From NCBI GenBank assembly GCA_022768465.1, contig JALELZ010000028.1, positions 1 to 64,000 on the forward strand: a DNA stretch of 64,000 nt, given 5' to 3'. The position numbers and the translations under genes are program-made. Each line of letters begins with the position of its first letter. The first letter of the stretch is position 1. The notes under the pieces are model-generated. The model was not told the origin of the DNA. It searched no databases and was given only the letters and a program-made list of their open reading frames with translations. Positions 1 to 64,000 of this stretch are shown piece by piece. This stretch comes from Lachnospiraceae bacterium. GTDB lineage: Bacteria > Bacillota > Clostridia > Lachnospirales > Lachnospiraceae.

Positions 1-3
1 GTT

Positions 4-50
4 GCAGTGTCAAGGCTGCTTTGCACCATAGGCTTTGGCCTTGACACTGC
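4..50. repeat. 13-bp perfect inverted repeat, 21-nt loop
   Basis: The arms at 4-16 and 38-50 are exactly complementary over 13 bases and enclose 21 bases. No T-run follows on either strand, so it is not an obvious terminator. It lies at the window edge, beside the IS-like repeats at 115-214, and may belong to the same element, most of which would lie upstream of the window. Confidence 0.5.
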
Positions 51-114
51 ACAATATGTCAGATATGTGACTTCCAAGCAACGGAAGGATTACATTAATT
101 TAACGATATGTCAC

Positions 115-214
115 CAACACTTTTTGTCCTATAACCCACAACTTAAAACCGCGAATTAGCCTTATATACTTAGCTAATTCGCGGTTCAAAACAACATTTT
201 TTGTCCTATAACCC
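115..214. repeat. Direct repeat pair flanking a 14-bp hairpin, possible IS end
   Basis: Two 23-base copies, at 115-137 and 192-214, differ at a single base and share the core TTTTTGTCCTATAACCC. Between them is a perfect 14-bp inverted repeat (147-160 with 173-186, 12-nt loop). Tandem near-identical end sequences around a hairpin are typical of an IS terminus with its terminator. No transposase is visible here, so the rest would lie outside the window. The IS1634-family assignment is only a guess. No coding region is supported in 1-230. Confidence 0.4.
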
Positions 215-233
215 CAAAATTGATAAGATAATG

Positions 234-266
234 ATAAAAAAAGAACTGACCAAAAGTCAGTTCTTT
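234..266 (-). terminator. Rho-independent terminator of tRNA-Gln
   Basis: An 11-bp perfect stem (240-250 with 256-266) with a 5-nt loop is followed on the minus strand by a run of seven T. It sits a few bases after the 3' end of the tRNA gene and is oriented to terminate it. Confidence 0.8.
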
Positions 267-270
267 AGAG

Positions 271-342
271 CAGCGCTACAAGGATTCGAACCTTGAAATG
301 ACGGAGTCAGAGTCCGTTGCCTTACCATTTGGCGATAGCGCT
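271..342 (-). tRNA. tRNA-Gln, anticodon CTG
   Basis: Read on the minus strand, all cloverleaf parts are present: acceptor stem AGCGCTA pairing with TAGCGCT, a D-arm containing AAATGGTAA, an anticodon stem ACGGA/TCCGT around loop CTCTGAC (anticodon CTG), and a T-arm CAAGG/CCTTG with TTCGAAT. The discriminator base is G, as expected for glutamine tRNAs. CCA is not encoded. It appears to be a single-gene transcript between its own promoter and terminator. Confidence 0.93.
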
Positions 343-361
343 AAAATCAAATGCGAAATTT

Positions 362-389
362 ATTATATCACAATAATTATTAAATGCAA
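362..389 (-). promoter_or_regulatory. Sigma-A promoter of tRNA-Gln
   Basis: On the minus strand, TTGCAT is separated by 16 bases from a perfect TATAAT. The predicted start lies about a dozen bases before the tRNA 5' end. Apart from this promoter and the one at 538-566, nothing was recognised in the 343-631 spacer. Confidence 0.6.
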
Positions 390-537
390 GCAGTTTTTTT
401 AAAAAGATTAATATAAATTAGATTGATTTGATTGCACCAGTTGGAATAAGTAAGTTCCATTTTTGAAAGAAATGGGGGTGGAAGTTAGTTTGACAAGTCA
501 CTAAAATGAATGCAGCAGCCGTGAATAAGGCGATTTG

Positions 538-566
538 TTGAAAAAACAATTTAATAGTGGTATTAT
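538..566 (+). promoter_or_regulatory. Sigma-A promoter, HAD phosphatase/threonine aldolase unit
   Basis: TTGAAA and TATTAT are separated by exactly 17 bases. The gene starts about 60 bases downstream behind a GGAGAGAAG ribosome-binding sequence. Confidence 0.5.
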
Positions 567-631
567 ACATTGATTAGTGCACTGTTTTTGTGTGCATAGT
601 GGAGCATTAAAGTCTGGAGAGAAGAAGTAAT

Positions 632-1306
632 ATGGAAAAACGTTACATTCTGTTTGATTTAGACGGAACCCTGACAGATTCCTATGAGGGTATTATAAAT
701 GCGTTTATTTATGCATTAGACAAGATGGGAATCGAGCCTAAGGAGGATACGTTCAGAAAATGTATCGGACCGCCGGTCACCGAATCACTTCGTACATTTT
801 ATGGTATGAGCGAGGATGAGGCAGACCGCGGGGTCAAGCTGTTTAGAGAATATTATACAGATAAGGGTATATTTGAAAATGTTCCTTATCCTGATATTGA
901 GACTATGCTTAAGACACTTTTGGCACACGGGAAAAAGCTTATGGTGGCAACTGCAAAGCCTGAATTTATGGCTGAAAGAGTACTTGAGCACTTCGGCTTA
1001 TCGGAGTATTTCTGCTTTGTTGCCGGAGTGACAACGGATAAAGCGGCACCGCCTAATGATCCTAAGCTTAGGAGCACAAAGGAGGATGTAATAAACTATA
1101 TCCTCAGGACAAATGATATCTTTGATCCTGAAAATGCCGTAATGGTAGGGGACAGAGGCAGTGACATAAGGGCTGCAAAGAAATTCGGTCTGCAGACTAT
1201 TGGTGCGGAATACGGCTACGGCAGTGTTGAAGAGCTTACTGAGGCAGGAGCCGACAGCATAGCTCATGATCCTATGCAGCTTATTGAAATAATAGTGCAA
1301 AGCTGA
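632..1306 (+). CDS. HAD-superfamily phosphatase, phosphoglycolate phosphatase-like
   Basis: This 224-residue soluble hydrolase is of the haloacid dehalogenase superfamily. Motif I is FDLDGTLTDS, with nucleophile Asp9 and acid/base Asp11. Motif II is the Thr of VATAKP (about residue 107). The motif III lysine lies near 150, and motif IV GDRGSD at 173-178 holds the metal-binding acids. The cap domain occupies roughly residues 15-85, as in phosphoglycolate and beta-phosphoglucomutase-type enzymes. The physiological phosphoester cannot be read from sequence. The start is supported by GGAGAGAAG just upstream. A threonine aldolase gene follows after 12 bases, so the two are probably cotranscribed. 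Confidence 0.85.
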   Translation: MEKRYILFDLDGTLTDSYEGIINAFIYALDKMGIEPKEDTFRKCIGPPVTESLRTFYGMSEDEADRGVKLFREYYTDKGIFENVPYPDIETMLKTLLAHGKKLMVATAKPEFMAERVLEHFGLSEYFCFVAGVTTDKAAPPNDPKLRSTKEDVINYILRTNDIFDPENAVMVGDRGSDIRAAKKFGLQTIGAEYGYGSVEELTEAGADSIAHDPMQLIEIIVQS

Positions 1307-1318
1307 GGTATTAATAAA

Positions 1319-2353
1319 ATGATCAGATTAAATAATGACTACAATAAAGGTGCGCATCCTTCTATCATAGAGGCATTGGCCGCACATAATGATGAAAGCT
1401 ATGCAGGATACGGCCTTGATGAGTTGAGCGAAAAGGCTGCGGCAGAAATCAAAAAATATCTCGGAAGAGATGATGCAGATATACATTTTCTTGTGGGCGG
1501 AACACAGACCAACTATACAGTTATAGCGTCTGCTCTAAGACCTTATGAAAGCGTACTGAGTGCTGACAGCGGACACATCAATGTCCATGAGACCGGAGCT
1601 GTAGAGCATATAGGCCATAAGGTTGAGGCTCTTAAAAATAAGGACGGAAAAATAACTGCTGCACAGATAAGAGAGGCAGCAGAGACTTTTAAGACAAGCA
1701 CTGTCCCTGAGCATATTACAGAGCCCAAGATGGTTTATATTTCATTCCCTACCGAATACGGAGCTGTTTACAGAAAGGATGAGCTTGAGGATATAAGCAG
1801 AGTTTGCAGAGAATACGGGCTCTATCTTTTTATTGACGGGGCAAGACTCGGATACGGACTTGCTGCTGAGGGAGGAAATGTTACACTTAAGGATATTGCA
1901 AGGCTCGCAGATGTATTCTATATAGGCGGAACAAAGTGCGGAGCTATGTTCGGAGAAGCAGTTGTTATTTGCAATGATGAGCTCAAGAAGCATTTCAGAA
2001 GCAGCATAAAGCAGAACGGCGGCATGCTTGCAAAGGGATGGCTTACAGGGCTTCAGTTCTATACCTTATTTAAGGACGGACTCTATTTTGAAATAACTAA
2101 AAAGGCTGTTCAGCAGGCTATGCAGATAAAGCATGCTTTTGCTGACGCAGGAATACCTTCATATATTTCAAGCCCGACGAATCAGCAGTTTGTTCTTCTT
2201 ACAAACGAGCAGATGGAGAAGCTTTCTGAAAAATACATTTATGAATTTGAGTTCAGATCCGGAATAGATTATGCCTGCGTTAGATTCTGCACAAGCTGGG
2301 CAACAAAGGACGAGGAGATAGATGAGCTTGTTGCTGATATTCTTGCTCTTTAA
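1319..2353 (+). CDS. ltaE: Low-specificity threonine aldolase family PLP enzyme
   Basis: This is a fold-type I pyridoxal-phosphate enzyme of 344 residues, the usual length for threonine aldolases, which cleave L-threonine or allo-threonine to glycine and acetaldehyde. Visible landmarks are the N-terminal LNNDYNKGAHP, the GGTQTN cofactor-phosphate region near residue 60, FIDGARLGYG with the ring-binding Asp near 173, and YIGGTKCG, whose Lys near 206 should be the Schiff-base lysine. It follows the HAD gene by 12 bases. Related beta-eliminating lyases share the fold, so the exact substrate is inferred. It could supply glycine from threonine. Confidence 0.82.
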   Translation: MIRLNNDYNKGAHPSIIEALAAHNDESYAGYGLDELSEKAAAEIKKYLGRDDADIHFLVGGTQTNYTVIASALRPYESVLSADSGHINVHETGAVEHIGHKVEALKNKDGKITAAQIREAAETFKTSTVPEHITEPKMVYISFPTEYGAVYRKDELEDISRVCREYGLYLFIDGARLGYGLAAEGGNVTLKDIARLADVFYIGGTKCGAMFGEAVVICNDELKKHFRSSIKQNGGMLAKGWLTGLQFYTLFKDGLYFEITKKAVQQAMQIKHAFADAGIPSYISSPTNQQFVLLTNEQMEKLSEKYIYEFEFRSGIDYACVRFCTSWATKDEEIDELVADILAL

Positions 2354-2377
2354 TAAAAATATGTAAAACTGACCAAA

Positions 2378-2408
2378 TTGTAAATATACAATCAAAACTG
2401 ATTGACAA
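2378..2408 (+). promoter_or_regulatory. Candidate BirA operator upstream of bioY
   Basis: TTGTAAAT (2378-2385) and ATTGACAA (2401-2408) form an imperfect inverted repeat with a 15-base spacer. This matches the recalled BirA layout TTGTAAAC-N15-GTTTACAA in half-site sequence and spacing. The right half overlaps the -35 element of the bioY promoter, so binding would block transcription. A BirA with its helix-turn-helix is encoded next to bioY. Confidence 0.6.
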
Positions 2409-2429
2409 TACTGTAAATAAGTATATAAT
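2402..2429 (+). promoter_or_regulatory. bioY promoter
   Basis: A perfect TTGACA (2402-2407) lies 16 bases before a perfect TATAAT (2424-2429). The -35 is embedded in the candidate BirA half-site. Confidence 0.7.
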
Positions 2430-2487
2430 CGAGGATGTCCGTATTGGAATATCAAGCGGATAAATGAAGATTTTTAAGGAGCAGTAT

Positions 2488-3102
2488 ATGTCAGAAACTG
2501 TTAATGCAGCTGCAGCAAATATGCAGAATAAAGAAATAAACAAAAAAGGCTTAGCCATACTCGATATGTGCTATATAGCTATATTTGCAGCAATAATAGC
2601 TGTGCTTGCGCAGATATCAGTACCTATGGTAAGCGGTGTTCCTGTAACGCTGCAGACTCTTGCTGTTGCGCTTGCGGGAATCGTGCTCGGAGGAAAAAGA
2701 GGAGCACTTGCAGCAATTGTTTACCTGATATTGGGAGCAGTAGGACTGCCTGTATTTGCAGGACTTAAGGGCGGCATAGGCGTTCTCTTCGGAATGACCG
2801 GAGGCTTTATAATATCATTCCCGCTTTTGGCCTTTGCAGCAGGAACAGCCGCTGATGCCGCAGCAGGAAAGGATACAAAGGCAAAGGTGGTTATTGTTGC
2901 AGCAGGCCTTGCAATAGGAGCCGTGCTTAATTATGCAGTCGGAACAGTATGGTTTGCTGCTGTTTCCGGAAGCAGCATAGCAACGGGAATAGCTGCATGC
3001 GTTGCACCGTTTGTTGTTAATGACATCATTAAGTTTATTTTAGCTTACTGGTTAGGTATGATACTTAAGAAGGCGCTTATCAAGGCAGGTCTTTTGAAAT
3101 AA
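2488..3102 (+). CDS. bioY: Biotin transporter substrate-binding (S) component BioY
   Basis: BioY is the membrane S-component of an energy-coupling-factor transporter that takes up biotin. The protein has 204 residues and about six hydrophobic segments, with family motifs VPVTLQTLAVALAG, GAVGLPVFAG and GGIGVLFGMTGGF. The start at 2488 is preferred over an in-frame ATG at 2464, because AAGGAG lies six bases before 2488 and the mature sequence then starts MSETVN. No EcfA/EcfT genes are nearby, so it probably shares an ECF module encoded elsewhere. The BirA-type operator predicts repression when biotin is plentiful. The biotin ligase gene follows. Confidence 0.92.
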   Translation: MSETVNAAAANMQNKEINKKGLAILDMCYIAIFAAIIAVLAQISVPMVSGVPVTLQTLAVALAGIVLGGKRGALAAIVYLILGAVGLPVFAGLKGGIGVLFGMTGGFIISFPLLAFAAGTAADAAAGKDTKAKVVIVAAGLAIGAVLNYAVGTVWFAAVSGSSIATGIAACVAPFVVNDIIKFILAYWLGMILKKALIKAGLLK

Positions 3103-3121
3103 TCAAACATAACAATGATTA

Positions 3122-3163
3122 TGACCCGGGCTCATTGGCTATACAATGGTTCCGGGCCTTTTG
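3122..3163 (+). terminator. bioY terminator
   Basis: GACCCGGG and TCCGGGCC pair around an inner ATTG/CAAT stem and are followed by TTTT. This hairpin separates bioY from birA. Confidence 0.6.
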
Positions 3164-3186
3164 ATATAATGAAGGCAGCATGACAT

Positions 3187-3214
3187 TTGAAATCAAAAAA
3201 TATTAGGCTAATAC
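3187..3214 (+). promoter_or_regulatory. Possible birA promoter
   Basis: TTGAAA and TAATAC are separated by 16 bases, about 40 bases before the birA start. The -10 match is only fair. A TATAAT at 3165-3170 lacks a good -35. Confidence 0.3.
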
Positions 3215-3255
3215 TAATGCAATCAGATACATTTTTGTGAAGGTCGGGTAATAAT

Positions 3256-4260
3256 ATGAGTACAAAGGATAATATATACAGAATACTGAAGAATGCTGAC
3301 GGATATGTATCGGGTGAAGCCATAAGTTCTGAGCTTGGCGTCAGCAGGGCAGCGGTAAATGCTGCTGTTAAAAGTCTGAGACTTGACGGCTGTGACATAG
3401 GCTCTGTCACCAACCGGGGCTATATACTTAATTATTCACCGGACATTCTTAACGAGACGGCTGTAGGCGCCTATGTTGATCCTGAAAGAATGAAAAGAGT
3501 CATTGTTATGGACAGCGTTGATTCAACTAACAGTGAGCTTATAAGACTTGCTATGAAGGGCGCACCGGATGGGCAGGTCGTGGCCGCTGATGAGCAGACA
3601 GGAGGAAAAGGAAGGAAGGGAAGAGGTTTCAGCTCTCCTAAAGGAAGCGGTATTTATTTTTCATATCTTTTCAGACCATCTGAGGATATGAAGGAGCATA
3701 TAGAAAGGTACGAGAGCGGGATTATCTGGGCTAGCCTTACATCCTGGACAGCCGTAGCCGCAGCGGATGCCGTGGAGAAGGTGTGCGGCATGAGACCTGG
3801 CATAAAATGGGTAAACGATCTGTATATTAACGGACGAAAGATTTCCGGCATACTCACGCAGATGAATACAGCGGCAGAAAGCAGAGATATAGAGACTATC
3901 GTTATAGGCATTGGTATAAATGTTAAAGAACGCTATGAGGATTTTGATGAGGAAATAAGAGACAAAGCCGGATCTATTCTTTCTGAGACAGGAGAAGATA
4001 TTGACAGAGCAAAGCTTTGCGCTGAGCTGATAGCAAGCTTTGATAAAATGATAGCGGACTGGCCTATGGAAAAAGAGACTTACAGAAAAAGATATATAGC
4101 CGACAGCATTCTCATAGGAAGAGAGATCAAGGCAGTAATGCCGGGAAAAACCCTCGAGGCCAAAGCAACAGGAATAGACGAGGACTTCAGACTCATAATA
4201 GAGACAGCTGACGGAACTACTGAGCATGTTATCAGCGGAGATGTTTCGATTAGATTATGA
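3256..4260 (+). CDS. birA: Bifunctional biotin ligase / biotin operon repressor BirA
   Basis: BirA makes biotinyl-AMP, biotinylates carrier proteins and, when biotin accumulates, represses biotin genes. This 334-residue protein has the full architecture: an N-terminal winged helix (about residues 1-65, with SGEAISSELGVSRAAVNAAV), a catalytic domain with DSVDSTN and the biotin/AMP loop GGKGRKGRGF, the region KWVNDLYINGRKISGIL, and a C-terminal SH3-like segment from about residue 280. The DNA-binding domain distinguishes it from ligase-only forms and fits the operator-like site before bioY. No biotin synthesis genes are seen here. Confidence 0.94.
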   Translation: MSTKDNIYRILKNADGYVSGEAISSELGVSRAAVNAAVKSLRLDGCDIGSVTNRGYILNYSPDILNETAVGAYVDPERMKRVIVMDSVDSTNSELIRLAMKGAPDGQVVAADEQTGGKGRKGRGFSSPKGSGIYFSYLFRPSEDMKEHIERYESGIIWASLTSWTAVAAADAVEKVCGMRPGIKWVNDLYINGRKISGILTQMNTAAESRDIETIVIGIGINVKERYEDFDEEIRDKAGSILSETGEDIDRAKLCAELIASFDKMIADWPMEKETYRKRYIADSILIGREIKAVMPGKTLEAKATGIDEDFRLIIETADGTTEHVISGDVSIRL

Positions 4261-4274
4261 AATCATTAAACTAC

Positions 4275-4302
4275 TTGCATAAAAAAACTAAAAGCATATA
4301 AT
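4275..4302 (+). promoter_or_regulatory. trkAH promoter
   Basis: TTGCAT lies 16 bases before a perfect TATAAT. It predicts a leader of about 180 bases before trkA. Confidence 0.6.
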
Positions 4303-4308
4303 GATGCC

Positions 4309-4490
4309 ATAGAATAAATTACGAAGAAGATCGTTGACCGCCGGAGCTGCCTGTTATATACAGTACCGGCGGTCTGTCAGATAAATTAAAAAAGATGTTT
4401 AAGGATCGCATATTTGCTGCGGTCAATGACCCCAAAAGAGATTTTTACCAATGATACCATGTAAGCTTTAGGAACGATATCGGAGGAGCT
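4309..4490 (+). other. Structured leader of trkA
   Basis: The untranslated leader holds a strong stem GACCGCCGG/CCGGCGGTC (about 4334-4375). A second 7-bp stem follows, GATCGCA/TGCGGTC (about 4403-4423). Neither is followed by a T-run. Potassium transporter genes in Firmicutes often carry a cyclic-di-AMP (ydaO/yuaA) riboswitch, but its conserved sequence blocks are not recognisable here. The function is unknown. Confidence 0.4.
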
Positions 4491-5858
4491 ATGAACGCAG
4501 TTGTAGTAGGATGCGGAAAGGTCGGCAGTGAGCTGGCCAGAACCCTTGTAAATGACGGACATAATGTTTCCGTTATCGATAATCAGCAAAAATGTCTTGA
4601 TGAGGTTTCGGGAGATCTGGATGTTATGGCCTATCTTGGCAACGGATCGGATCTTGCAGTGCTTAAGGAGGCTGGAATAGAGGATGCGGATATATTTATT
4701 GCCGTAAGTACTTCCGATGAACTGAATCTTCTGACCTGTCTTATGGCAAAGGAAGAGACAAGATGTGAGACTATAGCCAGAGTAAGAAATCCGCTATATT
4801 CAAGAGAGGTTGACTTCTTTAAGGCAAGACTCGGTCTTTCAAAGATCATAAATCCTGAGCATCTTGCGGCTACGGAAATATGCAATCTGCTGCAGTTTCC
4901 GGCACTCAGCCGTATAGATTTTTTTGAAGGCAGTGATGTAGCAATCGCTACGCTTACAGTTAAAAGAGAATTTAAATTTGTAGGAAAGAGCCTTGAGCAT
5001 ATCATGAAGGAGGAGCCTGCTCTTAAGGCTCTGGTATGTGCTGTTGTAAGAAACGGTGAAAGCATTATCCCTCGAGGAAACTTTATCATCGAAACGGGTG
5101 ATGTAGTCACTATCGTTGCAACAAGAACAGATATGCGTAAGTTCCTTAAGGCTGAAAATGTACACAGCACTCCGGCAGAGAATGTTCTTATCGTAGGTGC
5201 AGGCACTATTACCTATTATCTTGTACAGGAGCTTCTGGAAAAGGGGAAAAGGGTTCGTGTGATCGAGATGGACGAAAATAAGTGCAACCGTTTTTCCGAG
5301 GCATTTCCTAATGCGGATATAATAAGAGGAGACGGTACAGACAGAAAGTTCCTTATGAGACAGGGACTTAAATCAGCAGACGCATTCATACCACTTACCG
5401 GTATAGATGAGGAAAATCTTGTCATAGCTACCTATGCCAAGAGCTACTCCAATGCAAAGGTTATAACAAAGGTCAGCCGTACTGACATGAGCGATCTTAT
5501 AAAAACGCTCAACATTGACTCTGTAGTATTCCCTAAGCTTATCTGTGCAGATATAATTGCGCAGTATGTAAGGGCAAAGGAGGCCGGAGCCGGCGGAGAT
5601 GTTGCTACGCTGTTCAGATATCTTGACGATACACTTGAGATATTAGAGTTTAAGGCAGCTGCAGGAAGCCTCGTAACCAATATTCCTGTAAAGGAAATGA
5701 GACTAAAAAAGAGTCTTATACTTGCCGGCATTACGCATGAGGGCAGGTATCATGTCCCTACCGGAGAAAGCGTCATAAAGGACGGAGACTCGGTTATTGT
5801 GGTAACTACGCTTAAAGGCATTACCAGCCTTAATAATATTCTTGATAGGACTTTGTAA
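4491..5858 (+). CDS. trkA: Potassium uptake regulatory subunit TrkA
   Basis: TrkA is the cytoplasmic nucleotide-binding subunit that gates the TrkH potassium channel. The 455-residue protein is a tandem duplication. The first RCK_N Rossmann domain opens with VVVGCGKVGSELA and is followed by a RCK_C domain (about 135-220). The second RCK_N begins near residue 230 with VLIVGAGTITYYLVQEL, and a second RCK_C runs to the end. The motif GNGSDLAVLKEAGIEDAD is typical of the family. In the second domain GAGTIT departs from the GxGxxG pattern, so nucleotide binding there may differ. trkH begins directly after the stop codon. Confidence 0.94.
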   Translation: MNAVVVGCGKVGSELARTLVNDGHNVSVIDNQQKCLDEVSGDLDVMAYLGNGSDLAVLKEAGIEDADIFIAVSTSDELNLLTCLMAKEETRCETIARVRNPLYSREVDFFKARLGLSKIINPEHLAATEICNLLQFPALSRIDFFEGSDVAIATLTVKREFKFVGKSLEHIMKEEPALKALVCAVVRNGESIIPRGNFIIETGDVVTIVATRTDMRKFLKAENVHSTPAENVLIVGAGTITYYLVQELLEKGKRVRVIEMDENKCNRFSEAFPNADIIRGDGTDRKFLMRQGLKSADAFIPLTGIDEENLVIATYAKSYSNAKVITKVSRTDMSDLIKTLNIDSVVFPKLICADIIAQYVRAKEAGAGGDVATLFRYLDDTLEILEFKAAAGSLVTNIPVKEMRLKKSLILAGITHEGRYHVPTGESVIKDGDSVIVVTTLKGITSLNNILDRTL

Positions 5859-7310
5859 ATGAATCCACGTTTGATAGGAAAAATTATAGGAGGAGCGTTG
5901 GAGGCAGAAGCGGTATTTATGCTTTTACCGATAGCCTGCGCCTATTGCTATTCCGAAAGCATGAAGCCGTTCCTGATACCTATGGCGGTCGCAGCCGGAC
6001 TCGGATTTTTTTTGATAAAATTTTCTGATCATGATCAGGATCTTGTATCAAAGGAAGGCTTTATATCTACAGGCCTTACATGGATAGCACTGTCACTTGT
6101 CGGAATGCTTCCGTTCATTATATCGGGAGCCATTACAGATCCGGTTGAGGCATTTTTTGAGACGGTTTCAGGCTTTACTACTACAGGCGCTACAATACTT
6201 ACTGATGTTGAGGCTGTTCCTCACAGCGTTTTAATGTGGAGAAGCTTTCTGCACTGGATAGGCGGTATGGGAATACTTGTATTCATGGCAGCTATAATGC
6301 ATTTTGCAAGCGGCTCACAGATAAATCTTGTTAAAGCAGAAAGTACCGGACCGATAGTATCAAAACTGGTGCCGAAAGCCGGCGGAACAGCCAAGGTGCT
6401 TTATGCCATATACACATTTATGACAGCTATTGTACTTACAATATTGCTGTTATTAAGGATGCCGTTATTTGATGCTATATGCCATACCTTCGGAGCTGCC
6501 GGAACCGGAGGCTTCGGAGTACTTAACGACAGTGTGGCTTCTTATACGATAGCGCAGCAGGCAGTGCTTAACATTGCTTCAATAAGCTTCGGTGTAAGCT
6601 TTACCATTTACTTTTTGATACTGGTCGGAAAACCGCTCACAGCCTTTAAGAATGAGGAGCTTAGAGCATATCTTATTATTATACTTACAGCTTCGCTGCT
6701 CATAACGATCGATCTCATAAATCAGAGCGGCATAGCGGCAGCCGGAAACCCGCTGATGGTATTCCACAGAGCCTTATTTGCAGTGGGAAATATTATTACC
6801 ACCACAGGCTCTGCCATAGAGGACTGTAATTTGTGGCCTAATTTTTCTCAGGGCATACTTATGCTTCTGATGATATGCGGAGCATGTGCAGGTTCTACCG
6901 GAGGCGGCTTCAAGGTCTCAAGAATTATTATAATGCTTAAAGCATTTAATAAAGAAATGGCGGTGCATCTGAGACCGGAGATCGTCAAAAAAATACATAT
7001 GGACGGCAAGCCTGTCAATGATACTGTTATAAGAAATATCGGAACCTATTGCTTTTTAGGCTGCTTTATTATGGTGATTTCGATACTTTTGGTATCACTA
7101 GATGGTAAGGATTGGATAGATACTATATCGGCTGTTCTGGCGACCTTCAATAACGTAGGACCGGGCTTTGGAATAAACGGAACTATGGGAAATTATCATG
7201 AGTATTCAACATTCAGCAAGATCGTATTAAGTGCGGATATGCTTATCGGAAGACTTGAGATCTATCCTATACTTGCATTATTCAAAAGAGATACCTGGAG
7301 AAAATTCTGA
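5859..7310 (+). CDS. trkH: Potassium channel/transporter subunit TrkH
   Basis: This is an integral membrane potassium translocator of 483 residues with about ten membrane spans and four pore loops. The pore sequences are visible as FTTTGAT, GAAGTGGFG, TTTGSA and NNVGPGFG, the pseudo-fourfold filter of the Trk/Ktr superfamily. STGGGFKVSRI precedes the third M2-like region. The start codon directly abuts the trkA stop, indicating translational coupling and a TrkA-TrkH complex of matched stoichiometry. The conserved C-terminal RLEIYPILALF is present, so the gene is complete. Confidence 0.94.
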   Translation: MNPRLIGKIIGGALEAEAVFMLLPIACAYCYSESMKPFLIPMAVAAGLGFFLIKFSDHDQDLVSKEGFISTGLTWIALSLVGMLPFIISGAITDPVEAFFETVSGFTTTGATILTDVEAVPHSVLMWRSFLHWIGGMGILVFMAAIMHFASGSQINLVKAESTGPIVSKLVPKAGGTAKVLYAIYTFMTAIVLTILLLLRMPLFDAICHTFGAAGTGGFGVLNDSVASYTIAQQAVLNIASISFGVSFTIYFLILVGKPLTAFKNEELRAYLIIILTASLLITIDLINQSGIAAAGNPLMVFHRALFAVGNIITTTGSAIEDCNLWPNFSQGILMLLMICGACAGSTGGGFKVSRIIIMLKAFNKEMAVHLRPEIVKKIHMDGKPVNDTVIRNIGTYCFLGCFIMVISILLVSLDGKDWIDTISAVLATFNNVGPGFGINGTMGNYHEYSTFSKIVLSADMLIGRLEIYPILALFKRDTWRKF

Positions 7311-7337
7311 TTTAGCTATATACAGATGGAGAACAGC

Positions 7338-8123
7338 ATGCAAAAATCTAAGATTAAGGCCTGCATATTTGACCTTGACGGAACACTTTTAGATACACTT
7401 ACTTCTCTTTGGTACTGTGCCAATCGTTCCCTTAAAAGAGAAGGGCTTATGGAGCTTCCTAAGGAGAAGTTCAGATACTATGTCGGAGACGGAGCACTGA
7501 CTCAGGTTGAAAGATACCTTAAGGATACAAAAGTAGTCGGCTTTGAAAATGACTCTGATGCTGCCAAAGAAGACCTGGAAGGAAGCATTAATAAAGCCGG
7601 CACGAATGAAAACTGTGCAAAGGGAAGGATCGGAGCCTTCGGCATACCGGATCCTCATGACCAGGATAATTTAAGCTATTATTTTGACAGCTATATGAGA
7701 GAGCTTAATGTTTATGCCGATTATGATGTAAGACCGTATGACGGAATACCTGATGTGCTTAAAGCAATGAAAAAAGCAGGACTTAAGATCGCTGTTTTTT
7801 CAAATAAGCCTGATGATGCTGCGCAAAAGGTGATATATAAGCATTTCGGGGACTGCTTTGACATAGTTCTTGGCAAAAGGGACGGAAATCCCAAAAAACC
7901 TGATCCTGCAGGGGCACTTATGATAGCTGAGTACTTTGGCATTGATCCTTGTAACATCATGTACATGGGAGATACGGATACTGATATGCAGACAGGGAAA
8001 AATGCAGGCATGTTTACTGTAGGTGTGCTTTGGGGCTTCAGAGAAAGAGAAGAGCTGGAAAGAAATCATGCCGATGCAATCGCAAAGAGACCGTTGGAGC
8101 TTCTTAATTTTATAGAGCAATAA
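7338..8123 (+). CDS. HAD-superfamily hydrolase, phosphoglycolate phosphatase-like
   Basis: This 261-residue HAD phosphatase has motif I CIFDLDGTLLDT, motif II VFSNKP, a motif III lysine in KKPDP and motif IV MGDTDTDM. The cap domain carries an extra polar stretch of about 30 residues (roughly 60-95, rich in Asp, Asn and Lys) relative to a typical 220-residue enzyme. The start at 7338 is chosen over an in-frame ATG at 7326, because GGAG at 7328-7331 sits six bases before it. It follows trkH by 27 bases and may be cotranscribed. The substrate is not identifiable. Confidence 0.83.
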   Translation: MQKSKIKACIFDLDGTLLDTLTSLWYCANRSLKREGLMELPKEKFRYYVGDGALTQVERYLKDTKVVGFENDSDAAKEDLEGSINKAGTNENCAKGRIGAFGIPDPHDQDNLSYYFDSYMRELNVYADYDVRPYDGIPDVLKAMKKAGLKIAVFSNKPDDAAQKVIYKHFGDCFDIVLGKRDGNPKKPDPAGALMIAEYFGIDPCNIMYMGDTDTDMQTGKNAGMFTVGVLWGFREREELERNHADAIAKRPLELLNFIEQ

Positions 8124-8223
8124 GAAAAATATATATCATTGTTATAATATTTTTAAAAATAAATAACTATAAGTTATATAAAACACTTATTTACATAAAA
8201 AATGCCGAAAATCGGAATAACAG

Positions 8224-8251
8224 TTGTAATTTCAAAAAAGATAGCTATAAT
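8224..8251 (+). promoter_or_regulatory. Promoter of the ilv operon
   Basis: TTGTAA is followed after 16 bases by a perfect TATAAT. The predicted start near 8258 places the leader peptide about 30 bases into the transcript. Confidence 0.6.
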
Positions 8252-8290
8252 AAAGAAAAAATATATTTACATTTCAAACAGGAGAGCGAT

Positions 8291-8398
8291 GTGAACTTTT
8301 CACTTATCAACAACAGCATAGTCATTATTAGCATTATTAGCCTCGTCGTGATTATTAAAACTGAGCTTAATAATGTTTTTGGTTATGCGCAGAGTTGA
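8291..8398 (+). CDS. ilv leader peptide (35 codons)
   Basis: A short reading frame starts with GTG, six bases after a clear AGGAG at 8280-8284, and ends with TGA. Fifteen of its 35 codons are Ile, Val or Leu. Codons 10-22 read IVIISIISLVVII, 11 of 13 being branched-chain, and all three isoleucine codons (ATA, ATC, ATT) occur. It lies between the ilv promoter and an intrinsic terminator upstream of acetolactate synthase. This is the architecture of transcription attenuation by ribosome stalling, as in the enterobacterial ilv leaders. It is too short to be found by length-based gene calling. Confidence 0.85.
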   Translation: MNFSLINNSIVIISIISLVVIIKTELNNVFGYAQS

Positions 8399-8450
8399 TA
8401 CCTTCCGAAGGTAGATATTAAAGTTATCATAGTAGATGTAATCTAAGCTC
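8363..8450 (+). promoter_or_regulatory. Predicted antiterminator pairing of the ilv attenuator
   Basis: GAGCTTA at 8363-8369, inside leader codons 25-27, is exactly complementary to TAAGCTC at 8444-8450, which includes the first bases of the terminator stem. A ribosome stalled at the upstream Ile/Val/Leu codons would leave 8363-8369 free to pair. A ribosome reaching the stop codon would mask it. A small hairpin, TACCT/AGGTA (about 8399-8413), lies just after the stop. Confidence 0.6.
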
Positions 8451-8475
8451 GTGACCAACACTCACGGGCTTTTTC
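8446..8475 (+). terminator. ilv attenuator terminator
   Basis: AGCTCGTGA (8446-8454) pairs with TCACGGGCT (8462-8470) around a 7-nt loop, with one G-T wobble, and is followed by five T. It lies about 100 bases before the first structural gene, so it must be conditional. Confidence 0.82.
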
Positions 8476-8573
8476 TATTATCACAACGAAATATAAGTTA
8501 AATAAGCAGAACGGGTCCGGCTGAGAGGGCAGCAGGATAAAGCATCAGAAGTTTAGTGTAGAGGGGGGTTAAT

Positions 8574-10208
8574 ATGCCAAGTATGACAGGCTCACAGATT
8601 CTTATACAGAGTCTTATCAATGAAGGTGTAGATCAGGTATTCGGTTATGCCGGTGCTACTATCTGCTCGCTTATGGATGAAATGAAGCAGGCATCTGACA
8701 GGATCAATTATACATTGGTTCGTCAGGAGCAGAATGCGGGACATATGGCATCGGGTTATGCAAGAGTTACCGGAAAAACCGGAGTTTGTACTGTTACAAG
8801 CGGTCCCGGTGCAACTAATCTTATTACAGGTATTGCAACGGCATATATGGACTCCATTCCTATGGTGGCAATCACAGGACAGGTTCCGTCACATCTGCTC
8901 GGAAGAGATATTTTCCAGGAGGTAGATATCATCGGTGCCGTTACACCGTTTATAAAGCACAGCTATCTTGTTAAAAATGCTGCCGAGCTTCCGAAGATTA
9001 TTAAGGATGCGTTCTATATTGCTTCCACCGGAAGACCGGGACCTGTACTTATAGATTTTCCGCAGAATATACAGTCGCAGGTTGTAAATGATCCGGTATT
9101 TCCTGAGCAGGTTCGAATCAGAGGCTACAATCCGAGTATCAAGGGCAACAGCAAGCAGCTTAATCATGTAATTAAGGCTATAGAGGGAGCAAAGAAGCCT
9201 ATTATATGTGCCGGCGGAGGTGTATTCTTAGCTCATGCCGAGAAGGAGCTTTATGACTTTGCACATACAATGAATATTCCGGTAGTTACCACTATGATGG
9301 GACTCTCACTGCTTGACACCGACGATCCTCTCAATATGGGAATGATAGGACGCTTCGGAAACCGTTCGGCAAATAAGGCTATGGTTAAATCTGATCTTAT
9401 GATAATGATAGGCATGAGAGTTGCAGACAGAGCAATCATGGAGCCTGATGAGGTTAAAAAGAGAATGATGACCATCCATATCGATGTTGACTCCGCAGAG
9501 ATAGGCAAAAATATGGAGGCAAACATTCCTCTTGTAGGAAATGCTAAGATCATACTGGAGGAGCTTAAGGAACGCTGCAAGCCTCTTGATACTGAAGAAT
9601 GGAGAGAGTTCCTTAAGGATTACAGAACAGAAGAGCTTACCAGAGATTTTCCTGAACATCCCGGAGTTTCACCGCAGAGATTCATGCGTGCTCTCGGCAG
9701 ACAGCTTGATGATAATGCAGTAGTTTGTGCCGATGTAGGACAAAACCAGATATGGGCGTGTCAGCACCTTTACATGCACGGCATAAGGTTCCTTACCTCA
9801 GGCGGACTCGGAACCATGGGCTATTCACTTCCGGCTGCCATAGGTGTACAGACTGTACAGCCTGAGCGTCAGACGGTAGTCATTAACGGAGACGGCTCCT
9901 TCCAGATGAGCATGAATGAGCTGGCAGCGGTAAGAGCCGGAAAGCTCAATGTCAAAATAGTAATAATCAGAAACCATGTGCTCGGTCTGGTGCATCAGAG
10001 TCAGGTGCTCCCTCCGTTCCACGGAGCTTACGGAGTCGACCTTGACGGAGATCCGGACTTCCATACATTGGTATCTGCTTACGGAATACCGAGCATGGAG
10101 CTTTCGGATGAAAATGAAATGGAATCAGCTATAAAAGAATTCCTCGGAACAAAGGGCTCATGTGTACTTATGGTAAACGTTGATCCTATGTGCTCTACTA
10201 CAGAATAA
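8574..10208 (+). CDS. ilvB: Acetolactate synthase large subunit, first copy (AHAS I-like)
   Basis: This ThDP-, FAD- and Mg-dependent enzyme condenses two pyruvates to acetolactate or pyruvate with 2-oxobutyrate to acetohydroxybutyrate. The 544 residues contain the catalytic glutamate of VRQEQNAGHMASGYAR (about Glu52), SGPGATNL, GRDIFQEVDI, GRPGPVLIDFP and the ThDP motif GDGSFQMSMNEL. The segment after it reads LGLVHQSQ, whereas the second copy has LGMVRQWQ. The tryptophan at this position favours 2-oxobutyrate in AHAS II-type enzymes, and E. coli AHAS I also lacks it, so this copy may favour pyruvate (inference). AGAGGGGGG just upstream supports the start. Its small subunit follows after 10 bases. 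Confidence 0.9.
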   Translation: MPSMTGSQILIQSLINEGVDQVFGYAGATICSLMDEMKQASDRINYTLVRQEQNAGHMASGYARVTGKTGVCTVTSGPGATNLITGIATAYMDSIPMVAITGQVPSHLLGRDIFQEVDIIGAVTPFIKHSYLVKNAAELPKIIKDAFYIASTGRPGPVLIDFPQNIQSQVVNDPVFPEQVRIRGYNPSIKGNSKQLNHVIKAIEGAKKPIICAGGGVFLAHAEKELYDFAHTMNIPVVTTMMGLSLLDTDDPLNMGMIGRFGNRSANKAMVKSDLMIMIGMRVADRAIMEPDEVKKRMMTIHIDVDSAEIGKNMEANIPLVGNAKIILEELKERCKPLDTEEWREFLKDYRTEELTRDFPEHPGVSPQRFMRALGRQLDDNAVVCADVGQNQIWACQHLYMHGIRFLTSGGLGTMGYSLPAAIGVQTVQPERQTVVINGDGSFQMSMNELAAVRAGKLNVKIVIIRNHVLGLVHQSQVLPPFHGAYGVDLDGDPDFHTLVSAYGIPSMELSDENEMESAIKEFLGTKGSCVLMVNVDPMCSTTE

Positions 10209-10218
10209 GGAGGGGGAA

Positions 10219-10704
10219 ATGAAACAGACGATATCCGTACTGGTTGAAAACCAGGCAGGCGTACTTAATAAAATAACAAGCCTCTTCTCAAAGAGAGCCT
10301 TTAATATTGACTCACTTGCTGTAGGAGTTACAGATGATCCTACATTATCGCGAATTACCATTATAGTCGACAGCGGAAACAGTGTTGTTGAGCAGGTTGA
10401 GAAACAACTCAATAAGCTGGTGGATGTAGTCAAGGTCAGAACCTTAAGTGAGCATGCGATGATCGGAAGAGAACTGCTGCTCATAAAGGTCAGTGCAACC
10501 ACATCGACAAGACCTGACATTATGACAATGTGTCAGATATGCGGGGCAAAGGTCGTTGATATAACACCAAGCACGGTGACAATGGAGATAGCTAACACTC
10601 CGGAAATAGTAACATCCTTTGAAGAAATGATGAGACCGTACGGGATAATGGAGACTGCACGCACCGGAATGATAGCACTTCAAAAAGGGGCAAACAAAAT
10701 ATAA
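10219..10704 (+). CDS. ilvN: Acetolactate synthase small (regulatory) subunit, first copy
   Basis: A 161-residue ACT-domain protein that binds valine and activates the catalytic subunit. The N-terminal ACT domain is ISVLVENQAGVLNKIT..FSKRAFNIDSLAVG, and a C-terminal AHAS small-subunit domain ends TARTGMIALQKG. The length is that of the two-domain IlvH class, not the roughly 95-residue E. coli IlvN, even though its partner resembles AHAS I. The start at 10219 is chosen because AAGGAGGGGG directly precedes it. An in-frame upstream ATG at 10180 would overlap the preceding gene without a ribosome-binding site. Confidence 0.92.
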   Translation: MKQTISVLVENQAGVLNKITSLFSKRAFNIDSLAVGVTDDPTLSRITIIVDSGNSVVEQVEKQLNKLVDVVKVRTLSEHAMIGRELLLIKVSATTSTRPDIMTMCQICGAKVVDITPSTVTMEIANTPEIVTSFEEMMRPYGIMETARTGMIALQKGANKI

Positions 10705-10725
10705 AAACAAACAGAGGGTATTGAT

Positions 10726-12444
10726 TTGAAGGTAACAGCAACTAAGGCAATAATGGAATGTCTTCTTGAGCAGGATGTCGATACAGTGTTCGGATATCCC
10801 GGAGGCACGATACTAAATGTCTACGATGAATTATACAGATATAAGGATAAGATAAATCATATACTTACAGCACATGAGCAGGGGGCGGCACATGCGGCTG
10901 ACGGCTATGCAAGAGCAACCGGAAAGGTCGGAGTATGCTTTGCAACCTCAGGACCGGGAGCGACCAATCTTACCACAGGAATTGCCACGGCATACCTTGA
11001 TTCTTCTCCGGTAGTATTCATTACCTGCAATGTCGGAGAGACGCTTTTAGGTAAGGATGCATTTCAGGAGGTAGATATCACCGGAATAGCAATGCCTATA
11101 ACAAAGGCAACATTTCTTGTAAGAGAGGCAAGCCAGATACCGGATGTTATGAGACAGGCATTTGCAATAGCAGCCTGCGGAAGACCGGGACCTGTGCTCA
11201 TAGACTTCCTTAAGAATGTGACCAATCCTGATCAGCTGGTAGATTATGAGTTTATTCCGTATAAGGAAAATCGCAGCTGTGAGGCTATTAAAAAGCTCAA
11301 TTTCTCACATGATCTTTCATCACCTGAGGTCAATCAGGAGGATGTAGACAAGCTTGTTGAGATGATATCTGAATCAGAGAGACCATTTATAGTTTGCGGC
11401 GGCGGTGTAGTAAGAGGAAGAGCACATAAGGAATTCAGAGAATTTGCCGAGAAGCTGGATGCACCGGTTGCCATAACGGTTATGGGAGGCGGCGGCTTCC
11501 CCGGAGATCATGAACTGACTTCCGGTATGATAGGAATGCATGGATCAACGGCTTCAAACACTGCCTGCAGCAAATGTGATCTGCTTATAGCGGTAGGATG
11601 CAGATTCTCAGACAGAGTTGCCTTAAATCCTAATACCTTTGCAGCTCAGGCAAAGATAGTGCAGATAGATATCGACAGAGCAGAAATTGATAAAAATGTT
11701 CTGACAGACCACCACATAATAGGCTCTGCTAAAAAGGTGCTTGAAATGCTTGATGCAAAGCTTCCGCAGTATCATCATCCGGAATGGAAGAAGGAGATAC
11801 TTCCGCTCAGAGAACCGTCTGAGGCACCCGATCTCGGAAGATTCACTCCGCAGCAGATAATGGAGACTATAAGAGTCAATGCACCGAAGGATACTATAGT
11901 TGCAACAGACGTCGGACAGCATCAGATGTGGGCTATAAAATACCTGCACTTTGAATATCCCGGCCAGCTTCTTACAAGCGGAGGCTTCGGTACAATGGGC
12001 TTCGGACTCGGAGCGGCAATAGGTGCCTCTCTTGGCTGCCCTGATAAAAGAGTCATTCATATCACCGGAGACGGCTGCTTCAGAATGAACTGCAATGAAC
12101 TTGCCACGGTAGAGCATTACGGTCTTCCTATAATAACTGTAATATTTAATAACGGAACACTCGGAATGGTACGTCAGTGGCAGAACCTTATATACGGAAA
12201 GCGATTCTCAGAGACCACTCTTGACAGAGGGCCTGATTTCGTAAAGCTTGCAGAGGCCTACGGATTAAACGGAAGAAGAGTCAATAATGTTGAGGATATG
12301 AAAAATGTACTTGAGGAAGCTCTTAAAGCAGACAAAGCCACAGTCATAGACTGCAGACTTGATATCAATGAGCTTGTGAGCCCAATGGTTGCAGCCGGAC
12401 ATGATATTACAGATTTCCTGTTAAATGAAGGAGGCCGTGCCTGA
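10726..12444 (+). CDS. ilvB: Acetolactate synthase large subunit, second copy
   Basis: A second 572-residue AHAS catalytic subunit, of the classical biosynthetic type. It shows the catalytic Glu in AHEQGAAHAADGYAR (about Glu51), SGPGATNLTTGIATAY, GKDAFQEVDI, GRPGPVLIDF, the ThDP motif GDGCFRMNCNEL followed by FNNGTLGMVRQWQ, and LNEGGRA at the end. The tryptophan of RQWQ is retained, unlike in the first copy, so it should handle 2-oxobutyrate for isoleucine synthesis. The start is a TTG codon preceded by AGAGGG with 7-base spacing. No ATG with an acceptable site precedes the conserved N-terminus. Its small subunit overlaps its 3' end. Confidence 0.93.
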   Translation: MKVTATKAIMECLLEQDVDTVFGYPGGTILNVYDELYRYKDKINHILTAHEQGAAHAADGYARATGKVGVCFATSGPGATNLTTGIATAYLDSSPVVFITCNVGETLLGKDAFQEVDITGIAMPITKATFLVREASQIPDVMRQAFAIAACGRPGPVLIDFLKNVTNPDQLVDYEFIPYKENRSCEAIKKLNFSHDLSSPEVNQEDVDKLVEMISESERPFIVCGGGVVRGRAHKEFREFAEKLDAPVAITVMGGGGFPGDHELTSGMIGMHGSTASNTACSKCDLLIAVGCRFSDRVALNPNTFAAQAKIVQIDIDRAEIDKNVLTDHHIIGSAKKVLEMLDAKLPQYHHPEWKKEILPLREPSEAPDLGRFTPQQIMETIRVNAPKDTIVATDVGQHQMWAIKYLHFEYPGQLLTSGGFGTMGFGLGAAIGASLGCPDKRVIHITGDGCFRMNCNELATVEHYGLPIITVIFNNGTLGMVRQWQNLIYGKRFSETTLDRGPDFVKLAEAYGLNGRRVNNVEDMKNVLEEALKADKATVIDCRLDINELVSPMVAAGHDITDFLLNEGGRA

Positions 12445-13010
12445 TGAGAAGAGTATTTAATTCAGAAAAGAAAATATATACCTTGGCTATTCTTGTTGAG
12501 GACGTGCCGGGAATCCTGAGTCAGGTTGCAAGATTATTCTCAAGAAAGGGCTACAATATAGAGTCTATAGTTTCCGGAGAAACAGACAGACCGGGAATTA
12601 CAAGGATCTCCATAGAGGTTATTGCCGATGAACTGATGATAGATCAGATAGCGGCACAGTGCAGAAAGCTTATAGGCGTGAAATATGTCAAGATACTTGA
12701 TGAGGATACAAGCATCCGAAGAGAGATTGCATTTATCAAGTTAGGAGTTACTGATAAGGCATCAAGAGACGAGGTTATTCAGCTTGTTAATATTTTCAAG
12801 GCAAAGGTAATAGATGTTGATCTTGAAGCCATTACCATATGGGTATTCGGAGATAAGGAAAAGAATGAAGCTCTTATAAAGCTTCTCGGGGAATTCGGAA
12901 TACTCGAAATTGCAAAAACAGGTACTATCGCCATCGAGAGAGGGCGCAGCACAATATACGATGACAACAAGTTACAGGAGGAATTTAACTATGGCAAAAA
13001 TGTATTATGA
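12444..13010 (+). CDS. ilvN: Acetolactate synthase small subunit, second copy
   Basis: A 188-residue two-domain regulatory subunit with an N-terminal ACT domain ([40 protein letters not shown]) and a C-terminal domain ending [17 protein letters not shown]. The ATG overlaps the stop of the catalytic gene in an ATGA arrangement, with GGAGG in the preceding codons, giving translational coupling. About 25 residues after the conserved end (RSTIYDDNK onward) run into the ilvC ribosome-binding site and start, so the two genes overlap by 20 bases. Presumably it pairs with the adjacent second catalytic subunit. Confidence 0.92.
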
Positions 13011-14010
13011 AAAGGACTGTGATATAACCAAAATCTATGGAAGAAAAATCGCAGTAATCGGTTACGGTTCACAGGGACATGCACATGCCCTCAATCTTAA
13101 GGATTCAGGCTGTGATGTATGTGTCGGCCTTCGTGAGGGATCTAAGAACTGGAAGGCAGCAGAGGACGCAGGACTTACAGTTAAGACTGTTGCAGAGGCA
13201 GCAAAGTGGGGAGACATCATCATGATCCTTATCAATGATGAGGTTCAGGCAAAGGTTTATAAGTCAGAGATCGCACCTAATCTTGAGGCAGGCAACGCAC
13301 TTATGTTTGCGCATGGCTTCAACATTCATTTCAAGCAGATCGTTCCTCCGGCAGATGTTGATGTTATCATGATCGCACCTAAGGGACCGGGACACACTGT
13401 TCGTTCACAGTATGTAAACGGAAAGGGCGTTCCTATGCTTATCTGTGTTGAGCAGAATGCTACAGGAAAGGCTTATGATATCGGTCTTGCTTATGCAGCA
13501 GGTATCGGCGGAGCAAGAGCAGGTGTTATGGAGACAACCTTCCAGGCTGAGACAGTGACAGATCTTTTCGGAGAGCAGACAGTTCTCTGCGGCGGTATCG
13601 TTCAGCTTATGAAGCTTGCATTCGAGACACTTGTAGAGGCAGGCTATGCTCCTGAAAATGCTTATTTTGAGACTATCCATGAGATGAAGCTCATAGTTGA
13701 CCTTATCAACAAGGGCGGAATCGCTATGATGAACTATTCTATTTCAGACACAGCAGAGTATGGTGAGTATGTATCAGGTCCTCGTATACTTCCTGAGAAG
13801 GAGACCAAGGAAAGAATGAAGGCGGTTCTTCAGGATATCCAGGACGGAACATTTGCAGGAAAGTGGATCGCAGAGAATAACAACGGACGTACATACTTCA
13901 ACAGAAGCCGTGCTATCCTTGCTCAGCATCCTATGGAAACTGTAGGTGCAGAGCTTCGTAAGAACATGCTCTGGGGCGATGATGTAGATCCTGATACAGC
14001 ATCAAACTAA
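12991..14010 (+). CDS. ilvC: Ketol-acid reductoisomerase
   Basis: IlvC isomerises and reduces acetolactate or acetohydroxybutyrate to dihydroxy acids using NAD(P)H. At 339 residues it is a short class I enzyme. The Rossmann segment reads [19 protein letters not shown], with the specificity loop [33 protein letters not shown] and the knotted C-terminal domain with [13 protein letters not shown] follow. The start at 12991 directly follows CAGGAGG (seven-base spacing). An in-frame ATG at 12910 would lie inside ilvN without a ribosome site. From here codon choice shifts toward that of highly expressed genes (ATC, GTT, CTT). Confidence 0.96.
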
Positions 14011-14040
14011 TCAGTATAGTATAATTATCACAGATTCTTA

Positions 14041-14100
14041 TTCCGGCATCACCGGAAACCTCGTATATCCGTGTCACAGCGGATATACGAATTTGTAATT
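14041..14100 (+). terminator. Double hairpin between ilvC and ilvD
   Basis: TTCCGG/CCGGAA at 14041-14056 is followed by an 11-bp perfect stem, 14061-14071 with 14080-14090 (8-nt loop), then a T-rich but interrupted stretch. It may be a partial terminator or a processing/stability element that sets ilvD expression below that of ilvC. No second leader peptide is visible in this 141-base spacer. Confidence 0.45.
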
Positions 14101-14151
14101 TTCAAGCAGAAAACTGCATTTATATTTAATGAAATAATAAGGGGAGAGAAA

Positions 14152-15813
14152 ATGAGAAGCGATGTTATAAAAAAAGGCGTGCCTGCGGCACCTAACCGCT
14201 CACTGCTGTATGCGTTAGGCTACACCAAGGAGGAAATAGAAAGACCGCTTATCGGAGTTGTATGCTCTTATAATGAAATAGTTCCTGGTCATATGAATCT
14301 TGATAAGATTGCAGAGGCTGTAAAGGCAGGGATAAGAGCTGCAGGAGGAACTCCTGTGGAATTCCCGGCAATCGCTGTCTGCGACGGTATTGCAATGGGA
14401 CACACAGGCATGAAGTATTCGCTTGTTACAAGAGATCTTATAGCTGATTCTACAGAGGCTATGGTTATGGCACACCAGTTTGACGGTCTTGTAATGATCC
14501 CTAACTGTGATAAGAACGTGCCGGGTCTTCTTATGGCAGCAGCCAGAGTCAACATCCCGACTATTTTCGTATCCGGCGGACCTATGCTTGCGGGCACGCT
14601 TAATGACGGAAGACGTACATGCTTAAGCCATATGTTTGAGGCTGTAGGTGCTCACTATGCGGGAAAACTGGATGATGCCGGACTCGAGGAATACGAGCAG
14701 AATGCATGTCCAACCTGTGGCTCCTGCTCCGGAATGTACACTGCAAACTCAATGAACTGCCTTACAGAGGCTATAGGCATGGGACTAAAAGGCAACGGAA
14801 CTATTCCTGCTGTCTATTCAGCAAGATTAAGACTTGCCAAGCATGCAGGAATGCAGATCATGGAGCTTGTGGCTAAAAATATCTGTCCACGCGACATTAT
14901 GACTCCGGCAGCCTTCCACAATGCCGAAACCGTAGATATGGCACTCGGCTGTTCAACCAATACTATGCTCCACCTTCCGGCAATAGCACATGAGTGCGGC
15001 CTTGATTTAAGCTTTGATATGGCAAATGAGATATCAGAAAAGACACCGAATCTCTGCCACCTTGCACCTGCAGGATTTACCTATATGGAGGATCTTGAAA
15101 GAGCAGGAGGTGTATATGCTGTCATGAAGGAGCTTGCAGATGCGGGACTTCTTGATACCTCTGTAATGACCTGCACAGGCAATACTATGGGAGAAAATAT
15201 AAAGGATGCTGTAAATCGTGATCCTGAAATCATCAGACCGGTAGATGATCCTTTCACTAAGACTGGCGGAATCGCAGTACTTAAGGGTAATCTTGCACCT
15301 GACGGCTGTGTTGTTAAGCAGTCTGCTGTTGCACCTGAAATGATGGTGCATGAAGGTCCTGCAAGAGTATTTAATTCAGAAGATGATGCAATAGCTGCTA
15401 TATATGACGGCAAGATCACAGCCGGAGACATTGTCATCATCCGTTATGAGGGACCTAAGGGCGGTCCGGGAATGAGAGAAATGCTCAATCCTACCTCAGC
15501 AATTGCCGGCATGGGACTTGATAAGTCAGTAGCACTCATTACAGACGGACGCTTTTCCGGAGCTACAAGAGGTGCTTCTATAGGCCATGTTTCACCTGAG
15601 GCTGCGTCAGGCGGCCCTATAGGACTTGTTGAAGAGGGCGATATCATTGCCATCAATATTCCTGAGCATTCTATCGAGCTTAAAGTAAGTGATGAAGAGC
15701 TTACAAACAGAAAGGAAAAGTGGGTATGCCCGGAGCCTCGCATCAAGACAGGTTATCTTGCACGCTATGCAAAGTATGTTTCATCTGCAGATAAGGGAGC
15801 GATATTAAGCTGA
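14152..15813 (+). CDS. ilvD: Dihydroxy-acid dehydratase
   Basis: IlvD dehydrates the dihydroxy acids made by IlvC into 2-oxoisovalerate and 2-oxo-3-methylvalerate and needs an iron-sulfur cluster. The 553-residue protein has the cluster cysteines in PNCDKNVPG and [19 protein letters not shown], plus [16 protein letters not shown] and [11 protein letters not shown] near the C-terminus. The start at 14152 is selected because AAGGGGAG lies just upstream and the sequence then reads MRSDVIKKG, the family N-terminus. An in-frame ATG at 14071 lies within the hairpin region. The next gene overlaps the stop codon by one base. Confidence 0.96.
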
Positions 15814-17129
15814 TGTATAAATTGATTTCCAGACTGCTGCTCTTTGGTGAGCTGGGCGCAGACAGTATACTTCGCAATGTTGCCAATATTATTCGTGATT
15901 CGGAGTCGGAAAATGCTGACAAGGATGAGCTTGTGCAGCGATCATTTAGAGAGGTGAAGCATATCCTTGATCTTTCTACAGACTGCGGCTTTGATGAGGA
16001 TCTATGGCAATGCTATCTTACATACATACTCATGACAAATGAAAACTCTTTTACAAAGACCTGTGAGAGGGTGGGAAGCAGAGACGGCTCAGTCAATTAT
16101 TTCGCTGTAAAGGATTTTGAAATATTCAAAGAGCTGATGCACTATGATTTTTCGGCACTTGAAGAGAGGCTTGGCATTGATTGCTTTACAAAGATCTGTT
16201 CATATAAGGCCATTCCTAAGAGAGACAGACTTTATAATCACGATATCAGCACTCAGGTAAGAGGGCTCAGAGACAAGCTTTGCAAGGCTGAGAGCGGACA
16301 GAAAATATTTGATATTGTCACAGATTATTATGCTAAATACGGCTACGGACTGTTTGCTATGAGCAGAGCTTTTCGTATTAACCGCAGTGAAGGCGGCAGG
16401 CTTGATTTCCTGCCTATAAGTAATGTTGATAATGTGATGCTCAGCGATCTTCTTGGCTATGAGGAGCAGAAAAAAGAGCTTAGAGATAACACTCTTGCCT
16501 TCTTAAATGGCAAAAAGGCCAATAATGTTCTGCTTTACGGAGATGCCGGCACAGGTAAATCCACAAGTGTCAAGGCTCTTATCAATGAGTATTATGATAT
16601 GGGTCTGCGCATGATAGAAATCTACAAGCATCAGTTTGGAGATCTTTCAGAGGTGATCGGCAGCATAAAGAACAGAAATTATCGATTTATTATTTTTATC
16701 GATGATCTGTCATTTGAGGAAAATGAAGTCGAATATAAATTCCTTAAGGCGGTGATCGAAGGCGGAGTTGAGACACGCCCTGAGAATGTGCTTATTTATG
16801 CAACTTCAAACCGCAGGCATCTTGTAAAGGAGACCTGGAAGGACAGAAATGATATGGAGCACGAGGGAGATATTCATCGTTCCGATACGATAGAGGAAAA
16901 GACCTCGCTTGCTGCACGCTTCGGAGTTTCTATCAATTATAATGCACCTACACCAAAGCAGTATCACGAGATCGTCAAAGCTCTTGCTGAAAGAAACGGC
17001 CTTAAGATAGATGAGGCAAAGCTTAAGACTATCGCAAACAGCTGGGAGATCCGCCACGGAGGCTTCTCCGGAAGAGCGGCACAGCAGCTGGTGCAGTATC
17101 TTGAAAGCAAGCAGGATAGCGAGCCATAA
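15813..17129 (+). CDS. DUF815-family AAA+ ATPase
   Basis: A 438-residue ATPase of the DUF815 (COG2607-like) family, whose cellular role is not established. The N-terminal 180 residues are a family-specific helical region. The AAA core follows, with Walker A LLYGDAGTGKST (about residues 240-252), Walker B FIIFIDDLSFE, sensor 1 YATSNRRHL, a short insertion rich in charged residues, and the arginine-bearing segment SLAARFGVSI. It overlaps the ilvD stop by one base (TGATG) and so is translationally coupled to the ilv operon. Family members are usually not linked to amino acid synthesis, so the link may only reflect position. Confidence 0.88.
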   Translation: MYKLISRLLLFGELGADSILRNVANIIRDSESENADKDELVQRSFREVKHILDLSTDCGFDEDLWQCYLTYILMTNENSFTKTCERVGSRDGSVNYFAVKDFEIFKELMHYDFSALEERLGIDCFTKICSYKAIPKRDRLYNHDISTQVRGLRDKLCKAESGQKIFDIVTDYYAKYGYGLFAMSRAFRINRSEGGRLDFLPISNVDNVMLSDLLGYEEQKKELRDNTLAFLNGKKANNVLLYGDAGTGKSTSVKALINEYYDMGLRMIEIYKHQFGDLSEVIGSIKNRNYRFIIFIDDLSFEENEVEYKFLKAVIEGGVETRPENVLIYATSNRRHLVKETWKDRNDMEHEGDIHRSDTIEEKTSLAARFGVSINYNAPTPKQYHEIVKALAERNGLKIDEAKLKTIANSWEIRHGGFSGRAAQQLVQYLESKQDSEP

Positions 17130-17182
17130 AAATATCAAAAGCATGATTATTAGTAATAAGAATGCATTATAGAATTTACAAT

Positions 17183-17275
17183 AAAGACACAGTCTGTGAA
17201 GCAGCTGCCGATAGTCAGAGTTCCCGGAACCTGATGAAAGGAGCTTTAGTGTTATTAACAGTCTGTGTCTTTTCT
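17183..17275 (+). terminator. Probable end of the ilv transcript
   Basis: AAAGACACAG (17183-17192) is complementary to CTGTGTCTTT (17263-17272) across a 70-base loop, followed by TTCT. The long loop makes this weaker than a classical terminator. The rest of the 229-base spacer shows nothing recognisable. Confidence 0.4.
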
Positions 17276-17358
17276 GTATCATCTTATGCTAAATGTATCG
17301 CTTTTTAGATAATGATGAGATAAAATGAAATAAATATATCTTAAAAAGAGGGTCAGAT

Positions 17359-18183
17359 ATGAGACTTAAGAAATTATTAGCAGCAAGCTTTCTTTGCGGA
17401 ATGACGATTTTTGGCATGGCTCAGGCAGCAAATGCTGCACCCGGTGTGATAATAGCATATGAAAGATCCAATGTAGGACCGGGAGAGGCCTGGAAACAGA
17501 ACGAAAACGGCAGCTGGTATTATCAGAAAAATGGGGAAATGCTAAAAAACTGCTGGCATGAAAAGGACGGCAGAAAATACAGGCTCGGTGAAGACGGCAT
17601 TATGCTGACAGGGTGGCAGACTATTGACGGTGCTTCATATTATCTTGCTCAGAATGGTGATGCTTCGCATCCCGAGGGAGCTTTGTACATTTCCGAAAAA
17701 ACTCCTGACGGCTATGATGTGGATGCAGAAGGAAAGCTTATACCAAAAATCGTTCAGGAAACAGCTGATCCTGCAGCGAGAGTTAATCCTTACGGGAATG
17801 TTAATTGCGTAGAGATCGATCTTACTAATCAGATGGTATATGCATACACCGGACAGCAGTGTGTATTAGCTTCCAAATGTGTAACAGGAAGAGTCATAAA
17901 CGGCAACGCAACTCCTGCCGGAAACTTCAAAATATATAATAAGGAACGCAACAGGACACTGAGAGGATATAATTCAGACGGCAGCAAGTATGCAAGCCCG
18001 GTAAGCTTTTGGATGCCTTTCAACGGAGCAATCGGTCTTCATGATGCAACCTGGAGAACGAATTTTAACAGTGATGTGTATTATAACTATGGTTCTCACG
18101 GCTGTATAAATATGCCGCTTGATAATGCTGCGGCATTATATAACATCGTATATGTCGGAATGCCGGTTTATGTACACAATTGA
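17359..18183 (+). CDS. L,D-transpeptidase (YkuD) with choline-binding-type repeats
   Basis: A secreted peptidoglycan cross-linking enzyme of 274 residues. An N-terminal signal peptide (about residues 1-26, ending ANAA) is followed by two to three 20-residue cell-wall-binding repeats, such as GSWYYQKNGEM and GWQTIDGASYYLAQNGD. The catalytic YkuD domain begins near residue 150 with VEIDLTNQMVYAYTGQ and contains AIGLHDATW and the catalytic GSHGCINMP, whose Cys attacks the tetrapeptide donor. The repeats should hold it on choline-bearing wall polymers. A second transpeptidase gene follows after only 14 bases. Confidence 0.9.
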   Translation: MRLKKLLAASFLCGMTIFGMAQAANAAPGVIIAYERSNVGPGEAWKQNENGSWYYQKNGEMLKNCWHEKDGRKYRLGEDGIMLTGWQTIDGASYYLAQNGDASHPEGALYISEKTPDGYDVDAEGKLIPKIVQETADPAARVNPYGNVNCVEIDLTNQMVYAYTGQQCVLASKCVTGRVINGNATPAGNFKIYNKERNRTLRGYNSDGSKYASPVSFWMPFNGAIGLHDATWRTNFNSDVYYNYGSHGCINMPLDNAAALYNIVYVGMPVYVHN

Positions 18184-18197
18184 TGAAAGGAAACAGA

Positions 18198-19091
18198 ATG
18201 AGGAAGATATCAGCAGCAGTACTGCTTTTATCATTTGCAATGAGCTTTTCAGCCTTTGCTGACGGTACAGGCGGAAAGGCTGTAAGGATTATAAGCTATG
18301 ACAGCAGCTCAGACAACAATAAGGCTTTGCCGAATGTTAACACGAAGAATGCTAAAGAAAGCAGCACTTTAGGCAGTAATAAGCAGCAGGATTTATTAAC
18401 ATATCCGCTTTCAAACAGTGCGGATACAAAGACACTTATTCAGTCAGGAATAGTTGAAGCGAGCGGACTTGAAATCGATAAGGTCAATGTACCTTTAGAT
18501 GCAAAAGTCCTGATAACGCTTTGCGGTGGCAAAAGCTCCGACAGCGGTGTGCTGAATGTTTATAAGAAAGAAGCTGACGGAAATAACGTTTCCTTTAAGC
18601 TGCAGCTTTCGGCGAGTGCCAAGCTTGGCAAAAACGGTCTGTATAAGGAAAAAGAAGGAGATTCAAAAACTCCGGTAGGTATTTTCAAAATGAATACACC
18701 GTTCGGACGTGCAGATAAGCTTGAAGGCTTCCCGAGTAATTATATAAAGGTCGACGGAAATTATTACTGGAACGGAGACTCGGCATCACCGCTTTATAAT
18801 AAGCTTGTAAATATCAGTAATTACAGTGATTTTGATAAAAAGAAGTCAGAGCACATTATAGACTACGGAAAGTATTATAATTATTGTATTGATACCGGGT
18901 ATAACGTCGAAGGAACACCTTACAAGGGGTCAGCCATATATCTTCACTGCGTTGTAAATAACGAAAATACTCATGGCTGTATCGCTATTCCTGAAGCAGA
19001 TATGATAAGCATTATGCGTATGTATGAAGAGGATCATACTTATATAGCAATTTATGATAATGCCGATATACAGGCAATGTATATGAAATAA
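18198..19091 (+). CDS. Second secreted L,D-transpeptidase-like protein
   Basis: This 297-residue protein has a signal peptide (MRKISAAVLLLSFAMSFSAFA), a low-complexity Ser/Asn/Lys linker to about residue 95, and a C-terminal L,D-transpeptidase-like domain. The latter is recognised by KLGKNGLYKEKEGDSKTPVG, GSAIYLHCVVN and the catalytic THGCIAIPEADM. It belongs to the YkuD subclass whose last block reads GCVAIP, unlike the HGCINMP class of the neighbour, and it lacks wall-binding repeats. The start at 18198 has AAAGGA six bases upstream. Candidates at 18180 and 18183 would overlap the previous gene without a proper site. It is probably cotranscribed with it. Confidence 0.85.
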   Translation: MRKISAAVLLLSFAMSFSAFADGTGGKAVRIISYDSSSDNNKALPNVNTKNAKESSTLGSNKQQDLLTYPLSNSADTKTLIQSGIVEASGLEIDKVNVPLDAKVLITLCGGKSSDSGVLNVYKKEADGNNVSFKLQLSASAKLGKNGLYKEKEGDSKTPVGIFKMNTPFGRADKLEGFPSNYIKVDGNYYWNGDSASPLYNKLVNISNYSDFDKKKSEHIIDYGKYYNYCIDTGYNVEGTPYKGSAIYLHCVVNNENTHGCIAIPEADMISIMRMYEEDHTYIAIYDNADIQAMYMK

Positions 19092-19098
19092 TTTAAAA

Positions 19099-19140
19099 GT
19101 CCGTCTGTTTCGGCAAAGAGCTCTGACAGACGGACCTTTA
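19099..19140. terminator. Terminator after the transpeptidase pair
   Basis: A 10-bp perfect stem, GTCCGTCTGT (19099-19108) with ACAGACGGAC (19126-19135), is followed by CTTTATAG. The minus strand also has a short T-run, so it may act in both directions. Confidence 0.65.
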
Positions 19141-19241
19141 TAGTATAAGTACTAAAACTTAAACAGGCAGCAGGACTAAAGTCCTGGCAGCAGTATCTGA
19201 TAATTCAACATGGATTCGTAACCAATAAAAATGAAGAGTCT

Positions 19242-19390
19242 TAAATAAAAAAATCCCCCATAAAAAGGGAGGAGCCTCGATAGTATCTACCGAGGCAAAG
19301 CATTATGAAAAAATTATTAAGCAATGCAGTAATAATTTACTTAATGTTTATGGTTATAATATAAAATTCAAACATGTCGATTTTATGTGT
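19242..19390 (-). ncRNA. Candidate minus-strand small RNA
   Basis: The 337-base gap 19092-19428 contains a minus-strand intrinsic terminator. Stem UCCUCC/GGGGGA (19254-19259 with 67-73 of the same block) is followed by seven T. A 6-bp stem GCCTCG/CGAGGC lies before it. Further upstream on that strand is a promoter-like TCGACA, 16 bases, TATAAC. No minus-strand protein gene ends here, so the terminator implies a short noncoding transcript of about 110 bases. The opposite strand holds a 19-codon frame (19305-19364), MKKLLSNAVIIYLMFMVII, that would be antisense to it. Confidence 0.3.
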
Positions 19391-19428
19391 GATAAGTTAA
19401 TGATATTTTAAAAAAATATGAACGAAAT

Positions 19429-20448
19429 ATGAACAAGATGATTGAATTAAAAGCCTATGCTAAAATTAATCTTTGCCTGGATGTCCTCAGAAAAAGAGAG
19501 GATGGATATCATATCGTGGATATGATAATGCAGAGCATAGGCTTATATGATGAGATAAGGATAGAGGATCTTGGCAAGGAAAACAAAGGAAAAATTCTTT
19601 TAAAAGTTAAAGATCTGAGAAATATTAAAAAAAGATATAGTACGATAGAAAAAAATGAAGATAAATACTGTGGCATAGACGTGGCTGCAACTTCAAATAA
19701 TGCTGAAGAAACAGCTGAAATACCAACGGATAAGAATAATCTGATGTATAAGGCTGCGGAATTAATGATTAAAAGGCATTGTATCGATTCCGGAATTTCT
19801 ATGACTCTCATAAAACGTATACCGTCGGAAGCTGGACTCGGAGGCGGATCTGCAGATGCAGCGGCAGTGCTGAGAGGTCTTAATGAGCTTTTTGATATAG
19901 GAGTATCTGTCAAAGATCTTATGGAGCTCGGAGCAAAGATAGGCTCGGATATTCCTTTTTGCGTAATGGGAGGAACTGCGAGGGCAGAAGGCACGGGAAC
20001 TAAAATGACAACCCTCAGACCGATTAAGGGGAATAAGACATTTCCTCAGTATGCGCTTTTGATAAAACCGGAGCTTTCAGGTTCAACTCCGAAGATATAT
20101 TCAGCATATGATGATGCTAAAGAACGTCTTGGAGAGAGGCTTATACATCCGGACACGGAAAAGCTTTCAGACGCGGTAAATTCAGCCGCTGATGAGACAT
20201 TAATGAAAACATTTCTTGAAAATAATATTAATGTCTTAGAATATGCTGTAAATGCCGATATAATAGATAAGCTTAAAGAAGAACTTCTGAAAAACGGCGC
20301 TGTCTCGGCATCCATGACCGGAAGCGGATCGGTCGTGTACGGCCTGTTTGAAACAGAATCGAAAATGCAGGAAGCGGCAGCAGATATCATGTTAAAAAGC
20401 TATGACAGAAATATCGTGAACATCATAGAAACTGTGATTTCCGATTAA
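19429..20448 (+). CDS. ispE: 4-diphosphocytidyl-2-C-methyl-D-erythritol kinase IspE
   Basis: IspE is a GHMP kinase that phosphorylates CDP-methylerythritol in the MEP pathway to isoprenoid precursors. Diagnostic motifs are KAYAKINLCLDVLRKREDGYH at the N-terminus, the ATP loop EAGLGGGSADAAAVLRGL, IGSDIPFCVMGGTARAEGTG and the C-terminal MTGSGSVVYGLF. At 339 residues it is about 50 longer than most. A Lys/Asp/Glu-rich insertion follows residue 45 and runs to about 105, before NLMYKAA. The start is uncertain between ATG at 19429 and 19438, since neither has a good Shine-Dalgarno site. The MEP pathway implies this organism does not rely solely on mevalonate. Confidence 0.9.
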   Translation: MNKMIELKAYAKINLCLDVLRKREDGYHIVDMIMQSIGLYDEIRIEDLGKENKGKILLKVKDLRNIKKRYSTIEKNEDKYCGIDVAATSNNAEETAEIPTDKNNLMYKAAELMIKRHCIDSGISMTLIKRIPSEAGLGGGSADAAAVLRGLNELFDIGVSVKDLMELGAKIGSDIPFCVMGGTARAEGTGTKMTTLRPIKGNKTFPQYALLIKPELSGSTPKIYSAYDDAKERLGERLIHPDTEKLSDAVNSAADETLMKTFLENNINVLEYAVNADIIDKLKEELLKNGAVSASMTGSGSVVYGLFETESKMQEAAADIMLKSYDRNIVNIIETVISD

Positions 20449-20472
20449 AGCATACTTGTTAAATTCAGGGCC

Positions 20473-20500
20473 TTGCATTATACTTGAGTGCGCTTATAAA
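20473..20500 (+). promoter_or_regulatory. Probable yhaM promoter
   Basis: TTGCAT and TATAAA with a 16-base spacer lie about 40 bases before the gene, in the 90-base ispE-yhaM gap. Confidence 0.4.
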
Positions 20501-20538
20501 GGATAATTGCTTTTATTAAAGCTTAGAAATGAGGAAAA

Positions 20539-21492
20539 ATGAAATATATTGAATCATTAAAAGACGGTATGCACATTAAGGAAGTATATCTGTGCAAATC
20601 GAAGAATATTGCGCTTACTAAAAACGGTAAGGAATACGGAAACCTTGTGCTTCAGGATAAAACAGGGCAGATAGAAGGTAAGATATGGGATCTCGGAAGC
20701 CCCGGAGTACGTGATTTCGAGGCTATGGATTTTGTAGAAGTAGATGCATTAGTAACTATTTTTAACGGTGGAAATCAGCTTAATGTCCGCATGATAGGAA
20801 GAGCATCCGAGGGCAGCTATAATTCAGCTGATTATTTCCCGACAAGTGAGAAAAATATAGGCCAGATGCAGCAGCAGCTTAAAGAGCTTATTGTTTCAAT
20901 TAAGAATCAGCATCTTCGTGCACTGCTCGGAACATTTTTCGGAAGCTCGGATTTTGTAAGACGTTTTTCTGAGCATAGCGCTGCAAAGTCTGTTCACCAC
21001 GGATTTATAGGCGGACTTTTAGAGCATTCCTTAAGTGTGGCACAGCTTTGTGATAATATAGCAGCTCATTACGGTACAATAGTCAACAGAGACCTGCTTG
21101 TAACCGGAGCAATACTTCATGACGTTGGTAAGCTCAAGGAGCTTTCGGCTTTCCCTACTAATGAATACACCGATGCAGGCCAGCTTCTCGGACATATCAT
21201 GATAGGCGCGCAGATGGTGTCAAATGCGGCAGATTCCATAGAGGATTTTCCTGAACGACTCAAAAATGAGCTTATTCATATGATACTGTCTCATCACGGC
21301 GAGCTGGAATTCGGCTCACCTAAAAAGCCGGCTCTTGTTGAAGCTATGATACTTAGCTTTGTGGATAACATGGATGCAAAGGTCGAGACTATGTATGAGG
21401 CATTTGAAAATAAGCAGCCTCAGAATGCAGACGGATGGCTTGGATTTAATAAGCTTCTCGACTCAAATATCAGAAAGACCGGAGAAATCTAA
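20539..21492 (+). CDS. yhaM: 3'-5' exoribonuclease YhaM family protein
   Basis: A 317-residue protein with an N-terminal OB-fold nucleic-acid-binding domain (about residues 10-95: LVLQDKTGQIEGKIWD, DFVEVDALVTIFNGGNQLNV) and a C-terminal HD metal phosphohydrolase domain. The metal ligands are in SVHHGFIGGLLEHSLSV, LHDVGKLKEL, HIMIGAQM, LSHHGELEFGSP and the Asp of SFVDNMDAK. This is the domain order and length of YhaM, a Firmicute manganese-dependent exonuclease acting on RNA 3' ends. AATGAGGAAAA precedes the start. It ends at a strong bidirectional terminator. Confidence 0.92.
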   Translation: MKYIESLKDGMHIKEVYLCKSKNIALTKNGKEYGNLVLQDKTGQIEGKIWDLGSPGVRDFEAMDFVEVDALVTIFNGGNQLNVRMIGRASEGSYNSADYFPTSEKNIGQMQQQLKELIVSIKNQHLRALLGTFFGSSDFVRRFSEHSAAKSVHHGFIGGLLEHSLSVAQLCDNIAAHYGTIVNRDLLVTGAILHDVGKLKELSAFPTNEYTDAGQLLGHIMIGAQMVSNAADSIEDFPERLKNELIHMILSHHGELEFGSPKKPALVEAMILSFVDNMDAKVETMYEAFENKQPQNADGWLGFNKLLDSNIRKTGEI

Positions 21493-21498
21493 AAAACG

Positions 21499-21546
21499 GC
21501 CTCAGACAACTGAAACAACTAAGCTTCCGATGTCTGAGGCATTTTT
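21499..21546. terminator. Bidirectional terminator between yhaM and the transposase-like gene
   Basis: A perfect 10-bp stem GCCTCAGACA (21499-21508) with TGTCTGAGGC (21531-21540) is flanked by six A on the left and ATTTTT on the right, so it should terminate both converging genes. Confidence 0.85.
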
Positions 21547-21605
21547 ACACTTAATACAAAATAATTATAATCCGGAAATCAAAACAAACCGGTTGAAGGC
21601 ATCGA

Positions 21606-23378
21606 TCAGAACATTGCCATGATATCCTTAAGCCGTCTGAAGCGCCTGGTAAAGTCAATTCCTAATACTTCTCCGATTGCATCCAGAACCTCATCTCTGT
21701 AGGTGAGCATATAAATATCATCCTCTATATGTATGTACTCACATTTTCTTAATGACTCGGAAATTCTAGATACATCATATCTTTTACCGAGTTTATTTTC
21801 GATGATCCTGCAAAGAATAAGACCAATGTATCTTATGAAGAAATCAGATTGCTGTACTGTCTCAAAATTCTCATACTGTGCAGGTCCGACCGGAGTCGTT
21901 CTCGGATAGGAGAGGAATGCTTCTGTTGAGACCAAGGCAATAAGATGTTTATAGATGTCATTCAGATCGGCGTCAGTCTCACTTGTAACGATTACAATAT
22001 ATCCGTCAAGAAGAGCCTCTTTTTCTATAAGTTCAGTATTTAGCTTAAGCTTAGTCATATCACCGTTAAATATGTTATTTTTGTCGAAGGAAAGATTTTG
22101 TATGTATTTTCTTGCAGGATAGGTGCCCGGCTTTTTTAAGCATTCAGGATCTGCAATTATTTCTTTTGCAAGGTCAATAAGGTGAGCACGTTCCGTGCGG
22201 CAGTTATTTGCAAACGAAGGCGAGTAAATTAGCAGTTGTTTTTCTGATGTATCAGAAAAAGATCCGAATGACTCAGCTTTTTTCGAAACTACTCGTTCAT
22301 TATAACTTAGTTCATTGTTGTTGAAATCATATATAAACGGCTTACTGACTTCGTCCTCGTCTATAAAAACAGCACGATCCTTGAAGCTTATTGAGTGGAA
22401 GACGTCTCTTTTAATATTCGATGCATATTCCTTGAGCCCTTCGTCGGCATTATACAGAGGATAAGCAAAGATGTAGCCGTTACCGTGCTGCAGCAGATGA
22501 GAGGAGATTTTAGAATAATCGGTATCCATGCTGCCGGCTACAGCGATAGTGCGTTTCTTTATGACAGAGTCATTCAGCTGAGCTGTTATAGAGCTTCGAA
22601 TCTTAGCTTCGGACATACTGCCGTTTAAAAGTGCATAATAAAGAGGAAAGTCATTTGCATCAGTAAACAACCCGTAAAATGCGCTTGAGCTGCAACCAGG
22701 CAAAAAGAGCTTTGAAAGAGCATTTGCTGAGGTATGACTGAATGAATCAAATTCATAAACTGAAAAATAACAATAAATAGGCTCTGCTATTTCAGAATGA
22801 TCCTGATCGCTTAAGCTGTATTCAGGTATTCTATTGAATATCCATCTTATAAGATCCATACGGCTTTTGGTAAGAAGGTCGGCGGTTCTATAGTAATCTG
22901 AGGCGGTCAGGGTATCAGTACTGAAAAGAAATCTTATGTTTAAAAAATCAGCCTCGGAAGGATTTGGAAACAATGCCTTTGTGCATACGGCAAACTTAAA
23001 AATATTATTTTGATTATATTCGGTCTTGGTGCTTTTGGATATTTCGGAAAAGAAGGAATCAAAGCCAAAATCATTGTAGACCTTCATCATTGCGGCAATA
23101 CCGAAGCAAATATTTCTTCCGCCTCCGGAAGGGGTGCTTTCATCCGGATCTATCATAAGCTTGATCCTGTCGATGGCGGCCTTGCGTTCGGCAGTCATTT
23201 TTCTTGCGAGCTCAGAAAAATAGCCGATTGGATCGTCATATTCCTTTTCAAGCACATCAAGATAACCGAGAGTTTTTATGACCTTTGATTTGGGCTTTCG
23301 GTCCTTATCTCGGTATGCCTCAACAATAAAAAGCTGAGTTCTGCCTGTTTTTTTGTTATAGCTTTTCTTAAGATACAT
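21606..23378 (-). CDS. IS1634-like transposase relative lacking recognisable DDE residues
   Basis: A 590-residue intact frame. The first 60 residues (MYLKKSYNKKTGRTQLFIVE, KSKVIKTLGYLD, DDPIGYF) and the later blocks FTDANDFPLYYALLNGSMSE, GYIFAYPLYNADEGLKEYA and ALLDGYIVIVTSE match, from recollection, IS1634/IS4-type transposases. At the expected catalytic positions it differs. The first Asp block reads PIYCYFSVYEF (Cys near 203). The VADxG block reads AVAGSMDTD (Gly near 282). The C-terminal YxxLWxIE block reads IYKHLIALVSTEAF. No terminal inverted repeats flank it, and no stop or frameshift breaks it. It may be a domesticated DNA-binding protein or recently decayed. GGAG lies about nine bases upstream of the start. 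Confidence 0.7.
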   Translation of the reverse strand: MYLKKSYNKKTGRTQLFIVEAYRDKDRKPKSKVIKTLGYLDVLEKEYDDPIGYFSELARKMTAERKAAIDRIKLMIDPDESTPSGGGRNICFGIAAMMKVYNDFGFDSFFSEISKSTKTEYNQNNIFKFAVCTKALFPNPSEADFLNIRFLFSTDTLTASDYYRTADLLTKSRMDLIRWIFNRIPEYSLSDQDHSEIAEPIYCYFSVYEFDSFSHTSANALSKLFLPGCSSSAFYGLFTDANDFPLYYALLNGSMSEAKIRSSITAQLNDSVIKKRTIAVAGSMDTDYSKISSHLLQHGNGYIFAYPLYNADEGLKEYASNIKRDVFHSISFKDRAVFIDEDEVSKPFIYDFNNNELSYNERVVSKKAESFGSFSDTSEKQLLIYSPSFANNCRTERAHLIDLAKEIIADPECLKKPGTYPARKYIQNLSFDKNNIFNGDMTKLKLNTELIEKEALLDGYIVIVTSETDADLNDIYKHLIALVSTEAFLSYPRTTPVGPAQYENFETVQQSDFFIRYIGLILCRIIENKLGKRYDVSRISESLRKCEYIHIEDDIYMLTYRDEVLDAIGEVLGIDFTRRFRRLKDIMAMF

Positions 23379-23502
23379 ATATTAAAATTTCTCCGAATCC
23401 TTGTTCTATATCCTATAATAATAAATGAAATGAAAAATAAAAAAAGTGCTTGTAATTTTGCATTTTTTTTAATACGATATATAGGCAAGACGAGGTGATA
23501 AA

Positions 23503-24201
23503 ATGAGTTCAGATTTTACCGTTATCATTAATGAATATATGCCGCTTAGAGAGCTTGTCTTTACTACACTCAGACAGGCTATTCTTAAAGGCGAGATACA
23601 GCCGGGGGAGAGACTTATGGAGATCCAGCTGGCTGAAAAAATGGGCGTAAGCCGTACTCCGATAAGAGAAGCTATCAGAAAGCTTGCAAACGAAGGACTT
23701 GTAACTATGATTCCTCGAAAGGGAGCAGTTGTTGCAGGTATTTCAGAGAAAATGCTTATGGATGTGCTTCAGGTTCGTATGACATTAGAGAAGATGGCAT
23801 ACGAATGTGCATTCAGATGTATAAATGATGAGCAGATCGAAGAGCTTAAGGAAGCAGAGAAGGAATTCGAAGAGGCTGTTAAGAGCAACGATCTTGTAAA
23901 GATTGCGGAAGTGGATGAAAAGTTCCATTTCATCATTTATAATGCAGCTCAGAATGACAAGCTTAAGGAGATCCTTGCAAATCTTCGCGAGAACATGTAT
24001 AGATATCGTATGGAGTATGCAAAGAATAAGGAATCCAGGGATCAACTCATCAAGGAGCATAACCAGATGATAGAGACTCTTATAAAAAGAGATTCTATAG
24101 AAGGCTTAAAGATCGTTGAGGAGCATATTCGTAATCAGGAAAAGGTCATTCTTGAGAAAATTGAAGAGGACGCCAGAAACAATCAGGTCAAGAGAAAATA
24201 A
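23503..24201 (+). CDS. GntR family transcriptional regulator, FadR/FCD subfamily
   Basis: A 232-residue repressor-type protein. The N-terminal winged helix-turn-helix (about residues 12-78) reads LRQAILKGEIQPGERLMEIQ, LAEKMGVSRTPIREAIRKL and NEGLVTMIPRKGAVV. The C-terminal all-helical FCD ligand domain (about 85-215) has DEKFHFIIYNAA and HNQMIETLIKRDSIEGL, with the metal-binding Asp/His pattern. The effector cannot be read from sequence. In related genomes a GntR of this kind often lies near ispE (recollection). Here the transposase-like gene and yhaM intervene. GAGGTGATAAA precedes the ATG. Confidence 0.9.
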   Translation: MSSDFTVIINEYMPLRELVFTTLRQAILKGEIQPGERLMEIQLAEKMGVSRTPIREAIRKLANEGLVTMIPRKGAVVAGISEKMLMDVLQVRMTLEKMAYECAFRCINDEQIEELKEAEKEFEEAVKSNDLVKIAEVDEKFHFIIYNAAQNDKLKEILANLRENMYRYRMEYAKNKESRDQLIKEHNQMIETLIKRDSIEGLKIVEEHIRNQEKVILEKIEEDARNNQVKRK

Positions 24202-24235
24202 TAAACCACTACAATATCTGAATTTTGAGTAAATA

Positions 24236-24263
24236 GCTGCGCAATTACTTGCGCAGCTTTTAT
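24236..24263 (+). terminator. Terminator of the GntR gene
   Basis: GCTGCGCAA (24236-24244) and TTGCGCAGC (24249-24257) form a 9-bp stem with a 4-nt loop, followed by TTTTATATTT. The next 135 bases up to the efflux operon are AT-rich, with no confident promoter. Confidence 0.85.
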
Positions 24264-24398
24264 ATTTGTAATAAGATGAATTCTCGCAGAAGTTAATAAT
24301 CAGTTTAATTGTAGTTAATACATTATTAAACATTTATAAAATGAACTTCATTAATATGTATAAAAAGATATAGTAATATGTTTTGAAAGAGGAATTTT

Positions 24399-25580
24399 AT
24401 GGAAGCAAAGGAACCAAAGAAACTCTCCAAAAAGAAGCTGTTGGTAGCAGCTGTAGCGGTTATTTTTGTACTGCTGGTGATTTTAAGAGCTTGCGGCAAA
24501 GGTGAAGATATCGAATCAAAGCCGTTGGCAACTGTTTCGGTAGGCACACCGGAAAAAGGTGATATATCCGTTGAGACCAGCCTTGTAGGTACAGTTGAGC
24601 CGGGAGATGTTTATTATGTTATGCCGAAGGCGGCAGGAGAGATCCTTAATATATATGTTAAGGCAGGAGATACTGTAGAGGCAGGCGATCCTATCTGCGA
24701 TATCGATAATTCCAAGGCTGTGGACGGTGCAAAGATAGCCCTTGACAGTGCCAAGGTTCAGCTTAAGACAGCAAATGAGGCTAAGGCTCTTGCGAAAACA
24801 AACCTTGACAGGATGCAGGCACTTTTAGCAAGCGGAGATATCTCTCAGCAGGCATATGAAAGTACAAAGAATGGCTATGATCAGGCCTCTGCGGCAGCAG
24901 ACGGAGCCAAGCTTCAGCTTGAGTCTGCACAGCTTCAGTATGATACACAGGTCGAGTTTTCTACAGTTACATCTCCGGTAAGCGGAATTGTTGAATCTAC
25001 AAATATGAGCTTGAATGCTATGGCATCACAGAGCTCACAGGTATGTGTTGTATCTTCAAACAGTGCCAACAAGGTAATCTTCTATGTTACTGACAGACTT
25101 CTTTCTTCATTAAATGTAGGAGATCAGGTTCAGATAAAGAAGCAGGGATCAGTTTACAAGGGACATCTTACTAAGCTGGAGACTCTTCCTGATAAGGCAT
25201 CGGGGCTGTATGAAGCCGAGGCTGAATTTGCCGGAAGCGATGCAGTTGCAAAGGGGGCTAAGGTAAAAGTATTCTTCGATTCTGAAAAGGCTGAAAATGC
25301 GATGCTCGTTGATACCGACAGCATTTACTATGACGGCGGAAAGACCTATATATATACAATTGCATATAACGATGAGGCAACGGAGCAGGCTGAGGGAGCG
25401 ACTATAGCAGAAGGCAATCGTGCGGCTACAGTTCATAAAAATGAGGTAAAGACGGGTATTTCGGATAACAATAAGACAGAGGTTTTAGAGGGTATTAATG
25501 CCGACAGCATAGTTATAAAGACATGGACCTCACAGCTTTACGAGGGAGCACAGGTTCAGGTGCTTTCAGCGGAGGACTGA
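24399..25580 (+). CDS. RND efflux periplasmic adaptor (membrane fusion protein)
   Basis: A 393-residue HlyD/AcrA-type adaptor linking an inner-membrane pump to the outside. A basic N-terminus is followed by one hydrophobic segment (about residues 14-29) and Cys32. The preceding residues LRA make an atypical lipobox, so a membrane anchor is equally possible. Then come a biotinyl-lipoyl half motif (GEILNIYVKAGDTVEAGDPICDI), a coiled-coil hairpin (about 95-185, rich in Ala, Lys and Gln), the second lipoyl half (STVTSPVSGIVES) and beta-barrel domains. It precedes the RND pump by four bases in an apparent operon. Confidence 0.9.
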   Translation: MEAKEPKKLSKKKLLVAAVAVIFVLLVILRACGKGEDIESKPLATVSVGTPEKGDISVETSLVGTVEPGDVYYVMPKAAGEILNIYVKAGDTVEAGDPICDIDNSKAVDGAKIALDSAKVQLKTANEAKALAKTNLDRMQALLASGDISQQAYESTKNGYDQASAAADGAKLQLESAQLQYDTQVEFSTVTSPVSGIVESTNMSLNAMASQSSQVCVVSSNSANKVIFYVTDRLLSSLNVGDQVQIKKQGSVYKGHLTKLETLPDKASGLYEAEAEFAGSDAVAKGAKVKVFFDSEKAENAMLVDTDSIYYDGGKTYIYTIAYNDEATEQAEGATIAEGNRAATVHKNEVKTGISDNNKTEVLEGINADSIVIKTWTSQLYEGAQVQVLSAED

Positions 25581-25584
25581 TCTT

Positions 25585-28500
25585 ATGATTAAGCTTACAA
25601 AATTTGTGCTGAAAAGACCGGTAACTGCCATACTCTGCATACTTTCACTGGTCTTTTTTGGCTTTATGTCACTTTTTAATTCAAAGCTTGAGCTTACGCC
25701 TGAGATAAATATGCCTATGCTTGTCATAAGTACTACATATCCGGGAGCCAGCCCTTCAGATATTGATGAACTGATAACCAGGCCTATCGAGGATAATTTA
25801 GGCTCATTAAGTAATGTTGACAGCATAACATCTTCATCCGCGGAAAACTATTCCATGGTACTTGTTCAGTATGAGTACGGAACAGATATGGATAATGCAT
25901 ACTCTGATTTAAGAAAAAAACTGGACAGAGTAAGGAATGATCTTCCTGAGGATGCAAGTGATCCGACGGTTATTGTCATGGATGTTAACTCTATGGCATC
26001 AATATATCTTGCTGTCAATAACCCGGCAGTAGATAATATTTATAACTATACGGATAAGAACGTAGTTCCTGAGCTTGAGAAAATGTCATCTGTAGCGTCG
26101 GTTGATATTTCCGGAGGTCAGAAGGAATATGTCAGCGTCTGCCTTATTCCGGAAAAGCTTGCACAGTATCATCTTGATATATCCACGGTTGCGCAGCTTG
26201 TCGGTTCTGCTTCATTTACAATACCGTCAGGCTCTGCAAAGGTAGGCAGCACTGATATGAATATGTCTACCGGTGTCGATTATGATTCTCCGGAGGCATT
26301 AAATAAGGTTCCGATAACCTTAGGAAACGGCAATATCATATATCTTGAGGATATAGCTGTTATAAGCCGTGCAAATGAGAAGCAGACAGCTATAGGTCGA
26401 TATAACGGACAGGATACGATCATTCTCGGTGTCAACAGAAATACACAGTATACGGCGGTTGATGTTTCTAACCAGACAATGAAGGCTCTCAACAGACTGA
26501 AAGCCTCCGATCCGAATCTTGATTTTGTAGTTATTGATGACAGTGCAGATCAGGTCAGAAATTCGATAAAGACTATGATAGAGACTATGATATCGGTAAT
26601 CATTCTCTCTACAGTAGTGTTGTTTATATTTTACGGAGATGTTAAGGCTTCGCTTATAGTTGCGACCTCCATACCTATATCTATACTTACAGCATTTGTC
26701 CTCATGTGGGCAAGGGGCTATTCCTTCAACCTGATTACTCTCGGTGCTATAGTATTGGGAGTCGGCATGATGGTCGATAACTCTATAGTAATCCTGGAGG
26801 CCTGCTTCAGGGCAAAGGAAGAAAATCCTGGAATTGAATTCATTGATTTCATTCATGCAGCGGTAGGCGGAACAGGACAGGTTGCGGCCTCAGTACTCGG
26901 TTCAACAATAACCACCTGCGTTGTGTTTTTACCGCTTGGAATGATAAGCGGACTTTCAGGTCAGTTTTTCCAGCCGCTTGGATTTACAATAGTGTTCTGT
27001 ATGATTGCATCACTGCTTTCATCCTGCACTATCGTTCCTCTGTGCTACACCTTCTACAAGCCTACAGAAAAGGAAAAAGCTCCTGCCTACAAGGCAATAA
27101 GAGATATGCAGAAGGGCTACAGATCCGTTATGCAAAGAATTATGCAGCATAAGAAGAGAACCTTAGCCGTAACGGCAGGCCTTTTAGTGATTTCAATTAT
27201 TGCGACAACCGGACTTAAGATGGAGCTTATGCCTTCAATAGATCAGGGAACGGTACAGATAAACATAGACATGAGGTCGGATCTGACTGTTGAAAAGCAG
27301 GATGAGACCTATAAAAAGATAGAAAACATTATTGCTGAGGACAGCGATGTCGAAAGCTATCTTTTAAGCTCAGGCGGAAGCATGATGAGCTCAGGAACAA
27401 CGCTTACGGTATATCTTAAAAAGAACCGTAAAATGACTACAGCCGAGCATGTGGATGAATGGAAGGAAGCGCTTCAGGCGGTTGATAATTGCGATATAAG
27501 TGTTGAAAGCTTCTCACAGACAAGCATGATGAGCGGAGGCGGCAGCGATTTCAGTGTAACTCTTGTTTCGGCCGATTATGATAAGCTTAAAGAGGCATCT
27601 GATAATATTTATAAATCGCTTCAGCAGGACAACAGAGTTACGGCGGTATCTTCGACCTTAGCTAATACTTCGCCTATAATCAAGATCCATGTTGATCCGG
27701 TTCAGGCAGCAGCAGAGGGCTTTGTACCTGAACAGGTAGCCGGCAATCTCTACACTATGCTTTCAGGTAAGGAAGCGGATACCATGAGAGTCGACGGCAC
27801 TGAAATGTCGATAATGGTAGAGTATCCGGAGGATGAATTCGATACCATCAATAAGGTTGAGGATATAATGCTTACCTCAAACACAGGAAATCAGGCTTAT
27901 CTTAAAGATATTGCAGAGGTCAGCTTTGAGGATAGCCCGGGAAGCATTGCCCGTTCAGATAAGCATTATAAGGTAGATATAAGCGCTAGTTACACTGATC
28001 TTGCGGATAAGACTACCAGGAAGGATCTCAGGACAAAGTACGTTGATCCTAACTTAAGCCAGGATGTTGAGGAGAAAATAAGCTCACATGATGAAATGAT
28101 GGGTGAAGAGTTCAAGAGTCTCGGAACTGCGATAGCGGTAGCGATATTCCTTGTATTTGTAGTAATGGCAGCACAGTTTGAATCAGCGAGATTTTCATTC
28201 ATGGTCATGTCAACCATACCGTTTGCGATGATAGGAGCGCTCGGATTCTTATGGCTCTTTAACATTGAACTGTCAATGACATCACTGATGGGCTTCCTGA
28301 TACTTATAGGTACCGCGGTAAATAACGGTATTCTTTATGTAGATACGGTCGATCAGAAGAGACAGGAGATGGGACTTGACGATGCACTTATAGAAGCGGG
28401 AGTAATAAGATTAAGACCTATACTTATGACGACTATAACAACTATCATCGGTATGCTTCCGATGGCGATAGGCTTTGGCGAGTCAAGTGAGATGATGCAG

Positions 28501-28623
28501 GGACTTGCGATGGTCGATGTCGGCGGACTAATTACATCTACAATAATGGCACTTTTGGTGCTTCCGGTACTGTATTATTATGTAAATGGCAACAGAGACA
28601 GAAAGAGGATCGAGATAGACTGA
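25585..28623 (+). CDS. RND family (HAE1-type) efflux permease
   Basis: A 1012-residue proton-driven exporter of the AcrB/MexB superfamily, close to the usual 1030-1050 residues. TM1 follows FVLKRPVTAILCILSLV, with STTYPGASPSDIDELITRPI in the porter domain. Six spans from about residue 330 include the relay motif GVGMMVDNSIVILEA. It has Asp-Asn where AcrB has the Asp-Asp pair, as in many HAE1-like pumps. The C-terminal half repeats the layout (SLMGFLILIGTAVNNGILYVD, RPILMTTITTIIGMLP). Substrates could be drugs, lipids or surfactant-like compounds and cannot be predicted. The next gene overlaps its stop. Confidence 0.93.
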   Translation: MIKLTKFVLKRPVTAILCILSLVFFGFMSLFNSKLELTPEINMPMLVISTTYPGASPSDIDELITRPIEDNLGSLSNVDSITSSSAENYSMVLVQYEYGTDMDNAYSDLRKKLDRVRNDLPEDASDPTVIVMDVNSMASIYLAVNNPAVDNIYNYTDKNVVPELEKMSSVASVDISGGQKEYVSVCLIPEKLAQYHLDISTVAQLVGSASFTIPSGSAKVGSTDMNMSTGVDYDSPEALNKVPITLGNGNIIYLEDIAVISRANEKQTAIGRYNGQDTIILGVNRNTQYTAVDVSNQTMKALNRLKASDPNLDFVVIDDSADQVRNSIKTMIETMISVIILSTVVLFIFYGDVKASLIVATSIPISILTAFVLMWARGYSFNLITLGAIVLGVGMMVDNSIVILEACFRAKEENPGIEFIDFIHAAVGGTGQVAASVLGSTITTCVVFLPLGMISGLSGQFFQPLGFTIVFCMIASLLSSCTIVPLCYTFYKPTEKEKAPAYKAIRDMQKGYRSVMQRIMQHKKRTLAVTAGLLVISIIATTGLKMELMPSIDQGTVQINIDMRSDLTVEKQDETYKKIENIIAEDSDVESYLLSSGGSMMSSGTTLTVYLKKNRKMTTAEHVDEWKEALQAVDNCDISVESFSQTSMMSGGGSDFSVTLVSADYDKLKEASDNIYKSLQQDNRVTAVSSTLANTSPIIKIHVDPVQAAAEGFVPEQVAGNLYTMLSGKEADTMRVDGTEMSIMVEYPEDEFDTINKVEDIMLTSNTGNQAYLKDIAEVSFEDSPGSIARSDKHYKVDISASYTDLADKTTRKDLRTKYVDPNLSQDVEEKISSHDEMMGEEFKSLGTAIAVAIFLVFVVMAAQFESARFSFMVMSTIPFAMIGALGFLWLFNIELSMTSLMGFLILIGTAVNNGILYVDTVDQKRQEMGLDDALIEAGVIRLRPILMTTITTIIGMLPMAIGFGESSEMMQGLAMVDVGGLITSTIMALLVLPVLYYYVNGNRDRKRIEID

Positions 28624-29894
28624 TGAAAAATAACAGCTTTAAGTTCGAAAATCATAAAAAGAATAAAGTCTCGGCGAGAAAAGGACAGGCGGCATTATTT
28701 GCCGCCGCCCTTTTATATACCGCAGCATACGGCAGTATAAACACCTTTGCAGACAGCGTAGCGGTGTATCCGGACATTAACAGCGAAATTAAGAGTATCG
28801 GATCAGAGGTTAAGCAGACGAATAATTTTTCAAGAGGCTCCGAGGAATGGAAAAGACTTGAGGATAATGAGCTTGACTGGGACGAGATACCTGCTCTTGT
28901 ACATGAGTATAATGCCAATGTTATAACAAACAGAAGTGAGCTTTCAAAGGATGAACGCCGTTCAATGGACTCAGAAGAGGTGAGCAGCTATCTGCTTGAT
29001 AAGGCTTCAGATTACGAAAGTCAGGCTGATGCAATGGATGATGTTTCAGGAAAAGAGCTTGTTGCGGCTAATCTCAGGATACAGGCGAATAATTTAAGAC
29101 GTCAGGCTGACAGCAATCTGGATGATTTTGATGTGGTCAAGCTCAGCTATGAACAAATCGAAAAGCAGACGGTACTCAGCGCTAAAACACAGTTTCTTGA
29201 TTACTATACAGCGTTATTAAGTAAAGACAGCAGTGCATCTAACCTTGAATATCTTGAACGAGCCTACAACTCTGCAGTCAACAGAAAAAATGCCGCTGTG
29301 GGAACAGAGCTGGAAGTACTCACGGCAAAGCTTGCCTGGGATGACGCCAGGGCTAATGCAGTGACTCTGGATAATAAAATAACAGCAAACAGACAGAGCC
29401 TTATAGTTTCCTGCGGTTGGAAATATGATGCTGATGCAGTTATAGGCAAGCTTCCGGAGTATGATGCTCAGACTATAGCAAATGTTAACTACGAGGAAGA
29501 TAAGAAAAAGGCAGAGGCGGCGAATATTACACTTAAGATCGATAATATCAGAGTTAAAAATGCTTCGGATTCAGGCTATCAGACGCTGGTAGAAGAGCAA
29601 AAAACCAATCTGAAAGAAGACCTGGACAGCTTTGGCATTAATTTTAAAGCAGCCTATGACGGACTTATAAATGCAGTGACCGCTTATAATAATGCTGTAG
29701 GCGCAAAGGCAAACAGTGACAAGGATCTCACCTTTGCAAATAAGCAGTATGCACTCGGAATGATCAGCATGGTTGAGCTTATGAAGGCTGAAAACAGTGC
29801 TGTTGCAGCTCATGCCTCAGTAAGCTCGGCATATAACCAGATGGTATTAGCAAGAGTTAAATACGATGCGGCTGTAAATGACGGCATACTTTGA
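28623..29894 (+). CDS. TolC-like (outer membrane efflux protein family) protein, first copy
   Basis: A 423-residue secreted or membrane-anchored protein with a hydrophobic segment near residues 22-42, followed by long Ala/Lys/Glu-rich amphipathic helices of TolC type. Conserved-looking pieces are LEYLERAYNSAVNRKNAAVG, the paired-helix motif near LIVSCGWKYDADAVIG, and the C-terminal FANKQYALGMISMVELMKAEN. It overlaps the pump stop codon by one base (TGATG) and clearly belongs to the same operon. In an organism without a classical outer membrane its partner structure is unclear, and it may form a coiled-coil conduit in the wall zone. A paralogue follows. Confidence 0.75.
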   Translation: MKNNSFKFENHKKNKVSARKGQAALFAAALLYTAAYGSINTFADSVAVYPDINSEIKSIGSEVKQTNNFSRGSEEWKRLEDNELDWDEIPALVHEYNANVITNRSELSKDERRSMDSEEVSSYLLDKASDYESQADAMDDVSGKELVAANLRIQANNLRRQADSNLDDFDVVKLSYEQIEKQTVLSAKTQFLDYYTALLSKDSSASNLEYLERAYNSAVNRKNAAVGTELEVLTAKLAWDDARANAVTLDNKITANRQSLIVSCGWKYDADAVIGKLPEYDAQTIANVNYEEDKKKAEAANITLKIDNIRVKNASDSGYQTLVEEQKTNLKEDLDSFGINFKAAYDGLINAVTAYNNAVGAKANSDKDLTFANKQYALGMISMVELMKAENSAVAAHASVSSAYNQMVLARVKYDAAVNDGIL

Positions 29895-29941
29895 TAAAAA
29901 TAATCAGACTGAATCAATCACTTTGTCTGCACGGAGGAAAA

Positions 29942-31189
29942 ATGAAAAAAATAAAATTCAAGATTTCGGCAGCAATTTTAGCTGTGCTGATATCGTGTTT
30001 AACTGCGGTATCCGGAGCCGGAGCAGCTTATGCTTTTGGACCGGGAGACAGCGGTATACCTGACGGTATAACAGCCGAGGCTTATGCTGCGCTTAGTGAT
30101 AATACTATTGAATGGTCTGAGATATCTGATCTTATCAAATACCGAAATCCTACATATAAAACATATTCCGGGAAAGTAGATGAAACATTAGGAAGTATGA
30201 AAAATGCTGCGGCAGATACTATTTCAGGCTTAAAGGATCAGCTTGATGATATAGATGATGCTGTAGATTCGATAAAAGAAGCACAAAGAAAGCTTTTATT
30301 AAACGGCGGAAGCACCGCAGATACTGCATACAAGAAGCTTGAGGAAAGCCTTGATCAGTCAAAGGTAATGAGAAAAACACTTAAATCAGGGCTTGAAAGT
30401 ATCGGAAAGACAACAAGAAGTTTAACCTACGGAAAGAAGAATTCCGAGATCAGTCTTGCTCCGCTTAAAAATCAGCTTACGTCTGTAGTAGAAGGTCTCA
30501 TTATATCCTACAGGACTCTTGAAACAAACAGAACAATGGCAGCAGAGCAGGTTGCTTTGTATGAAACATTATACAGCACATATCAGTCTATGGAACAAGA
30601 ACAGATGGCAACCTCACAGGCTCTGGCAGGCTATAAGCAGAATCTTGACAGTGCAAAAGCCTCGCTTATGCAGCTTGATGCCGGCATGGCACAGCTTAAG
30701 GCAAATATTCTTGTTCAGTGCGGATACTCTCCAGATGCCGACGTTTTAATTGCAGAGCCTCCTAAGGCAGACAGGAATTATTTGAGCACAAGAAATATTG
30801 ATGCTGACAGGAAAACTGCGATAGGAGCGGATTCAGCTGTAAAAACAGCCGGAAAGGTCTCAAATTACAGCGGAGATGTTCTTAAATATCGTGATGCAAA
30901 TTCAAATGCTGCAGAATCAGCAGCTAAGATCAGCTTTGATGAGATATACAGCGACCTCAAAAAACAGCTGATACTCTGCGATGCTTCAGATACATCGCTC
31001 AGGATAGCTGAGCTTACAGAAGCCTCAGCTGATACAAAAAACAGTCTGGGAATGCTTGGAAAAGGCGAATATGAAGGCCTTAAGATGCAGTATATAGCAA
31101 GCCATGCATCAGCCGGTATTAATGAACTTAATCTTCTGCAGGCAACGGAAAATTATAAATATGCAGTTTTAGGTATTATGGGAAGGTGA
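29942..31189 (+). CDS. TolC-like protein, second copy
   Basis: A 415-residue paralogue of the preceding protein. It has a clear signal peptide (KKIKFKISAAILAVLISC, cleaved near AYAF) and then predominantly helical, coiled-coil-like sequence. It shares with its neighbour a block near the middle, NILVQCGYSPDADVLI against LIVSCGWKYDADAVI, and a C-terminal NSLGMLGKGEYEGLKMQY that matches YALGMISMVELMKAE. The start at 29942 has CGGAGG five bases upstream. An in-frame ATG at 29891 overlaps the previous gene without such a site. A strong terminator follows. Confidence 0.72.
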   Translation: MKKIKFKISAAILAVLISCLTAVSGAGAAYAFGPGDSGIPDGITAEAYAALSDNTIEWSEISDLIKYRNPTYKTYSGKVDETLGSMKNAAADTISGLKDQLDDIDDAVDSIKEAQRKLLLNGGSTADTAYKKLEESLDQSKVMRKTLKSGLESIGKTTRSLTYGKKNSEISLAPLKNQLTSVVEGLIISYRTLETNRTMAAEQVALYETLYSTYQSMEQEQMATSQALAGYKQNLDSAKASLMQLDAGMAQLKANILVQCGYSPDADVLIAEPPKADRNYLSTRNIDADRKTAIGADSAVKTAGKVSNYSGDVLKYRDANSNAAESAAKISFDEIYSDLKKQLILCDASDTSLRIAELTEASADTKNSLGMLGKGEYEGLKMQYIASHASAGINELNLLQATENYKYAVLGIMGR

Positions 31190-31198
31190 TTTATGAAA

Positions 31199-31237
31199 GA
31201 TCTCTATACAAAAAATTGTGTAGGGGTCTTTTTTTTA
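31199..31237 (+). terminator. Terminator of the RND efflux operon
   Basis: A 13-bp stem (31199-31211 with 31216-31228, including G-T pairs) is followed by a run of eight or more T. It is the strongest intrinsic terminator in this part of the window. Confidence 0.88.
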
Positions 31238-31294
31238 TACATTCAGTGGGTCTGCTGCAGCAGCACAAGCAAAGGATGACAGCGCCTTTAAGAA

Positions 31295-31323
31295 TTGACA
31301 TAATAAATGATTAAAGCTATAAT
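31295..31323 (+). promoter_or_regulatory. Consensus sigma-A promoter of rny
   Basis: A perfect TTGACA, 17 bases and a perfect TATAAT. The leader to rny is about 78 bases and ends in GGGAGAAGGAG. Confidence 0.88.
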
Positions 31324-31407
31324 TATTCATTGTGTATATTTGTATTCTATATGACAGTTTACATACATCGCACATTGACAGTTATATAAGGGAGAAGGAG
31401 ATACAAG

Positions 31408-32952
31408 ATGATTGTTTATGTTGTTCTCATTCTTGTTGCAGTCATAGCCGCATTCATTGCATTTAAGCTGGGCGGTTCATCGGCTGTAAAAAAGCAGGAA
31501 GAGAAAATAGGTACTGCCGAGACCAGAGCGAGGTCTATAATAGACGACGCTGTTAAGACGGCAGAGACCAAGAAGAGAGAAGCACTCCTTGAAGCAAAAG
31601 AGGAGGCTTTAAGACACAAGAATGAGTTTGAAAAAGAGCAGCGTGAAAGACGTAAGGAACTTCAGCAGCAGGAGCAGAGACTTCTGAAGAAGGAAGAGAA
31701 CGCCGATAAGCTGCAGGCAGAGCTTTCAAAAAAAGAGAAGGAATTAAACTCTAAAGACAATACACTCAACAAGAAGGCGGAAGAGATAAAACAGCTCCAT
31801 GCCGAGAAGGTCAGCGAGCTTGAGAGAATATCCGGACTTACCGCAGAGCAGGCCAGAGAAGAGCTTTTGAACTCAGTAAGAGATGACATTAAGCATGATA
31901 CAGCGAAGATCATAAGAGAATATGATAATATCGCTAAGGAAGAGGCAGACAAGAAGGCTAAGGACTATATAGTAACAGCTATTCAGAGATGCGCTGCCGA
32001 CCATGTTGCCGAGACTACAGTTTCGGTTGTCCAGCTGCCTAACGATGATATGAAGGGCAGAATAATCGGACGTGAGGGTAGAAATATAAGAGCATTAGAA
32101 ACGCTTACAGGCGTTGAGCTCATTATCGATGATACACCGGAGGCAGTAGTACTTTCCGGATTTGATCCAATAAGAAGAGAAATAGCAAGAGTCGCTCTCG
32201 AAAAGCTGATACTTGACGGACGTATTCATCCTGCACGTATAGAAGAGACTGTTGAAAAGGCAAGAGTCGAGGTTGAGAATACTATACGTGAGGAAGGTGA
32301 GGCTGCAGTTTTAGAGGTGGGAGTACACGGACTTAACCCTGAGCTTATAAAGCTTATTGGACGTATGAAGTTCAGGACCTCTTACGGACAGAACGGACTC
32401 AAGCACAGCATAGAGGTTGCTCAGATAGCAGGACTTCTTGCTTCAGAGCTTGGTTATGATGTACGCATGGCAAAGCGTGCGGGACTTCTTCATGATATAG
32501 GTAAGGCGGTAGATCACGAGCAGGAAGGAACACATGTTCAGCTCGGCGTTGAGCTTTGCAAGAAGTATAAGGAGCCGGCAATAGTTATAAATGCAGTTGA
32601 GTCACATCACGGCGATACTGCACCTACAAATCCTATATCATTCCTCGTAGCTGCAGCAGATGCAATATCAGCATCCAGACCGGGCGCGAGAAGAGAGTCT
32701 TTAGAGGCTTACACACAGAGGCTCAGACAGCTTGAGGAAATAACCAATTCCTATGATGGGGTTGAAAAGTCATTTGCTGTACAGGCAGGACGTGAGGTTC
32801 GTATCATGGTAATACCTTCCGAGGTCAGCGAGGACGATATGGTCATTCTTTCAAGGGACATTGCAAAGAGGATCGAGGATGAAATGACTTATCCCGGACA
32901 GATCAAGGTCAACGTTATACGTGAGACCAGAGCAACAGCAACAGCTAAATAA
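31408..32952 (+). CDS. rny: Ribonuclease Y
   Basis: RNase Y is the membrane-anchored endoribonuclease that initiates mRNA decay in many Firmicutes. The 514 residues are in canonical order: an N-terminal membrane helix ([19 protein letters not shown]), a long charged coiled coil (about 25-180), a KH RNA-binding domain (about 205-270, [17 protein letters not shown]) and a catalytic HD domain (about 330-430, with [13 protein letters not shown] and ESHHGD). It is a separate unit between a consensus promoter and a 14-bp hairpin. Confidence 0.97.
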
Positions 32953-32963
32953 AATATTAATTA

Positions 32964-33008
32964 GGGACTGTCACACCGGCGGCGATAGACTGAAGGTGTG
33001 GCAGTCCC
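32964..33008 (+). terminator. Long hairpin after rny
   Basis: A 14-bp stem (32964-32977 with 32995-33008, one G-T) encloses a 17-nt loop. No T-run follows, so it may be a processing or mRNA-stability element between rny and murC. Confidence 0.5.
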
Positions 33009-33032
33009 TGTCAACGTTATAAGGAAATAAAT

Positions 33033-34412
33033 ATGTACCAGATAGATTTTAATAAAACGATAAGTGTTCATTTTATTGGCATAGGAGGCATCAGCATGTC
33101 AGGCCTTGCCGAGATATTAATGAATGAAGGCTTTAAAGTCAGCGGATCGGATATGAAACAGTCTGAGCTTACTGATACGCTTAAAGCAAAAGGGGCAAGG
33201 ATCGAGATCGGACAGAGAGCAGAGAATATTAAAGAGCCGGATCTTGTGGTTTATACAGCTGCAATACATCCGGATAACCCTGAGTATGCTGCGGCTGTTT
33301 CAAAGAATATCCCTATGCTTTCAAGAGCTGAGCTTTTGGGTGAGATAATGGCAAACTATACCGAGGCTGTTAATATTGCCGGAACTCACGGAAAGACCAC
33401 GACCACCTCAATGATTACGGATATGGTACTCGAAGCTAAGAAAGATCCTACTGTAACCGTAGGAGGGATGCTTGATGCTATTGGAGGCAATATCAGGATA
33501 GGCAAGAGAGATCTTTTTATAGCAGAGGCGTGTGAGTATACCAACAGCTTTTTAAGCTTCCATCCGACACTTGCTGTAATCTTAAATATTGAAGCCGACC
33601 ATCTGGATTTTTTCAATGATATTGATGATATCAGAGCAAGCTTCAAGAAATTTATACATACTCTTCCTCAGAATGAAAAGGGATTTCTCGTTATCAACGG
33701 AGACATTGATGATATAGATTATTTCACGAAGGATCTTGGCTGCGGCTTTGTAACATTCGGAAAGAATAAGAGCTGTGATTATACCGCTGAGGACATAAGC
33801 TTTGATGAGAAGGCCTGCGCTTCATATACACTGGTTAAAAACGGCGTAAAGACAGTAAGAGTGGAGCTTTCTGTTCCGGGAGAACACAATGTCTATAATT
33901 CACTTGCAGCCATAGCCTCGGCGGAAAGAATGGGAATAGACACAAAAACAGCGGCGGCAGCCTTGGTTAAATATAACGGAACCAAAAGACGCTTTGAATA
34001 CAGGGGATCTGTAAACGGCGCCGATATCATTGATGATTATGCTCACCATCCGCAGGAGATAGAAGCTACACTTAAAGCAGCAAAGCTTTATCCGCATAAA
34101 AAGATAAGAGTTATATTCCAGCCTCACACCTATACAAGGACAAAGGCACTTTTGGGAGACTTTGCAGATGCACTTATGCTTGCCGATGAAGTCATTTTGG
34201 CAGACATCTATGCAGCAAGAGAAAAGAATACCGTCGGAGTGAGCTCAAACGATATAGCTGAGCTTATAAATGCGCACGGAGGCAATGCAGGATATATTCC
34301 TGATTTTGATAAAATAATTGAGTATGTTTTAAAACATGCAGAGCCGGGAGATTTGTTGATAACTATGGGTGCCGGAAATGTCGTAGAAATAGCCGACAGG
34401 CTTACACGCTGA
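33033..34412 (+). CDS. murC: UDP-N-acetylmuramate--L-alanine ligase
   Basis: MurC adds the first amino acid of the peptidoglycan stem peptide in the cytoplasm with ATP. At 459 residues it has the usual length. The N-terminal UDP-binding domain begins HFIGIGGISMSGLAEILMNEGF, the ATP loop is AGTHGKTTTTSM (about 116-127), the central domain has EACEYTNSFLSF and NIEADHLDFF, and the C-terminal domain includes DDYAHHPQEIEAT and FQPHTYTRTKAL. All Mur ligase signatures are present. The stop codon lies just before a row of DnaA-box-like sequences. Confidence 0.97.
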   Translation: MYQIDFNKTISVHFIGIGGISMSGLAEILMNEGFKVSGSDMKQSELTDTLKAKGARIEIGQRAENIKEPDLVVYTAAIHPDNPEYAAAVSKNIPMLSRAELLGEIMANYTEAVNIAGTHGKTTTTSMITDMVLEAKKDPTVTVGGMLDAIGGNIRIGKRDLFIAEACEYTNSFLSFHPTLAVILNIEADHLDFFNDIDDIRASFKKFIHTLPQNEKGFLVINGDIDDIDYFTKDLGCGFVTFGKNKSCDYTAEDISFDEKACASYTLVKNGVKTVRVELSVPGEHNVYNSLAAIASAERMGIDTKTAAAALVKYNGTKRRFEYRGSVNGADIIDDYAHHPQEIEATLKAAKLYPHKKIRVIFQPHTYTRTKALLGDFADALMLADEVILADIYAAREKNTVGVSSNDIAELINAHGGNAGYIPDFDKIIEYVLKHAEPGDLLITMGAGNVVEIADRLTR

Positions 34413-34415
34413 TAA

Positions 34416-34442
34416 TTATCCACCTTATCAACATTATAAACA
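34416..34442 (+). promoter_or_regulatory. Three contiguous DnaA-box-like 9-mers
   Basis: TTATCCACC, TTATCAACA and TTATAAACA follow one another without a gap. Against the consensus TTATCCACA they match 8, 8 and 7 of 9 bases. A fourth, TTATCAACA, lies at 34513-34521 in the same orientation. All lie in the 192-base gap before the DnaD-like/DnaI-like genes. They could be DnaA binding sites regulating these genes or titrating DnaA. Confidence 0.45.
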
Positions 34443-34445
34443 TTG

Positions 34446-34474
34446 AATCCACCGTCCGGGACGGTGGATTTTTT
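34446..34474 (+). terminator. murC terminator
   Basis: An 11-bp perfect stem AATCCACCGTC/GACGGTGGATT with a 3-nt loop is followed by TTTT. It lies between the third and fourth DnaA-box-like sites. Confidence 0.88.
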
Positions 34475-34556
34475 ATGCCCTGAAAGCCTTGATTTATGCG
34501 GATTTGAAGAGCTTATCAACATTGCCAACAAGATAATTATGTAAACCAAACGGCTG

Positions 34557-34585
34557 TTTAAATATAAGACCTGATATGGTAAAAT
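34557..34585 (+). promoter_or_regulatory. Probable promoter of the dnaD-like operon
   Basis: TTTAAA and TAAAAT with a 17-base spacer lie about 20 bases before the gene and 36 bases after the fourth DnaA-box-like site. Confidence 0.4.
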
Positions 34586-34604
34586 AAGCGGCACAGGAGT
34601 TTGA

Positions 34605-35486
34605 GTGGATATGAGTTGTACAGATAAGTTTCAGATAGATGCGACTATAGTCGCAAATGAGTTTATAGAAAAATATATGCCGGAGGCAAGCGGAGATTAT
34701 GTGAAGGTTTATCTTTACCTACTTAAGAATCGTGCTGCCGGAGTTGAGATATCTGCCATAGCAGATGCACTGCATATGACAGAGGGAGATGTCCGCAGAG
34801 CTATCAGATACTGGGAAGATAAGGGCATAGTTTCGGTCGGAAGAAAAGACGGCGGTAAATCACAGTCTGCAATTGATAATGAAGAGCAGAAGCCATCATG
34901 TGCTGAGGCTGAAGCTGTATCAGAAGAGACAGTTTATGAGAGCGTTGTTATTGAAGCTCAGACTGAGAAAATTGCTTCAGTTGACGCTGATACACAAGTA
35001 ATGTCAGCTGACAATGATAATAAGCAGTACAGTGCAGGCGTAAGTGAGCTTGAAGACGAACTCAGAAACCGCTATAAGAATACAGCCGGAAAAGCTATAC
35101 TTAATACACTCAGCGAGGATGAGGAATTCGGCCAGCTTCTTTTTATTGTGCAGAAATATAGGGCAAAAATACTTACAGAGCGTGAGCAGGAGGTATTGGC
35201 ATATCTCTATCACGGATTGCATATTCCGTGCGAGGTCATAGATTATCTTGTAGCTTACTGTGTAGAAAATCAGCATAACAATATGCGTTACATTGAAAAA
35301 GTCGGTCTGGACTGGGCAAGAGCAGGTATCAAGGATGTAAGGGCTGCAAAAAGACGCACATCAGAAATAGACAAAATGCGCAGAGACACAGCGAAGAAAA
35401 ATACGGCAAGAGTAACCAGACAGGGAATTACAAGAAATAATGATCTTGATGACTGGGTAAAAGCCCAGGTGCTTGGCAAGCTGTAA
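34605..35486 (+). CDS. DnaD domain-containing replication initiation protein
   Basis: A 293-residue primosome-type protein. Residues 1-80 form a winged-helix region (YVKVYLYLLKNRAAGVEISAIADAL, GDVRRAIRYWEDKGI). An acidic low-complexity linker runs to about 140. A DnaD/DnaB C-terminal domain (about 155-255) carries the ssDNA-binding-like motif YIEKVGLDWARAGI, comparable to the YxxxIxxxW signature. The tail is basic. A GTG start is taken because AGGAG lies five bases before it. ATG at 34611 is the alternative. The helicase-loader-like gene follows after 12 bases, as in Firmicute dnaD/dnaI-type modules. Confidence 0.87.
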   Translation: MDMSCTDKFQIDATIVANEFIEKYMPEASGDYVKVYLYLLKNRAAGVEISAIADALHMTEGDVRRAIRYWEDKGIVSVGRKDGGKSQSAIDNEEQKPSCAEAEAVSEETVYESVVIEAQTEKIASVDADTQVMSADNDNKQYSAGVSELEDELRNRYKNTAGKAILNTLSEDEEFGQLLFIVQKYRAKILTEREQEVLAYLYHGLHIPCEVIDYLVAYCVENQHNNMRYIEKVGLDWARAGIKDVRAAKRRTSEIDKMRRDTAKKNTARVTRQGITRNNDLDDWVKAQVLGKL

Positions 35487-35498
35487 GGAGAGCCTACG

Positions 35499-36503
35499 AT
35501 GTCTATAAGCAGAGAACATTACAATGAAATAATGCGCATGATTTCAGAAAGACATTTTGCGGCTGTCAGAGAAAAGAATACAAGACAGGATGAAGTGTAT
35601 GAGGCAGTACCTGCATTTCGAGTATATGATGAGAGGCTTTCTGAGTTAAGATCCTTAGAGACCGAAGCAATGCTGCGTAAAAACAGTGAGCGTGTAGGGG
35701 AGCTGAGAGCTGAAAGAAAAAAGCTCAGTGAGAAAAAAAACAAGCTGCTGATATCTGCAGGTTATCCTGAGGATTATCTGAGCATACATTACCACTGTGC
35801 GGCCTGCGGCGATACCGGTTTTATAGAGAATGAAAAATGCGGATGCTTTAAGCAATTGGAATCAATTATGCTTAATCGCGAGTCGGGACTTCCGTCACTT
35901 ATGGAAAGAGAGAATTTCTCAACCTTTGATATGAGTGTGTTTGATGATGAAAGGCCTATAGAGGAGCTTTTACCAAAAAGGATAACACAATATGAGTATG
36001 TGAAGGGGCATGTGCTGCCGCGGATCAAAAAGTATCTGGAAAGCTTTGAGACAGAGGGCAGTCATAATATTTTACTGTTCGGGCCTGCAGGTACAGGAAA
36101 GACCTTTTTAAGCAACTGTATTGCAAAGGCACTTATAGAAAGACAGCATTCAGTTGTTTATGAAAGAGCCGGAGACATGTTCAGAGCTATGTCTAAGGCA
36201 GAATTCTCAAACGGCAAAAATGATGATGCTGACTATATTGGACAGCGAGTTACAGAATGTGAATTACTTATACTTGACGATCTTGGCACTGAATTTTCTA
36301 CCGAATATACAAGGTCAAGACTTTATTCAATAATTTCAGATAGACTTTCGTATGGATTATCTACTATAATATCTACGAATATGTCTATGAATCAGATCTG
36401 CTCCGGTTACGGAGAACGCATAAGTTCAAGATTTATGGGGCAATATATGCTGCTTCCGTTTTACGGCACAGACTTAAGAGTTATAAAGAGTAAAGGGGTA
36501 TGA
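35499..36503 (+). CDS. DnaC/DnaI-like helicase loader ATPase
   Basis: A 334-residue AAA+ protein that should load the replicative helicase. The charged coiled N-terminus is followed by a zinc site (Cys100, Cys103, Cys114, Cys116 in CAACGDTGF and CGC). The ATPase domain has Walker A LLFGPAGTGKT (about 192-202), Walker B LLILDDLGTEF and sensor 1 IISTNMS, with an arginine in ERISSRFMG. The domain order fits DnaI-type loaders more than short DnaC. AAGGAG lies nine bases upstream of the start. It is cotranscribed with the DnaD-like gene and abuts prs. Confidence 0.9.
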   Translation: MSISREHYNEIMRMISERHFAAVREKNTRQDEVYEAVPAFRVYDERLSELRSLETEAMLRKNSERVGELRAERKKLSEKKNKLLISAGYPEDYLSIHYHCAACGDTGFIENEKCGCFKQLESIMLNRESGLPSLMERENFSTFDMSVFDDERPIEELLPKRITQYEYVKGHVLPRIKKYLESFETEGSHNILLFGPAGTGKTFLSNCIAKALIERQHSVVYERAGDMFRAMSKAEFSNGKNDDADYIGQRVTECELLILDDLGTEFSTEYTRSRLYSIISDRLSYGLSTIISTNMSMNQICSGYGERISSRFMGQYMLLPFYGTDLRVIKSKGV

Positions 36504-36504
36504 T

Positions 36505-37725
36505 ATGGGAGAAGAGAAGGAAATATTTTCCAGATCAAGTGATTACGAGGTGGAGACTGTTCCTGTAGGTCCTATAGGAATAGTTCCGATGAAGGGCACC
36601 GAGGGCATGGCCGGCGTTATAGATTCCTTCCTTGTCGGATGGAGAAATGAAAGATTAAAGGACGAAAAAAATCAGCTTGCGTTTAAGGGCTATAATAAGG
36701 ATTCATATATAGTAGATTACGATGTTCCGAGATTTGGCTCAGGCGAGGGCAAGGGTGTTGTTAACAGCACAGTAAGAGGTCATGATCTTTATTTCCTTGT
36801 GGATGTTACCAATCATTCCATAAGCTATTCAATGGGCGGAATGCAGAATCATTATTCACCCGATGATCACTATCAGGATCTCAAGAGAGTAATAGCTGCA
36901 GCTGCAGGTCAGGCAAAACGCATGACAGTCATAATGCCTTTCCTTTATGAAGGAAGAGTGCATAACAGGAAGAACAGAGAGTCTCTTGACTGTGCACAGA
37001 TGCTTAAAGAGCTTGTAAGCATGGGCGTTGACAATGTAATAACTTTTGATGCTAATGATCCGAGAGTGGTTAATGCTATTCCGCTCAGCAGCTTTGATAC
37101 TATTTCACCGACATATCAGTACATAAAGGCTCTTTGCAATAAGTACGATGACATTATCATTGACAGCGATCACCTTATGACTATAAGCCCGGATGAATCC
37201 GGAATGAGCCGTGCAATATATCTTGCAAACGTACTCGGCGTTGATATGGGTATGTTCTACGAGAGAAGAGATTATACAAAGGTAGTGGACGGAGTTAACC
37301 CGGTAGTTGCTCATGAATATCTTGGAGCTTCCGTAGAGGGTAAGGATGTTATAATTGTTGATGATATGATTTCTTCCGGAGACAGCATTCTTGATGTAGC
37401 AAGACAGCTGAAGCTCAGAAAAGCCAAGAGAGTTTTCTGCTGCGTCAGCTACGGACTCTTCACAAGCGGCCTGGCAATGTTTGATGAGGCTTATGACAAT
37501 GGTATAATCGATAAGGTGTTTACTACAAACCTTATATATCAGTCTCCTGAGCTTGTTTCAAGAAAATGGTATGCTAATGTTAACATGGGTAAATATGTGG
37601 CTCTGCTTATAGACTATCTCAACCATGACGATTCGATCAGCGCGCTGCTTACACCTACTGACAGAATCAACCGTTTCCTTACAAAGTATAAGGAAAGACA
37701 GAGGAAGAAAGGCATCATTGAGTGA
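36505..37725 (+). CDS. prs: Ribose-phosphate pyrophosphokinase (long clostridial form)
   Basis: PRPP synthase transfers pyrophosphate from ATP to ribose 5-phosphate for nucleotide, histidine and tryptophan synthesis. The 406-residue protein is about 90 longer than classical Prs because of an N-terminal extension (to about 75) and insertions. Core elements remain: LVDVTNHS, RMTVIMPFLYEGRVHNRK, the ribose-phosphate loop DVIIVDDMISSGDSI (about 282-296) and a phosphoribosyltransferase-like end. The start follows the loader stop by one base. The conserved metal His and flexible-loop residues of classical class I enzymes are not obvious to me, so the kinetic class is uncertain. Confidence 0.88.
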   Translation: MGEEKEIFSRSSDYEVETVPVGPIGIVPMKGTEGMAGVIDSFLVGWRNERLKDEKNQLAFKGYNKDSYIVDYDVPRFGSGEGKGVVNSTVRGHDLYFLVDVTNHSISYSMGGMQNHYSPDDHYQDLKRVIAAAAGQAKRMTVIMPFLYEGRVHNRKNRESLDCAQMLKELVSMGVDNVITFDANDPRVVNAIPLSSFDTISPTYQYIKALCNKYDDIIIDSDHLMTISPDESGMSRAIYLANVLGVDMGMFYERRDYTKVVDGVNPVVAHEYLGASVEGKDVIIVDDMISSGDSILDVARQLKLRKAKRVFCCVSYGLFTSGLAMFDEAYDNGIIDKVFTTNLIYQSPELVSRKWYANVNMGKYVALLIDYLNHDDSISALLTPTDRINRFLTKYKERQRKKGIIE

Positions 37726-38876
37726 TTTCCTTCAGCAGAAAAATTACGGGCTTCAGCTTTATACTGACGATCTTTGTGATATGGATCCATGCTGTTAATG
37801 CCGGACTTTGCAGCCTTCAGCTTAATGACATAGCTTCAATTAATGAAGCGGCTGATATTGATGTTCAGCTTTTAAGCTCAGGCGTGGCTGCTGCAGCAGG
37901 AGGCTTCGGCATTAAGCTGTGCTTCTGTATACAAAAAATATTAGGAACGGGCCTCGGGCAGATAGCTGTCCCGGGGTTCTTTGCTATGAGCGGATATCTG
38001 TTTTTCAAAGATTCTGACAGGACTGTGGACCTTGCGTATTTCGTGAAGAAATGGAAAAGGCGCATAAGCTCACTCCTTATTCCGTTTTTATTATGGAATA
38101 CAATATATTACATAATATATGTAATTATCGGTAAGGCAGGTACGGATGCGAACTCAATATTTAACGGAGTGGTTTTCAATAGATATAATCCGGTATTCTG
38201 GTACCTGAGAGAACTCTTAGTGCTTACGGTACTGACACCGATTATTTATATTCTGCTGAAAAATAAAAATGCAGCGCTGTCAGTTCTTTGCTTAAGCTTT
38301 ATTTTAGCTGTATTTTATAATCTTCTTCCGTACCACATAGTAAATGAGGATGCCCTTTTTTATTATATGACAGGTGCTTTTGCTTCACTTCATCTGAAAT
38401 ATAGTGTCGAGACGGAAAATGCCAAGTGGAAAAAAATATTCATTTTAGCTTTGATGGCATTTGCGATGTTTGAATCTATATGCACTGTATGTGAAGGTTG
38501 GCTTAGAATGATTCTTTTAGGCACTATAGGAGGAAGGGCAGCAGGTTATATAATGCTGTTTTCTCTTATAAATCTGATATCCTCAAGAACGTCAAAGGCA
38601 TCAAAAGCATCCTATGATATGAAGTGCAAAAGTGATAAAGCCGGAGATGTGCCGGCATTTATGCAGTTCAACTTCCTGATATATGCACTCCATTATCTTG
38701 AAATCAGATTTTTCAGATTGTTATTTAAAGCGGTCGGAATGGATTTTATTATTACAGAATCGCTAGGGTTTTTACTTATGCCTGTATTCTGCACGGCAGT
38801 ATCTGTTGCTGTTGGTATTATAATGAAAAGATATATTCCTAAAACTTATAGGATATTGACAGGCGGAAGAGGCTGA
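37722..38876 (+). CDS. Membrane acyltransferase, acyltransferase-3 family
   Basis: A 384-residue polytopic protein with about ten hydrophobic spans. The N-terminal VIWIHA gives the family histidine. FFAMSGYLFF matches the usual FFxxSGFL, and FWYLRELLVLTVLTPIIYIL is the conserved mid-protein segment. Such enzymes acetylate or acylate wall polymers, exopolysaccharides or other surface sugars. The acceptor here is unknown. The GTG start overlaps the prs stop by four bases, so translation is coupled. Its composition (many ATA, TTT and TAT codons) is poorer than that of prs, as expected for a membrane protein. Confidence 0.82.
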   Translation: MISFSRKITGFSFILTIFVIWIHAVNAGLCSLQLNDIASINEAADIDVQLLSSGVAAAAGGFGIKLCFCIQKILGTGLGQIAVPGFFAMSGYLFFKDSDRTVDLAYFVKKWKRRISSLLIPFLLWNTIYYIIYVIIGKAGTDANSIFNGVVFNRYNPVFWYLRELLVLTVLTPIIYILLKNKNAALSVLCLSFILAVFYNLLPYHIVNEDALFYYMTGAFASLHLKYSVETENAKWKKIFILALMAFAMFESICTVCEGWLRMILLGTIGGRAAGYIMLFSLINLISSRTSKASKASYDMKCKSDKAGDVPAFMQFNFLIYALHYLEIRFFRLLFKAVGMDFIITESLGFLLMPVFCTAVSVAVGIIMKRYIPKTYRILTGGRG

Positions 38877-38971
38877 AAAAGAGCTTATACCGGTACATGG
38901 GAAAAAAGCATTAAAAGAAACAGATTTAAAAGATAATATTATTAAATAAAATCCTGATAGATATGGAAGTG

Positions 38972-39007
38972 AAAAAACGGTCATGCACAGAGCTGATGCA
39001 TGACCGT
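38972..39007. terminator. Bidirectional terminator between converging genes
   Basis: A perfect 11-bp stem ACGGTCATGCA (38977-38987) with TGCATGACCGT (38997-39007) has six T on the minus strand and TAATTGTATATTTT on the plus strand. It ends the minus-strand methyltransferase and probably the acyltransferase. Confidence 0.8.
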
Positions 39008-39030
39008 TAATTGTATATTTTATCTGATAT

Positions 39031-40017
39031 TCAGTGAGTCGGATCTGTATCGCCTACAAAGCGTCCGGATGCTCCCTCAGGCAGAATGAAGCTTAAAGCG
39101 TTATCAGTACCGTGAGCTGAAGGTGCAACGACAGGAAGTCCTATCTCGGAGGCTTCGGTATGCCCCGGATATTTGCTGCCTACAGCAAGATCAAGCATAT
39201 ACTTTAAAACTCCTGCCTGAAGACCTGTGGTGTAGCTGTTGATCAGGACAAAAAGAGGCTCATTACAAAGCACATTGGAGCAAAGCTCTACAAAAGGATA
39301 AATGCTGTCCTCTATCTTCCAGATTTCTCCTTTCGGTCCTCTGCCGTATGACGGAGGGTCCATGATTATCGCATCGTATTTGCTGCCGCGTCTTATCTCA
39401 CGTTCAACAAACTTTCCGCAGTCGTCAACAAGCCAGCGTATATGTGCGTCGCCCAACCCGGATGAGACTGCATTTTCCTTTGCCCAGGCTACCATACCTT
39501 TTGACGCATCTACATGAACGACCTCGGCACCTGCTGCTGCAGCAGCCATTGTCGCACCGCCGGTATAGGCAAAGAGATTTAAGACTTTTACAGGTCTGCC
39601 TATACCTTTTTCCTTAAGAAGCCTGATCCTGCTCTTTATTAATGAATAACTCCAATCCCAGTTTACTGCCTGTTCGGGAAAAACTCCCGTGTGCTTAAAT
39701 GCAAACGGTTTAAGATGAAAGGTGATGTCCTTTGTCTCTTCGGAGTCAGAGCCTGAAGCTTGTCTGTCGCTGTTTTTTCCTAATGTATAATGTATATCCC
39801 AGCTTTCAGGAAGGTCAAAGAACTCCCATTCTCCGCCGCCCTTTGAGGAACGATGGTAATGAGCGTTAGGACGCTTCCATGCCTTGGAGGCATTTTTCTT
39901 ATTCCATATTACCTGAGGATCCGGTCTGATGAGTCTGTAGCCGCCCCAGTCCTCGAGTTTTTCACCTGAAGCTGTATCCAAGACACGATAATCTTCCCAA
40001 TTGTCTGCTGTCCACAT
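39031..40017 (-). CDS. Class I SAM-dependent methyltransferase (RlmI/COG1092-like)
   Basis: A 328-residue protein. The N-terminal 110 residues (WEDYRVLDTASGEKLEDWGGY, RPDPQVIW) precede a Rossmann methyltransferase domain. Motif I is VLNLFAYTGGATMAAAAAGA (about 155-174), motif II VVHVDASKGMVAWAKENA, and the catalytic-type motif IV DAIIMDPPSYGRGP. The DPPSYG sequence is typical of RNA cytosine-C5 or related methyltransferases such as RlmI/RlmK, which modify 23S rRNA. The substrate is inferred only. No PUA domain is recognisable at the N-terminus. CGGAG lies about seven bases before the ATG. Confidence 0.82.
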   Translation of the reverse strand: MWTADNWEDYRVLDTASGEKLEDWGGYRLIRPDPQVIWNKKNASKAWKRPNAHYHRSSKGGGEWEFFDLPESWDIHYTLGKNSDRQASGSDSEETKDITFHLKPFAFKHTGVFPEQAVNWDWSYSLIKSRIRLLKEKGIGRPVKVLNLFAYTGGATMAAAAAGAEVVHVDASKGMVAWAKENAVSSGLGDAHIRWLVDDCGKFVEREIRRGSKYDAIIMDPPSYGRGPKGEIWKIEDSIYPFVELCSNVLCNEPLFVLINSYTTGLQAGVLKYMLDLAVGSKYPGHTEASEIGLPVVAPSAHGTDNALSFILPEGASGRFVGDTDPTH

Positions 40018-40085
40018 ATTGTTATCTCCGTATTTATTATCTTATATATTTATATATGTAATCATACCTGATCGTATACGCGAAA

Positions 40086-40114
40086 ATTATATCAATTATG
40101 AAACGTTTAGTAAA
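40086..40114 (-). promoter_or_regulatory. Promoter of the methyltransferase gene
   Basis: On the minus strand TTTACT is followed after 17 bases by a perfect TATAAT, about 70 bases before the start codon. The rest of the 290-base divergent spacer (40018-40307) is AT-rich, with a CTTGTA-AG-TACAAG inverted repeat near 40213-40226 and a weak plus-strand TTGTTA-19-TATAAT (40232-40262). Confidence 0.5.
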
Positions 40115-40307
40115 CATTTTAAGATCTGATAAGGATTCGGCAGGAGGTATCATTAAATGTGGTTTTGAAAAATTTTGAAATAATTTGTAATATATTAGAA
40201 AGTATTTATTTCTTGTAAGTACAAGATATTGTTGTTATACTTCACAATAGAATGAATATAATACAGCCTGAAAGGGCTGATAGATAATTGTTATCCGGAG
40301 AGAAGCT

Positions 40308-41672
40308 ATGAGAAAATTTTTAAAAACTGCCATAGCAGCTATTGCCATGACGGCTGCACTTTCATCCGCAGCTTATGCAGCAGGTGGATGGACCAAGGAA
40401 AATAATACATGGGTCTACTATGATAACAGCGGATCCAAGGCTGTTAATACCTGGAAGCAGAGTGCGGACGGAGGTTATTATTATCTTGACGGATACGGCA
40501 ATATGGTAATCAATTCGTTCATTGACAGTGAGAGATATGTAGATGCCGATGGCCGAATGGTAACCTCGGGCTGGAGACAGATCAACTCCAAATGGTATTA
40601 TTTTGATTCCAACGGAAAAACTGTCAAAAATAAAGCCAAGCAGATAAACGGGGTATATTATTTCTTCGGTGACGACGGATACATGATCACAGGCTGGGTG
40701 CATGATGATAATAACTGGTATTATTGTGACCTTTCCGACGGACACATGTATGTCAATACGTGGAAGCAGCTTGAGCCTTCGGATGAAATGTATATAGATG
40801 ATTCAACATCCAACAGATCTGTCACAGAGAAGACAGACACAAACTGGTTTTATTTCCAGTCTACAGGCAAGGTGGCGAGAGCCAATGATTCCGAGGAATT
40901 TAAGGATTACACAATAAACGGCCTGCATTACTGCTTTGACGAGTACGGAAGGCTGACCACAGGCTGGGCTAAGGTTAAGGATGCTACACCGAAGATAGCC
41001 GGATATAAGTATTACAATGATGATGCATCTCTAGGTGTTTACGGAGCGGCCCATACAGGATGGCTTTCAGCATATCCGCCTGAGAATGAAGATCTCGGAA
41101 GTGATGTTGTATGGTATTACTTTGATTCAAAGGGAACACCTTACTGCGGAAATGATGTATCAACAAATGATGACGATGAAACACTTGAAGCAAAGTTCAG
41201 AAGAATCACTAAAGGTACAAAGACCAGCACATTTCTCTTCAATGAACTCGGAAATCCTGTACACGGTCTGAGAAAGGTCAGAAAGAAGGATGGAACAGTT
41301 ACAAGCATGTACTTCGGCACAAAACAGGAAAGCTGCCTGCAGCTTGGTGAAAAGAGTATAACAGAGGCTGACGGAACCATATCCACCTTCCACTTCGATA
41401 ACAGCGGATACGGAACAAACGGAGTTAAGGGCAATAAGCTCTATTATATGGGCAAGCTTCAGAAGGCGACAGATGACAGCTATGCTTATTACACCGTAGG
41501 CGGAACGACATACCTTGTTAATAAAACTGGAACCATTGTCAAGAATCATAATTCAAAAAAGGATCCGACAGACGTAGAATACAGATCTGATTCATCCGGA
41601 AGAAAATCCGGCGGTACAGAAAGCGATTCAGAGCTGAATGTTCCTTCTTTTGAGACAACAGAGATCAACTAA
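40308..41672 (+). CDS. Secreted choline-binding-repeat (cell-wall-binding) protein
   Basis: A 454-residue exported protein. A signal peptide of about 25 residues ends SSAAYAAGG. Nearly the whole mature chain then consists of 20-residue aromatic/glycine repeats of cell-wall-binding type, for example NTWVYYDNSGSKAVNTWKQ, GWRQINSKWYYFDSNGKTV and GWVHDDNNWYYCDLSDGHM. Later repeats become irregular, with acidic insertions (YPPENEDLG, NDDDETLEAKF). No catalytic domain is apparent, so it is probably a structural or adhesive surface protein attached to phosphocholine on wall or membrane polymers. The C-terminal 40 residues are polar and unstructured. A terminator follows. Confidence 0.85.
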   Translation: MRKFLKTAIAAIAMTAALSSAAYAAGGWTKENNTWVYYDNSGSKAVNTWKQSADGGYYYLDGYGNMVINSFIDSERYVDADGRMVTSGWRQINSKWYYFDSNGKTVKNKAKQINGVYYFFGDDGYMITGWVHDDNNWYYCDLSDGHMYVNTWKQLEPSDEMYIDDSTSNRSVTEKTDTNWFYFQSTGKVARANDSEEFKDYTINGLHYCFDEYGRLTTGWAKVKDATPKIAGYKYYNDDASLGVYGAAHTGWLSAYPPENEDLGSDVVWYYFDSKGTPYCGNDVSTNDDDETLEAKFRRITKGTKTSTFLFNELGNPVHGLRKVRKKDGTVTSMYFGTKQESCLQLGEKSITEADGTISTFHFDNSGYGTNGVKGNKLYYMGKLQKATDDSYAYYTVGGTTYLVNKTGTIVKNHNSKKDPTDVEYRSDSSGRKSGGTESDSELNVPSFETTEIN

Positions 41673-41715
41673 TTCTGTATTAAAAAAAGAACATAAAACA
41701 CTAAACATAAACGAT

Positions 41716-41744
41716 AAAGCGCTTGCAATAGCAGGCGCTTTTAT
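41716..41744 (+). terminator. Terminator of the choline-binding protein gene
   Basis: AAAGCGCTTGC (41716-41726) pairs with GCAGGCGCTTT (41731-41741), with one G-T and a 4-nt loop, followed by TTATG. The S10 promoter elements overlap its right half. Confidence 0.7.
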
Positions 41745-41752
41745 GTTATATT
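41723..41752 (+). promoter_or_regulatory. Candidate S10-operon promoter overlapping the upstream terminator
   Basis: TTGCAA (41723-41728) and TATATT (41747-41752) are 18 bases apart. The -35 lies inside the terminator hairpin of the previous gene. It is the best match in the 333-base gap before rpsJ and would give a leader of about 245 bases. Confidence 0.4.
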
Positions 41753-41759
41753 ATTCGGG

Positions 41760-42005
41760 CTGTGGCATGATAGCGTTGATTCGTAAGGTTGCTGCGGAAC
41801 GCAAAAACATAAGCGTCTGCAGGTTTTTACGGGGAGCGAATGTCAAGACAAATCGTTGGCGACAAGTCACTGTACCAAATTTAGGCTCCGGCATAAGACC
41901 GGAAAGCGGGGTGCATGTTGTAAGATATGCGACACACCCGACAACGTGTACAGTCACCACTTGTCGTACTAAGTCAAAAAGTACGAATAGGAGGCGACTT
42001 TTTTT
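41760..42005 (+). promoter_or_regulatory. Structured leader of the S10 operon
   Basis: A long-range stem joins CGACAAGT + ACTGTAC (41860-41875) with GTACAGT + ACTTGTCG (41948-41966), 15 bp in two blocks. It encloses a CCGG/CCGG hairpin and a GGGTG/CACCC pairing. Next to it, TCGTAC/GTACGA (41964-41969 with 41981-41986) competes with the outer stem, and AAGTC/GACTT (41971-41975 with 41996-42000) would enclose the AGGAGG of rpsJ. This is the form expected of an autogenous ribosomal-protein control element, but I do not recognise the family. Confidence 0.5.
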
Positions 42006-42449
42006 ATGGCAAAACAGATTATGAGGATCACACTCAAGGCTTATGATCACACACTTGTAGATCAGTCAGCCGCAAAGATCGTTGAGAGCTGCAAGAAGAC
42101 AGGCTCAGAGGTAAACGGACCGGTTCCGCTTCCAACTAAGAGAGAGGTTGTTACAATCCTCCGCGCTGTTCACAAGTATAAGGACAGCCGTGAGCAGTTC
42201 GAGCAGAGAACACACAAGAGACTTATCGATGTTGTTAATCCTGGTCCTAAGACAATGGATACACTTCAGAGACTTGATATGCCTGCAGGTGTTTACATCG
42301 ACGTTCAGATGAAGACTGAGGGTGAGAAGACAAGATCACCAAAGAAGCAGCTTATCACTAAGCCAGCTCCAAGAAAGGCTCCTGCCAAGAGACCGGCAGC
42401 AAAGAAGCCTGCACCAAAGAAAACTCCGGTTGAATCAACCGAAGAATAA
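42006..42449 (+). CDS. rpsJ: Ribosomal protein S10 with C-terminal basic extension
   Basis: The 30S head protein and NusE antitermination factor. Residues 1-103 are normal S10 ([73 protein letters not shown]). About 44 extra residues follow, rich in Lys, Pro and Ala, with [21 protein letters not shown] and an acidic end. Family members usually stop near residue 102-105. The reading frame is clean and ends at a TAA. AGGAGG is 11 bases before the ATG, separated by a run of T. It is the first gene of the S10-spc-alpha supercluster. Confidence 0.95.
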
Positions 42450-42579
42450 AACAGGACATCACCTGTTATAAACAGAAAGCACCTTTCATCTTCATATAAT
42501 ATATATGTAAGATGCGCTGGTCTTTCATGAATGCCGCATCGCTCGGTGTTCCGCTGTAGATTATCCAAGGAGGAAAATG

Positions 42580-43215
42580 ATGAAAAAAGCAATTCTTGCT
42601 ACTAAGGTCGGAATGACACAGATCTTCGCTGAAACAGGCGAGCTCATTCCGGTAACAGTACTGCTCGCAGGCCCATGCGTAGTTACTCAGGTTAAGACTG
42701 AGGAGACAGACGGCTACAATGCAGTACAGGTTGGATTCTCTGATATGAGAGAGAAGCTTATCAACAAGCCTGAAAAGGGTGTGTTCGATAAGGCTGGCGT
42801 ATCTGTTAAAAGATACTTAAGAGAGTTCAGATTTGACAATGCTTCAGAGTACAACGTGAAGGATGAGATCAAGGCTGATATCTTCGAAGTTGGCGACAAG
42901 GTTGATGCAACAGCAATCACAAAGGGTCACGGCTTCCAGGGTGCCATCAAGAGACACGGACAGCACAGAGGACCTATGAAGCACGGTTCAAAGTTCCACA
43001 GACACCAGGGTTCAAACGGACCTGCTACAACACCTGGACGCGTTGCCAAGGGTAAGGCCATGCCCGGACATATGGGATCTGTACAGAGAACTATTCAGAA
43101 TCTTGAGATTATCAGAGTTGATGCAGAGAACAATCTGCTGTTGGTTAAGGGTTCAGTACCAGGACCAAAGAAGTCCCTTATAACCATCAAAGAGTCTGTA
43201 AAAGCATCTAAGTAA
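42580..43215 (+). CDS. rplC: Ribosomal protein L3
   Basis: A 50S protein binding near the peptidyl transferase centre and the start of 23S domain VI. 211 residues with [16 protein letters not shown] at the N-terminus and the long loop [30 protein letters not shown]. The second ATG (42580) is chosen over 42577 because AAGGAGG lies six bases before it and family proteins begin MKKAI. A 130-base spacer after rpsJ, unusually long for this operon, contains an AT-rich hairpin CATCTT/AAGATG near 42490-42515. Confidence 0.97.
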
Positions 43216-43243
43216 TTTGATGGAAGGAAAGGAGGACTAAAAA

Positions 43244-43864
43244 ATGGCAAATGTATCTGTATTCGATATGCAGGGCAATGAAGTCGGAAAGATGGAGCTC
43301 AATGACGCCGTATTCGGTGTTGAGGTAAATGAAAACCTTGTTCATGAAGCTGTAGTTGCTCACCTTGCAAACAAGCGTCAGGGCACACAGAAGGCAAAGA
43401 CCAGATCAGAAGTTTCAGGAGGCGGAAGAAAGCCTTGGAGACAGAAGGGAACAGGTCATGCAAGACAGGGCTCAACAAGAGCACCTCAGTGGACAGGCGG
43501 CGGAGTTGTATTCGCACCGGTACCAAGAGATTACTCTGTATCAATGAACAAGAAGGCAAAGAGAGCTGCTCTTAAGTCAGCACTTACAAGCCGTGTTGAG
43601 GCTGGAAAGCTTATCGTTCTTGACGAGCTTAAGCTTGATGCTATAAAGACAAAGGATTTCGCAAAGGTTCTCTCAGCACTTAAGGTTGAGAAGGCACTTG
43701 TTGTTCTCGATAAGTTAGATGAGAACGTTATCCTTTCAGCAAGAAACATTCCTACAGTAAAGACAACTCAGGTTAATACACTCAATACATATGATGTAAT
43801 GAAGTATTCAACAGTTGTTGCTACAAAGCAGGCAGTTTCAAACATTGAGGAGGTATATGCATAA
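43244..43864 (+). CDS. rplD: Ribosomal protein L4
   Basis: A 50S protein lining the exit tunnel and, in E. coli, the autogenous repressor of the S10 operon. At 206 residues it has the usual length, with the tunnel loop GGRKPWRQKGTGHARQGSTR. Start preceded by AAGGAGGAC. It overlaps rplW by one base. If the leader at 41760-42005 is autogenous, L4 is the first candidate ligand by analogy. Confidence 0.97.
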   Translation: MANVSVFDMQGNEVGKMELNDAVFGVEVNENLVHEAVVAHLANKRQGTQKAKTRSEVSGGGRKPWRQKGTGHARQGSTRAPQWTGGGVVFAPVPRDYSVSMNKKAKRAALKSALTSRVEAGKLIVLDELKLDAIKTKDFAKVLSALKVEKALVVLDKLDENVILSARNIPTVKTTQVNTLNTYDVMKYSTVVATKQAVSNIEEVYA

Positions 43865-44163
43865 TGGCAGCTTTAGCATACTATGATGTCATTCTGAAGC
43901 CTGTAGTTACAGAGTCTTCTATGAATATGATGGCAGAAAACAAGTACACCTTCCTCGTAGCTCCTGAGGCAACAAAGTCACAGGTCAAGGAAGCTGTTGA
44001 GAAGCTTTTCCCTGGAACAAAGGTTGAGTCAGTCAACACAATGAACAGAGCTGGAAAGCAGAAGAGAAGAGGAATGGTCTTTGGAACGACAGCAAAGACA
44101 AAGAAAGCTATCGTTACACTGACAAAGGATTCAAAGCCGATTGAGATATATCAGGGTCTTTGA
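43864..44163 (+). CDS. rplW: Ribosomal protein L23
   Basis: A 99-residue 50S protein at the tunnel exit that docks trigger factor and SRP. Recognised by YYDVILKPVVTESSMNMM and NTMNRAGKQKRRGMVFGTT. Its ATG overlaps the rplD stop by one base, with GAGGAGG located inside the end of rplD. Confidence 0.97.
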   Translation: MAALAYYDVILKPVVTESSMNMMAENKYTFLVAPEATKSQVKEAVEKLFPGTKVESVNTMNRAGKQKRRGMVFGTTAKTKKAIVTLTKDSKPIEIYQGL

Positions 44164-44216
44164 TAAATATGCAGACATTCACTGCGACAATAAATGAAAA
44201 GGAGAAAAAATAAGTC

Positions 44217-45062
44217 ATGGGTATAAAGACATATAAGCCTTATACACCTTCAAGAAGACAGATGACCGGTTCTGATTTCTCAGAGATCACAAAGACAACA
44301 CCGGAGAAGTCACTTCTTGCAGGAAAGACAAAGACTGCCGGACGTAATAATCAGGGTAAGATCACTGTAAGACACCACGGCGGCGGAAACAGACAGAAGT
44401 ACAGAATCATCGACTTCAAGAGAAATTCAAAGGACGGTATACCTGCAAAGGTTATCGGAATTGAGTACGATCCTAACAGAACAGCTAATATCGCTCTCAT
44501 CTGTTATGCAGACGGAGATAAGGCATACATCCTTGCACCTCAGGGACTCACAGACGGAATGACCGTTATGAGCGGAGCTGAGGCAGAGGCAAGAGTAGGA
44601 AACTGCCTCCCACTCAGCGCTATTCCGGTTGGTTCAAACATTCACAACATCGAGCTTCTTCCTGGTAAGGGCGGACAGATGGTTCGTTCAGCAGGCAACT
44701 CAGCTCAGCTTATGGCTAAGGAAGGTCAGTATGCAACTCTCAGACTTCCTTCAGGCGAGATGCGTATGGTTCCTATCGAGTGCCGCGCAACAATCGGTAC
44801 TGTGGGAAACGGAGATCACAACCTTATCAACCTTGGTAAGGCAGGCCGTAAGAGACATATGGGCATCAGACCTACAGTTCGCGGTTCTGTTATGAACCCT
44901 AACGACCATCCACACGGAGGTGGAGAGGGACGTGCTCCTATCGGACGTCCGGGTCCATGCACACCATGGGGCAAGCCGGCTCTTGGTCTTAAGACAAGAA
45001 AGAAAAAGAAGTCTTCAAACAAGCTTATCGTAAGAAGACGTGATGGCAGAGCCATTAAGTAA
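44217..45062 (+). CDS. rplB: Ribosomal protein L2
   Basis: A core 50S protein required for subunit association and peptidyl transfer. 281 residues with [20 protein letters not shown] at the N-terminus and the conserved active-site-proximal loop [29 protein letters not shown] lies 13 bases before the start. Confidence 0.97.
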
Positions 45063-45080
45063 TAGAGGAGGATAAAGGAT

Positions 45081-45362
45081 ATGTCACATCGTTCATTGAA
45101 AAAGGGACCATTCGCTGATGCATCTCTTCTTAAAAAAGTTGATGCGATGAACGCTTCAGGACAGAAGTCAGTAATCAAGACATGGTCAAGACGTTCTACT
45201 ATCTTCCCACAGATGGTAGGCCTTACAATTGCCGTACATGACGGCAGAAAGCATGTTCCTGTATTTGTAACAGAGGACATGGTTGGACACAAGTTAGGTG
45301 AGTTCGTTGCTACCAGAACCTTCAAGGGTCATGGCAAGGACGAGAAGAAGACAGGCAGATAA
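45081..45362 (+). CDS. rpsS: Ribosomal protein S19
   Basis: A 93-residue 30S head protein contacting S13. [20 protein letters not shown] and [10 protein letters not shown]-like [20 protein letters not shown] identify it. It follows rplB by 18 bases with GAGGAGG before the start. Confidence 0.97.
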
Positions 45363-45388
45363 GGAACGCGTGAAAGGAGGATTCTAAA

Positions 45389-45778
45389 ATGGCAAAAGGA
45401 CATAGATCACAATATAAGAGAGAAAGAAATGCCGTTAAGGATTTGAGACCGCGCGCTAAGCTTTCTTACGCCAGAGTTCCAGTCCAGAAGGCATGCTTCG
45501 TATTAGATGCAATCAGAGGCAAGGATTTAGAGACCGCATTAGGTATCGTAACATACAACCCAAGATATGCTTCATCCTTAGTTAAGAAGTTACTCGAATC
45601 TGCAGCAGCAAATGCAGAGAATAACAACAACATGGATAGATCAAACCTGTATGTAGCAGAGTGCTACGCAAGCCAGGCACCTACCATGAAGAGAATACAG
45701 CCGAGAGCACAGGGCAGAGCTTACCGCATTTTAAAGCGTACAAGCCACATTACGGTTGTATTAGACGAGAAGAAGTAA
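45389..45778 (+). CDS. rplV: Ribosomal protein L22
   Basis: A 129-residue 50S protein whose beta-hairpin lines the exit tunnel. AKLSYARVPVQKACFVLDAI and the tail MKRIQPRAQGRAYRILKRTS are diagnostic. The hairpin tip is the macrolide-resistance site in other species and appears unaltered. GAAAGGAGG lies before the ATG. Confidence 0.97.
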   Translation: MAKGHRSQYKRERNAVKDLRPRAKLSYARVPVQKACFVLDAIRGKDLETALGIVTYNPRYASSLVKKLLESAAANAENNNNMDRSNLYVAECYASQAPTMKRIQPRAQGRAYRILKRTSHITVVLDEKK

Positions 45779-45790
45779 TAGGAGGAAAGC

Positions 45791-46447
45791 ATGGGACAGA
45801 AAGTTAATCCACACGGCATCAGAGTCGGTGTTATTAAAGACTGGGATTCCAGATGGTTTGCAGATGGCAGAGACTTTGCTGACAATCTTGTTGAAGATTA
45901 CAACATCAGAAAATTCCTCAAGAAGAAGTTAGAGGCAGCTGCAATCTCAAAGATCGAGATCGAGAGAGCAGCTGACAGAGTAAAGGTCATCATCTACACA
46001 GCTAAGCCAGGTATAGTTATAGGTAAGGGCGGAGCAGAGATCGACAAGCTCAAGGGAGAAATCCAGAAGTACACAACAAAGAAGCTCTTTGTTGACATCA
46101 AGGAGATTAAGAGACCGGATAAGGATGCTCAGCTCGTTGCAGAGTCAATCGCAACTCAGCTTGAGAACCGTGTTTCTTTCAGACGTGCCGTAAAGCAGTC
46201 AATGCAGAGAACAATGAAGGCCGGAGCACTTGGTATCAAGGCTCAGGTAAGCGGACGTCTTTCAGGCGCAGATATCGCTCGTTCAGAGTTCTATTCAGAG
46301 GGAACTATTCCTCTTCAGACACTCAGAGCTGATATTGACTACGGCTTTGCTGAGGCCGACACCACTTACGGCAAGCTTGGTGTAAAGGTATGGATCTACA
46401 AGGGTGAGGTCCTTCCACAGAAAAAGAGAGAAGGGAGCGATAAATAA
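45791..46447 (+). CDS. rpsC: Ribosomal protein S3
   Basis: A 218-residue 30S protein at the mRNA entry. The KH motif [15 protein letters not shown] and the C-terminal domain with [20 protein letters not shown] are present. The start [20 protein letters not shown] is standard, with AGGAGG six bases before it. Confidence 0.97.
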
Positions 46448-46449
46448 TC

Positions 46450-46887
46450 ATGTTAATGCCAAAGAGAACAAAATATCGTAAGCAGCAGCGTGGTTCTATG
46501 AAGGGCGAAGCTCATAGAGGCAATAAGATCTCTAACGGTGAGTTCGGTCTTGTCGCTACCGAGTCATGCTGGTTAAGATCAAACCAGATCGAGGCAGCCA
46601 GAGTTGCCATGACACGTTACATCAAGCGTGGCGGTCAGGTTTGGATAAAGGTATTCCCGGATAAGCCTGTTACTTCAAAGCCTATTGGAGTACGTATGGG
46701 TAAAGGAAAGGGTTCAGTTGATTACTATGTAGCAGTAGTTAAGCCGGGCCGCGTAATGTTTGAGATCGCCGGAGTACCTGAGGAGACAGCACGTGAAGCA
46801 CTGCGTCTTGCAATGCATAAGTTACCGCTTACATGCAAGATCGCATCAAAAGCAGATTTAGAAGGCGGTGATACGAATGAAAAGTAA
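46450..46887 (+). CDS. rplP: Ribosomal protein L16
   Basis: A 145-residue 50S protein near the A-site tRNA elbow. [18 protein letters not shown] and [20 protein letters not shown] are diagnostic. The ATG is two bases after the rpsC stop, with AAGGGAG in the end of rpsC. Its last 11 bases overlap rpmC. Confidence 0.97.
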
Positions 46888-47083
46888 GAAGTATTTGGAT
46901 GAGCTTATCGCTAAAGACGTACAGGCTTTAAACGAGGATCTCGTATCAGCCAAGAAAGAGCTTTTCAGCTTAAGATTCCAGAACGCAACAAACCAGCTGG
47001 ACAATACCGCAAAGATCAATGAGGTTCGTAAGAACATTGCGCGTATCCAGACAGTTATTGCAAAGAAGCAGAAGGCTGACTAA
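46877..47083 (+). CDS. rpmC: Ribosomal protein L29
   Basis: A 68-residue two-helix 50S protein next to L23 at the tunnel exit. [20 protein letters not shown] and [13 protein letters not shown] are the family helices. The start at 46877 ([10 protein letters not shown]) is preferred to an in-frame codon at 46868 because AAGGCGGTG precedes it. It overlaps the rplP end and is translationally coupled. Confidence 0.96.
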
Positions 47084-47107
47084 TCAAAGGAAAGGAGAAC
47101 ATTAATC

Positions 47108-47362
47108 GTGGAAAGAAATCTTAGAAAAACACGTACCGGTAAGGTAGTAAGCAATAAGATGGACAAGACCATTACTGTTGCTATTCAGGACAATGTTAAG
47201 CATCCTTTGATCGGTAAAATCGTTAAAAAGACCTACAAGCTCAAGGCTCATGATGAGAACAATGAGTGCAATGAGGGCGATATTGTAGAAGTTATGGAGA
47301 CCAGACCTCAGTCAAAGACTAAGAGATGGAGACTCGTAAAGATCGTTGAGAGAGCTAAATAA
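47108..47362 (+). CDS. rpsQ: Ribosomal protein S17
   Basis: An 84-residue OB-fold 30S protein ([36 protein letters not shown]). It starts with GTG. AAAGGAGAAC lies upstream, and no ATG fits the conserved N-terminus MERNLRK. Confidence 0.97.
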
Positions 47363-47380
47363 TCAGAAAGGAGTAACATT

Positions 47381-47749
47381 ATGGTACAGCAGGAATCCAG
47401 ACTTAAGGTCGCTGATAATACCGGTGCTAAGGAACTCCTTTGCATAAGAGTATGCGGTGGCTCAACAAGAAGATATGCCCGCATCGGTGACGTTATAGTT
47501 GCTTCTGTAAAGGACGCTACACCGGGCGGAGTTGTTAAGAAGGGCGACGTTGTTAAGGCTGTCGTTGTTCGTACAGTTCAGAAGACACGCAGAGCAAACG
47601 GAGCTTATATCCGTTTCGACGAGAATGCAGCAGTTATCATTAAGGATGACAAGACACCTCGTGGAACACGTATTTTCGGACCGGTTGCAAGAGAGCTCCG
47701 TGATCATCAGTTCATGAAGATCGTTTCACTTGCTCCGGAAGTATTATAA
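47381..47749 (+). CDS. rplN: Ribosomal protein L14
   Basis: A 122-residue 50S protein at the subunit interface. [20 protein letters not shown] and [20 protein letters not shown] are diagnostic. AGAAAGGAG is just before the ATG. Confidence 0.97.
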
Positions 47750-47759
47750 GGAGGGCCCT

Positions 47760-48065
47760 ATGTTAAAGATTAAAAAAGACGACATGGTCAAGGTCATTGC
47801 CGGCAAGGACAAGGGCAAGGAAGGTAAGGTCCTCAGCGTTGATACCGACAAGAAGAAGATCGTTGTTGAAGGCTGCAATGTAATTACAAAGCACACAAAG
47901 CCAAACGTTGCTAACCCACAGGGCGGTATCGTTAAGAAGGAAGCTGCAATGGACATTTCAAACGTTATGCTCGTTGTTGATGGCCAGACTACAAAGGTTG
48001 GCTTCAAGGTAGAGGATGGCAAAAAGGTTCGTGTAGCAAAGAAGACCGGCAAGGTCTTAGCTTGA
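47760..48065 (+). CDS. rplX: Ribosomal protein L24
   Basis: A 101-residue KOW-domain assembly-initiator protein of the 50S ([32 protein letters not shown]). The start at 47760 follows AAGGAGGGCCCT. An in-frame ATG at 47730 lies in rplN and lacks a site. Confidence 0.97.
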
Positions 48066-48084
48066 TAGAAAGGAGGAAAAAACT

Positions 48085-48624
48085 GTGGCCAGATTAAAGG
48101 AAATCTATAATTCAGAGATCAGGGAAGCTATGCAGCAGAAGTTCGGTTATAAGAACGCCATGGAGATCCCTAAGTTAGAGAAGATCGTAATCAACATGGG
48201 TGTTGGCGAAGCAAAGGAAAATGCCAAGGTTTTGGACTCTGCTGTCAAGGACATGGAGACGATTTCAGGACAGCATGCCATCATCACAAAGGCAAGAAAG
48301 TCTATTGCTAACTTCAAGCTCCGTGAGGGAATGCCTATCGGATGCAAGGTTACACTTCGCGGTGAGAAGATGTACGATTTTGCTGATCGTCTTATCAACC
48401 TTTCACTTCCTCGTGTACGTGACTTCAGAGGTGTTAACCCTAACTCATTCGACGGAAGAGGAAACTATGCTCTCGGACTTAAGGAGCAGCTTATATTCCC
48501 TGAGATCGAGTTCGATAAGGTAGACAGAACAAGAGGAATGGACATTATCTTCGTTACAACAGCAAAGACTGACGAAGAAGCAAAAGAGCTGTTGAGACTT
48601 TTCAACATGCCTTTCGCTAAATAA
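48085..48624 (+). CDS. rplE: Ribosomal protein L5
   Basis: A 179-residue 50S protein binding 5S rRNA and P-site t[23 protein letters not shown] and [20 protein letters not shown] are diagnostic. GTG start with AAAGGAGG upstream. Confidence 0.97.
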
Positions 48625-48640
48625 GGAGGAGCAGTAGAAA

Positions 48641-48826
48641 ATGGCAAAGACTTCCATGAAAATTAAGCAGCAGCGTCCTGCAAAGTTCTCAACAAGAGCT
48701 TACAACAGATGCAGAATCTGCGGAAGACCTCATGCTTACCTCAGAAAGTACGGCATCTGCCGTATCTGCTTCAGAGAGCTTGCTTACAAGGGTGAGATCC
48801 CTGGAGTAAAGAAGGCTAGCTGGTAA
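48641..48826 (+). CDS. rpsZ: Ribosomal protein S14, zinc-binding type
   Basis: The 61-residue short S14 with four cysteines in [20 protein letters not shown], i.e. the Zn-binding form. A zinc-free S14 paralogue, if present for zinc limitation, is not in this window. AAGGAGGAG precedes the start. Confidence 0.97.
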
Positions 48827-48963
48827 GTAAAGTATATAGGCGGTTAAACAATGAGATCTGTGATCGGCTGTTAGCTTGATCCGGATTTCTCATTGGATAG
48901 CCGGAGCTTATAGATATACACCAAACTAACGGATATCACATTTAAAGAAAGGAATTTACAAAA
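48827..48963 (+). promoter_or_regulatory. Structured spacer between S14 and S8 genes
   Basis: This 137-base gap, long for the operon, can fold with CAATGAGA (about 48847-48854) pairing with TCTCATTG (about 48888-48895), plus a GGCT/AGCC-type outer pairing. In E. coli S8 represses the spc operon at an mRNA site, so a site directly before rpsH would be a plausible S8 target. This is inference from position and folding by eye. Confidence 0.35.
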
Positions 48964-49359
48964 ATGAGTGATCCAATTGCAGATATGCTTACGAGAATCC
49001 GTAATGCAAACATGCGCAAGCATGACACAGTTGATGTACCTGTATCAAAGATGAAGCTTTCAATCGCTGACATCCTCGTAAACGAGGGTTATATTGAGAA
49101 GTATGAGATCGTTGGAGAAGGTCATCAGAAGAACATCAGAATTACACTCAAGTACACAGCAAACAAGGCTGAGAGAGTAATCTCAGGTCTTAAGAGAATT
49201 TCTAAGCCGGGTCTCAGAGTTTATGCCGGCAAGGAGAACATGCCAAAGGTACTTGGCGGACTCGGAACAGCTATCGTTTCAACTAATGAAGGCGTTATCA
49301 CCGATAAAGAGGCTCGTAAGAAGGGTGTCGGCGGTGAGGTACTTTGCTTCATCTGGTAA
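48964..49359 (+). CDS. rpsH: Ribosomal protein S8
   Basis: A 131-residue 30S assembly protein and known autogenous regulator of spc operons. [20 protein letters not shown] and the C-terminal [13 protein letters not shown], followed by GGEVLCFIW, are diagnostic. AAGAAAGGAA precedes the ATG. Confidence 0.97.
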
Positions 49360-49406
49360 TATCTGAAAACGTGCGTTGCACGACAATTTAAGAAGGAGGA
49401 AATAAC

Positions 49407-49949
49407 ATGTCACGTATAGGAAGAATGCCGATAGCTATACCGGCTGGCGTTACCGTTACAATCGCTGACGGCAATGTTGTGACAGTAAAGGGTCCTAAGG
49501 GAGAGCTTACAAGAACATTCGCTCATGAGCTTACAATCGAGCAGAAGGACAACGAGATCATCGTTTCACGTCCTAACGATGTAAAGAGAATCAAGGCTCT
49601 TCACGGACTTACAAGATCACTTTTACATAATATGGTCGTAGGAACATCTGAGGGATATCAGAAGGTTCTCGAGATCAATGGTGTAGGTTACAGAGCTGCT
49701 AAGCAGGGAAAGGTACTTACACTTAACCTTGGATACTCACATCCTGTTGAGATGACTGACCCTGAAGGAATCGAGACTGTCATGGAAGGACAGAACAAGA
49801 TCATCGTTAAGGGTATCTCAAAGGAAAAGGTCGGACAGTATGCAGCCGAGATCCGTACAAAGAGACCACCGGAGCCATATAAGGGCAAGGGAATCAAGTA
49901 CGATGACGAGCATATCAGACGTAAGGTCGGCAAGACTGGTAAGAAGTAA
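49407..49949 (+). CDS. rplF: Ribosomal protein L6
   Basis: A 180-residue two-domain 50S protein near the factor-binding site. [18 protein letters not shown] and the C-terminal [20 protein letters not shown] are diagnostic. AAGGAGGAAATAAC before the ATG. Confidence 0.97.
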
Positions 49950-49966
49950 TCTAAGGAGAGTATAAG

Positions 49967-50332
49967 ATGATTAATAAGGTTTCAAAGAGCGAAATTCGCA
50001 GGAAGAAGCACGCAAGACTCCGCAACCGCATCTCAGGCACAGCAGAGAAGCCACGTCTTAGCGTTTTCAGAAGTAATAATCATATGTATGCTCAGATTAT
50101 TGATGATACTGTAGGCAATACAATTTGCTCAGCATCAACACTTGACAAGGATGCCAAGGATCTTGAGTATACAGACAATGTAGAAGCAGCTGCATTTGTT
50201 GGAAAGACAATCGCTGAGAAGGCTCTTGCAAAGGGCATCAAGGAAGTTGTTTTCGACAGAGGCGGATTCATCTATCACGGTAAAATACAGGCACTTGCTG
50301 ATGCAGCACGTGAAGCCGGACTCGAATTCTAA
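49967..50332 (+). CDS. rplR: Ribosomal protein L18
   Basis: A 121-residue 5S rRNA-binding 50S protein ([40 protein letters not shown]). AAGGAGAG lies eight bases before the start. Confidence 0.97.
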
Positions 50333-50347
50333 GGGGGAAGGAACAAT

Positions 50348-50857
50348 ATGAAGAGAGAAATTATCGATCCTAAGTCATTAGAATTGAACGACAAGGTTGT
50401 TGCCATCAAGCGTGTTTCAAAGACCGTTAAGGGCGGACGTACAATGAGATTCCAGGCTCTTGTAGTTGTTGGAGACGGCAACGGACATGTAGGAGCAGGA
50501 ATCGGTAAGGCAGCTGAAGTTCCGGAGGCTATTCGTAAGGGTAAGGAAGCAGCTATCAAGAATATCGTTAGCGTTCCGCTCGACAAGAACAGCTCTGTAC
50601 CTCACGACTTCACAGGAATCTTCGGAAGTGCAACAGTACTTCTTAAGAGAGCTCCAGAAGGTACCGGTGTTATCGCCGGAGGCCCTGCTCGTGCGGTAAT
50701 CGAGCTTGCCGGAATTAAGAACATCCGTACCAAGGCACTTGGCTCAAACAATAAGGTTAACTGCGTACTTGCTACGATCGAAGGACTTAAGTCAATGAAG
50801 ACTCCTGAGCAGTATGCTGCCCTCAGAGGCAAGACTGTCGGCGAGATTCTCGGTTAA
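50348..50857 (+). CDS. rpsE: Ribosomal protein S5
   Basis: A 169-residue 30S protein important for decoding accuracy. [20 protein letters not shown] and [20 protein letters not shown] are diagnostic. The loop targeted by spectinomycin-resistance mutations reads VSKTVKGG, i.e. unaltered. GGGGGAAGGAAC precedes the start. Confidence 0.97.
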
Positions 50858-50874
50858 ACAGGAGGTTAAAAGAG

Positions 50875-51057
50875 ATGGCAGAAAAATTAAAAGTAACTCT
50901 TATCAAGTCTCCTATAGGTGCTGTTCCGAAGAACGCTAAGACTGTAGCTGCACTTGGTCTTCACAAGATCAATTCTACCAATGAGCTTCCAGACAATGCT
51001 GCTGTTAGAGGCATGCTCAGACAGGTTGCTCACATGGTTAAAGTAGAAGAGCTTTGA
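50875..51057 (+). CDS. rpmD: Ribosomal protein L30
   Basis: A 60-residue 50S protein ([35 protein letters not shown]). ACAGGAGG is 10 bases before the ATG. Confidence 0.96.
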
Positions 51058-51073
51058 TCGGAGGGGGTAAAAG

Positions 51074-51514
51074 ATGGAATTATCAAATTTAAGACCTGCT
51101 GAAGGTTCTAAGCATAAGGCCAATTTCAGAAAGGGCCGCGGTACAGGATCAGGTAACGGTAAGACAGCCGGTTACGGACACAAGGGTCAGAAGGCACGTT
51201 CAGGCGCTCCAAGACCTGGATTCGAGGGTGGCCAGATGCCACTTTACAGAAGACTTCCTAAGAGAGGCTTCACAAACAGAAACAGAGTTGACTATGCTGA
51301 GCTTAACATCAGCAGACTCAACGCTTTCGAGGACGGTGCAACAGTAGATGTTGAGATGCTCTGCACAATGGGTATCATCAAGGATCTCCGCAGCGGACTT
51401 AAGATTTTAGGCAGAGGAGAGCTCACAAAGAAGCTTACAGTAAAGGCTAACGCTTTCTCAGAGACTGCTAAGCAGAAGATTGAGGCATGCGGCGGTACCT
51501 GCGAGGTAATCTGA
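51074..51514 (+). CDS. rplO: Ribosomal protein L15
   Basis: A 146-residue late-assembly 50S protein with the glycine-rich extended N-terminus ([20 protein letters not shown]) and [23 protein letters not shown] precedes the start. secY begins one base after the stop. Confidence 0.97.
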
Positions 51515-51515
51515 T

Positions 51516-52835
51516 ATGTGGAATCTTCTGAAAAATGCGTGGAAGGTAGTAGAAGTACGTAAGAAACTGCTCTATACATTTATGATACTGGTTATCATAA
51601 GATTTGGATCAGTTCTTCCGGTGCCGGGTGTTAATACCGGATACTTCGCAAGTCTGTTCAGTAATCTGAGCGGCACTGACGCATTCGGATGGTTCAATGC
51701 AATGACCGGTGGATCTTTTGAAGATCTATCGATCTTTGCGTTAAGCATTACACCTTATATCACTTCATCCATCATAATGCAGCTTCTTACCATAGCGATT
51801 CCTAAGCTTGAGGAACTGCAGAAAGACGGAGAAGAGGGACGTAAAAAAATAGCTGAGTATACAAGATATGTTACGGTTGCTCTTGCTCTTTTAGAGTCAA
51901 CAGCTATGGCTATAGGATTCGGCGGCAAGGGACTTCTTTATAACTTTAATGCGGCAAGCGTTATTGTCTGCATAGTTACAATGACAGCCGGCTCAGCGCT
52001 TCTTATGTGGTTTGGTGAGAGAATCAACGACAATGGTATCGGAAACGGTATTTCCATCGTGCTTCTTTTCAACATCCTTTCCTCACTCCCGGATGATCTT
52101 GGTTCGATCTACAATACATTTGTCAGAAATGACAATATTGCGGTCGCAGTTGTAATGGCGATAATAGTTATCGCATGCATTTCAGCACTTTTCGTATTTA
52201 CAATCGTGCTGAATGACGCAAAAAGAATCATTCCTGTTCAGTATTCAAGAAAGATGCAGGGACGCAGACAGGTTGGCGGTGCAGGATCAAATATTCCGCT
52301 CAAGGTCAATACTGCAGGTGTTATGCCGGTAATCTTTGCATCATCGATTATGTCGATACCTTCCATGATCAGCCAGTTTGTTACAGTTGATTATTCAACT
52401 GCGGCAGGCAAGTTCCTTATGATAATGAGCTCTGGCTATTGGTGCAGAAGAGAGTATCCCTGGACAAATATCGGTCTCGTAATCTATCTTGCTCTTATAA
52501 TTGCATTTGCATACTTCTATACAAGCATCTCATTCAATCCGCTTGAGGTTGCTAATAATATGAAGAAAAGCGGCGGATTCATACCGGGACTAAGACCTGG
52601 CAGACAGACAAGTGACTATCTTTCAAAAATACTTACATATATCGTATTCATCGGTGCTGTAGGTCTTTGCGTAGTCGCTGTTGTACCTATTATTGCATCA
52701 GGAATATTCGGCCTCGGACGCCTTTCATTCACAGGAACATCACTTATCATTATTACTTCGGTTGTTATTGAAACACTGAAGTCACTGGAATCACAGCTTC
52801 TTGTAAGAAACTACAAGGGATTCCTTAATGACTAA
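51516..52835 (+). CDS. secY: Protein translocase channel subunit SecY
   Basis: The 439-residue pore protein of the Sec translocon, with ten transmembrane helices. Recognisable parts are [56 protein letters not shown], the basic cytosolic loop [14 protein letters not shown]-like [18 protein letters not shown], and [19 protein letters not shown]. It is one base after rplO, with GAGG inside the end of that gene. adk follows. The signal peptides of the window's wall proteins would use this channel. Confidence 0.97.
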
Positions 52836-52845
52836 GAGGGGCATT

Positions 52846-53487
52846 ATGAAAATTGTTATGTTAGGTGCGCCTGGTGCCGGCAAGGGTACGCAGGCACTGA
52901 ATATAGCTAAAGAATATGGAATTCCGCACATTAGTACGGGAGACATTTTCAGAGCAAACATTAAAAATCAGACAGAGCTTGGCATGAAAGCCAAAGAGTA
53001 TATGGATAAGGGAGCTTTAGTTCCGGATGAGGTTACGATAGGAATGCTTCTTAGCCGTATAGAAGAGGATGACTGCAAAAACGGATTCGTACTTGACGGA
53101 TTCCCACGCACAATTCCTCAGGCTGACTCCCTTAAAAAAGCTCTTTCCGATAAGAATACCAAGATCGACTTTGCTGTAGACATCGAGGTTCCGGATGAGG
53201 ATATCATCAACAGAATGTCCGGAAGACGTGCCTGCACAAAGTGCGGCGGAACGTATCACATCGTGTTCAATCCTCCGAAGCAGGAAGGAATCTGTGATAA
53301 CTGTGGTTCTGAGCTCGTACAGCGAGCTGACGATAAGCCTGAAACAGTCCTTGAGAGACTTAAGACTTATCACGAATTGACACAGCCTCTTATCGACTTC
53401 TATAAGCAGGAAAACGTTCTCGTCGAGGTTGATGGAACAAAGAAGCCGTCAGAAGTTTTGGAAGACATACTGGGAGCGCTTAAATAA
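52846..53487 (+). CDS. adk: Adenylate kinase
   Basis: Converts AMP and ATP to two ADP. 213 residues of the long, zinc-bearing Gram-positive type. P-loop [15 protein letters not shown]-site [22 protein letters not shown] region [20 protein letters not shown] with cysteine pairs CxxC and CDNCG that should bind zinc. Start 52846 is taken because AGAGGGG lies just before it. An in-frame ATG at 52828 is inside secY. Confidence 0.96.
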
Positions 53488-53488
53488 A

Positions 53489-54268
53489 ATGGTTACGATA
53501 AAGTCGGATCAGGAAGTAGAATTAATGAGAGAGGCCGGACTCATCCTTGCAAAGGTCCACAAGGAGCTTGAAGGTATAGTGAGACCGGGCATCAGTACAC
53601 TCGATATTGATAAGGCATGCGAAAAGATAATTCGCGGATATAATTGCATTCCTTCATTTAAAGGATACGGCGGTTTTCCTGCATCTGCATGTGTATCTGT
53701 CAATGAAGAGGTTGTACACGGAATTCCTTGCAAGGACAGAATTCTTCAGGAGGGTGACATTGTATCAATAGATACAGGTGTTATCTGGAAGGGTTGGCAG
53801 TCAGATGCGGCACGAACTCATGCGGTAGGAAAGATATCAGGAGAGCATCAGGATCTCATCGACAGGACGAGAGAGAGCTTTTTCAGGGGAATCAAGGCTG
53901 CTGTAGCAGGAAACCATGTCAATGACATCGGCAGAGCTGTTGAGGATTATATCTCACAGTTTGGCTACGGCATCGTAGAAGACCTTGTAGGGCACGGTAT
54001 CGGACAAGAGATGCACGAGGATCCGGAGGTTCCGAACTTTACCTGCGCAAGACGCGGGATCAGGCTCAGAAAGAATATGACTATTGCTGTTGAGCCAATG
54101 ATCAATATGGGTACATATGCTGTTGAGGAGCTTGATAACGGCTGGACCTTTGTCAGCACAGACAGAAAGTACTCAGCGCATTATGAGAACACCATTTTGA
54201 TAAGAGAAGGTGAACCAGAGGTATTATCGCTTCTGCCGGAAGAAAAGAAGCTTTACGGAGTTTTATAG
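53489..54268 (+). CDS. map: Methionine aminopeptidase type I
   Basis: Removes the initiator methionine from nascent proteins. 259 residues. Metal ligands are visible as the Asp pair in [19 protein letters not shown], the His of [17 protein letters not shown], and glutamates in VEPMINMG and HYENTILI. The start at 53489 gives [17 protein letters not shown], one base after the adk stop. An in-frame ATG at 53429 would overlap adk. There is no KOW-domain gene between map and infA. Confidence 0.96.
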
Positions 54269-54278
54269 GGAGGTAAGG

Positions 54279-54497
54279 ATGTCTAAAGCAGACGTCATCG
54301 AACTGGAAGGCACAGTTGTAGAGAAATTGCCAAATGCAATGTTCTCTGTAGAACTGGAAAACGGACACCAGGTACTGGCTCATATCAGCGGAAAGCTGCG
54401 CATGAACTACATAAGGATTCTGCCTGGAGACAAAGTTACTCTTGAAATGAGCCCGTATGACCTCTCCAAAGCAAGAATCATTTGGAGAGATAAATAA
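54279..54497 (+). CDS. infA: Translation initiation factor IF-1
   Basis: A 72-residue OB-fold factor that binds the A site of the 30S subunit ([39 protein letters not shown]). Start 54279 follows AGGGAGGTAAGG. The in-frame upstream ATG at 54210 lies inside map. Confidence 0.97.
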
Positions 54498-54546
54498 TTG
54501 GACTAAAAAAAACACATAATACTCATAATCCGGATGAAGCGACTTA

Positions 54547-54575
54547 TTGCATCAATGGCGAATTATTGTTATAAT
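54547..54575 (+). promoter_or_regulatory. Internal promoter before rpmJ and the alpha operon
   Basis: TTGCAT, 17 bases and a perfect TATAAT lie in the 135-base infA-rpmJ gap. The -10 region is flanked by ATCCGGAT and ATCCGG, which can pair around it. It would allow rpmJ-rpsM-rpsK-rpsD-rpoA-rplQ to be transcribed separately from the S10-spc part. Confidence 0.6.
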
Positions 54576-54632
54576 GCTATGGCAACTTTATCCGGGATGG
54601 GTTTAGTGTGTCAAGAAAGAAGGGAGATTGTA

Positions 54633-54746
54633 ATGAAAGTCAGATCTTCAGTAAAGCCTATATGCGAAAAGTGTAAGGTTATCAAAAGAAAGGGCGTTAT
54701 CAGAATTATCTGTGAGAACCCTAAGCACAAACAGAGACAAGGTTAA
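54633..54746 (+). CDS. rpmJ: Ribosomal protein L36, zinc-binding type
   Basis: A 37-residue 50S protein ([32 protein letters not shown]) with the Cys-Cys-Cys-His zinc ligands. Start 54633 has AAGGGAG eight bases upstream. A longer in-frame reading from 54534 would cross the promoter. Confidence 0.97.
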
Positions 54747-54761
54747 TTAAGGAGGAGAAAC

Positions 54762-55130
54762 ATGGCTCGTATTGCAGGTGTGGACCTTCCAAGAGAGAAG
54801 CGTGTTGAGATCGGTCTTACATACATTTATGGTATCGGACTTCACTCATCACAGCGTATTCTTAAGGAAGCAGATGTAAATCCTGATACTCGTGTCAAGG
54901 ATCTTACTGATGACGAGGTTAAGAGACTTGCGGAAGTGATTTCTGAGACTCAGGTTGTAGAGGGTGATTTAAGAAGAGAAATCGCTACAAACATTAAGAG
55001 ACTTCAGGAAATCGGATGCTATCGCGGAATCCGTCACAGAAAGGGACTTCCGGTACGCGGACAGAAGACAAAGACAAATGCCCGTACACGTAAGGGTCCT
55101 AAGAAGACAGTAGCAAACAAGAAGAAGTAA
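54762..55130 (+). CDS. rpsM: Ribosomal protein S13
   Basis: A 122-residue 30S head protein contacting P-site t[23 protein letters not shown] and [20 protein letters not shown] are diagnostic. AAGGAGGAGAAAC precedes the ATG. Confidence 0.97.
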
Positions 55131-55303
55131 GTAAGAGATTTGCATCTTTTACGAGCAGGATTTATGCGGCTGTCAGAGATCGTAAAGAGGCTTATATGCT
55201 TTACTTGCGACCGGTTATTCGGCAGCATAAGCATAAAACATTGAGGTCGAACGGTATTAATATACCGGTTCGGGACATATTCAAGAAAGTAGGTTAGTTT
55301 GAT
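55131..55303 (+). other. Long structured spacer between S13 and S11 genes
   Basis: These 173 bases separate two genes that are usually nearly adjacent. They contain CGGTAT/ATACCG (about 55252-55267) and GACCGG/CCGGTT combinations that can pair. No reading frame or promoter is convincing. It could be a regulatory element for S11, S4 or RpoA, or a decayed insertion. Confidence 0.3.
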
Positions 55304-55708
55304 ATGGCAAAGAAAGTGTCAGCAGGCGCTAAGAAGATAACAAAAAAGCGCATTAAAAAGAACGTTGAACACGGTCAGGCACACATCCAGGCATCCTTCA
55401 ATAACACAATCGTTACATTGACTGATGCAGCAGGCAATGCTTTATCATGGGCAAGTGCAGGCGGACTTGGCTTCAGAGGTTCAAGAAAATCTACTCCATA
55501 CGCAGCTCAGATGGCTGCAGAGACTGCTGTTAAGGCAGCCTTAGTGCATGGTTTAAAGACAGTAGATGTTATGGTAAAGGGTCCTGGTTCAGGACGTGAG
55601 GCAGCTATACGTGCCCTTCAGGCAGCTGGATTACAGGTAACCAGCATTAAGGATGTGACTCCGGTTCCACATAACGGTTGTCGCCCACCAAAGCGTAGAA
55701 GAGTCTGA
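55304..55708 (+). CDS. rpsK: Ribosomal protein S11
   Basis: A 134-residue 30S platform protein ([51 protein letters not shown]). AAGAAAGTAGG precedes the start, a weaker ribosome site than its neighbours. Confidence 0.97.
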
Positions 55709-55723
55709 TTTTGGAGGTTTAAA

Positions 55724-56317
55724 ATGGCAGTAGATAGAGTTCCTGTTCTTAAAAGATGCAGATCCCTTGACCTGGATCCTGTATATTTAGGAATTGATAA
55801 AAAGTCTAACAGAAAAGCTGTTCATCAGCAGAGAAAGCTTTCTGAGTACGGCATGCAGCTTCGTGAGAAGCAGAAGGCTAAGTTCATTTACGGCGTACTT
55901 GAGAAGCCTTTCCGTAACTATTATGCTAAGGCTGAGCGTAAGCCTGGTCAGACAGGTGAGAACCTTATGATCATGCTTGAGTCACGTATTGATAACGTAA
56001 TCTTCCGTCTCGGCTGGGCTCGTACAAGAAGAGAAGCAAGACAGATCGTTGACCACAAGGACGTTTTAGTAAATGGCAAGCAGGTTAACATCCCTTCATA
56101 TCTTGTAAAGGCAGGAGACATCATCGAGATCAAGGAGAAGAAGAAGTCTTCTCAGAGATTCAAGGATGTTATTGAGGTTACCGGCAGCCGTCTCGTTCCT
56201 GAGTGGTTAGAGTCAGATAAGGAGAACCTTAAGGGTCGTGTTATTGAGCTTCCGAAGAGAGAGGCTATCGACGTTCCTGTTGATGAGATGCAGATCGTCG
56301 AGCTGTATTCTAAGTAA
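55724..56317 (+). CDS. rpsD: Ribosomal protein S4
   Basis: A 197-residue primary 16S-binding protein with the S4 RNA-binding domain (LESRIDNVIFRLGWARTRRE, ARQIVDHKDVLVNGKQVNI). The N-terminus has only one cysteine (LKRCRSLDL), so the N-terminal zinc site of some S4 proteins is absent. TTGGAGG lies before the ATG. S4 is the alpha-operon regulator in other bacteria. Confidence 0.96.
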   Translation: MAVDRVPVLKRCRSLDLDPVYLGIDKKSNRKAVHQQRKLSEYGMQLREKQKAKFIYGVLEKPFRNYYAKAERKPGQTGENLMIMLESRIDNVIFRLGWARTRREARQIVDHKDVLVNGKQVNIPSYLVKAGDIIEIKEKKKSSQRFKDVIEVTGSRLVPEWLESDKENLKGRVIELPKREAIDVPVDEMQIVELYSK

Positions 56318-56398
56318 TAACACATTACTGACATCACGCACCATTCAAAGGAAGGAGGAAGGGCGGTATTTCACGATGAAATTATCGCTTGATAACGC

Positions 56399-57358
56399 AT
56401 GTTCGATTTTGAAAAACCAAATATTGAGATTGTCGAGATCTCAGACGATAAAAAATACGGCAAGTTTGTTTGCGAGCCTTTAGAGAGAGGTTATGGCATT
56501 ACCCTTGGTAATTCATTAAGACGTATCATGCTTTCATCTCTTCCAGGCACTGCGGTAAACCGTATTAAGATCGACGGTGTAGTTCATGAGTTCTCATCGA
56601 TCCAGGGCGTTAAAGAAGACGTTACTGAGATAGTTATGAATGTCAAGGAGCTGGCAATCAAGAATAACAGCAGCGACAACCAGCCGAAGACAGCATACAT
56701 TGAGGCTTCCGGAGAAGGAATAGTTAGGGCTTCAGATATCAAGGTTGACCAGGATATCGAAATTATGAACCCTGACCAGGTTATAGCTACATTAAGCGGA
56801 CCTGACGCAAAGCTTAATATGGAGCTTACGATCGTAAACGGACGTGGATATGTAGGTGCTGACAAGAACAAGTCTGATAAGGCACCTATCGGCAGCATCG
56901 CTGTTGACTCAATATTCACACCTGTTGAGCGTGTAAATATGACTGTTGAAAATACTCGTGTAGGACAGCAGACAGATTTTGATAAGCTCACACTTGACGT
57001 TTATACAAACGGCACTATTGAGCCTGACAATGCAGTCAGCCTCGCAGCAAAGGTGCTCAGCGAGCATCTTAGCCTGTTCATCGATCTTTCAGAGGATGCC
57101 AGAACTGTTGAAGTTATGGTTGAGAAGGAAGATGATGAAAAGAGCAAGGTTCTTGAGATGAATATTGATGAGCTTGAGCTTTCAGTTCGTTCTTACAACT
57201 GCTTGAAGAGAGCCGGCATCAATACTGTAGAAGAGCTCTGCTCAAAGACACCTGACGATATGATGAAGGTCAGAAACCTCGGACGTAAGTCACTTGAGGA
57301 AGTTCTTGCTAAGCTTAAGGAGCTTGGTCTTTCACTTAACGATCAGGAAGAAATGTAA
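56399..57358 (+). CDS. rpoA: RNA polymerase alpha subunit
   Basis: Alpha nucleates RNA polymerase assembly. 319 residues, N-terminal domain ([35 protein letters not shown]) and C-terminal DNA-binding domain ([43 protein letters not shown]). The start must be 56399, since an in-frame stop lies two codons upstream. No Shine-Dalgarno site is near it. GGAGGAAGG is about 40 bases upstream, before an out-of-frame ATG at 56376 whose short frame runs into rpoA. Initiation may depend on coupling or on mRNA folding. Confidence 0.96.
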
Positions 57359-57424
57359 TATAAGTCACGGCCTATACGGCTTATCCCATTGATAAGACCA
57401 CAGGCGCAATAGGAGGAAATACAC

Positions 57425-57973
57425 ATGGCAATGTACAGAAAGCTCGGAAAGACCTCTTCACAGAGAAAGGCTCTTCTGAGAAACCAGGTTACACAGCTTC
57501 TTTACCACGGCAAGATCGTTACTACTGAAGCAAGAGCAAAGGAGATCAGAAAGATCGCTGAGAAGCTCATCGCTCTCGGAGTAAGAGAAAAGGATAACTT
57601 CGAAGAGGTTACAGTTACTGCTAAGGTAGCAAAGAAGGACGCTGACGGAAAGCGCGTTAAGGAAGTTAAGGAGATCAACGGCAAGCAGAAGAAGGTTACT
57701 GTATATGACGAAGTGCAGAAGACCATCAAGAAGGATAAGCCTTCAAAGCTTCATGCAAGACGCCAGATCCTTTCAGTTCTTTATGATGTAACAGAGGTTC
57801 CTGCAAAGGCAGCCGGCCGCAAGGCAAACACAAAGAAGGCTGATATCGTAAACAAGATCTTTGACGAGTACGGCACAAAGTATGCTAACCGTAACGGTGG
57901 ATATACACGTATCGTAAAGATCGGTCAGCGTAAGGGTGACGCTGCAATGGAAGTTCTTATTGAGCTTGTATAA
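57425..57973 (+). CDS. rplQ: Ribosomal protein L17 with internal insertion
   Basis: A 50S protein near the tunnel exit. The N-terminal part YRKLGKTSSQRKALLRNQVT, with TTEARAKEIRKIAEKLI, and the C-terminal GGYTRIVKIGQRKGDAAMEV are standard. In between lies a Lys/Val-rich insertion (about residues 58-100), making 182 residues against about 115-130 in most bacteria. As I recall, many Lachnospiraceae share this form. AGGAGGAAATACAC precedes the ATG. It is the last gene of the supercluster. Confidence 0.95.
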   Translation: MAMYRKLGKTSSQRKALLRNQVTQLLYHGKIVTTEARAKEIRKIAEKLIALGVREKDNFEEVTVTAKVAKKDADGKRVKEVKEINGKQKKVTVYDEVQKTIKKDKPSKLHARRQILSVLYDVTEVPAKAAGRKANTKKADIVNKIFDEYGTKYANRNGGYTRIVKIGQRKGDAAMEVLIELV

Positions 57974-58009
57974 TAAGACTTAATAACAACTTGATAAAGC
58001 TTTTTATTA

Positions 58010-58038
58010 GGATCGCAGTTTTTACTGCGGTCCTTTTT
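58010..58038 (+). terminator. Terminator of the ribosomal supercluster
   Basis: GGATCGCAG (58010-58018) pairs with CTGCGGTCC (58025-58033), one G-T, followed by five T. No other strong intrinsic terminator was seen between 41.75 kb and here. Confidence 0.88.
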
Positions 58039-58099
58039 GTACATAAAGAATAAATTATGTTGTTAATCAGATTATTACGCATGTTCATAAATATGTAAT

Positions 58100-58128
58100 T
58101 TGACTTAGCAAATGAACGAACATATAAT
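58100..58128 (+). promoter_or_regulatory. Promoter of the repeat-protein gene and pgi
   Basis: TTGACT, 17 bases, perfect TATAAT, about 75 bases before the start. Confidence 0.65.
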
Positions 58129-58203
58129 GAAAAAAAGAACAGAATTAGTTCATTATTTCAGAATAATTAAATCAATATTATTCTTTATATTCAGGAGCAG
58201 ATT

Positions 58204-59502
58204 ATGAATAAGATAAGGACATTGATAGTGACGGCTGCGGCAGTACTCGGAATGACCTCCATGTCATCTTATGCGTACTACACAAAGACCAAAAGCATAC
58301 CTAGTGTCAGAATAACAATAAATACAGGAGAGCTTAGCCTTGGTGATGAGCTGTCTGATAATGCAGAGGCTTATGTAAGTATAGCCGACGGCAATCAGTA
58401 CTATGAATTAGATGATGCGGAATGGCTCGATGATATCACAGAGCTTAAGGTTGGTGATGCACCAAGAATGCGTGTTACGCTTTATGCCATTCCCAAGGAG
58501 ACTGAATCAACTAATTACAGTACAGTATGGTTATTTAACGGTTCATATACTTCAAGCAATGTGAGTATTAAAAAGGGAGAACTTTTATCAGCAGACAGGC
58601 GTGATTCTGGCTATTCTCTTATGGTGACATTAAGAGTTGATCCTGTAAAGGGAACCTATGATACTCCTGTATCGGCAAATTGGTCATCAACGCTCGGGCT
58701 TGCAAAATGGGATGTAAACTATAATGATTCCGGTTATTATGATGTGTACTGCTATAGAGGCTCCAAGGTGGTTAAGAGATTGCTTAACTATAAGGGCACA
58801 AGCTACAATTTCTTTCCATACATGACAGAAGTTGGCGAATACAGCTTCAAGGTAAGAGCAGTTCCGGCACCGAACTCAGGCATCGGAAAAAGCTCGGAAT
58901 GGGAAGAGTCCTCAGTTCTTAATATTCATAAAGGACAGACCTCAGACGGATCAGGCCAGACTACAGCTGATGAAAACGGAGGTGTTGGTTCATCTGTAAC
59001 AGGCACAGTAGATTATATTAACGGACAGAATTTCGGTGGTCAGTATGGCTGGATCAACCAGGGAAATGATACATATTTCCGTTATCCTGACGGTAAGATA
59101 GCAACAGGCTGGATGAAGCTTGACGGAATCTATTATCGCTTCGATAATACCGGAAGGCTGAAAAAGGGATGGTTCCAGAATCAGTATGGTCATTGGTTCT
59201 ACCTGGATCCTAACACCGGAGCTATGAAGACAGGGTGGTTTAACGATAACGGCAACTACTATTATCTCTCAAAGGAAGGCGGAGATAAGGAAGGCACAAT
59301 GGCAAAAGGCCTTACCGTAATAGACGGCAAAACGTATTTCTTTAATGATTACGGCATGATGTATACAGGATGGAGAAACATAGGCGGAGCTTATTACTAT
59401 TTCTATCCAAAGGGAAGCACAGGCGGAGCATACGGCTATATGGCCATAAATACAAAGGTTGGAGTATTTAACGTAGGTGCTGATGGGGCTTGGAGACCAT
59501 GA
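58204..59502 (+). CDS. Secreted protein with C-terminal choline-binding-type repeats
   Basis: A 432-residue exported protein. A signal peptide (about 1-24, ending SSYAY) is followed by two beta-rich domains of unknown function. The first (about 30-155) begins [17 protein letters not shown]. The second (about 160-245) resembles a fibronectin-like fold by eye ([20 protein letters not shown]). A Gly/Thr linker follows, then five or more wall-binding repeats from about residue 290 ([40 protein letters not shown]). No catalytic motif is visible. Its stop overlaps the pgi start by four bases, an odd partnership. Confidence 0.85.
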
Positions 59503-60863
59503 ATAAGAAATTTATGACTGATATAGTTTTTGATTACAGAAAAGCAGAACCATTTTTCAATAAGGATGAATTAGTAAGCGCATCACGTATGGCATCTGAT
59601 GCGCGCAGCGAACTTATAAATAAAACGGGAAAAGGGAGCGATTGTACAGGCTGGATAGACCTTCCTAAAGATTATGACAGAGAAGAGTTTGAAAGAATCA
59701 AAAAAGCTGCTGCAAAAATAAAATCTAACTCAGAAGTTCTTATAGTAATTGGTATAGGCGGAAGCTATCTGGGAGCAAGGGCGGCTATAGAATTTCTGAC
59801 AGACAGCTTTTATAACCTCAGAAATGCAGCTCCGGGAGCTGATGGATTACAGATATTCTTTGCCGGCAACTCATTAAGTCCAAAGTATCTGAACGATCTT
59901 GTTAAGCTTACTGAGGATAAGGATTTTTCTGTAAATGTTATCTCTAAATCCGGAACCACAACAGAGCCTGCTATAGCTTTTAGAATTTTCAGAGAACTTC
60001 TTATTAAAAAATACGGAGAAGCAGGTGCCGCTGAGAGGATCTATGCGACGACAGATAAACAAAGAGGTGCATTAAAGAAGTTAGCAGATGAAAAGGGTTA
60101 CGAAACCTTTGTTATTCCTGACGACATAGGAGGCAGATATTCAGTACTTACAGCAGTTGGCCTCCTGCCGATTGCAGCGGCTGGCTGCGATATAGACAGC
60201 CTAATGGAAGGCGCTTTTGCTATGAGAGAGCTTTGTCTTGGCAAAGACTTTGAACATAATCCGGCAATGCAGTATGCCGCAGTAAGAAATATTCTCTATA
60301 ACAAGGGAAAAAAGATTGAGATCTGCTCTAACTTTGAGCCTTCAATGCACTATATAGGAGAATGGTGGAAACAGCTTTTCGGAGAATCAGAAGGTAAGGA
60401 ACATAAAGGAATTTTTCCGGCAGCTGTAGACCTTAGTACCGATCTTCATTCTATGGGACAGTATATCCAGGATGGAGAGCGAATGTTAATGGAGACCTTT
60501 GTAGAGATTGAAATGTCATCAGCAGAAGTACTTTTGTCGTCAGAAGCTGAGGATACTGACGGGCTTAATTATCTGGCAGGCAAAGACATGACTTTTGTAA
60601 ACTCAAGAGCGCTTAACGGAACCTTGTTAGCTCATGAAGAAGGCGGAGTTCCTTGCATGAGACTCACTGTAAAGGATCAGAGCGAGTATTCCTTAGGAGA
60701 GCTTTTCTACTTCTTTGAGTTTGCATGCGGTGTAAGCGGATACATGTTAGGAGTTAATCCTTTTGATCAGCCCGGAGTAGAAAGCTACAAAAAGAACATG
60801 TTTGCACTTTTGGGAAAGCCTGGATACGAAGAGCTTTCCGAAAATTTAACCAAGCGTTTATAA
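59499..60863 (+). CDS. pgi: Glucose-6-phosphate isomerase
   Basis: A glycolytic isomerase of 454 residues, the shorter Firmicute form. [38 protein letters not shown] (phosphosugar-binding loop), [19 protein letters not shown] and the C-terminal [14 protein letters not shown] with the catalytic lysine are present. ATG at 59499 overlaps the preceding stop (ATGA). GGAG is only three bases away. ATG at 59514 is an alternative, but both retain the conserved region. Coupling to a wall-protein gene suggests shared transcription, not shared function. Confidence 0.95.
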
Positions 60864-60898
60864 ATTAAGTTTAACTCATTTATAAAAAGGAGGAAGGT

Positions 60899-62047
60899 AT
60901 GGCTGTACTGACATATAAGTGCCCCAACTGTGAAGGACCGCTCAAGTGGGACGGAGGAAAAAAGAAATTTATATGTGAATACTGCGATTCTGCATTCAGT
61001 GAGGAGGAAATAAAAAAGCTTAATCCCGACTCAAAAGAAGCTCAGGAGGTGAGCAGAGAAGAGGCAGAATTTCTTGGGGTCAATGTACCTGAAGCTGCTG
61101 AACCTTCAGCATCAGGCGCTGCTGAAAGCGGACAGGCAGGGGGAAAGACACCGGCATCGATGAAAGCTGTATCGGCTGTAAAGATATACAGCTGCCCTTC
61201 CTGCGGAGCTCAGATTGCGGCAGATCCTACTGTTGCTGCAACAGAATGCTTTTACTGCGGAAGCCCTGTAGTGCTTTCAGATAAGTTCCAAGGAAGCTTT
61301 GACCCGGATTATGTAATAGCCTTTGACATAGATAAAAAGAAGGCATCTGAAATATTTAAAGAATGGTTAAAGCAACATAAATACGTACCTGAAGCCTTTT
61401 ATAAGGATCGTATAGATGAGATAAAGGGCGTATACTTCCCGTACTGGGTATACAGCGGAAAGCTTGACAGCGTTGCAACCGGTGAAGGAAGAAATCTGAA
61501 TGTTTACAGAATGGGGGATACTGAGTATACAGAGACATCTGTATATGAGATATATCAGCCGGGAAGCATTGAGATCAATGACATTTCATGTATAGCGCTT
61601 AAAAATGCCAATAAAGTTCTCTGTGAAAGTGTCATTCCTTTTAAGCTTGAAAAAAAGCAGGATTTTGAGCCTGTATATATGCAGGGGTATATGGCTGAAA
61701 TACGCGATATAGATAAGTCTGAAATCGAGCCTCAGATAAATGCCGAAGCAGAAGAATATGCTAAAAATCAGATAACCTCAAGCATTGAATCAGAATTTGA
61801 CAGTGTAACCTTAGACAAAATAAACATTAATACAGTAAATGAGCAATACAGCTACGTAATGCTCCCGGTCTGGACACTTACCTATAAGGGAAATGACGGC
61901 AAGATATACTATTTCTCAATAAACGGCCAGACAGGAAAGACCTGCGGAGAGCTGCCTGTAGATAACAGCAAGCTTAAAAAGCTCTTTGTATCTATTGCTG
62001 CACCGCTGTTTGTAGTGCTTATGCTGTTTTTCTACTTTGTATTGTGA
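60899..62047 (+). CDS. Zinc-ribbon, C-terminally membrane-anchored protein of unknown function
   Basis: A 382-residue protein with two zinc ribbons. The first is at the N-terminus (CPNCEGPLKW with CEYC). The second, near residues 98-120, is CPSCGAQI with CFYCGSP. A mixed alpha/beta domain with WLKQHKYVPEAFY and GVYFPYWVYSG follows, then one membrane helix at the end (about 358-380). Such TFIIB-type zinc-ribbon membrane proteins are common in Clostridia, but their function is unknown. AAAGGAGGAAGG precedes the start. The next gene follows closely and also encodes a membrane-associated protein. Confidence 0.8.
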   Translation: MAVLTYKCPNCEGPLKWDGGKKKFICEYCDSAFSEEEIKKLNPDSKEAQEVSREEAEFLGVNVPEAAEPSASGAAESGQAGGKTPASMKAVSAVKIYSCPSCGAQIAADPTVAATECFYCGSPVVLSDKFQGSFDPDYVIAFDIDKKKASEIFKEWLKQHKYVPEAFYKDRIDEIKGVYFPYWVYSGKLDSVATGEGRNLNVYRMGDTEYTETSVYEIYQPGSIEINDISCIALKNANKVLCESVIPFKLEKKQDFEPVYMQGYMAEIRDIDKSEIEPQINAEAEEYAKNQITSSIESEFDSVTLDKININTVNEQYSYVMLPVWTLTYKGNDGKIYYFSINGQTGKTCGELPVDNSKLKKLFVSIAAPLFVVLMLFFYFVL

Positions 62048-62136
62048 AGAATGTTTACATATGCTGCGGACAGGTGAGTATGTCCGTAAGGTTAGCGAAA
62101 AAGATATGTGTAATGGTTTTGATCGGAGGGTATATT

Positions 62137-63120
62137 ATGAGCCTGCTGAATAAAAAAATTCTTCATGCCGCATGTATTGCCGGAGTATGCCTTACTATAA
62201 ACGGTATAAACGCAGAGGCGGCTGACTATGAAAAAGCATCAGAGCTGGACATCAGCTATGATGTTTCCGGATGCTATGATGACATTGCTGCACTGCATGA
62301 CGAAGGAGTAAGAGTATTTGATACTGCCGGACTTCTGAGTGATGAGGAAAGAGAAGCATTGGGAGCAGCGCTTGACACAGTGTCTGAGAATACCGGATTT
62401 GATATTGCCGTATTTACAGCAGAGGATATCAGCGGCTACGAAAGAACTCAGGACTATGCCGATGATATATATGATAATGCCGGCTTTGGATATGGGGTTG
62501 ATAACAGCGGATGTATCCTCGTTATGGAGACATACGGGAACGGAAACGCTTATATTTCTACTGCGGGAGATGCCATACGTTATATAACTGACAGAGGTAT
62601 TGACTATATATTTGATGAAATTGATAACGGCAGCGGAGTATGGACATACTTTGCTGAAGGCGATTATTATAAAGCCTGCACATTGTTTGCAGAGGGTGTA
62701 GAGCTTCTATACAGTGAAGGTATCAGCGAAGACCAGGCAAATTATGATACAGAAACCGGAGAATTAGATCCTTATTACGAGCCTGAGCCAAAGAAGAGAA
62801 GTCTTGATCCGTTAGAGATTTTAGCAGCAATCGCAATCAGCCTTATTGCCGGAATACTGCCGGTTAAATCTGTTAAGGCAAGCTATGCCATGAAAGGTGA
62901 AAAAGCCCGGGCAAACGGCATAAACCAGGCATATATGGCTGCATCAGGCTATAAGCATACAAGCAGCTCAGGAAGCAGATTTATAAATAAATTTGTTACG
63001 TCAAGGAAAATAGAGAGTCCTTCAAATGATTCCAATTCCGGACACGGCGGAGGAATTTCCTCGACGCATACAAGCTCAGGGGGTGTGACTCACGGCGGAG
63101 GCGGAAGAGGAGCCAGATAA
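62137..63120 (+). CDS. TPM-domain membrane protein with glycine-rich tail
   Basis: A 327-residue protein with signal peptide (to about residue 29), TPM domain (about 50-185, VRVFDTAGLLSDEEREALGA, NTGFDIAVFTAED, GCILVMETYGNG), one hydrophobic segment near 240-260 (LEILAAIAISLIAGILPV) and a Ser/Gly-rich cytosolic or external tail ending HGGGGRGAR. TPM proteins are linked to membrane-protein quality control or phosphatase-like activity in other organisms. The role here is unknown. Start 62137 follows CGGAGGG with six-base spacing. An in-frame ATG at 62044 overlapping the previous gene is less likely. Confidence 0.82.
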   Translation: MSLLNKKILHAACIAGVCLTINGINAEAADYEKASELDISYDVSGCYDDIAALHDEGVRVFDTAGLLSDEEREALGAALDTVSENTGFDIAVFTAEDISGYERTQDYADDIYDNAGFGYGVDNSGCILVMETYGNGNAYISTAGDAIRYITDRGIDYIFDEIDNGSGVWTYFAEGDYYKACTLFAEGVELLYSEGISEDQANYDTETGELDPYYEPEPKKRSLDPLEILAAIAISLIAGILPVKSVKASYAMKGEKARANGINQAYMAASGYKHTSSSGSRFINKFVTSRKIESPSNDSNSGHGGGISSTHTSSGGVTHGGGGRGAR

Positions 63121-63198
63121 AGACAATAATAAATTAACAGGACAGAAGTCAAGTCCATTATAGTTATTTAGTATATAAATACTTATGAATAGTACTCG

Positions 63199-63230
63199 GA
63201 GGTCCGCTAATCAGGGGCCTCTGATTTTAT
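63199..63230 (+). terminator. Terminator after the TPM gene
   Basis: GAGGTCC (63199-63205) and GGGCCTC (63215-63221) form a 7-bp stem with one G-T, followed by TGATTTTAT. Confidence 0.6.
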
Positions 63231-63251
63231 GAGAACGGAGAGTAAACACAG

Positions 63252-64000
63252 ATGAACAGGCAGGTAATACTGCTGAGAAGCATTCTTGAAAATAATACTA
63301 TAACCCAGAGAGGGCTGGTTAAGACTACAGGCATTGCCTTGGGTTCAGTTAATACGCTTATAAAGAAATGCATGACTGACAGCCTTATAGAGCATGGCTG
63401 CCGGGAAAAAGGGGAAACCTACCGAGTAAGCGAAAAAGGCATGGAATTTATCAAGCCGTATATGGTTGACGGAGCTGTAATAATGGCTGCCGGATTCGGA
63501 TCGAGATTTGTACCGCTTACATTTGAGACCCCTAAGGGACTGTTAGAGGTATTCGGTGAGCCTATGGTAGAAAGGCAGATAAAACAGTTAAATTCCGCAG
63601 GTATTACTGATATAGCCGTAATAGTTGGATATATGAAGGAAAAATTCGAGTATCTTACTGATAAATACGGCTGTACGCTTATATACAACAAGGATTATGA
63701 GACAAAAAATAATATATCCAGTATATATGCCGCAAGGGATTTCATAAAAGGCAGAAACATTTACATACTAAGCTCTGACAATTGGATAAGAGACAATATG
63801 TATCACAGTTATGAGGGCGGAGCCTGGTATTCTGGAGTTCATTTTGACGGCCCGACCTCAGAATGGGTCCTGGTTACAGATAAAAAGGGACGGATCACAG
63901 ATACTTATCCGGGAGGAAGAGATTGTAACTGCATGATGGGTCCTGCGTATTTTTCACGAGATTTTTCAGACAGCTTTATGCCGGTTCTGGAACGCTATGC
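63252..64000 (+). CDS. LicC-like CTP:phosphocholine cytidylyltransferase with N-terminal winged helix (partial)
   Basis: The frame is open to the window end, so the 3' part is missing (about 249 residues seen). Residues 1-70 form a winged helix-turn-helix (RQVILLRSILENNTITQRGL, TTGIALGSVNTLIKKCMTDS). A nucleotidyltransferase domain follows: VIMAAGFGSRFVPLTFETPK, VFGEPMVERQIKQL, ITDIAVIVGYMKEKFEYL, YNKDYETKNNISSIYAARDF and YILSSDNWI. This matches the LicC class that makes CDP-choline, often fused C-terminally to a LicA-like kinase. That would fit the choline-binding-type proteins nearby. CGGAGAG lies upstream of the ATG. Confidence 0.75.
   Translation, partial: MNRQVILLRSILENNTITQRGLVKTTGIALGSVNTLIKKCMTDSLIEHGCREKGETYRVSEKGMEFIKPYMVDGAVIMAAGFGSRFVPLTFETPKGLLEVFGEPMVERQIKQLNSAGITDIAVIVGYMKEKFEYLTDKYGCTLIYNKDYETKNNISSIYAARDFIKGRNIYILSSDNWIRDNMYHSYEGGAWYSGVHFDGPTSEWVLVTDKKGRITDTYPGGRDCNCMMGPAYFSRDFSDSFMPVLERY

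Follow-up and report, generated by a model that had tools for sequence, protein, structure and literature searches.

Which mechanism controls the tandem-AHAS operon of this Lachnospiraceae bacterium? The window analysed here, a stretch of 64,000 nucleotides, carries an ilv operon for two AHAS enzymes, preceded by a short frame rich in codons for branched-chain amino acids (BCAAs), from which an earlier note had proposed a peptide-leader attenuator. The operon it described is real, as NCBIfam matches give the order ilvBN-ilvBH-ilvC-ilvD, and the two large subunits ilvB1 and ilvB2 are about 40% identical.

8574..15813, + strand: operon ilvB1-ilvN-ilvB2-ilvH-ilvC-ilvD, two AHAS enzymes (NCBIfam)
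8574-10208, + strand: ilvB (ilvB1)
about 10216-10704, + strand: ilvN
10726-12444, + strand: ilvB (ilvB2)
12444-13010, + strand: ilvH
about 12982-14010, + strand: ilvC
about 14146-15813, + strand: ilvD

As expected of an attenuator, the cognate biosynthetic operon lies immediately 3' of the leader. Directly 3' of ilvD, a gene for an AAA-type ATPase (15813-17126; weak NCBIfam matches only) possibly belongs to the same operon. A match to the AHAS large subunit (ilvB2 query, E<=1e-100) occurs in 11 of 25 genomes of the genus, the window's included; the other genomes may be BCAA auxotrophs or incomplete. Elsewhere in the window, positions 41768-41865 hold an S10-Clostridia ribosomal protein leader (RF03136, 69.7 bits), in line with a clostridial origin of the DNA.

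The leader frame and its upstream signals are the following.

8224..8251, + strand: promoter-like TTGTAA-16-TATAAT, 10/12 matches
8280..8284, + strand: Shine-Dalgarno-like AGGAG of the leader
8291..8398, + strand: leader ORF MNFSLINNSIVIISIISLVVIIKTELNNVFGYAQS, 35 codons, 15 of them Ile, Val or Leu

The frame runs from a putative GTG start (8291) to a TGA stop (8396-8398) and contains 8 Ile, 4 Val and 3 Leu among its 35 codons; start, length, BCAA content and the upstream AGGAG are all as the earlier note had read them. An ORF combining an SD-like site with at least 10 Ile, Leu or Val among 12 residues arose in one of 5000 dinucleotide shuffles of 8124-8573, and on both strands of the 64 kb window the leader is the sole ORF of this kind. 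The promoter-like pattern is weak when taken alone (4 sites against 3.9 expected). The sequence thus appears to provide a frame with its own ribosome-binding site, rich in codons of the very amino acids under regulation. The peptide has no NCBIfam or Pfam match. Between the terminator described below and the start of ilvB, the segment 8508-8571 is G-rich, with a small predicted hairpin and no Rfam match. A TPP- or ykkC-like remnant, as its appearance might suggest, was rejected, given the missing Rfam match and a fold of 8480-8590 not above shuffles (z 0.41).

Homology and covariance-model searches yielded 17 relatives of this leader, or 18 members including the window. The covariance models of the in-frame hairpin, R1, R2 and R3, were built from 4, 7 and 12 sequences, respectively. 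The large model searches scored the best 11-23 candidates per genome, so that member counts are lower bounds. Among the 24 other genomes of the genus, the leader precedes the orthologous ilvB1 at L083 and L084 (84 and 80% identical) and an ilvB2-type gene in two more, L093 and L094 (64-65%). Outside the genus, an Oscillospiraceae bacterium (L002) carries it before ilvB1 (66% identical). In the family of that genome, at least 14 of 400 genomes match R2 (E<=0.01), and 7 matches were judged real: L002's genome itself, L193, L197 and L198 with the leader before ilvB1 (66-69%), L199 and L205 with the leader before an ilvB2-type gene (67-68%), and L200 with the leader before leuA, above the NCBIfam leuA_bact cut-off. 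The other 7 were rejected as His-repeat coding sequence. Across the class, at least 19 of 391 genomes match R3 (E<=0.02), 7 judged real and 12 not. The real matches are the window, L207, L211 and L215 (before ilvB), L206 and L209 (before a LeuA-related gene with Pfam HMGL-like and LeuA_dimer domains, in L206 below the NCBIfam leuA cut-offs), and L210. In L210, a single frame after the leader (1649-3073) is HMGL-like (14-139) and then AMP-binding (250-475), domains not usually seen together in a gene that a BCAA leader controls.

In the window's own family, R3 matches at least 15 of 200 genomes, real only in the window as far as inspected. An earlier model search gave matches at E<=0.5 in 74 of 250 own-family genomes, and a search of 33 genomes gave a match at E<=1 in 17, the best of which were inspected. 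When 30 loci from the search of 250 own-family genomes were compared by tblastn with the six ilv proteins, leuA not being a query, only the window's own passed; leaders in this family could be missed, because 30 loci were tested and leuA was not among the queries. Upstream of 29 own-family loci (L097-L125) no ORF reaches 9 of 12 Ile, Leu or Val; the looser threshold of 7 of 12 returns one ORF each at L098, L110 and L114. Against 54 loci with ilvB-like genes and no known leader, R3 gave one match, at E 0.76. The false model matches that were discarded are mostly antisense His/Asp-rich repeats, with a few other hydrophobic stretches. Such repeats (antisense GTCATCATC; L194, L195, L196, L201, L202, L204 and others) are systematic false positives for models of Ile-codon-rich leaders.

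All 18 members share a BCAA-rich frame (30-49% Ile, Leu or Val), and in 17 of them an ilvB- or leuA-related gene follows: ilvB-type in 14, leuA in L200 and LeuA-related in L206 and L209, with the HMGL-like/AMP-binding frame in L210. Leu runs are present in all four leaders that precede leuA or an HMGL-like gene (LL, LLL, LL plus LLL, and LLLL), and 10 of the 14 ilvB leaders lack any, LL occurring in L002, L197, L199 and L205; this is as expected if the codons set specificity. In 12 members the end of the stop codon lies 2-17 nt beyond the hairpin, in five (L083, L002, L193, L197, L199) 32-53 nt beyond it, and in L205 before the hairpin end. L199 translates the RNA of segment 2, the 3' side of the hairpin, in a different frame, and L205 has this RNA at the stop codon and downstream of it; in both it is conserved nonetheless. 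Judged from these sequences, it is the RNA and not the peptide that is kept in the family.

The conserved hairpin, which we term the protector, pairs segment 1 with segment 2 (1:2) and was absent from the earlier note's description.

8315..8323, + strand: segment 1 outer arm AGCATAGTC, of which 8316-8323 forms helix 1 with 8381-8388
8332..8338, + strand: segment 1 inner arm CATTATT, within Ile codons; pairs with 8369-8375 (helix 2)
8369..8388, + strand: segment 2, AATAATG...GGTTATGC, protector hairpin 3' side, with 8379-8387 doubling as antiterminator 5' side
8445..8474, + strand: intrinsic terminator, stem 8445-8454/8462-8471, T run 8470-8474
8450..8458, + strand: segment 3 CGTGACCAA, 5' arm plus loop of the terminator; antiterminator partner of 8379-8387

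The 18 members were fitted to R3 (alignment A7), alignment by model fitting being used since MAFFT had misaligned L093, L094 or L084. The inner helix is paired in 100% of cells across all 18 members, and 2 of its 7 pairs have changed on both sides (A-U 12, G-C 4, C-G 2; U-A 14, C-G 3, U-G 1), while the outer helix is paired in only 72.9% of cells. Over the whole hairpin, both-sided changes affect 19 cells, the shuffles giving 7.7 (0/500 as high), and the covariation score is 0.332 against at most 0.105 with the partners slid. Two of the five covariation measures are not exceptional, namely how many pairs show both-sided changes (6 vs 4.1; 26/500 shuffles as high) and how many further pair types occur (19 vs 17.8; 176/500 as high). 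Both the count of relatives and the 1:2 pairing counts lean towards this hairpin because the search models reward it: 13 of the 17 relatives (L193, L197-L200, L205-L207, L209-L211, L215) were found with such models, 12 of the 18 members built R3, and later members were found with R3. The five relatives found through ilvB do not count among these by score. The alignment of homologous leaders called for by the earlier note gives a BCAA-rich frame in every member and 1:2 pairing with compensatory changes. The family comparison thus shows a protector hairpin, which a stalled ribosome would break.

A strong terminator is found 34-94 nt 3' of the hairpin in all 18 members. The pattern in the window is not significant when taken alone (1 found vs 0.8 expected in shuffles); across the family, the sequences point to an intrinsic terminator between leader and first gene. 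Its 5' arm and loop (segment 3) are the predicted partner of segment 2 in an antiterminator (2:3), with the window's core formed by TTGGTTATG (8379-8387) and CGTGACCAA (8450-8458). Pairing of the hairpin's 3' part with the terminator 5' arm and loop was scored in each member with no fitted alignment. Own pairs have a mean energy of -17.4 kcal/mol and mismatched pairs one of -11.9 kcal/mol in the 18 members, and 0 of 20,000 permutations are as strong, with either the 18 members or 11 representatives of divergent groups. Against dinucleotide-shuffled segment 2, p < 0.05 is reached in 11 of 18 members, and z over all members combined comes to -10.3 when their relatedness is ignored. The pairing is marginal in L197, L210, L211 and L215 (p 0.053-0.071 vs shuffles) and not above shuffles in L084, L198 and L207 (p 0.18-0.22). 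The window's own pairing exceeds shuffles only modestly (z -1.9, p 0.044); set against mismatched partners, it comes 3rd of 18 by row and 6th by column. The corresponding cores are TGCTTGTG with CGTGAGCA in L084, AAAAGTCA with TGACTTTT in L200 and GCTTATTGC with GCGATAAGC in L211. Thus, these calculations support an antiterminator mutually exclusive with the terminator, L084, L198 and L207 being the members not above shuffles.

Folding of each expected state adds to this model. When only the RNA left free by a ribosome stalled on the Ile codons is folded, up to the end of the terminator loop, a mean of 13.4 2:3 pairs is expected, with at least 9.9 in 16 of the 18 members and no 2:3 pairing in L198 and L207. 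The free leader folds 1:2 with a mean of 15.5 pairs. Once the whole terminator is included, it dominates even with a stalled ribosome (mean probability 0.96, lowest 0.57 in L084) and reaches a mean of 0.98 with the leader free. Because the terminator wins at equilibrium, the choice of the switch must be kinetic, and in our model antitermination is assumed to have such a kinetic window. We therefore propose the following course of events. Under scarcity of charged tRNA-Ile (and Val/Leu), the ribosome would stall on the Ile/Val codons at 8318-8356, segment 1 would be unable to pair, and segment 2, now free, would capture segment 3 before the terminator 3' arm is made, allowing read-through into ilvB. 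With plentiful BCAAs, the ribosome would reach the stop codon at 8396 and cover segment 2, whereupon the terminator would form; in the absence of translation, the 1:2 hairpin would also favour the terminator. In the members with a nearby stop codon, the terminating ribosome would likewise cover segment 2. In those with a distant one (L083, L002, L193, L197, L199), segment 2 would be left uncovered and 1:2 re-forming behind the ribosome would act instead. Taken together, the sequences make it very probable that the leader in the window is a classical three-way ribosome-mediated transcription attenuator, and the ribosome-mediated attenuation put forward in the earlier note is well supported by the 17 relatives.

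The antiterminator suggested in that note was a different one. It rested on GAGCTTA at 8363-8369, which is indeed exactly complementary to TAAGCTC at 8444-8450, overlapping the terminator 5' arm (stem from 8445). In the window these seven bases pair at -10.3 kcal/mol against -4.5 in shuffles (0/500 as strong), statistically a stronger result against shuffles than that of 8379-8387/8450-8458, and the pairing could be the main antiterminator, perhaps as a peculiarity of the species. It is not kept in the relatives: only L207 of the other 17 members beats shuffles (p 0.03), the counterparts have longest perfect runs of 3-5 bases, and the combined z is -0.3 with the window included. In addition, 8363-8369 shares one base (8369) with the 3' arm of the conserved inner hairpin, and the pairing cannot nest with 8379-8387/8450-8458, the one that is conserved. 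The idea that a completed leader would mask 8363-8369 does not hold either. A ribosome at the stop codon 8396-8398 covers roughly 8381-8411, given its usual footprint, and would thus mask the 8379-8387 segment instead. As main antiterminator the 8363-8369 pairing is improbable; it may be a help peculiar to the window's species and not a conserved element.

Two further readings place the function in the peptide. That the frame encodes a functional small membrane protein would agree with its hydrophobic core and with weak matches of two relatives to small-membrane-protein models (E 0.019 and 0.026, far below cut-offs); this is very unlikely, as the RNA element is kept where the frame ends before the end of segment 2 (L205) or reads it out of frame (L199), and 17 of 18 frames are followed by a terminator and then by an ilvB- or leuA-related gene. 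Nascent-peptide arrest by a C-terminal N-S-A-x-G-H/Y-A motif, in place of codon starvation, has an equally slight chance of being the sensor. Forms of the motif recur in many members, but L199 and L205 have lost it or carry it in another frame, and L211/L215 have a changed version, although the RNA pairing persists; the density of BCAA codons is the more general feature. Since the motif varies while the pairing stays, constraint on the RNA would explain its recurrence. Finally, control by a T-box, a CodY site or a ppGpp-type riboswitch might be expected, as a T-box precedes the orthologous ilvB1 in 6 of 9 relatives' loci. At the window's locus there is no Rfam family match at the gathering threshold and no credible one at E<=10, and no match was found at the leaders of 16 relatives (L002's own locus lay outside the scans). 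The earlier note had seen no T-box, and the Rfam model RF00230 bears this out: none reaches the gathering threshold in the 64 kb window and none is among the matches at E<=10 in 8100-8620, while elsewhere in the window's genome the model finds three places at E<=0.001, one of them above the cut-off. A search for CodY (PF06018) gave no match in any of 25 genus genomes, the window's being 95.98% complete, and a control search of 14 genomes detected it in B. subtilis and L. lactis. Control of this operon by any of the three is extremely unlikely. Attenuation by the ribosome stalled in the leader frame remains the reading preferred for this operon.

The T-boxes in the relatives bear on the history of the leader. 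Nine loci (L003-L011) were scanned, and six have a T-box just upstream of the orthologous ilvB1.

L004 4433-4663: T-box directly 5' of the ilvB1 orthologue
L006 3509-3753: T-box, same position
L007 2663-2890: T-box, same position
L008 4821-5049: T-box, same position
L009 5686-5918: T-box, same position
L010 3690-3929: T-box, same position

The other three (L003, L005, L011) show neither T-box nor leader at the thresholds used. A tree of 21 ilvB1 proteins places the genus, on a long branch (0.51), together with L193 and L197, both leader-bearing (99/98 support), and requires two changes for the leader and two for the T-box. The tree is based on a small sampling with several weak forks, a midpoint root and three partial rows; its topology is compatible with transfer of gene plus leader and with repeated exchange of the regulator. 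We lean slightly towards the view that these BCAA attenuators, which share a conserved hairpin within the frame, make up a Clostridia-wide family so far uncatalogued, that leaders and T-boxes have taken each other's place on the ilvB1 lineage more than once, and that the genus acquired leader and AHAS gene together, by transfer from a donor resembling Oscillospiraceae.

The mechanism as such has well-known counterparts. According to parts of two papers (PMC5794164; PMC6123439), attenuation of BCAA operons by leader peptides is an established mechanism in E. coli, has experimental support in S. aureus and L. monocytogenes and is predicted in Lactococcus and Streptococcus. The earlier note had called such a leader proteobacterial-style and Firmicute branched-chain operons more often controlled by T-boxes or CodY; as these cases show, leader control is not alien to Firmicutes. 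Like the enterobacterial ilvGMEDA attenuator, the window's leader combines a terminator before the operon with stalled-ribosome logic, and its 35 codons with 15 BCAAs resemble ilvL, given in an excerpt of PMC6123439 as 32 codons with 15. In sequence there is no recognisable relation: ilvGMEDA scores 6.9 bits with R3 (E 0.38, 421 bases), whereas the 18 members, including the 12 from which R3 was built, reach 29-78 bits. The S. aureus ilvD and L. monocytogenes ilv leaders likewise place a BCAA-rich leader peptide before a Firmicute BCAA operon (PMC5794164 and PMC6123439, in part), but act together with CodY, for which no match was found in the window's genus. BCAA-rich uORFs before ilvB are described in a section of PMC1262725 for Actinobacteria and in one of PMC10272879 for Corynebacterium and the ilvB-OMG motif; in Corynebacterium ilvBNC (ilvB-II) and ilvB-OMG, attenuation is proposed or shown, as stated in the latter section. 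The window and the leaders of 16 relatives have no Rfam match to ilvB-II, ilvB-OMG or the ppGpp riboswitch, the presence of these models in the Rfam copy being unconfirmed. The Veillonella ilvD motif (WRC-18-2), compared by description, is also a Firmicute RNA before a BCAA gene, sometimes with a terminator, yet the portion of PMC8632094 that covers it presents a weak riboswitch candidate without leader frame. The T-box leader (RF00230) does the same job on orthologous ilvB1 in other Clostridia, but it senses uncharged tRNA directly, needs no leader peptide and is absent at the window's locus. A comparative study of attenuation in bacteria (Mol Biol 2010, 44:128), cited in a passage of PMC4833913, may bear on these leaders as well. 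Among open-licence papers, none was found that deals with a clostridial ilv leader, whether from Lachnospiraceae, Oscillospiraceae or other families. The mechanism is thus ordinary and already known, and the Clostridia leader family, judging by its sequences, is apparently uncatalogued.

In summary, our analysis suggests that a translation-coupled switch, familiar mainly from proteobacteria, can govern BCAA genes in Clostridia without a detected CodY, and that within one gene lineage this leader switch and the T-box can stand in for each other. A model recognising the leader would allow annotation of leader-controlled ilv and leu operons across Clostridia. The pairs of leader and T-box on orthologous genes provide natural material to study why one amino acid sensor replaces another.
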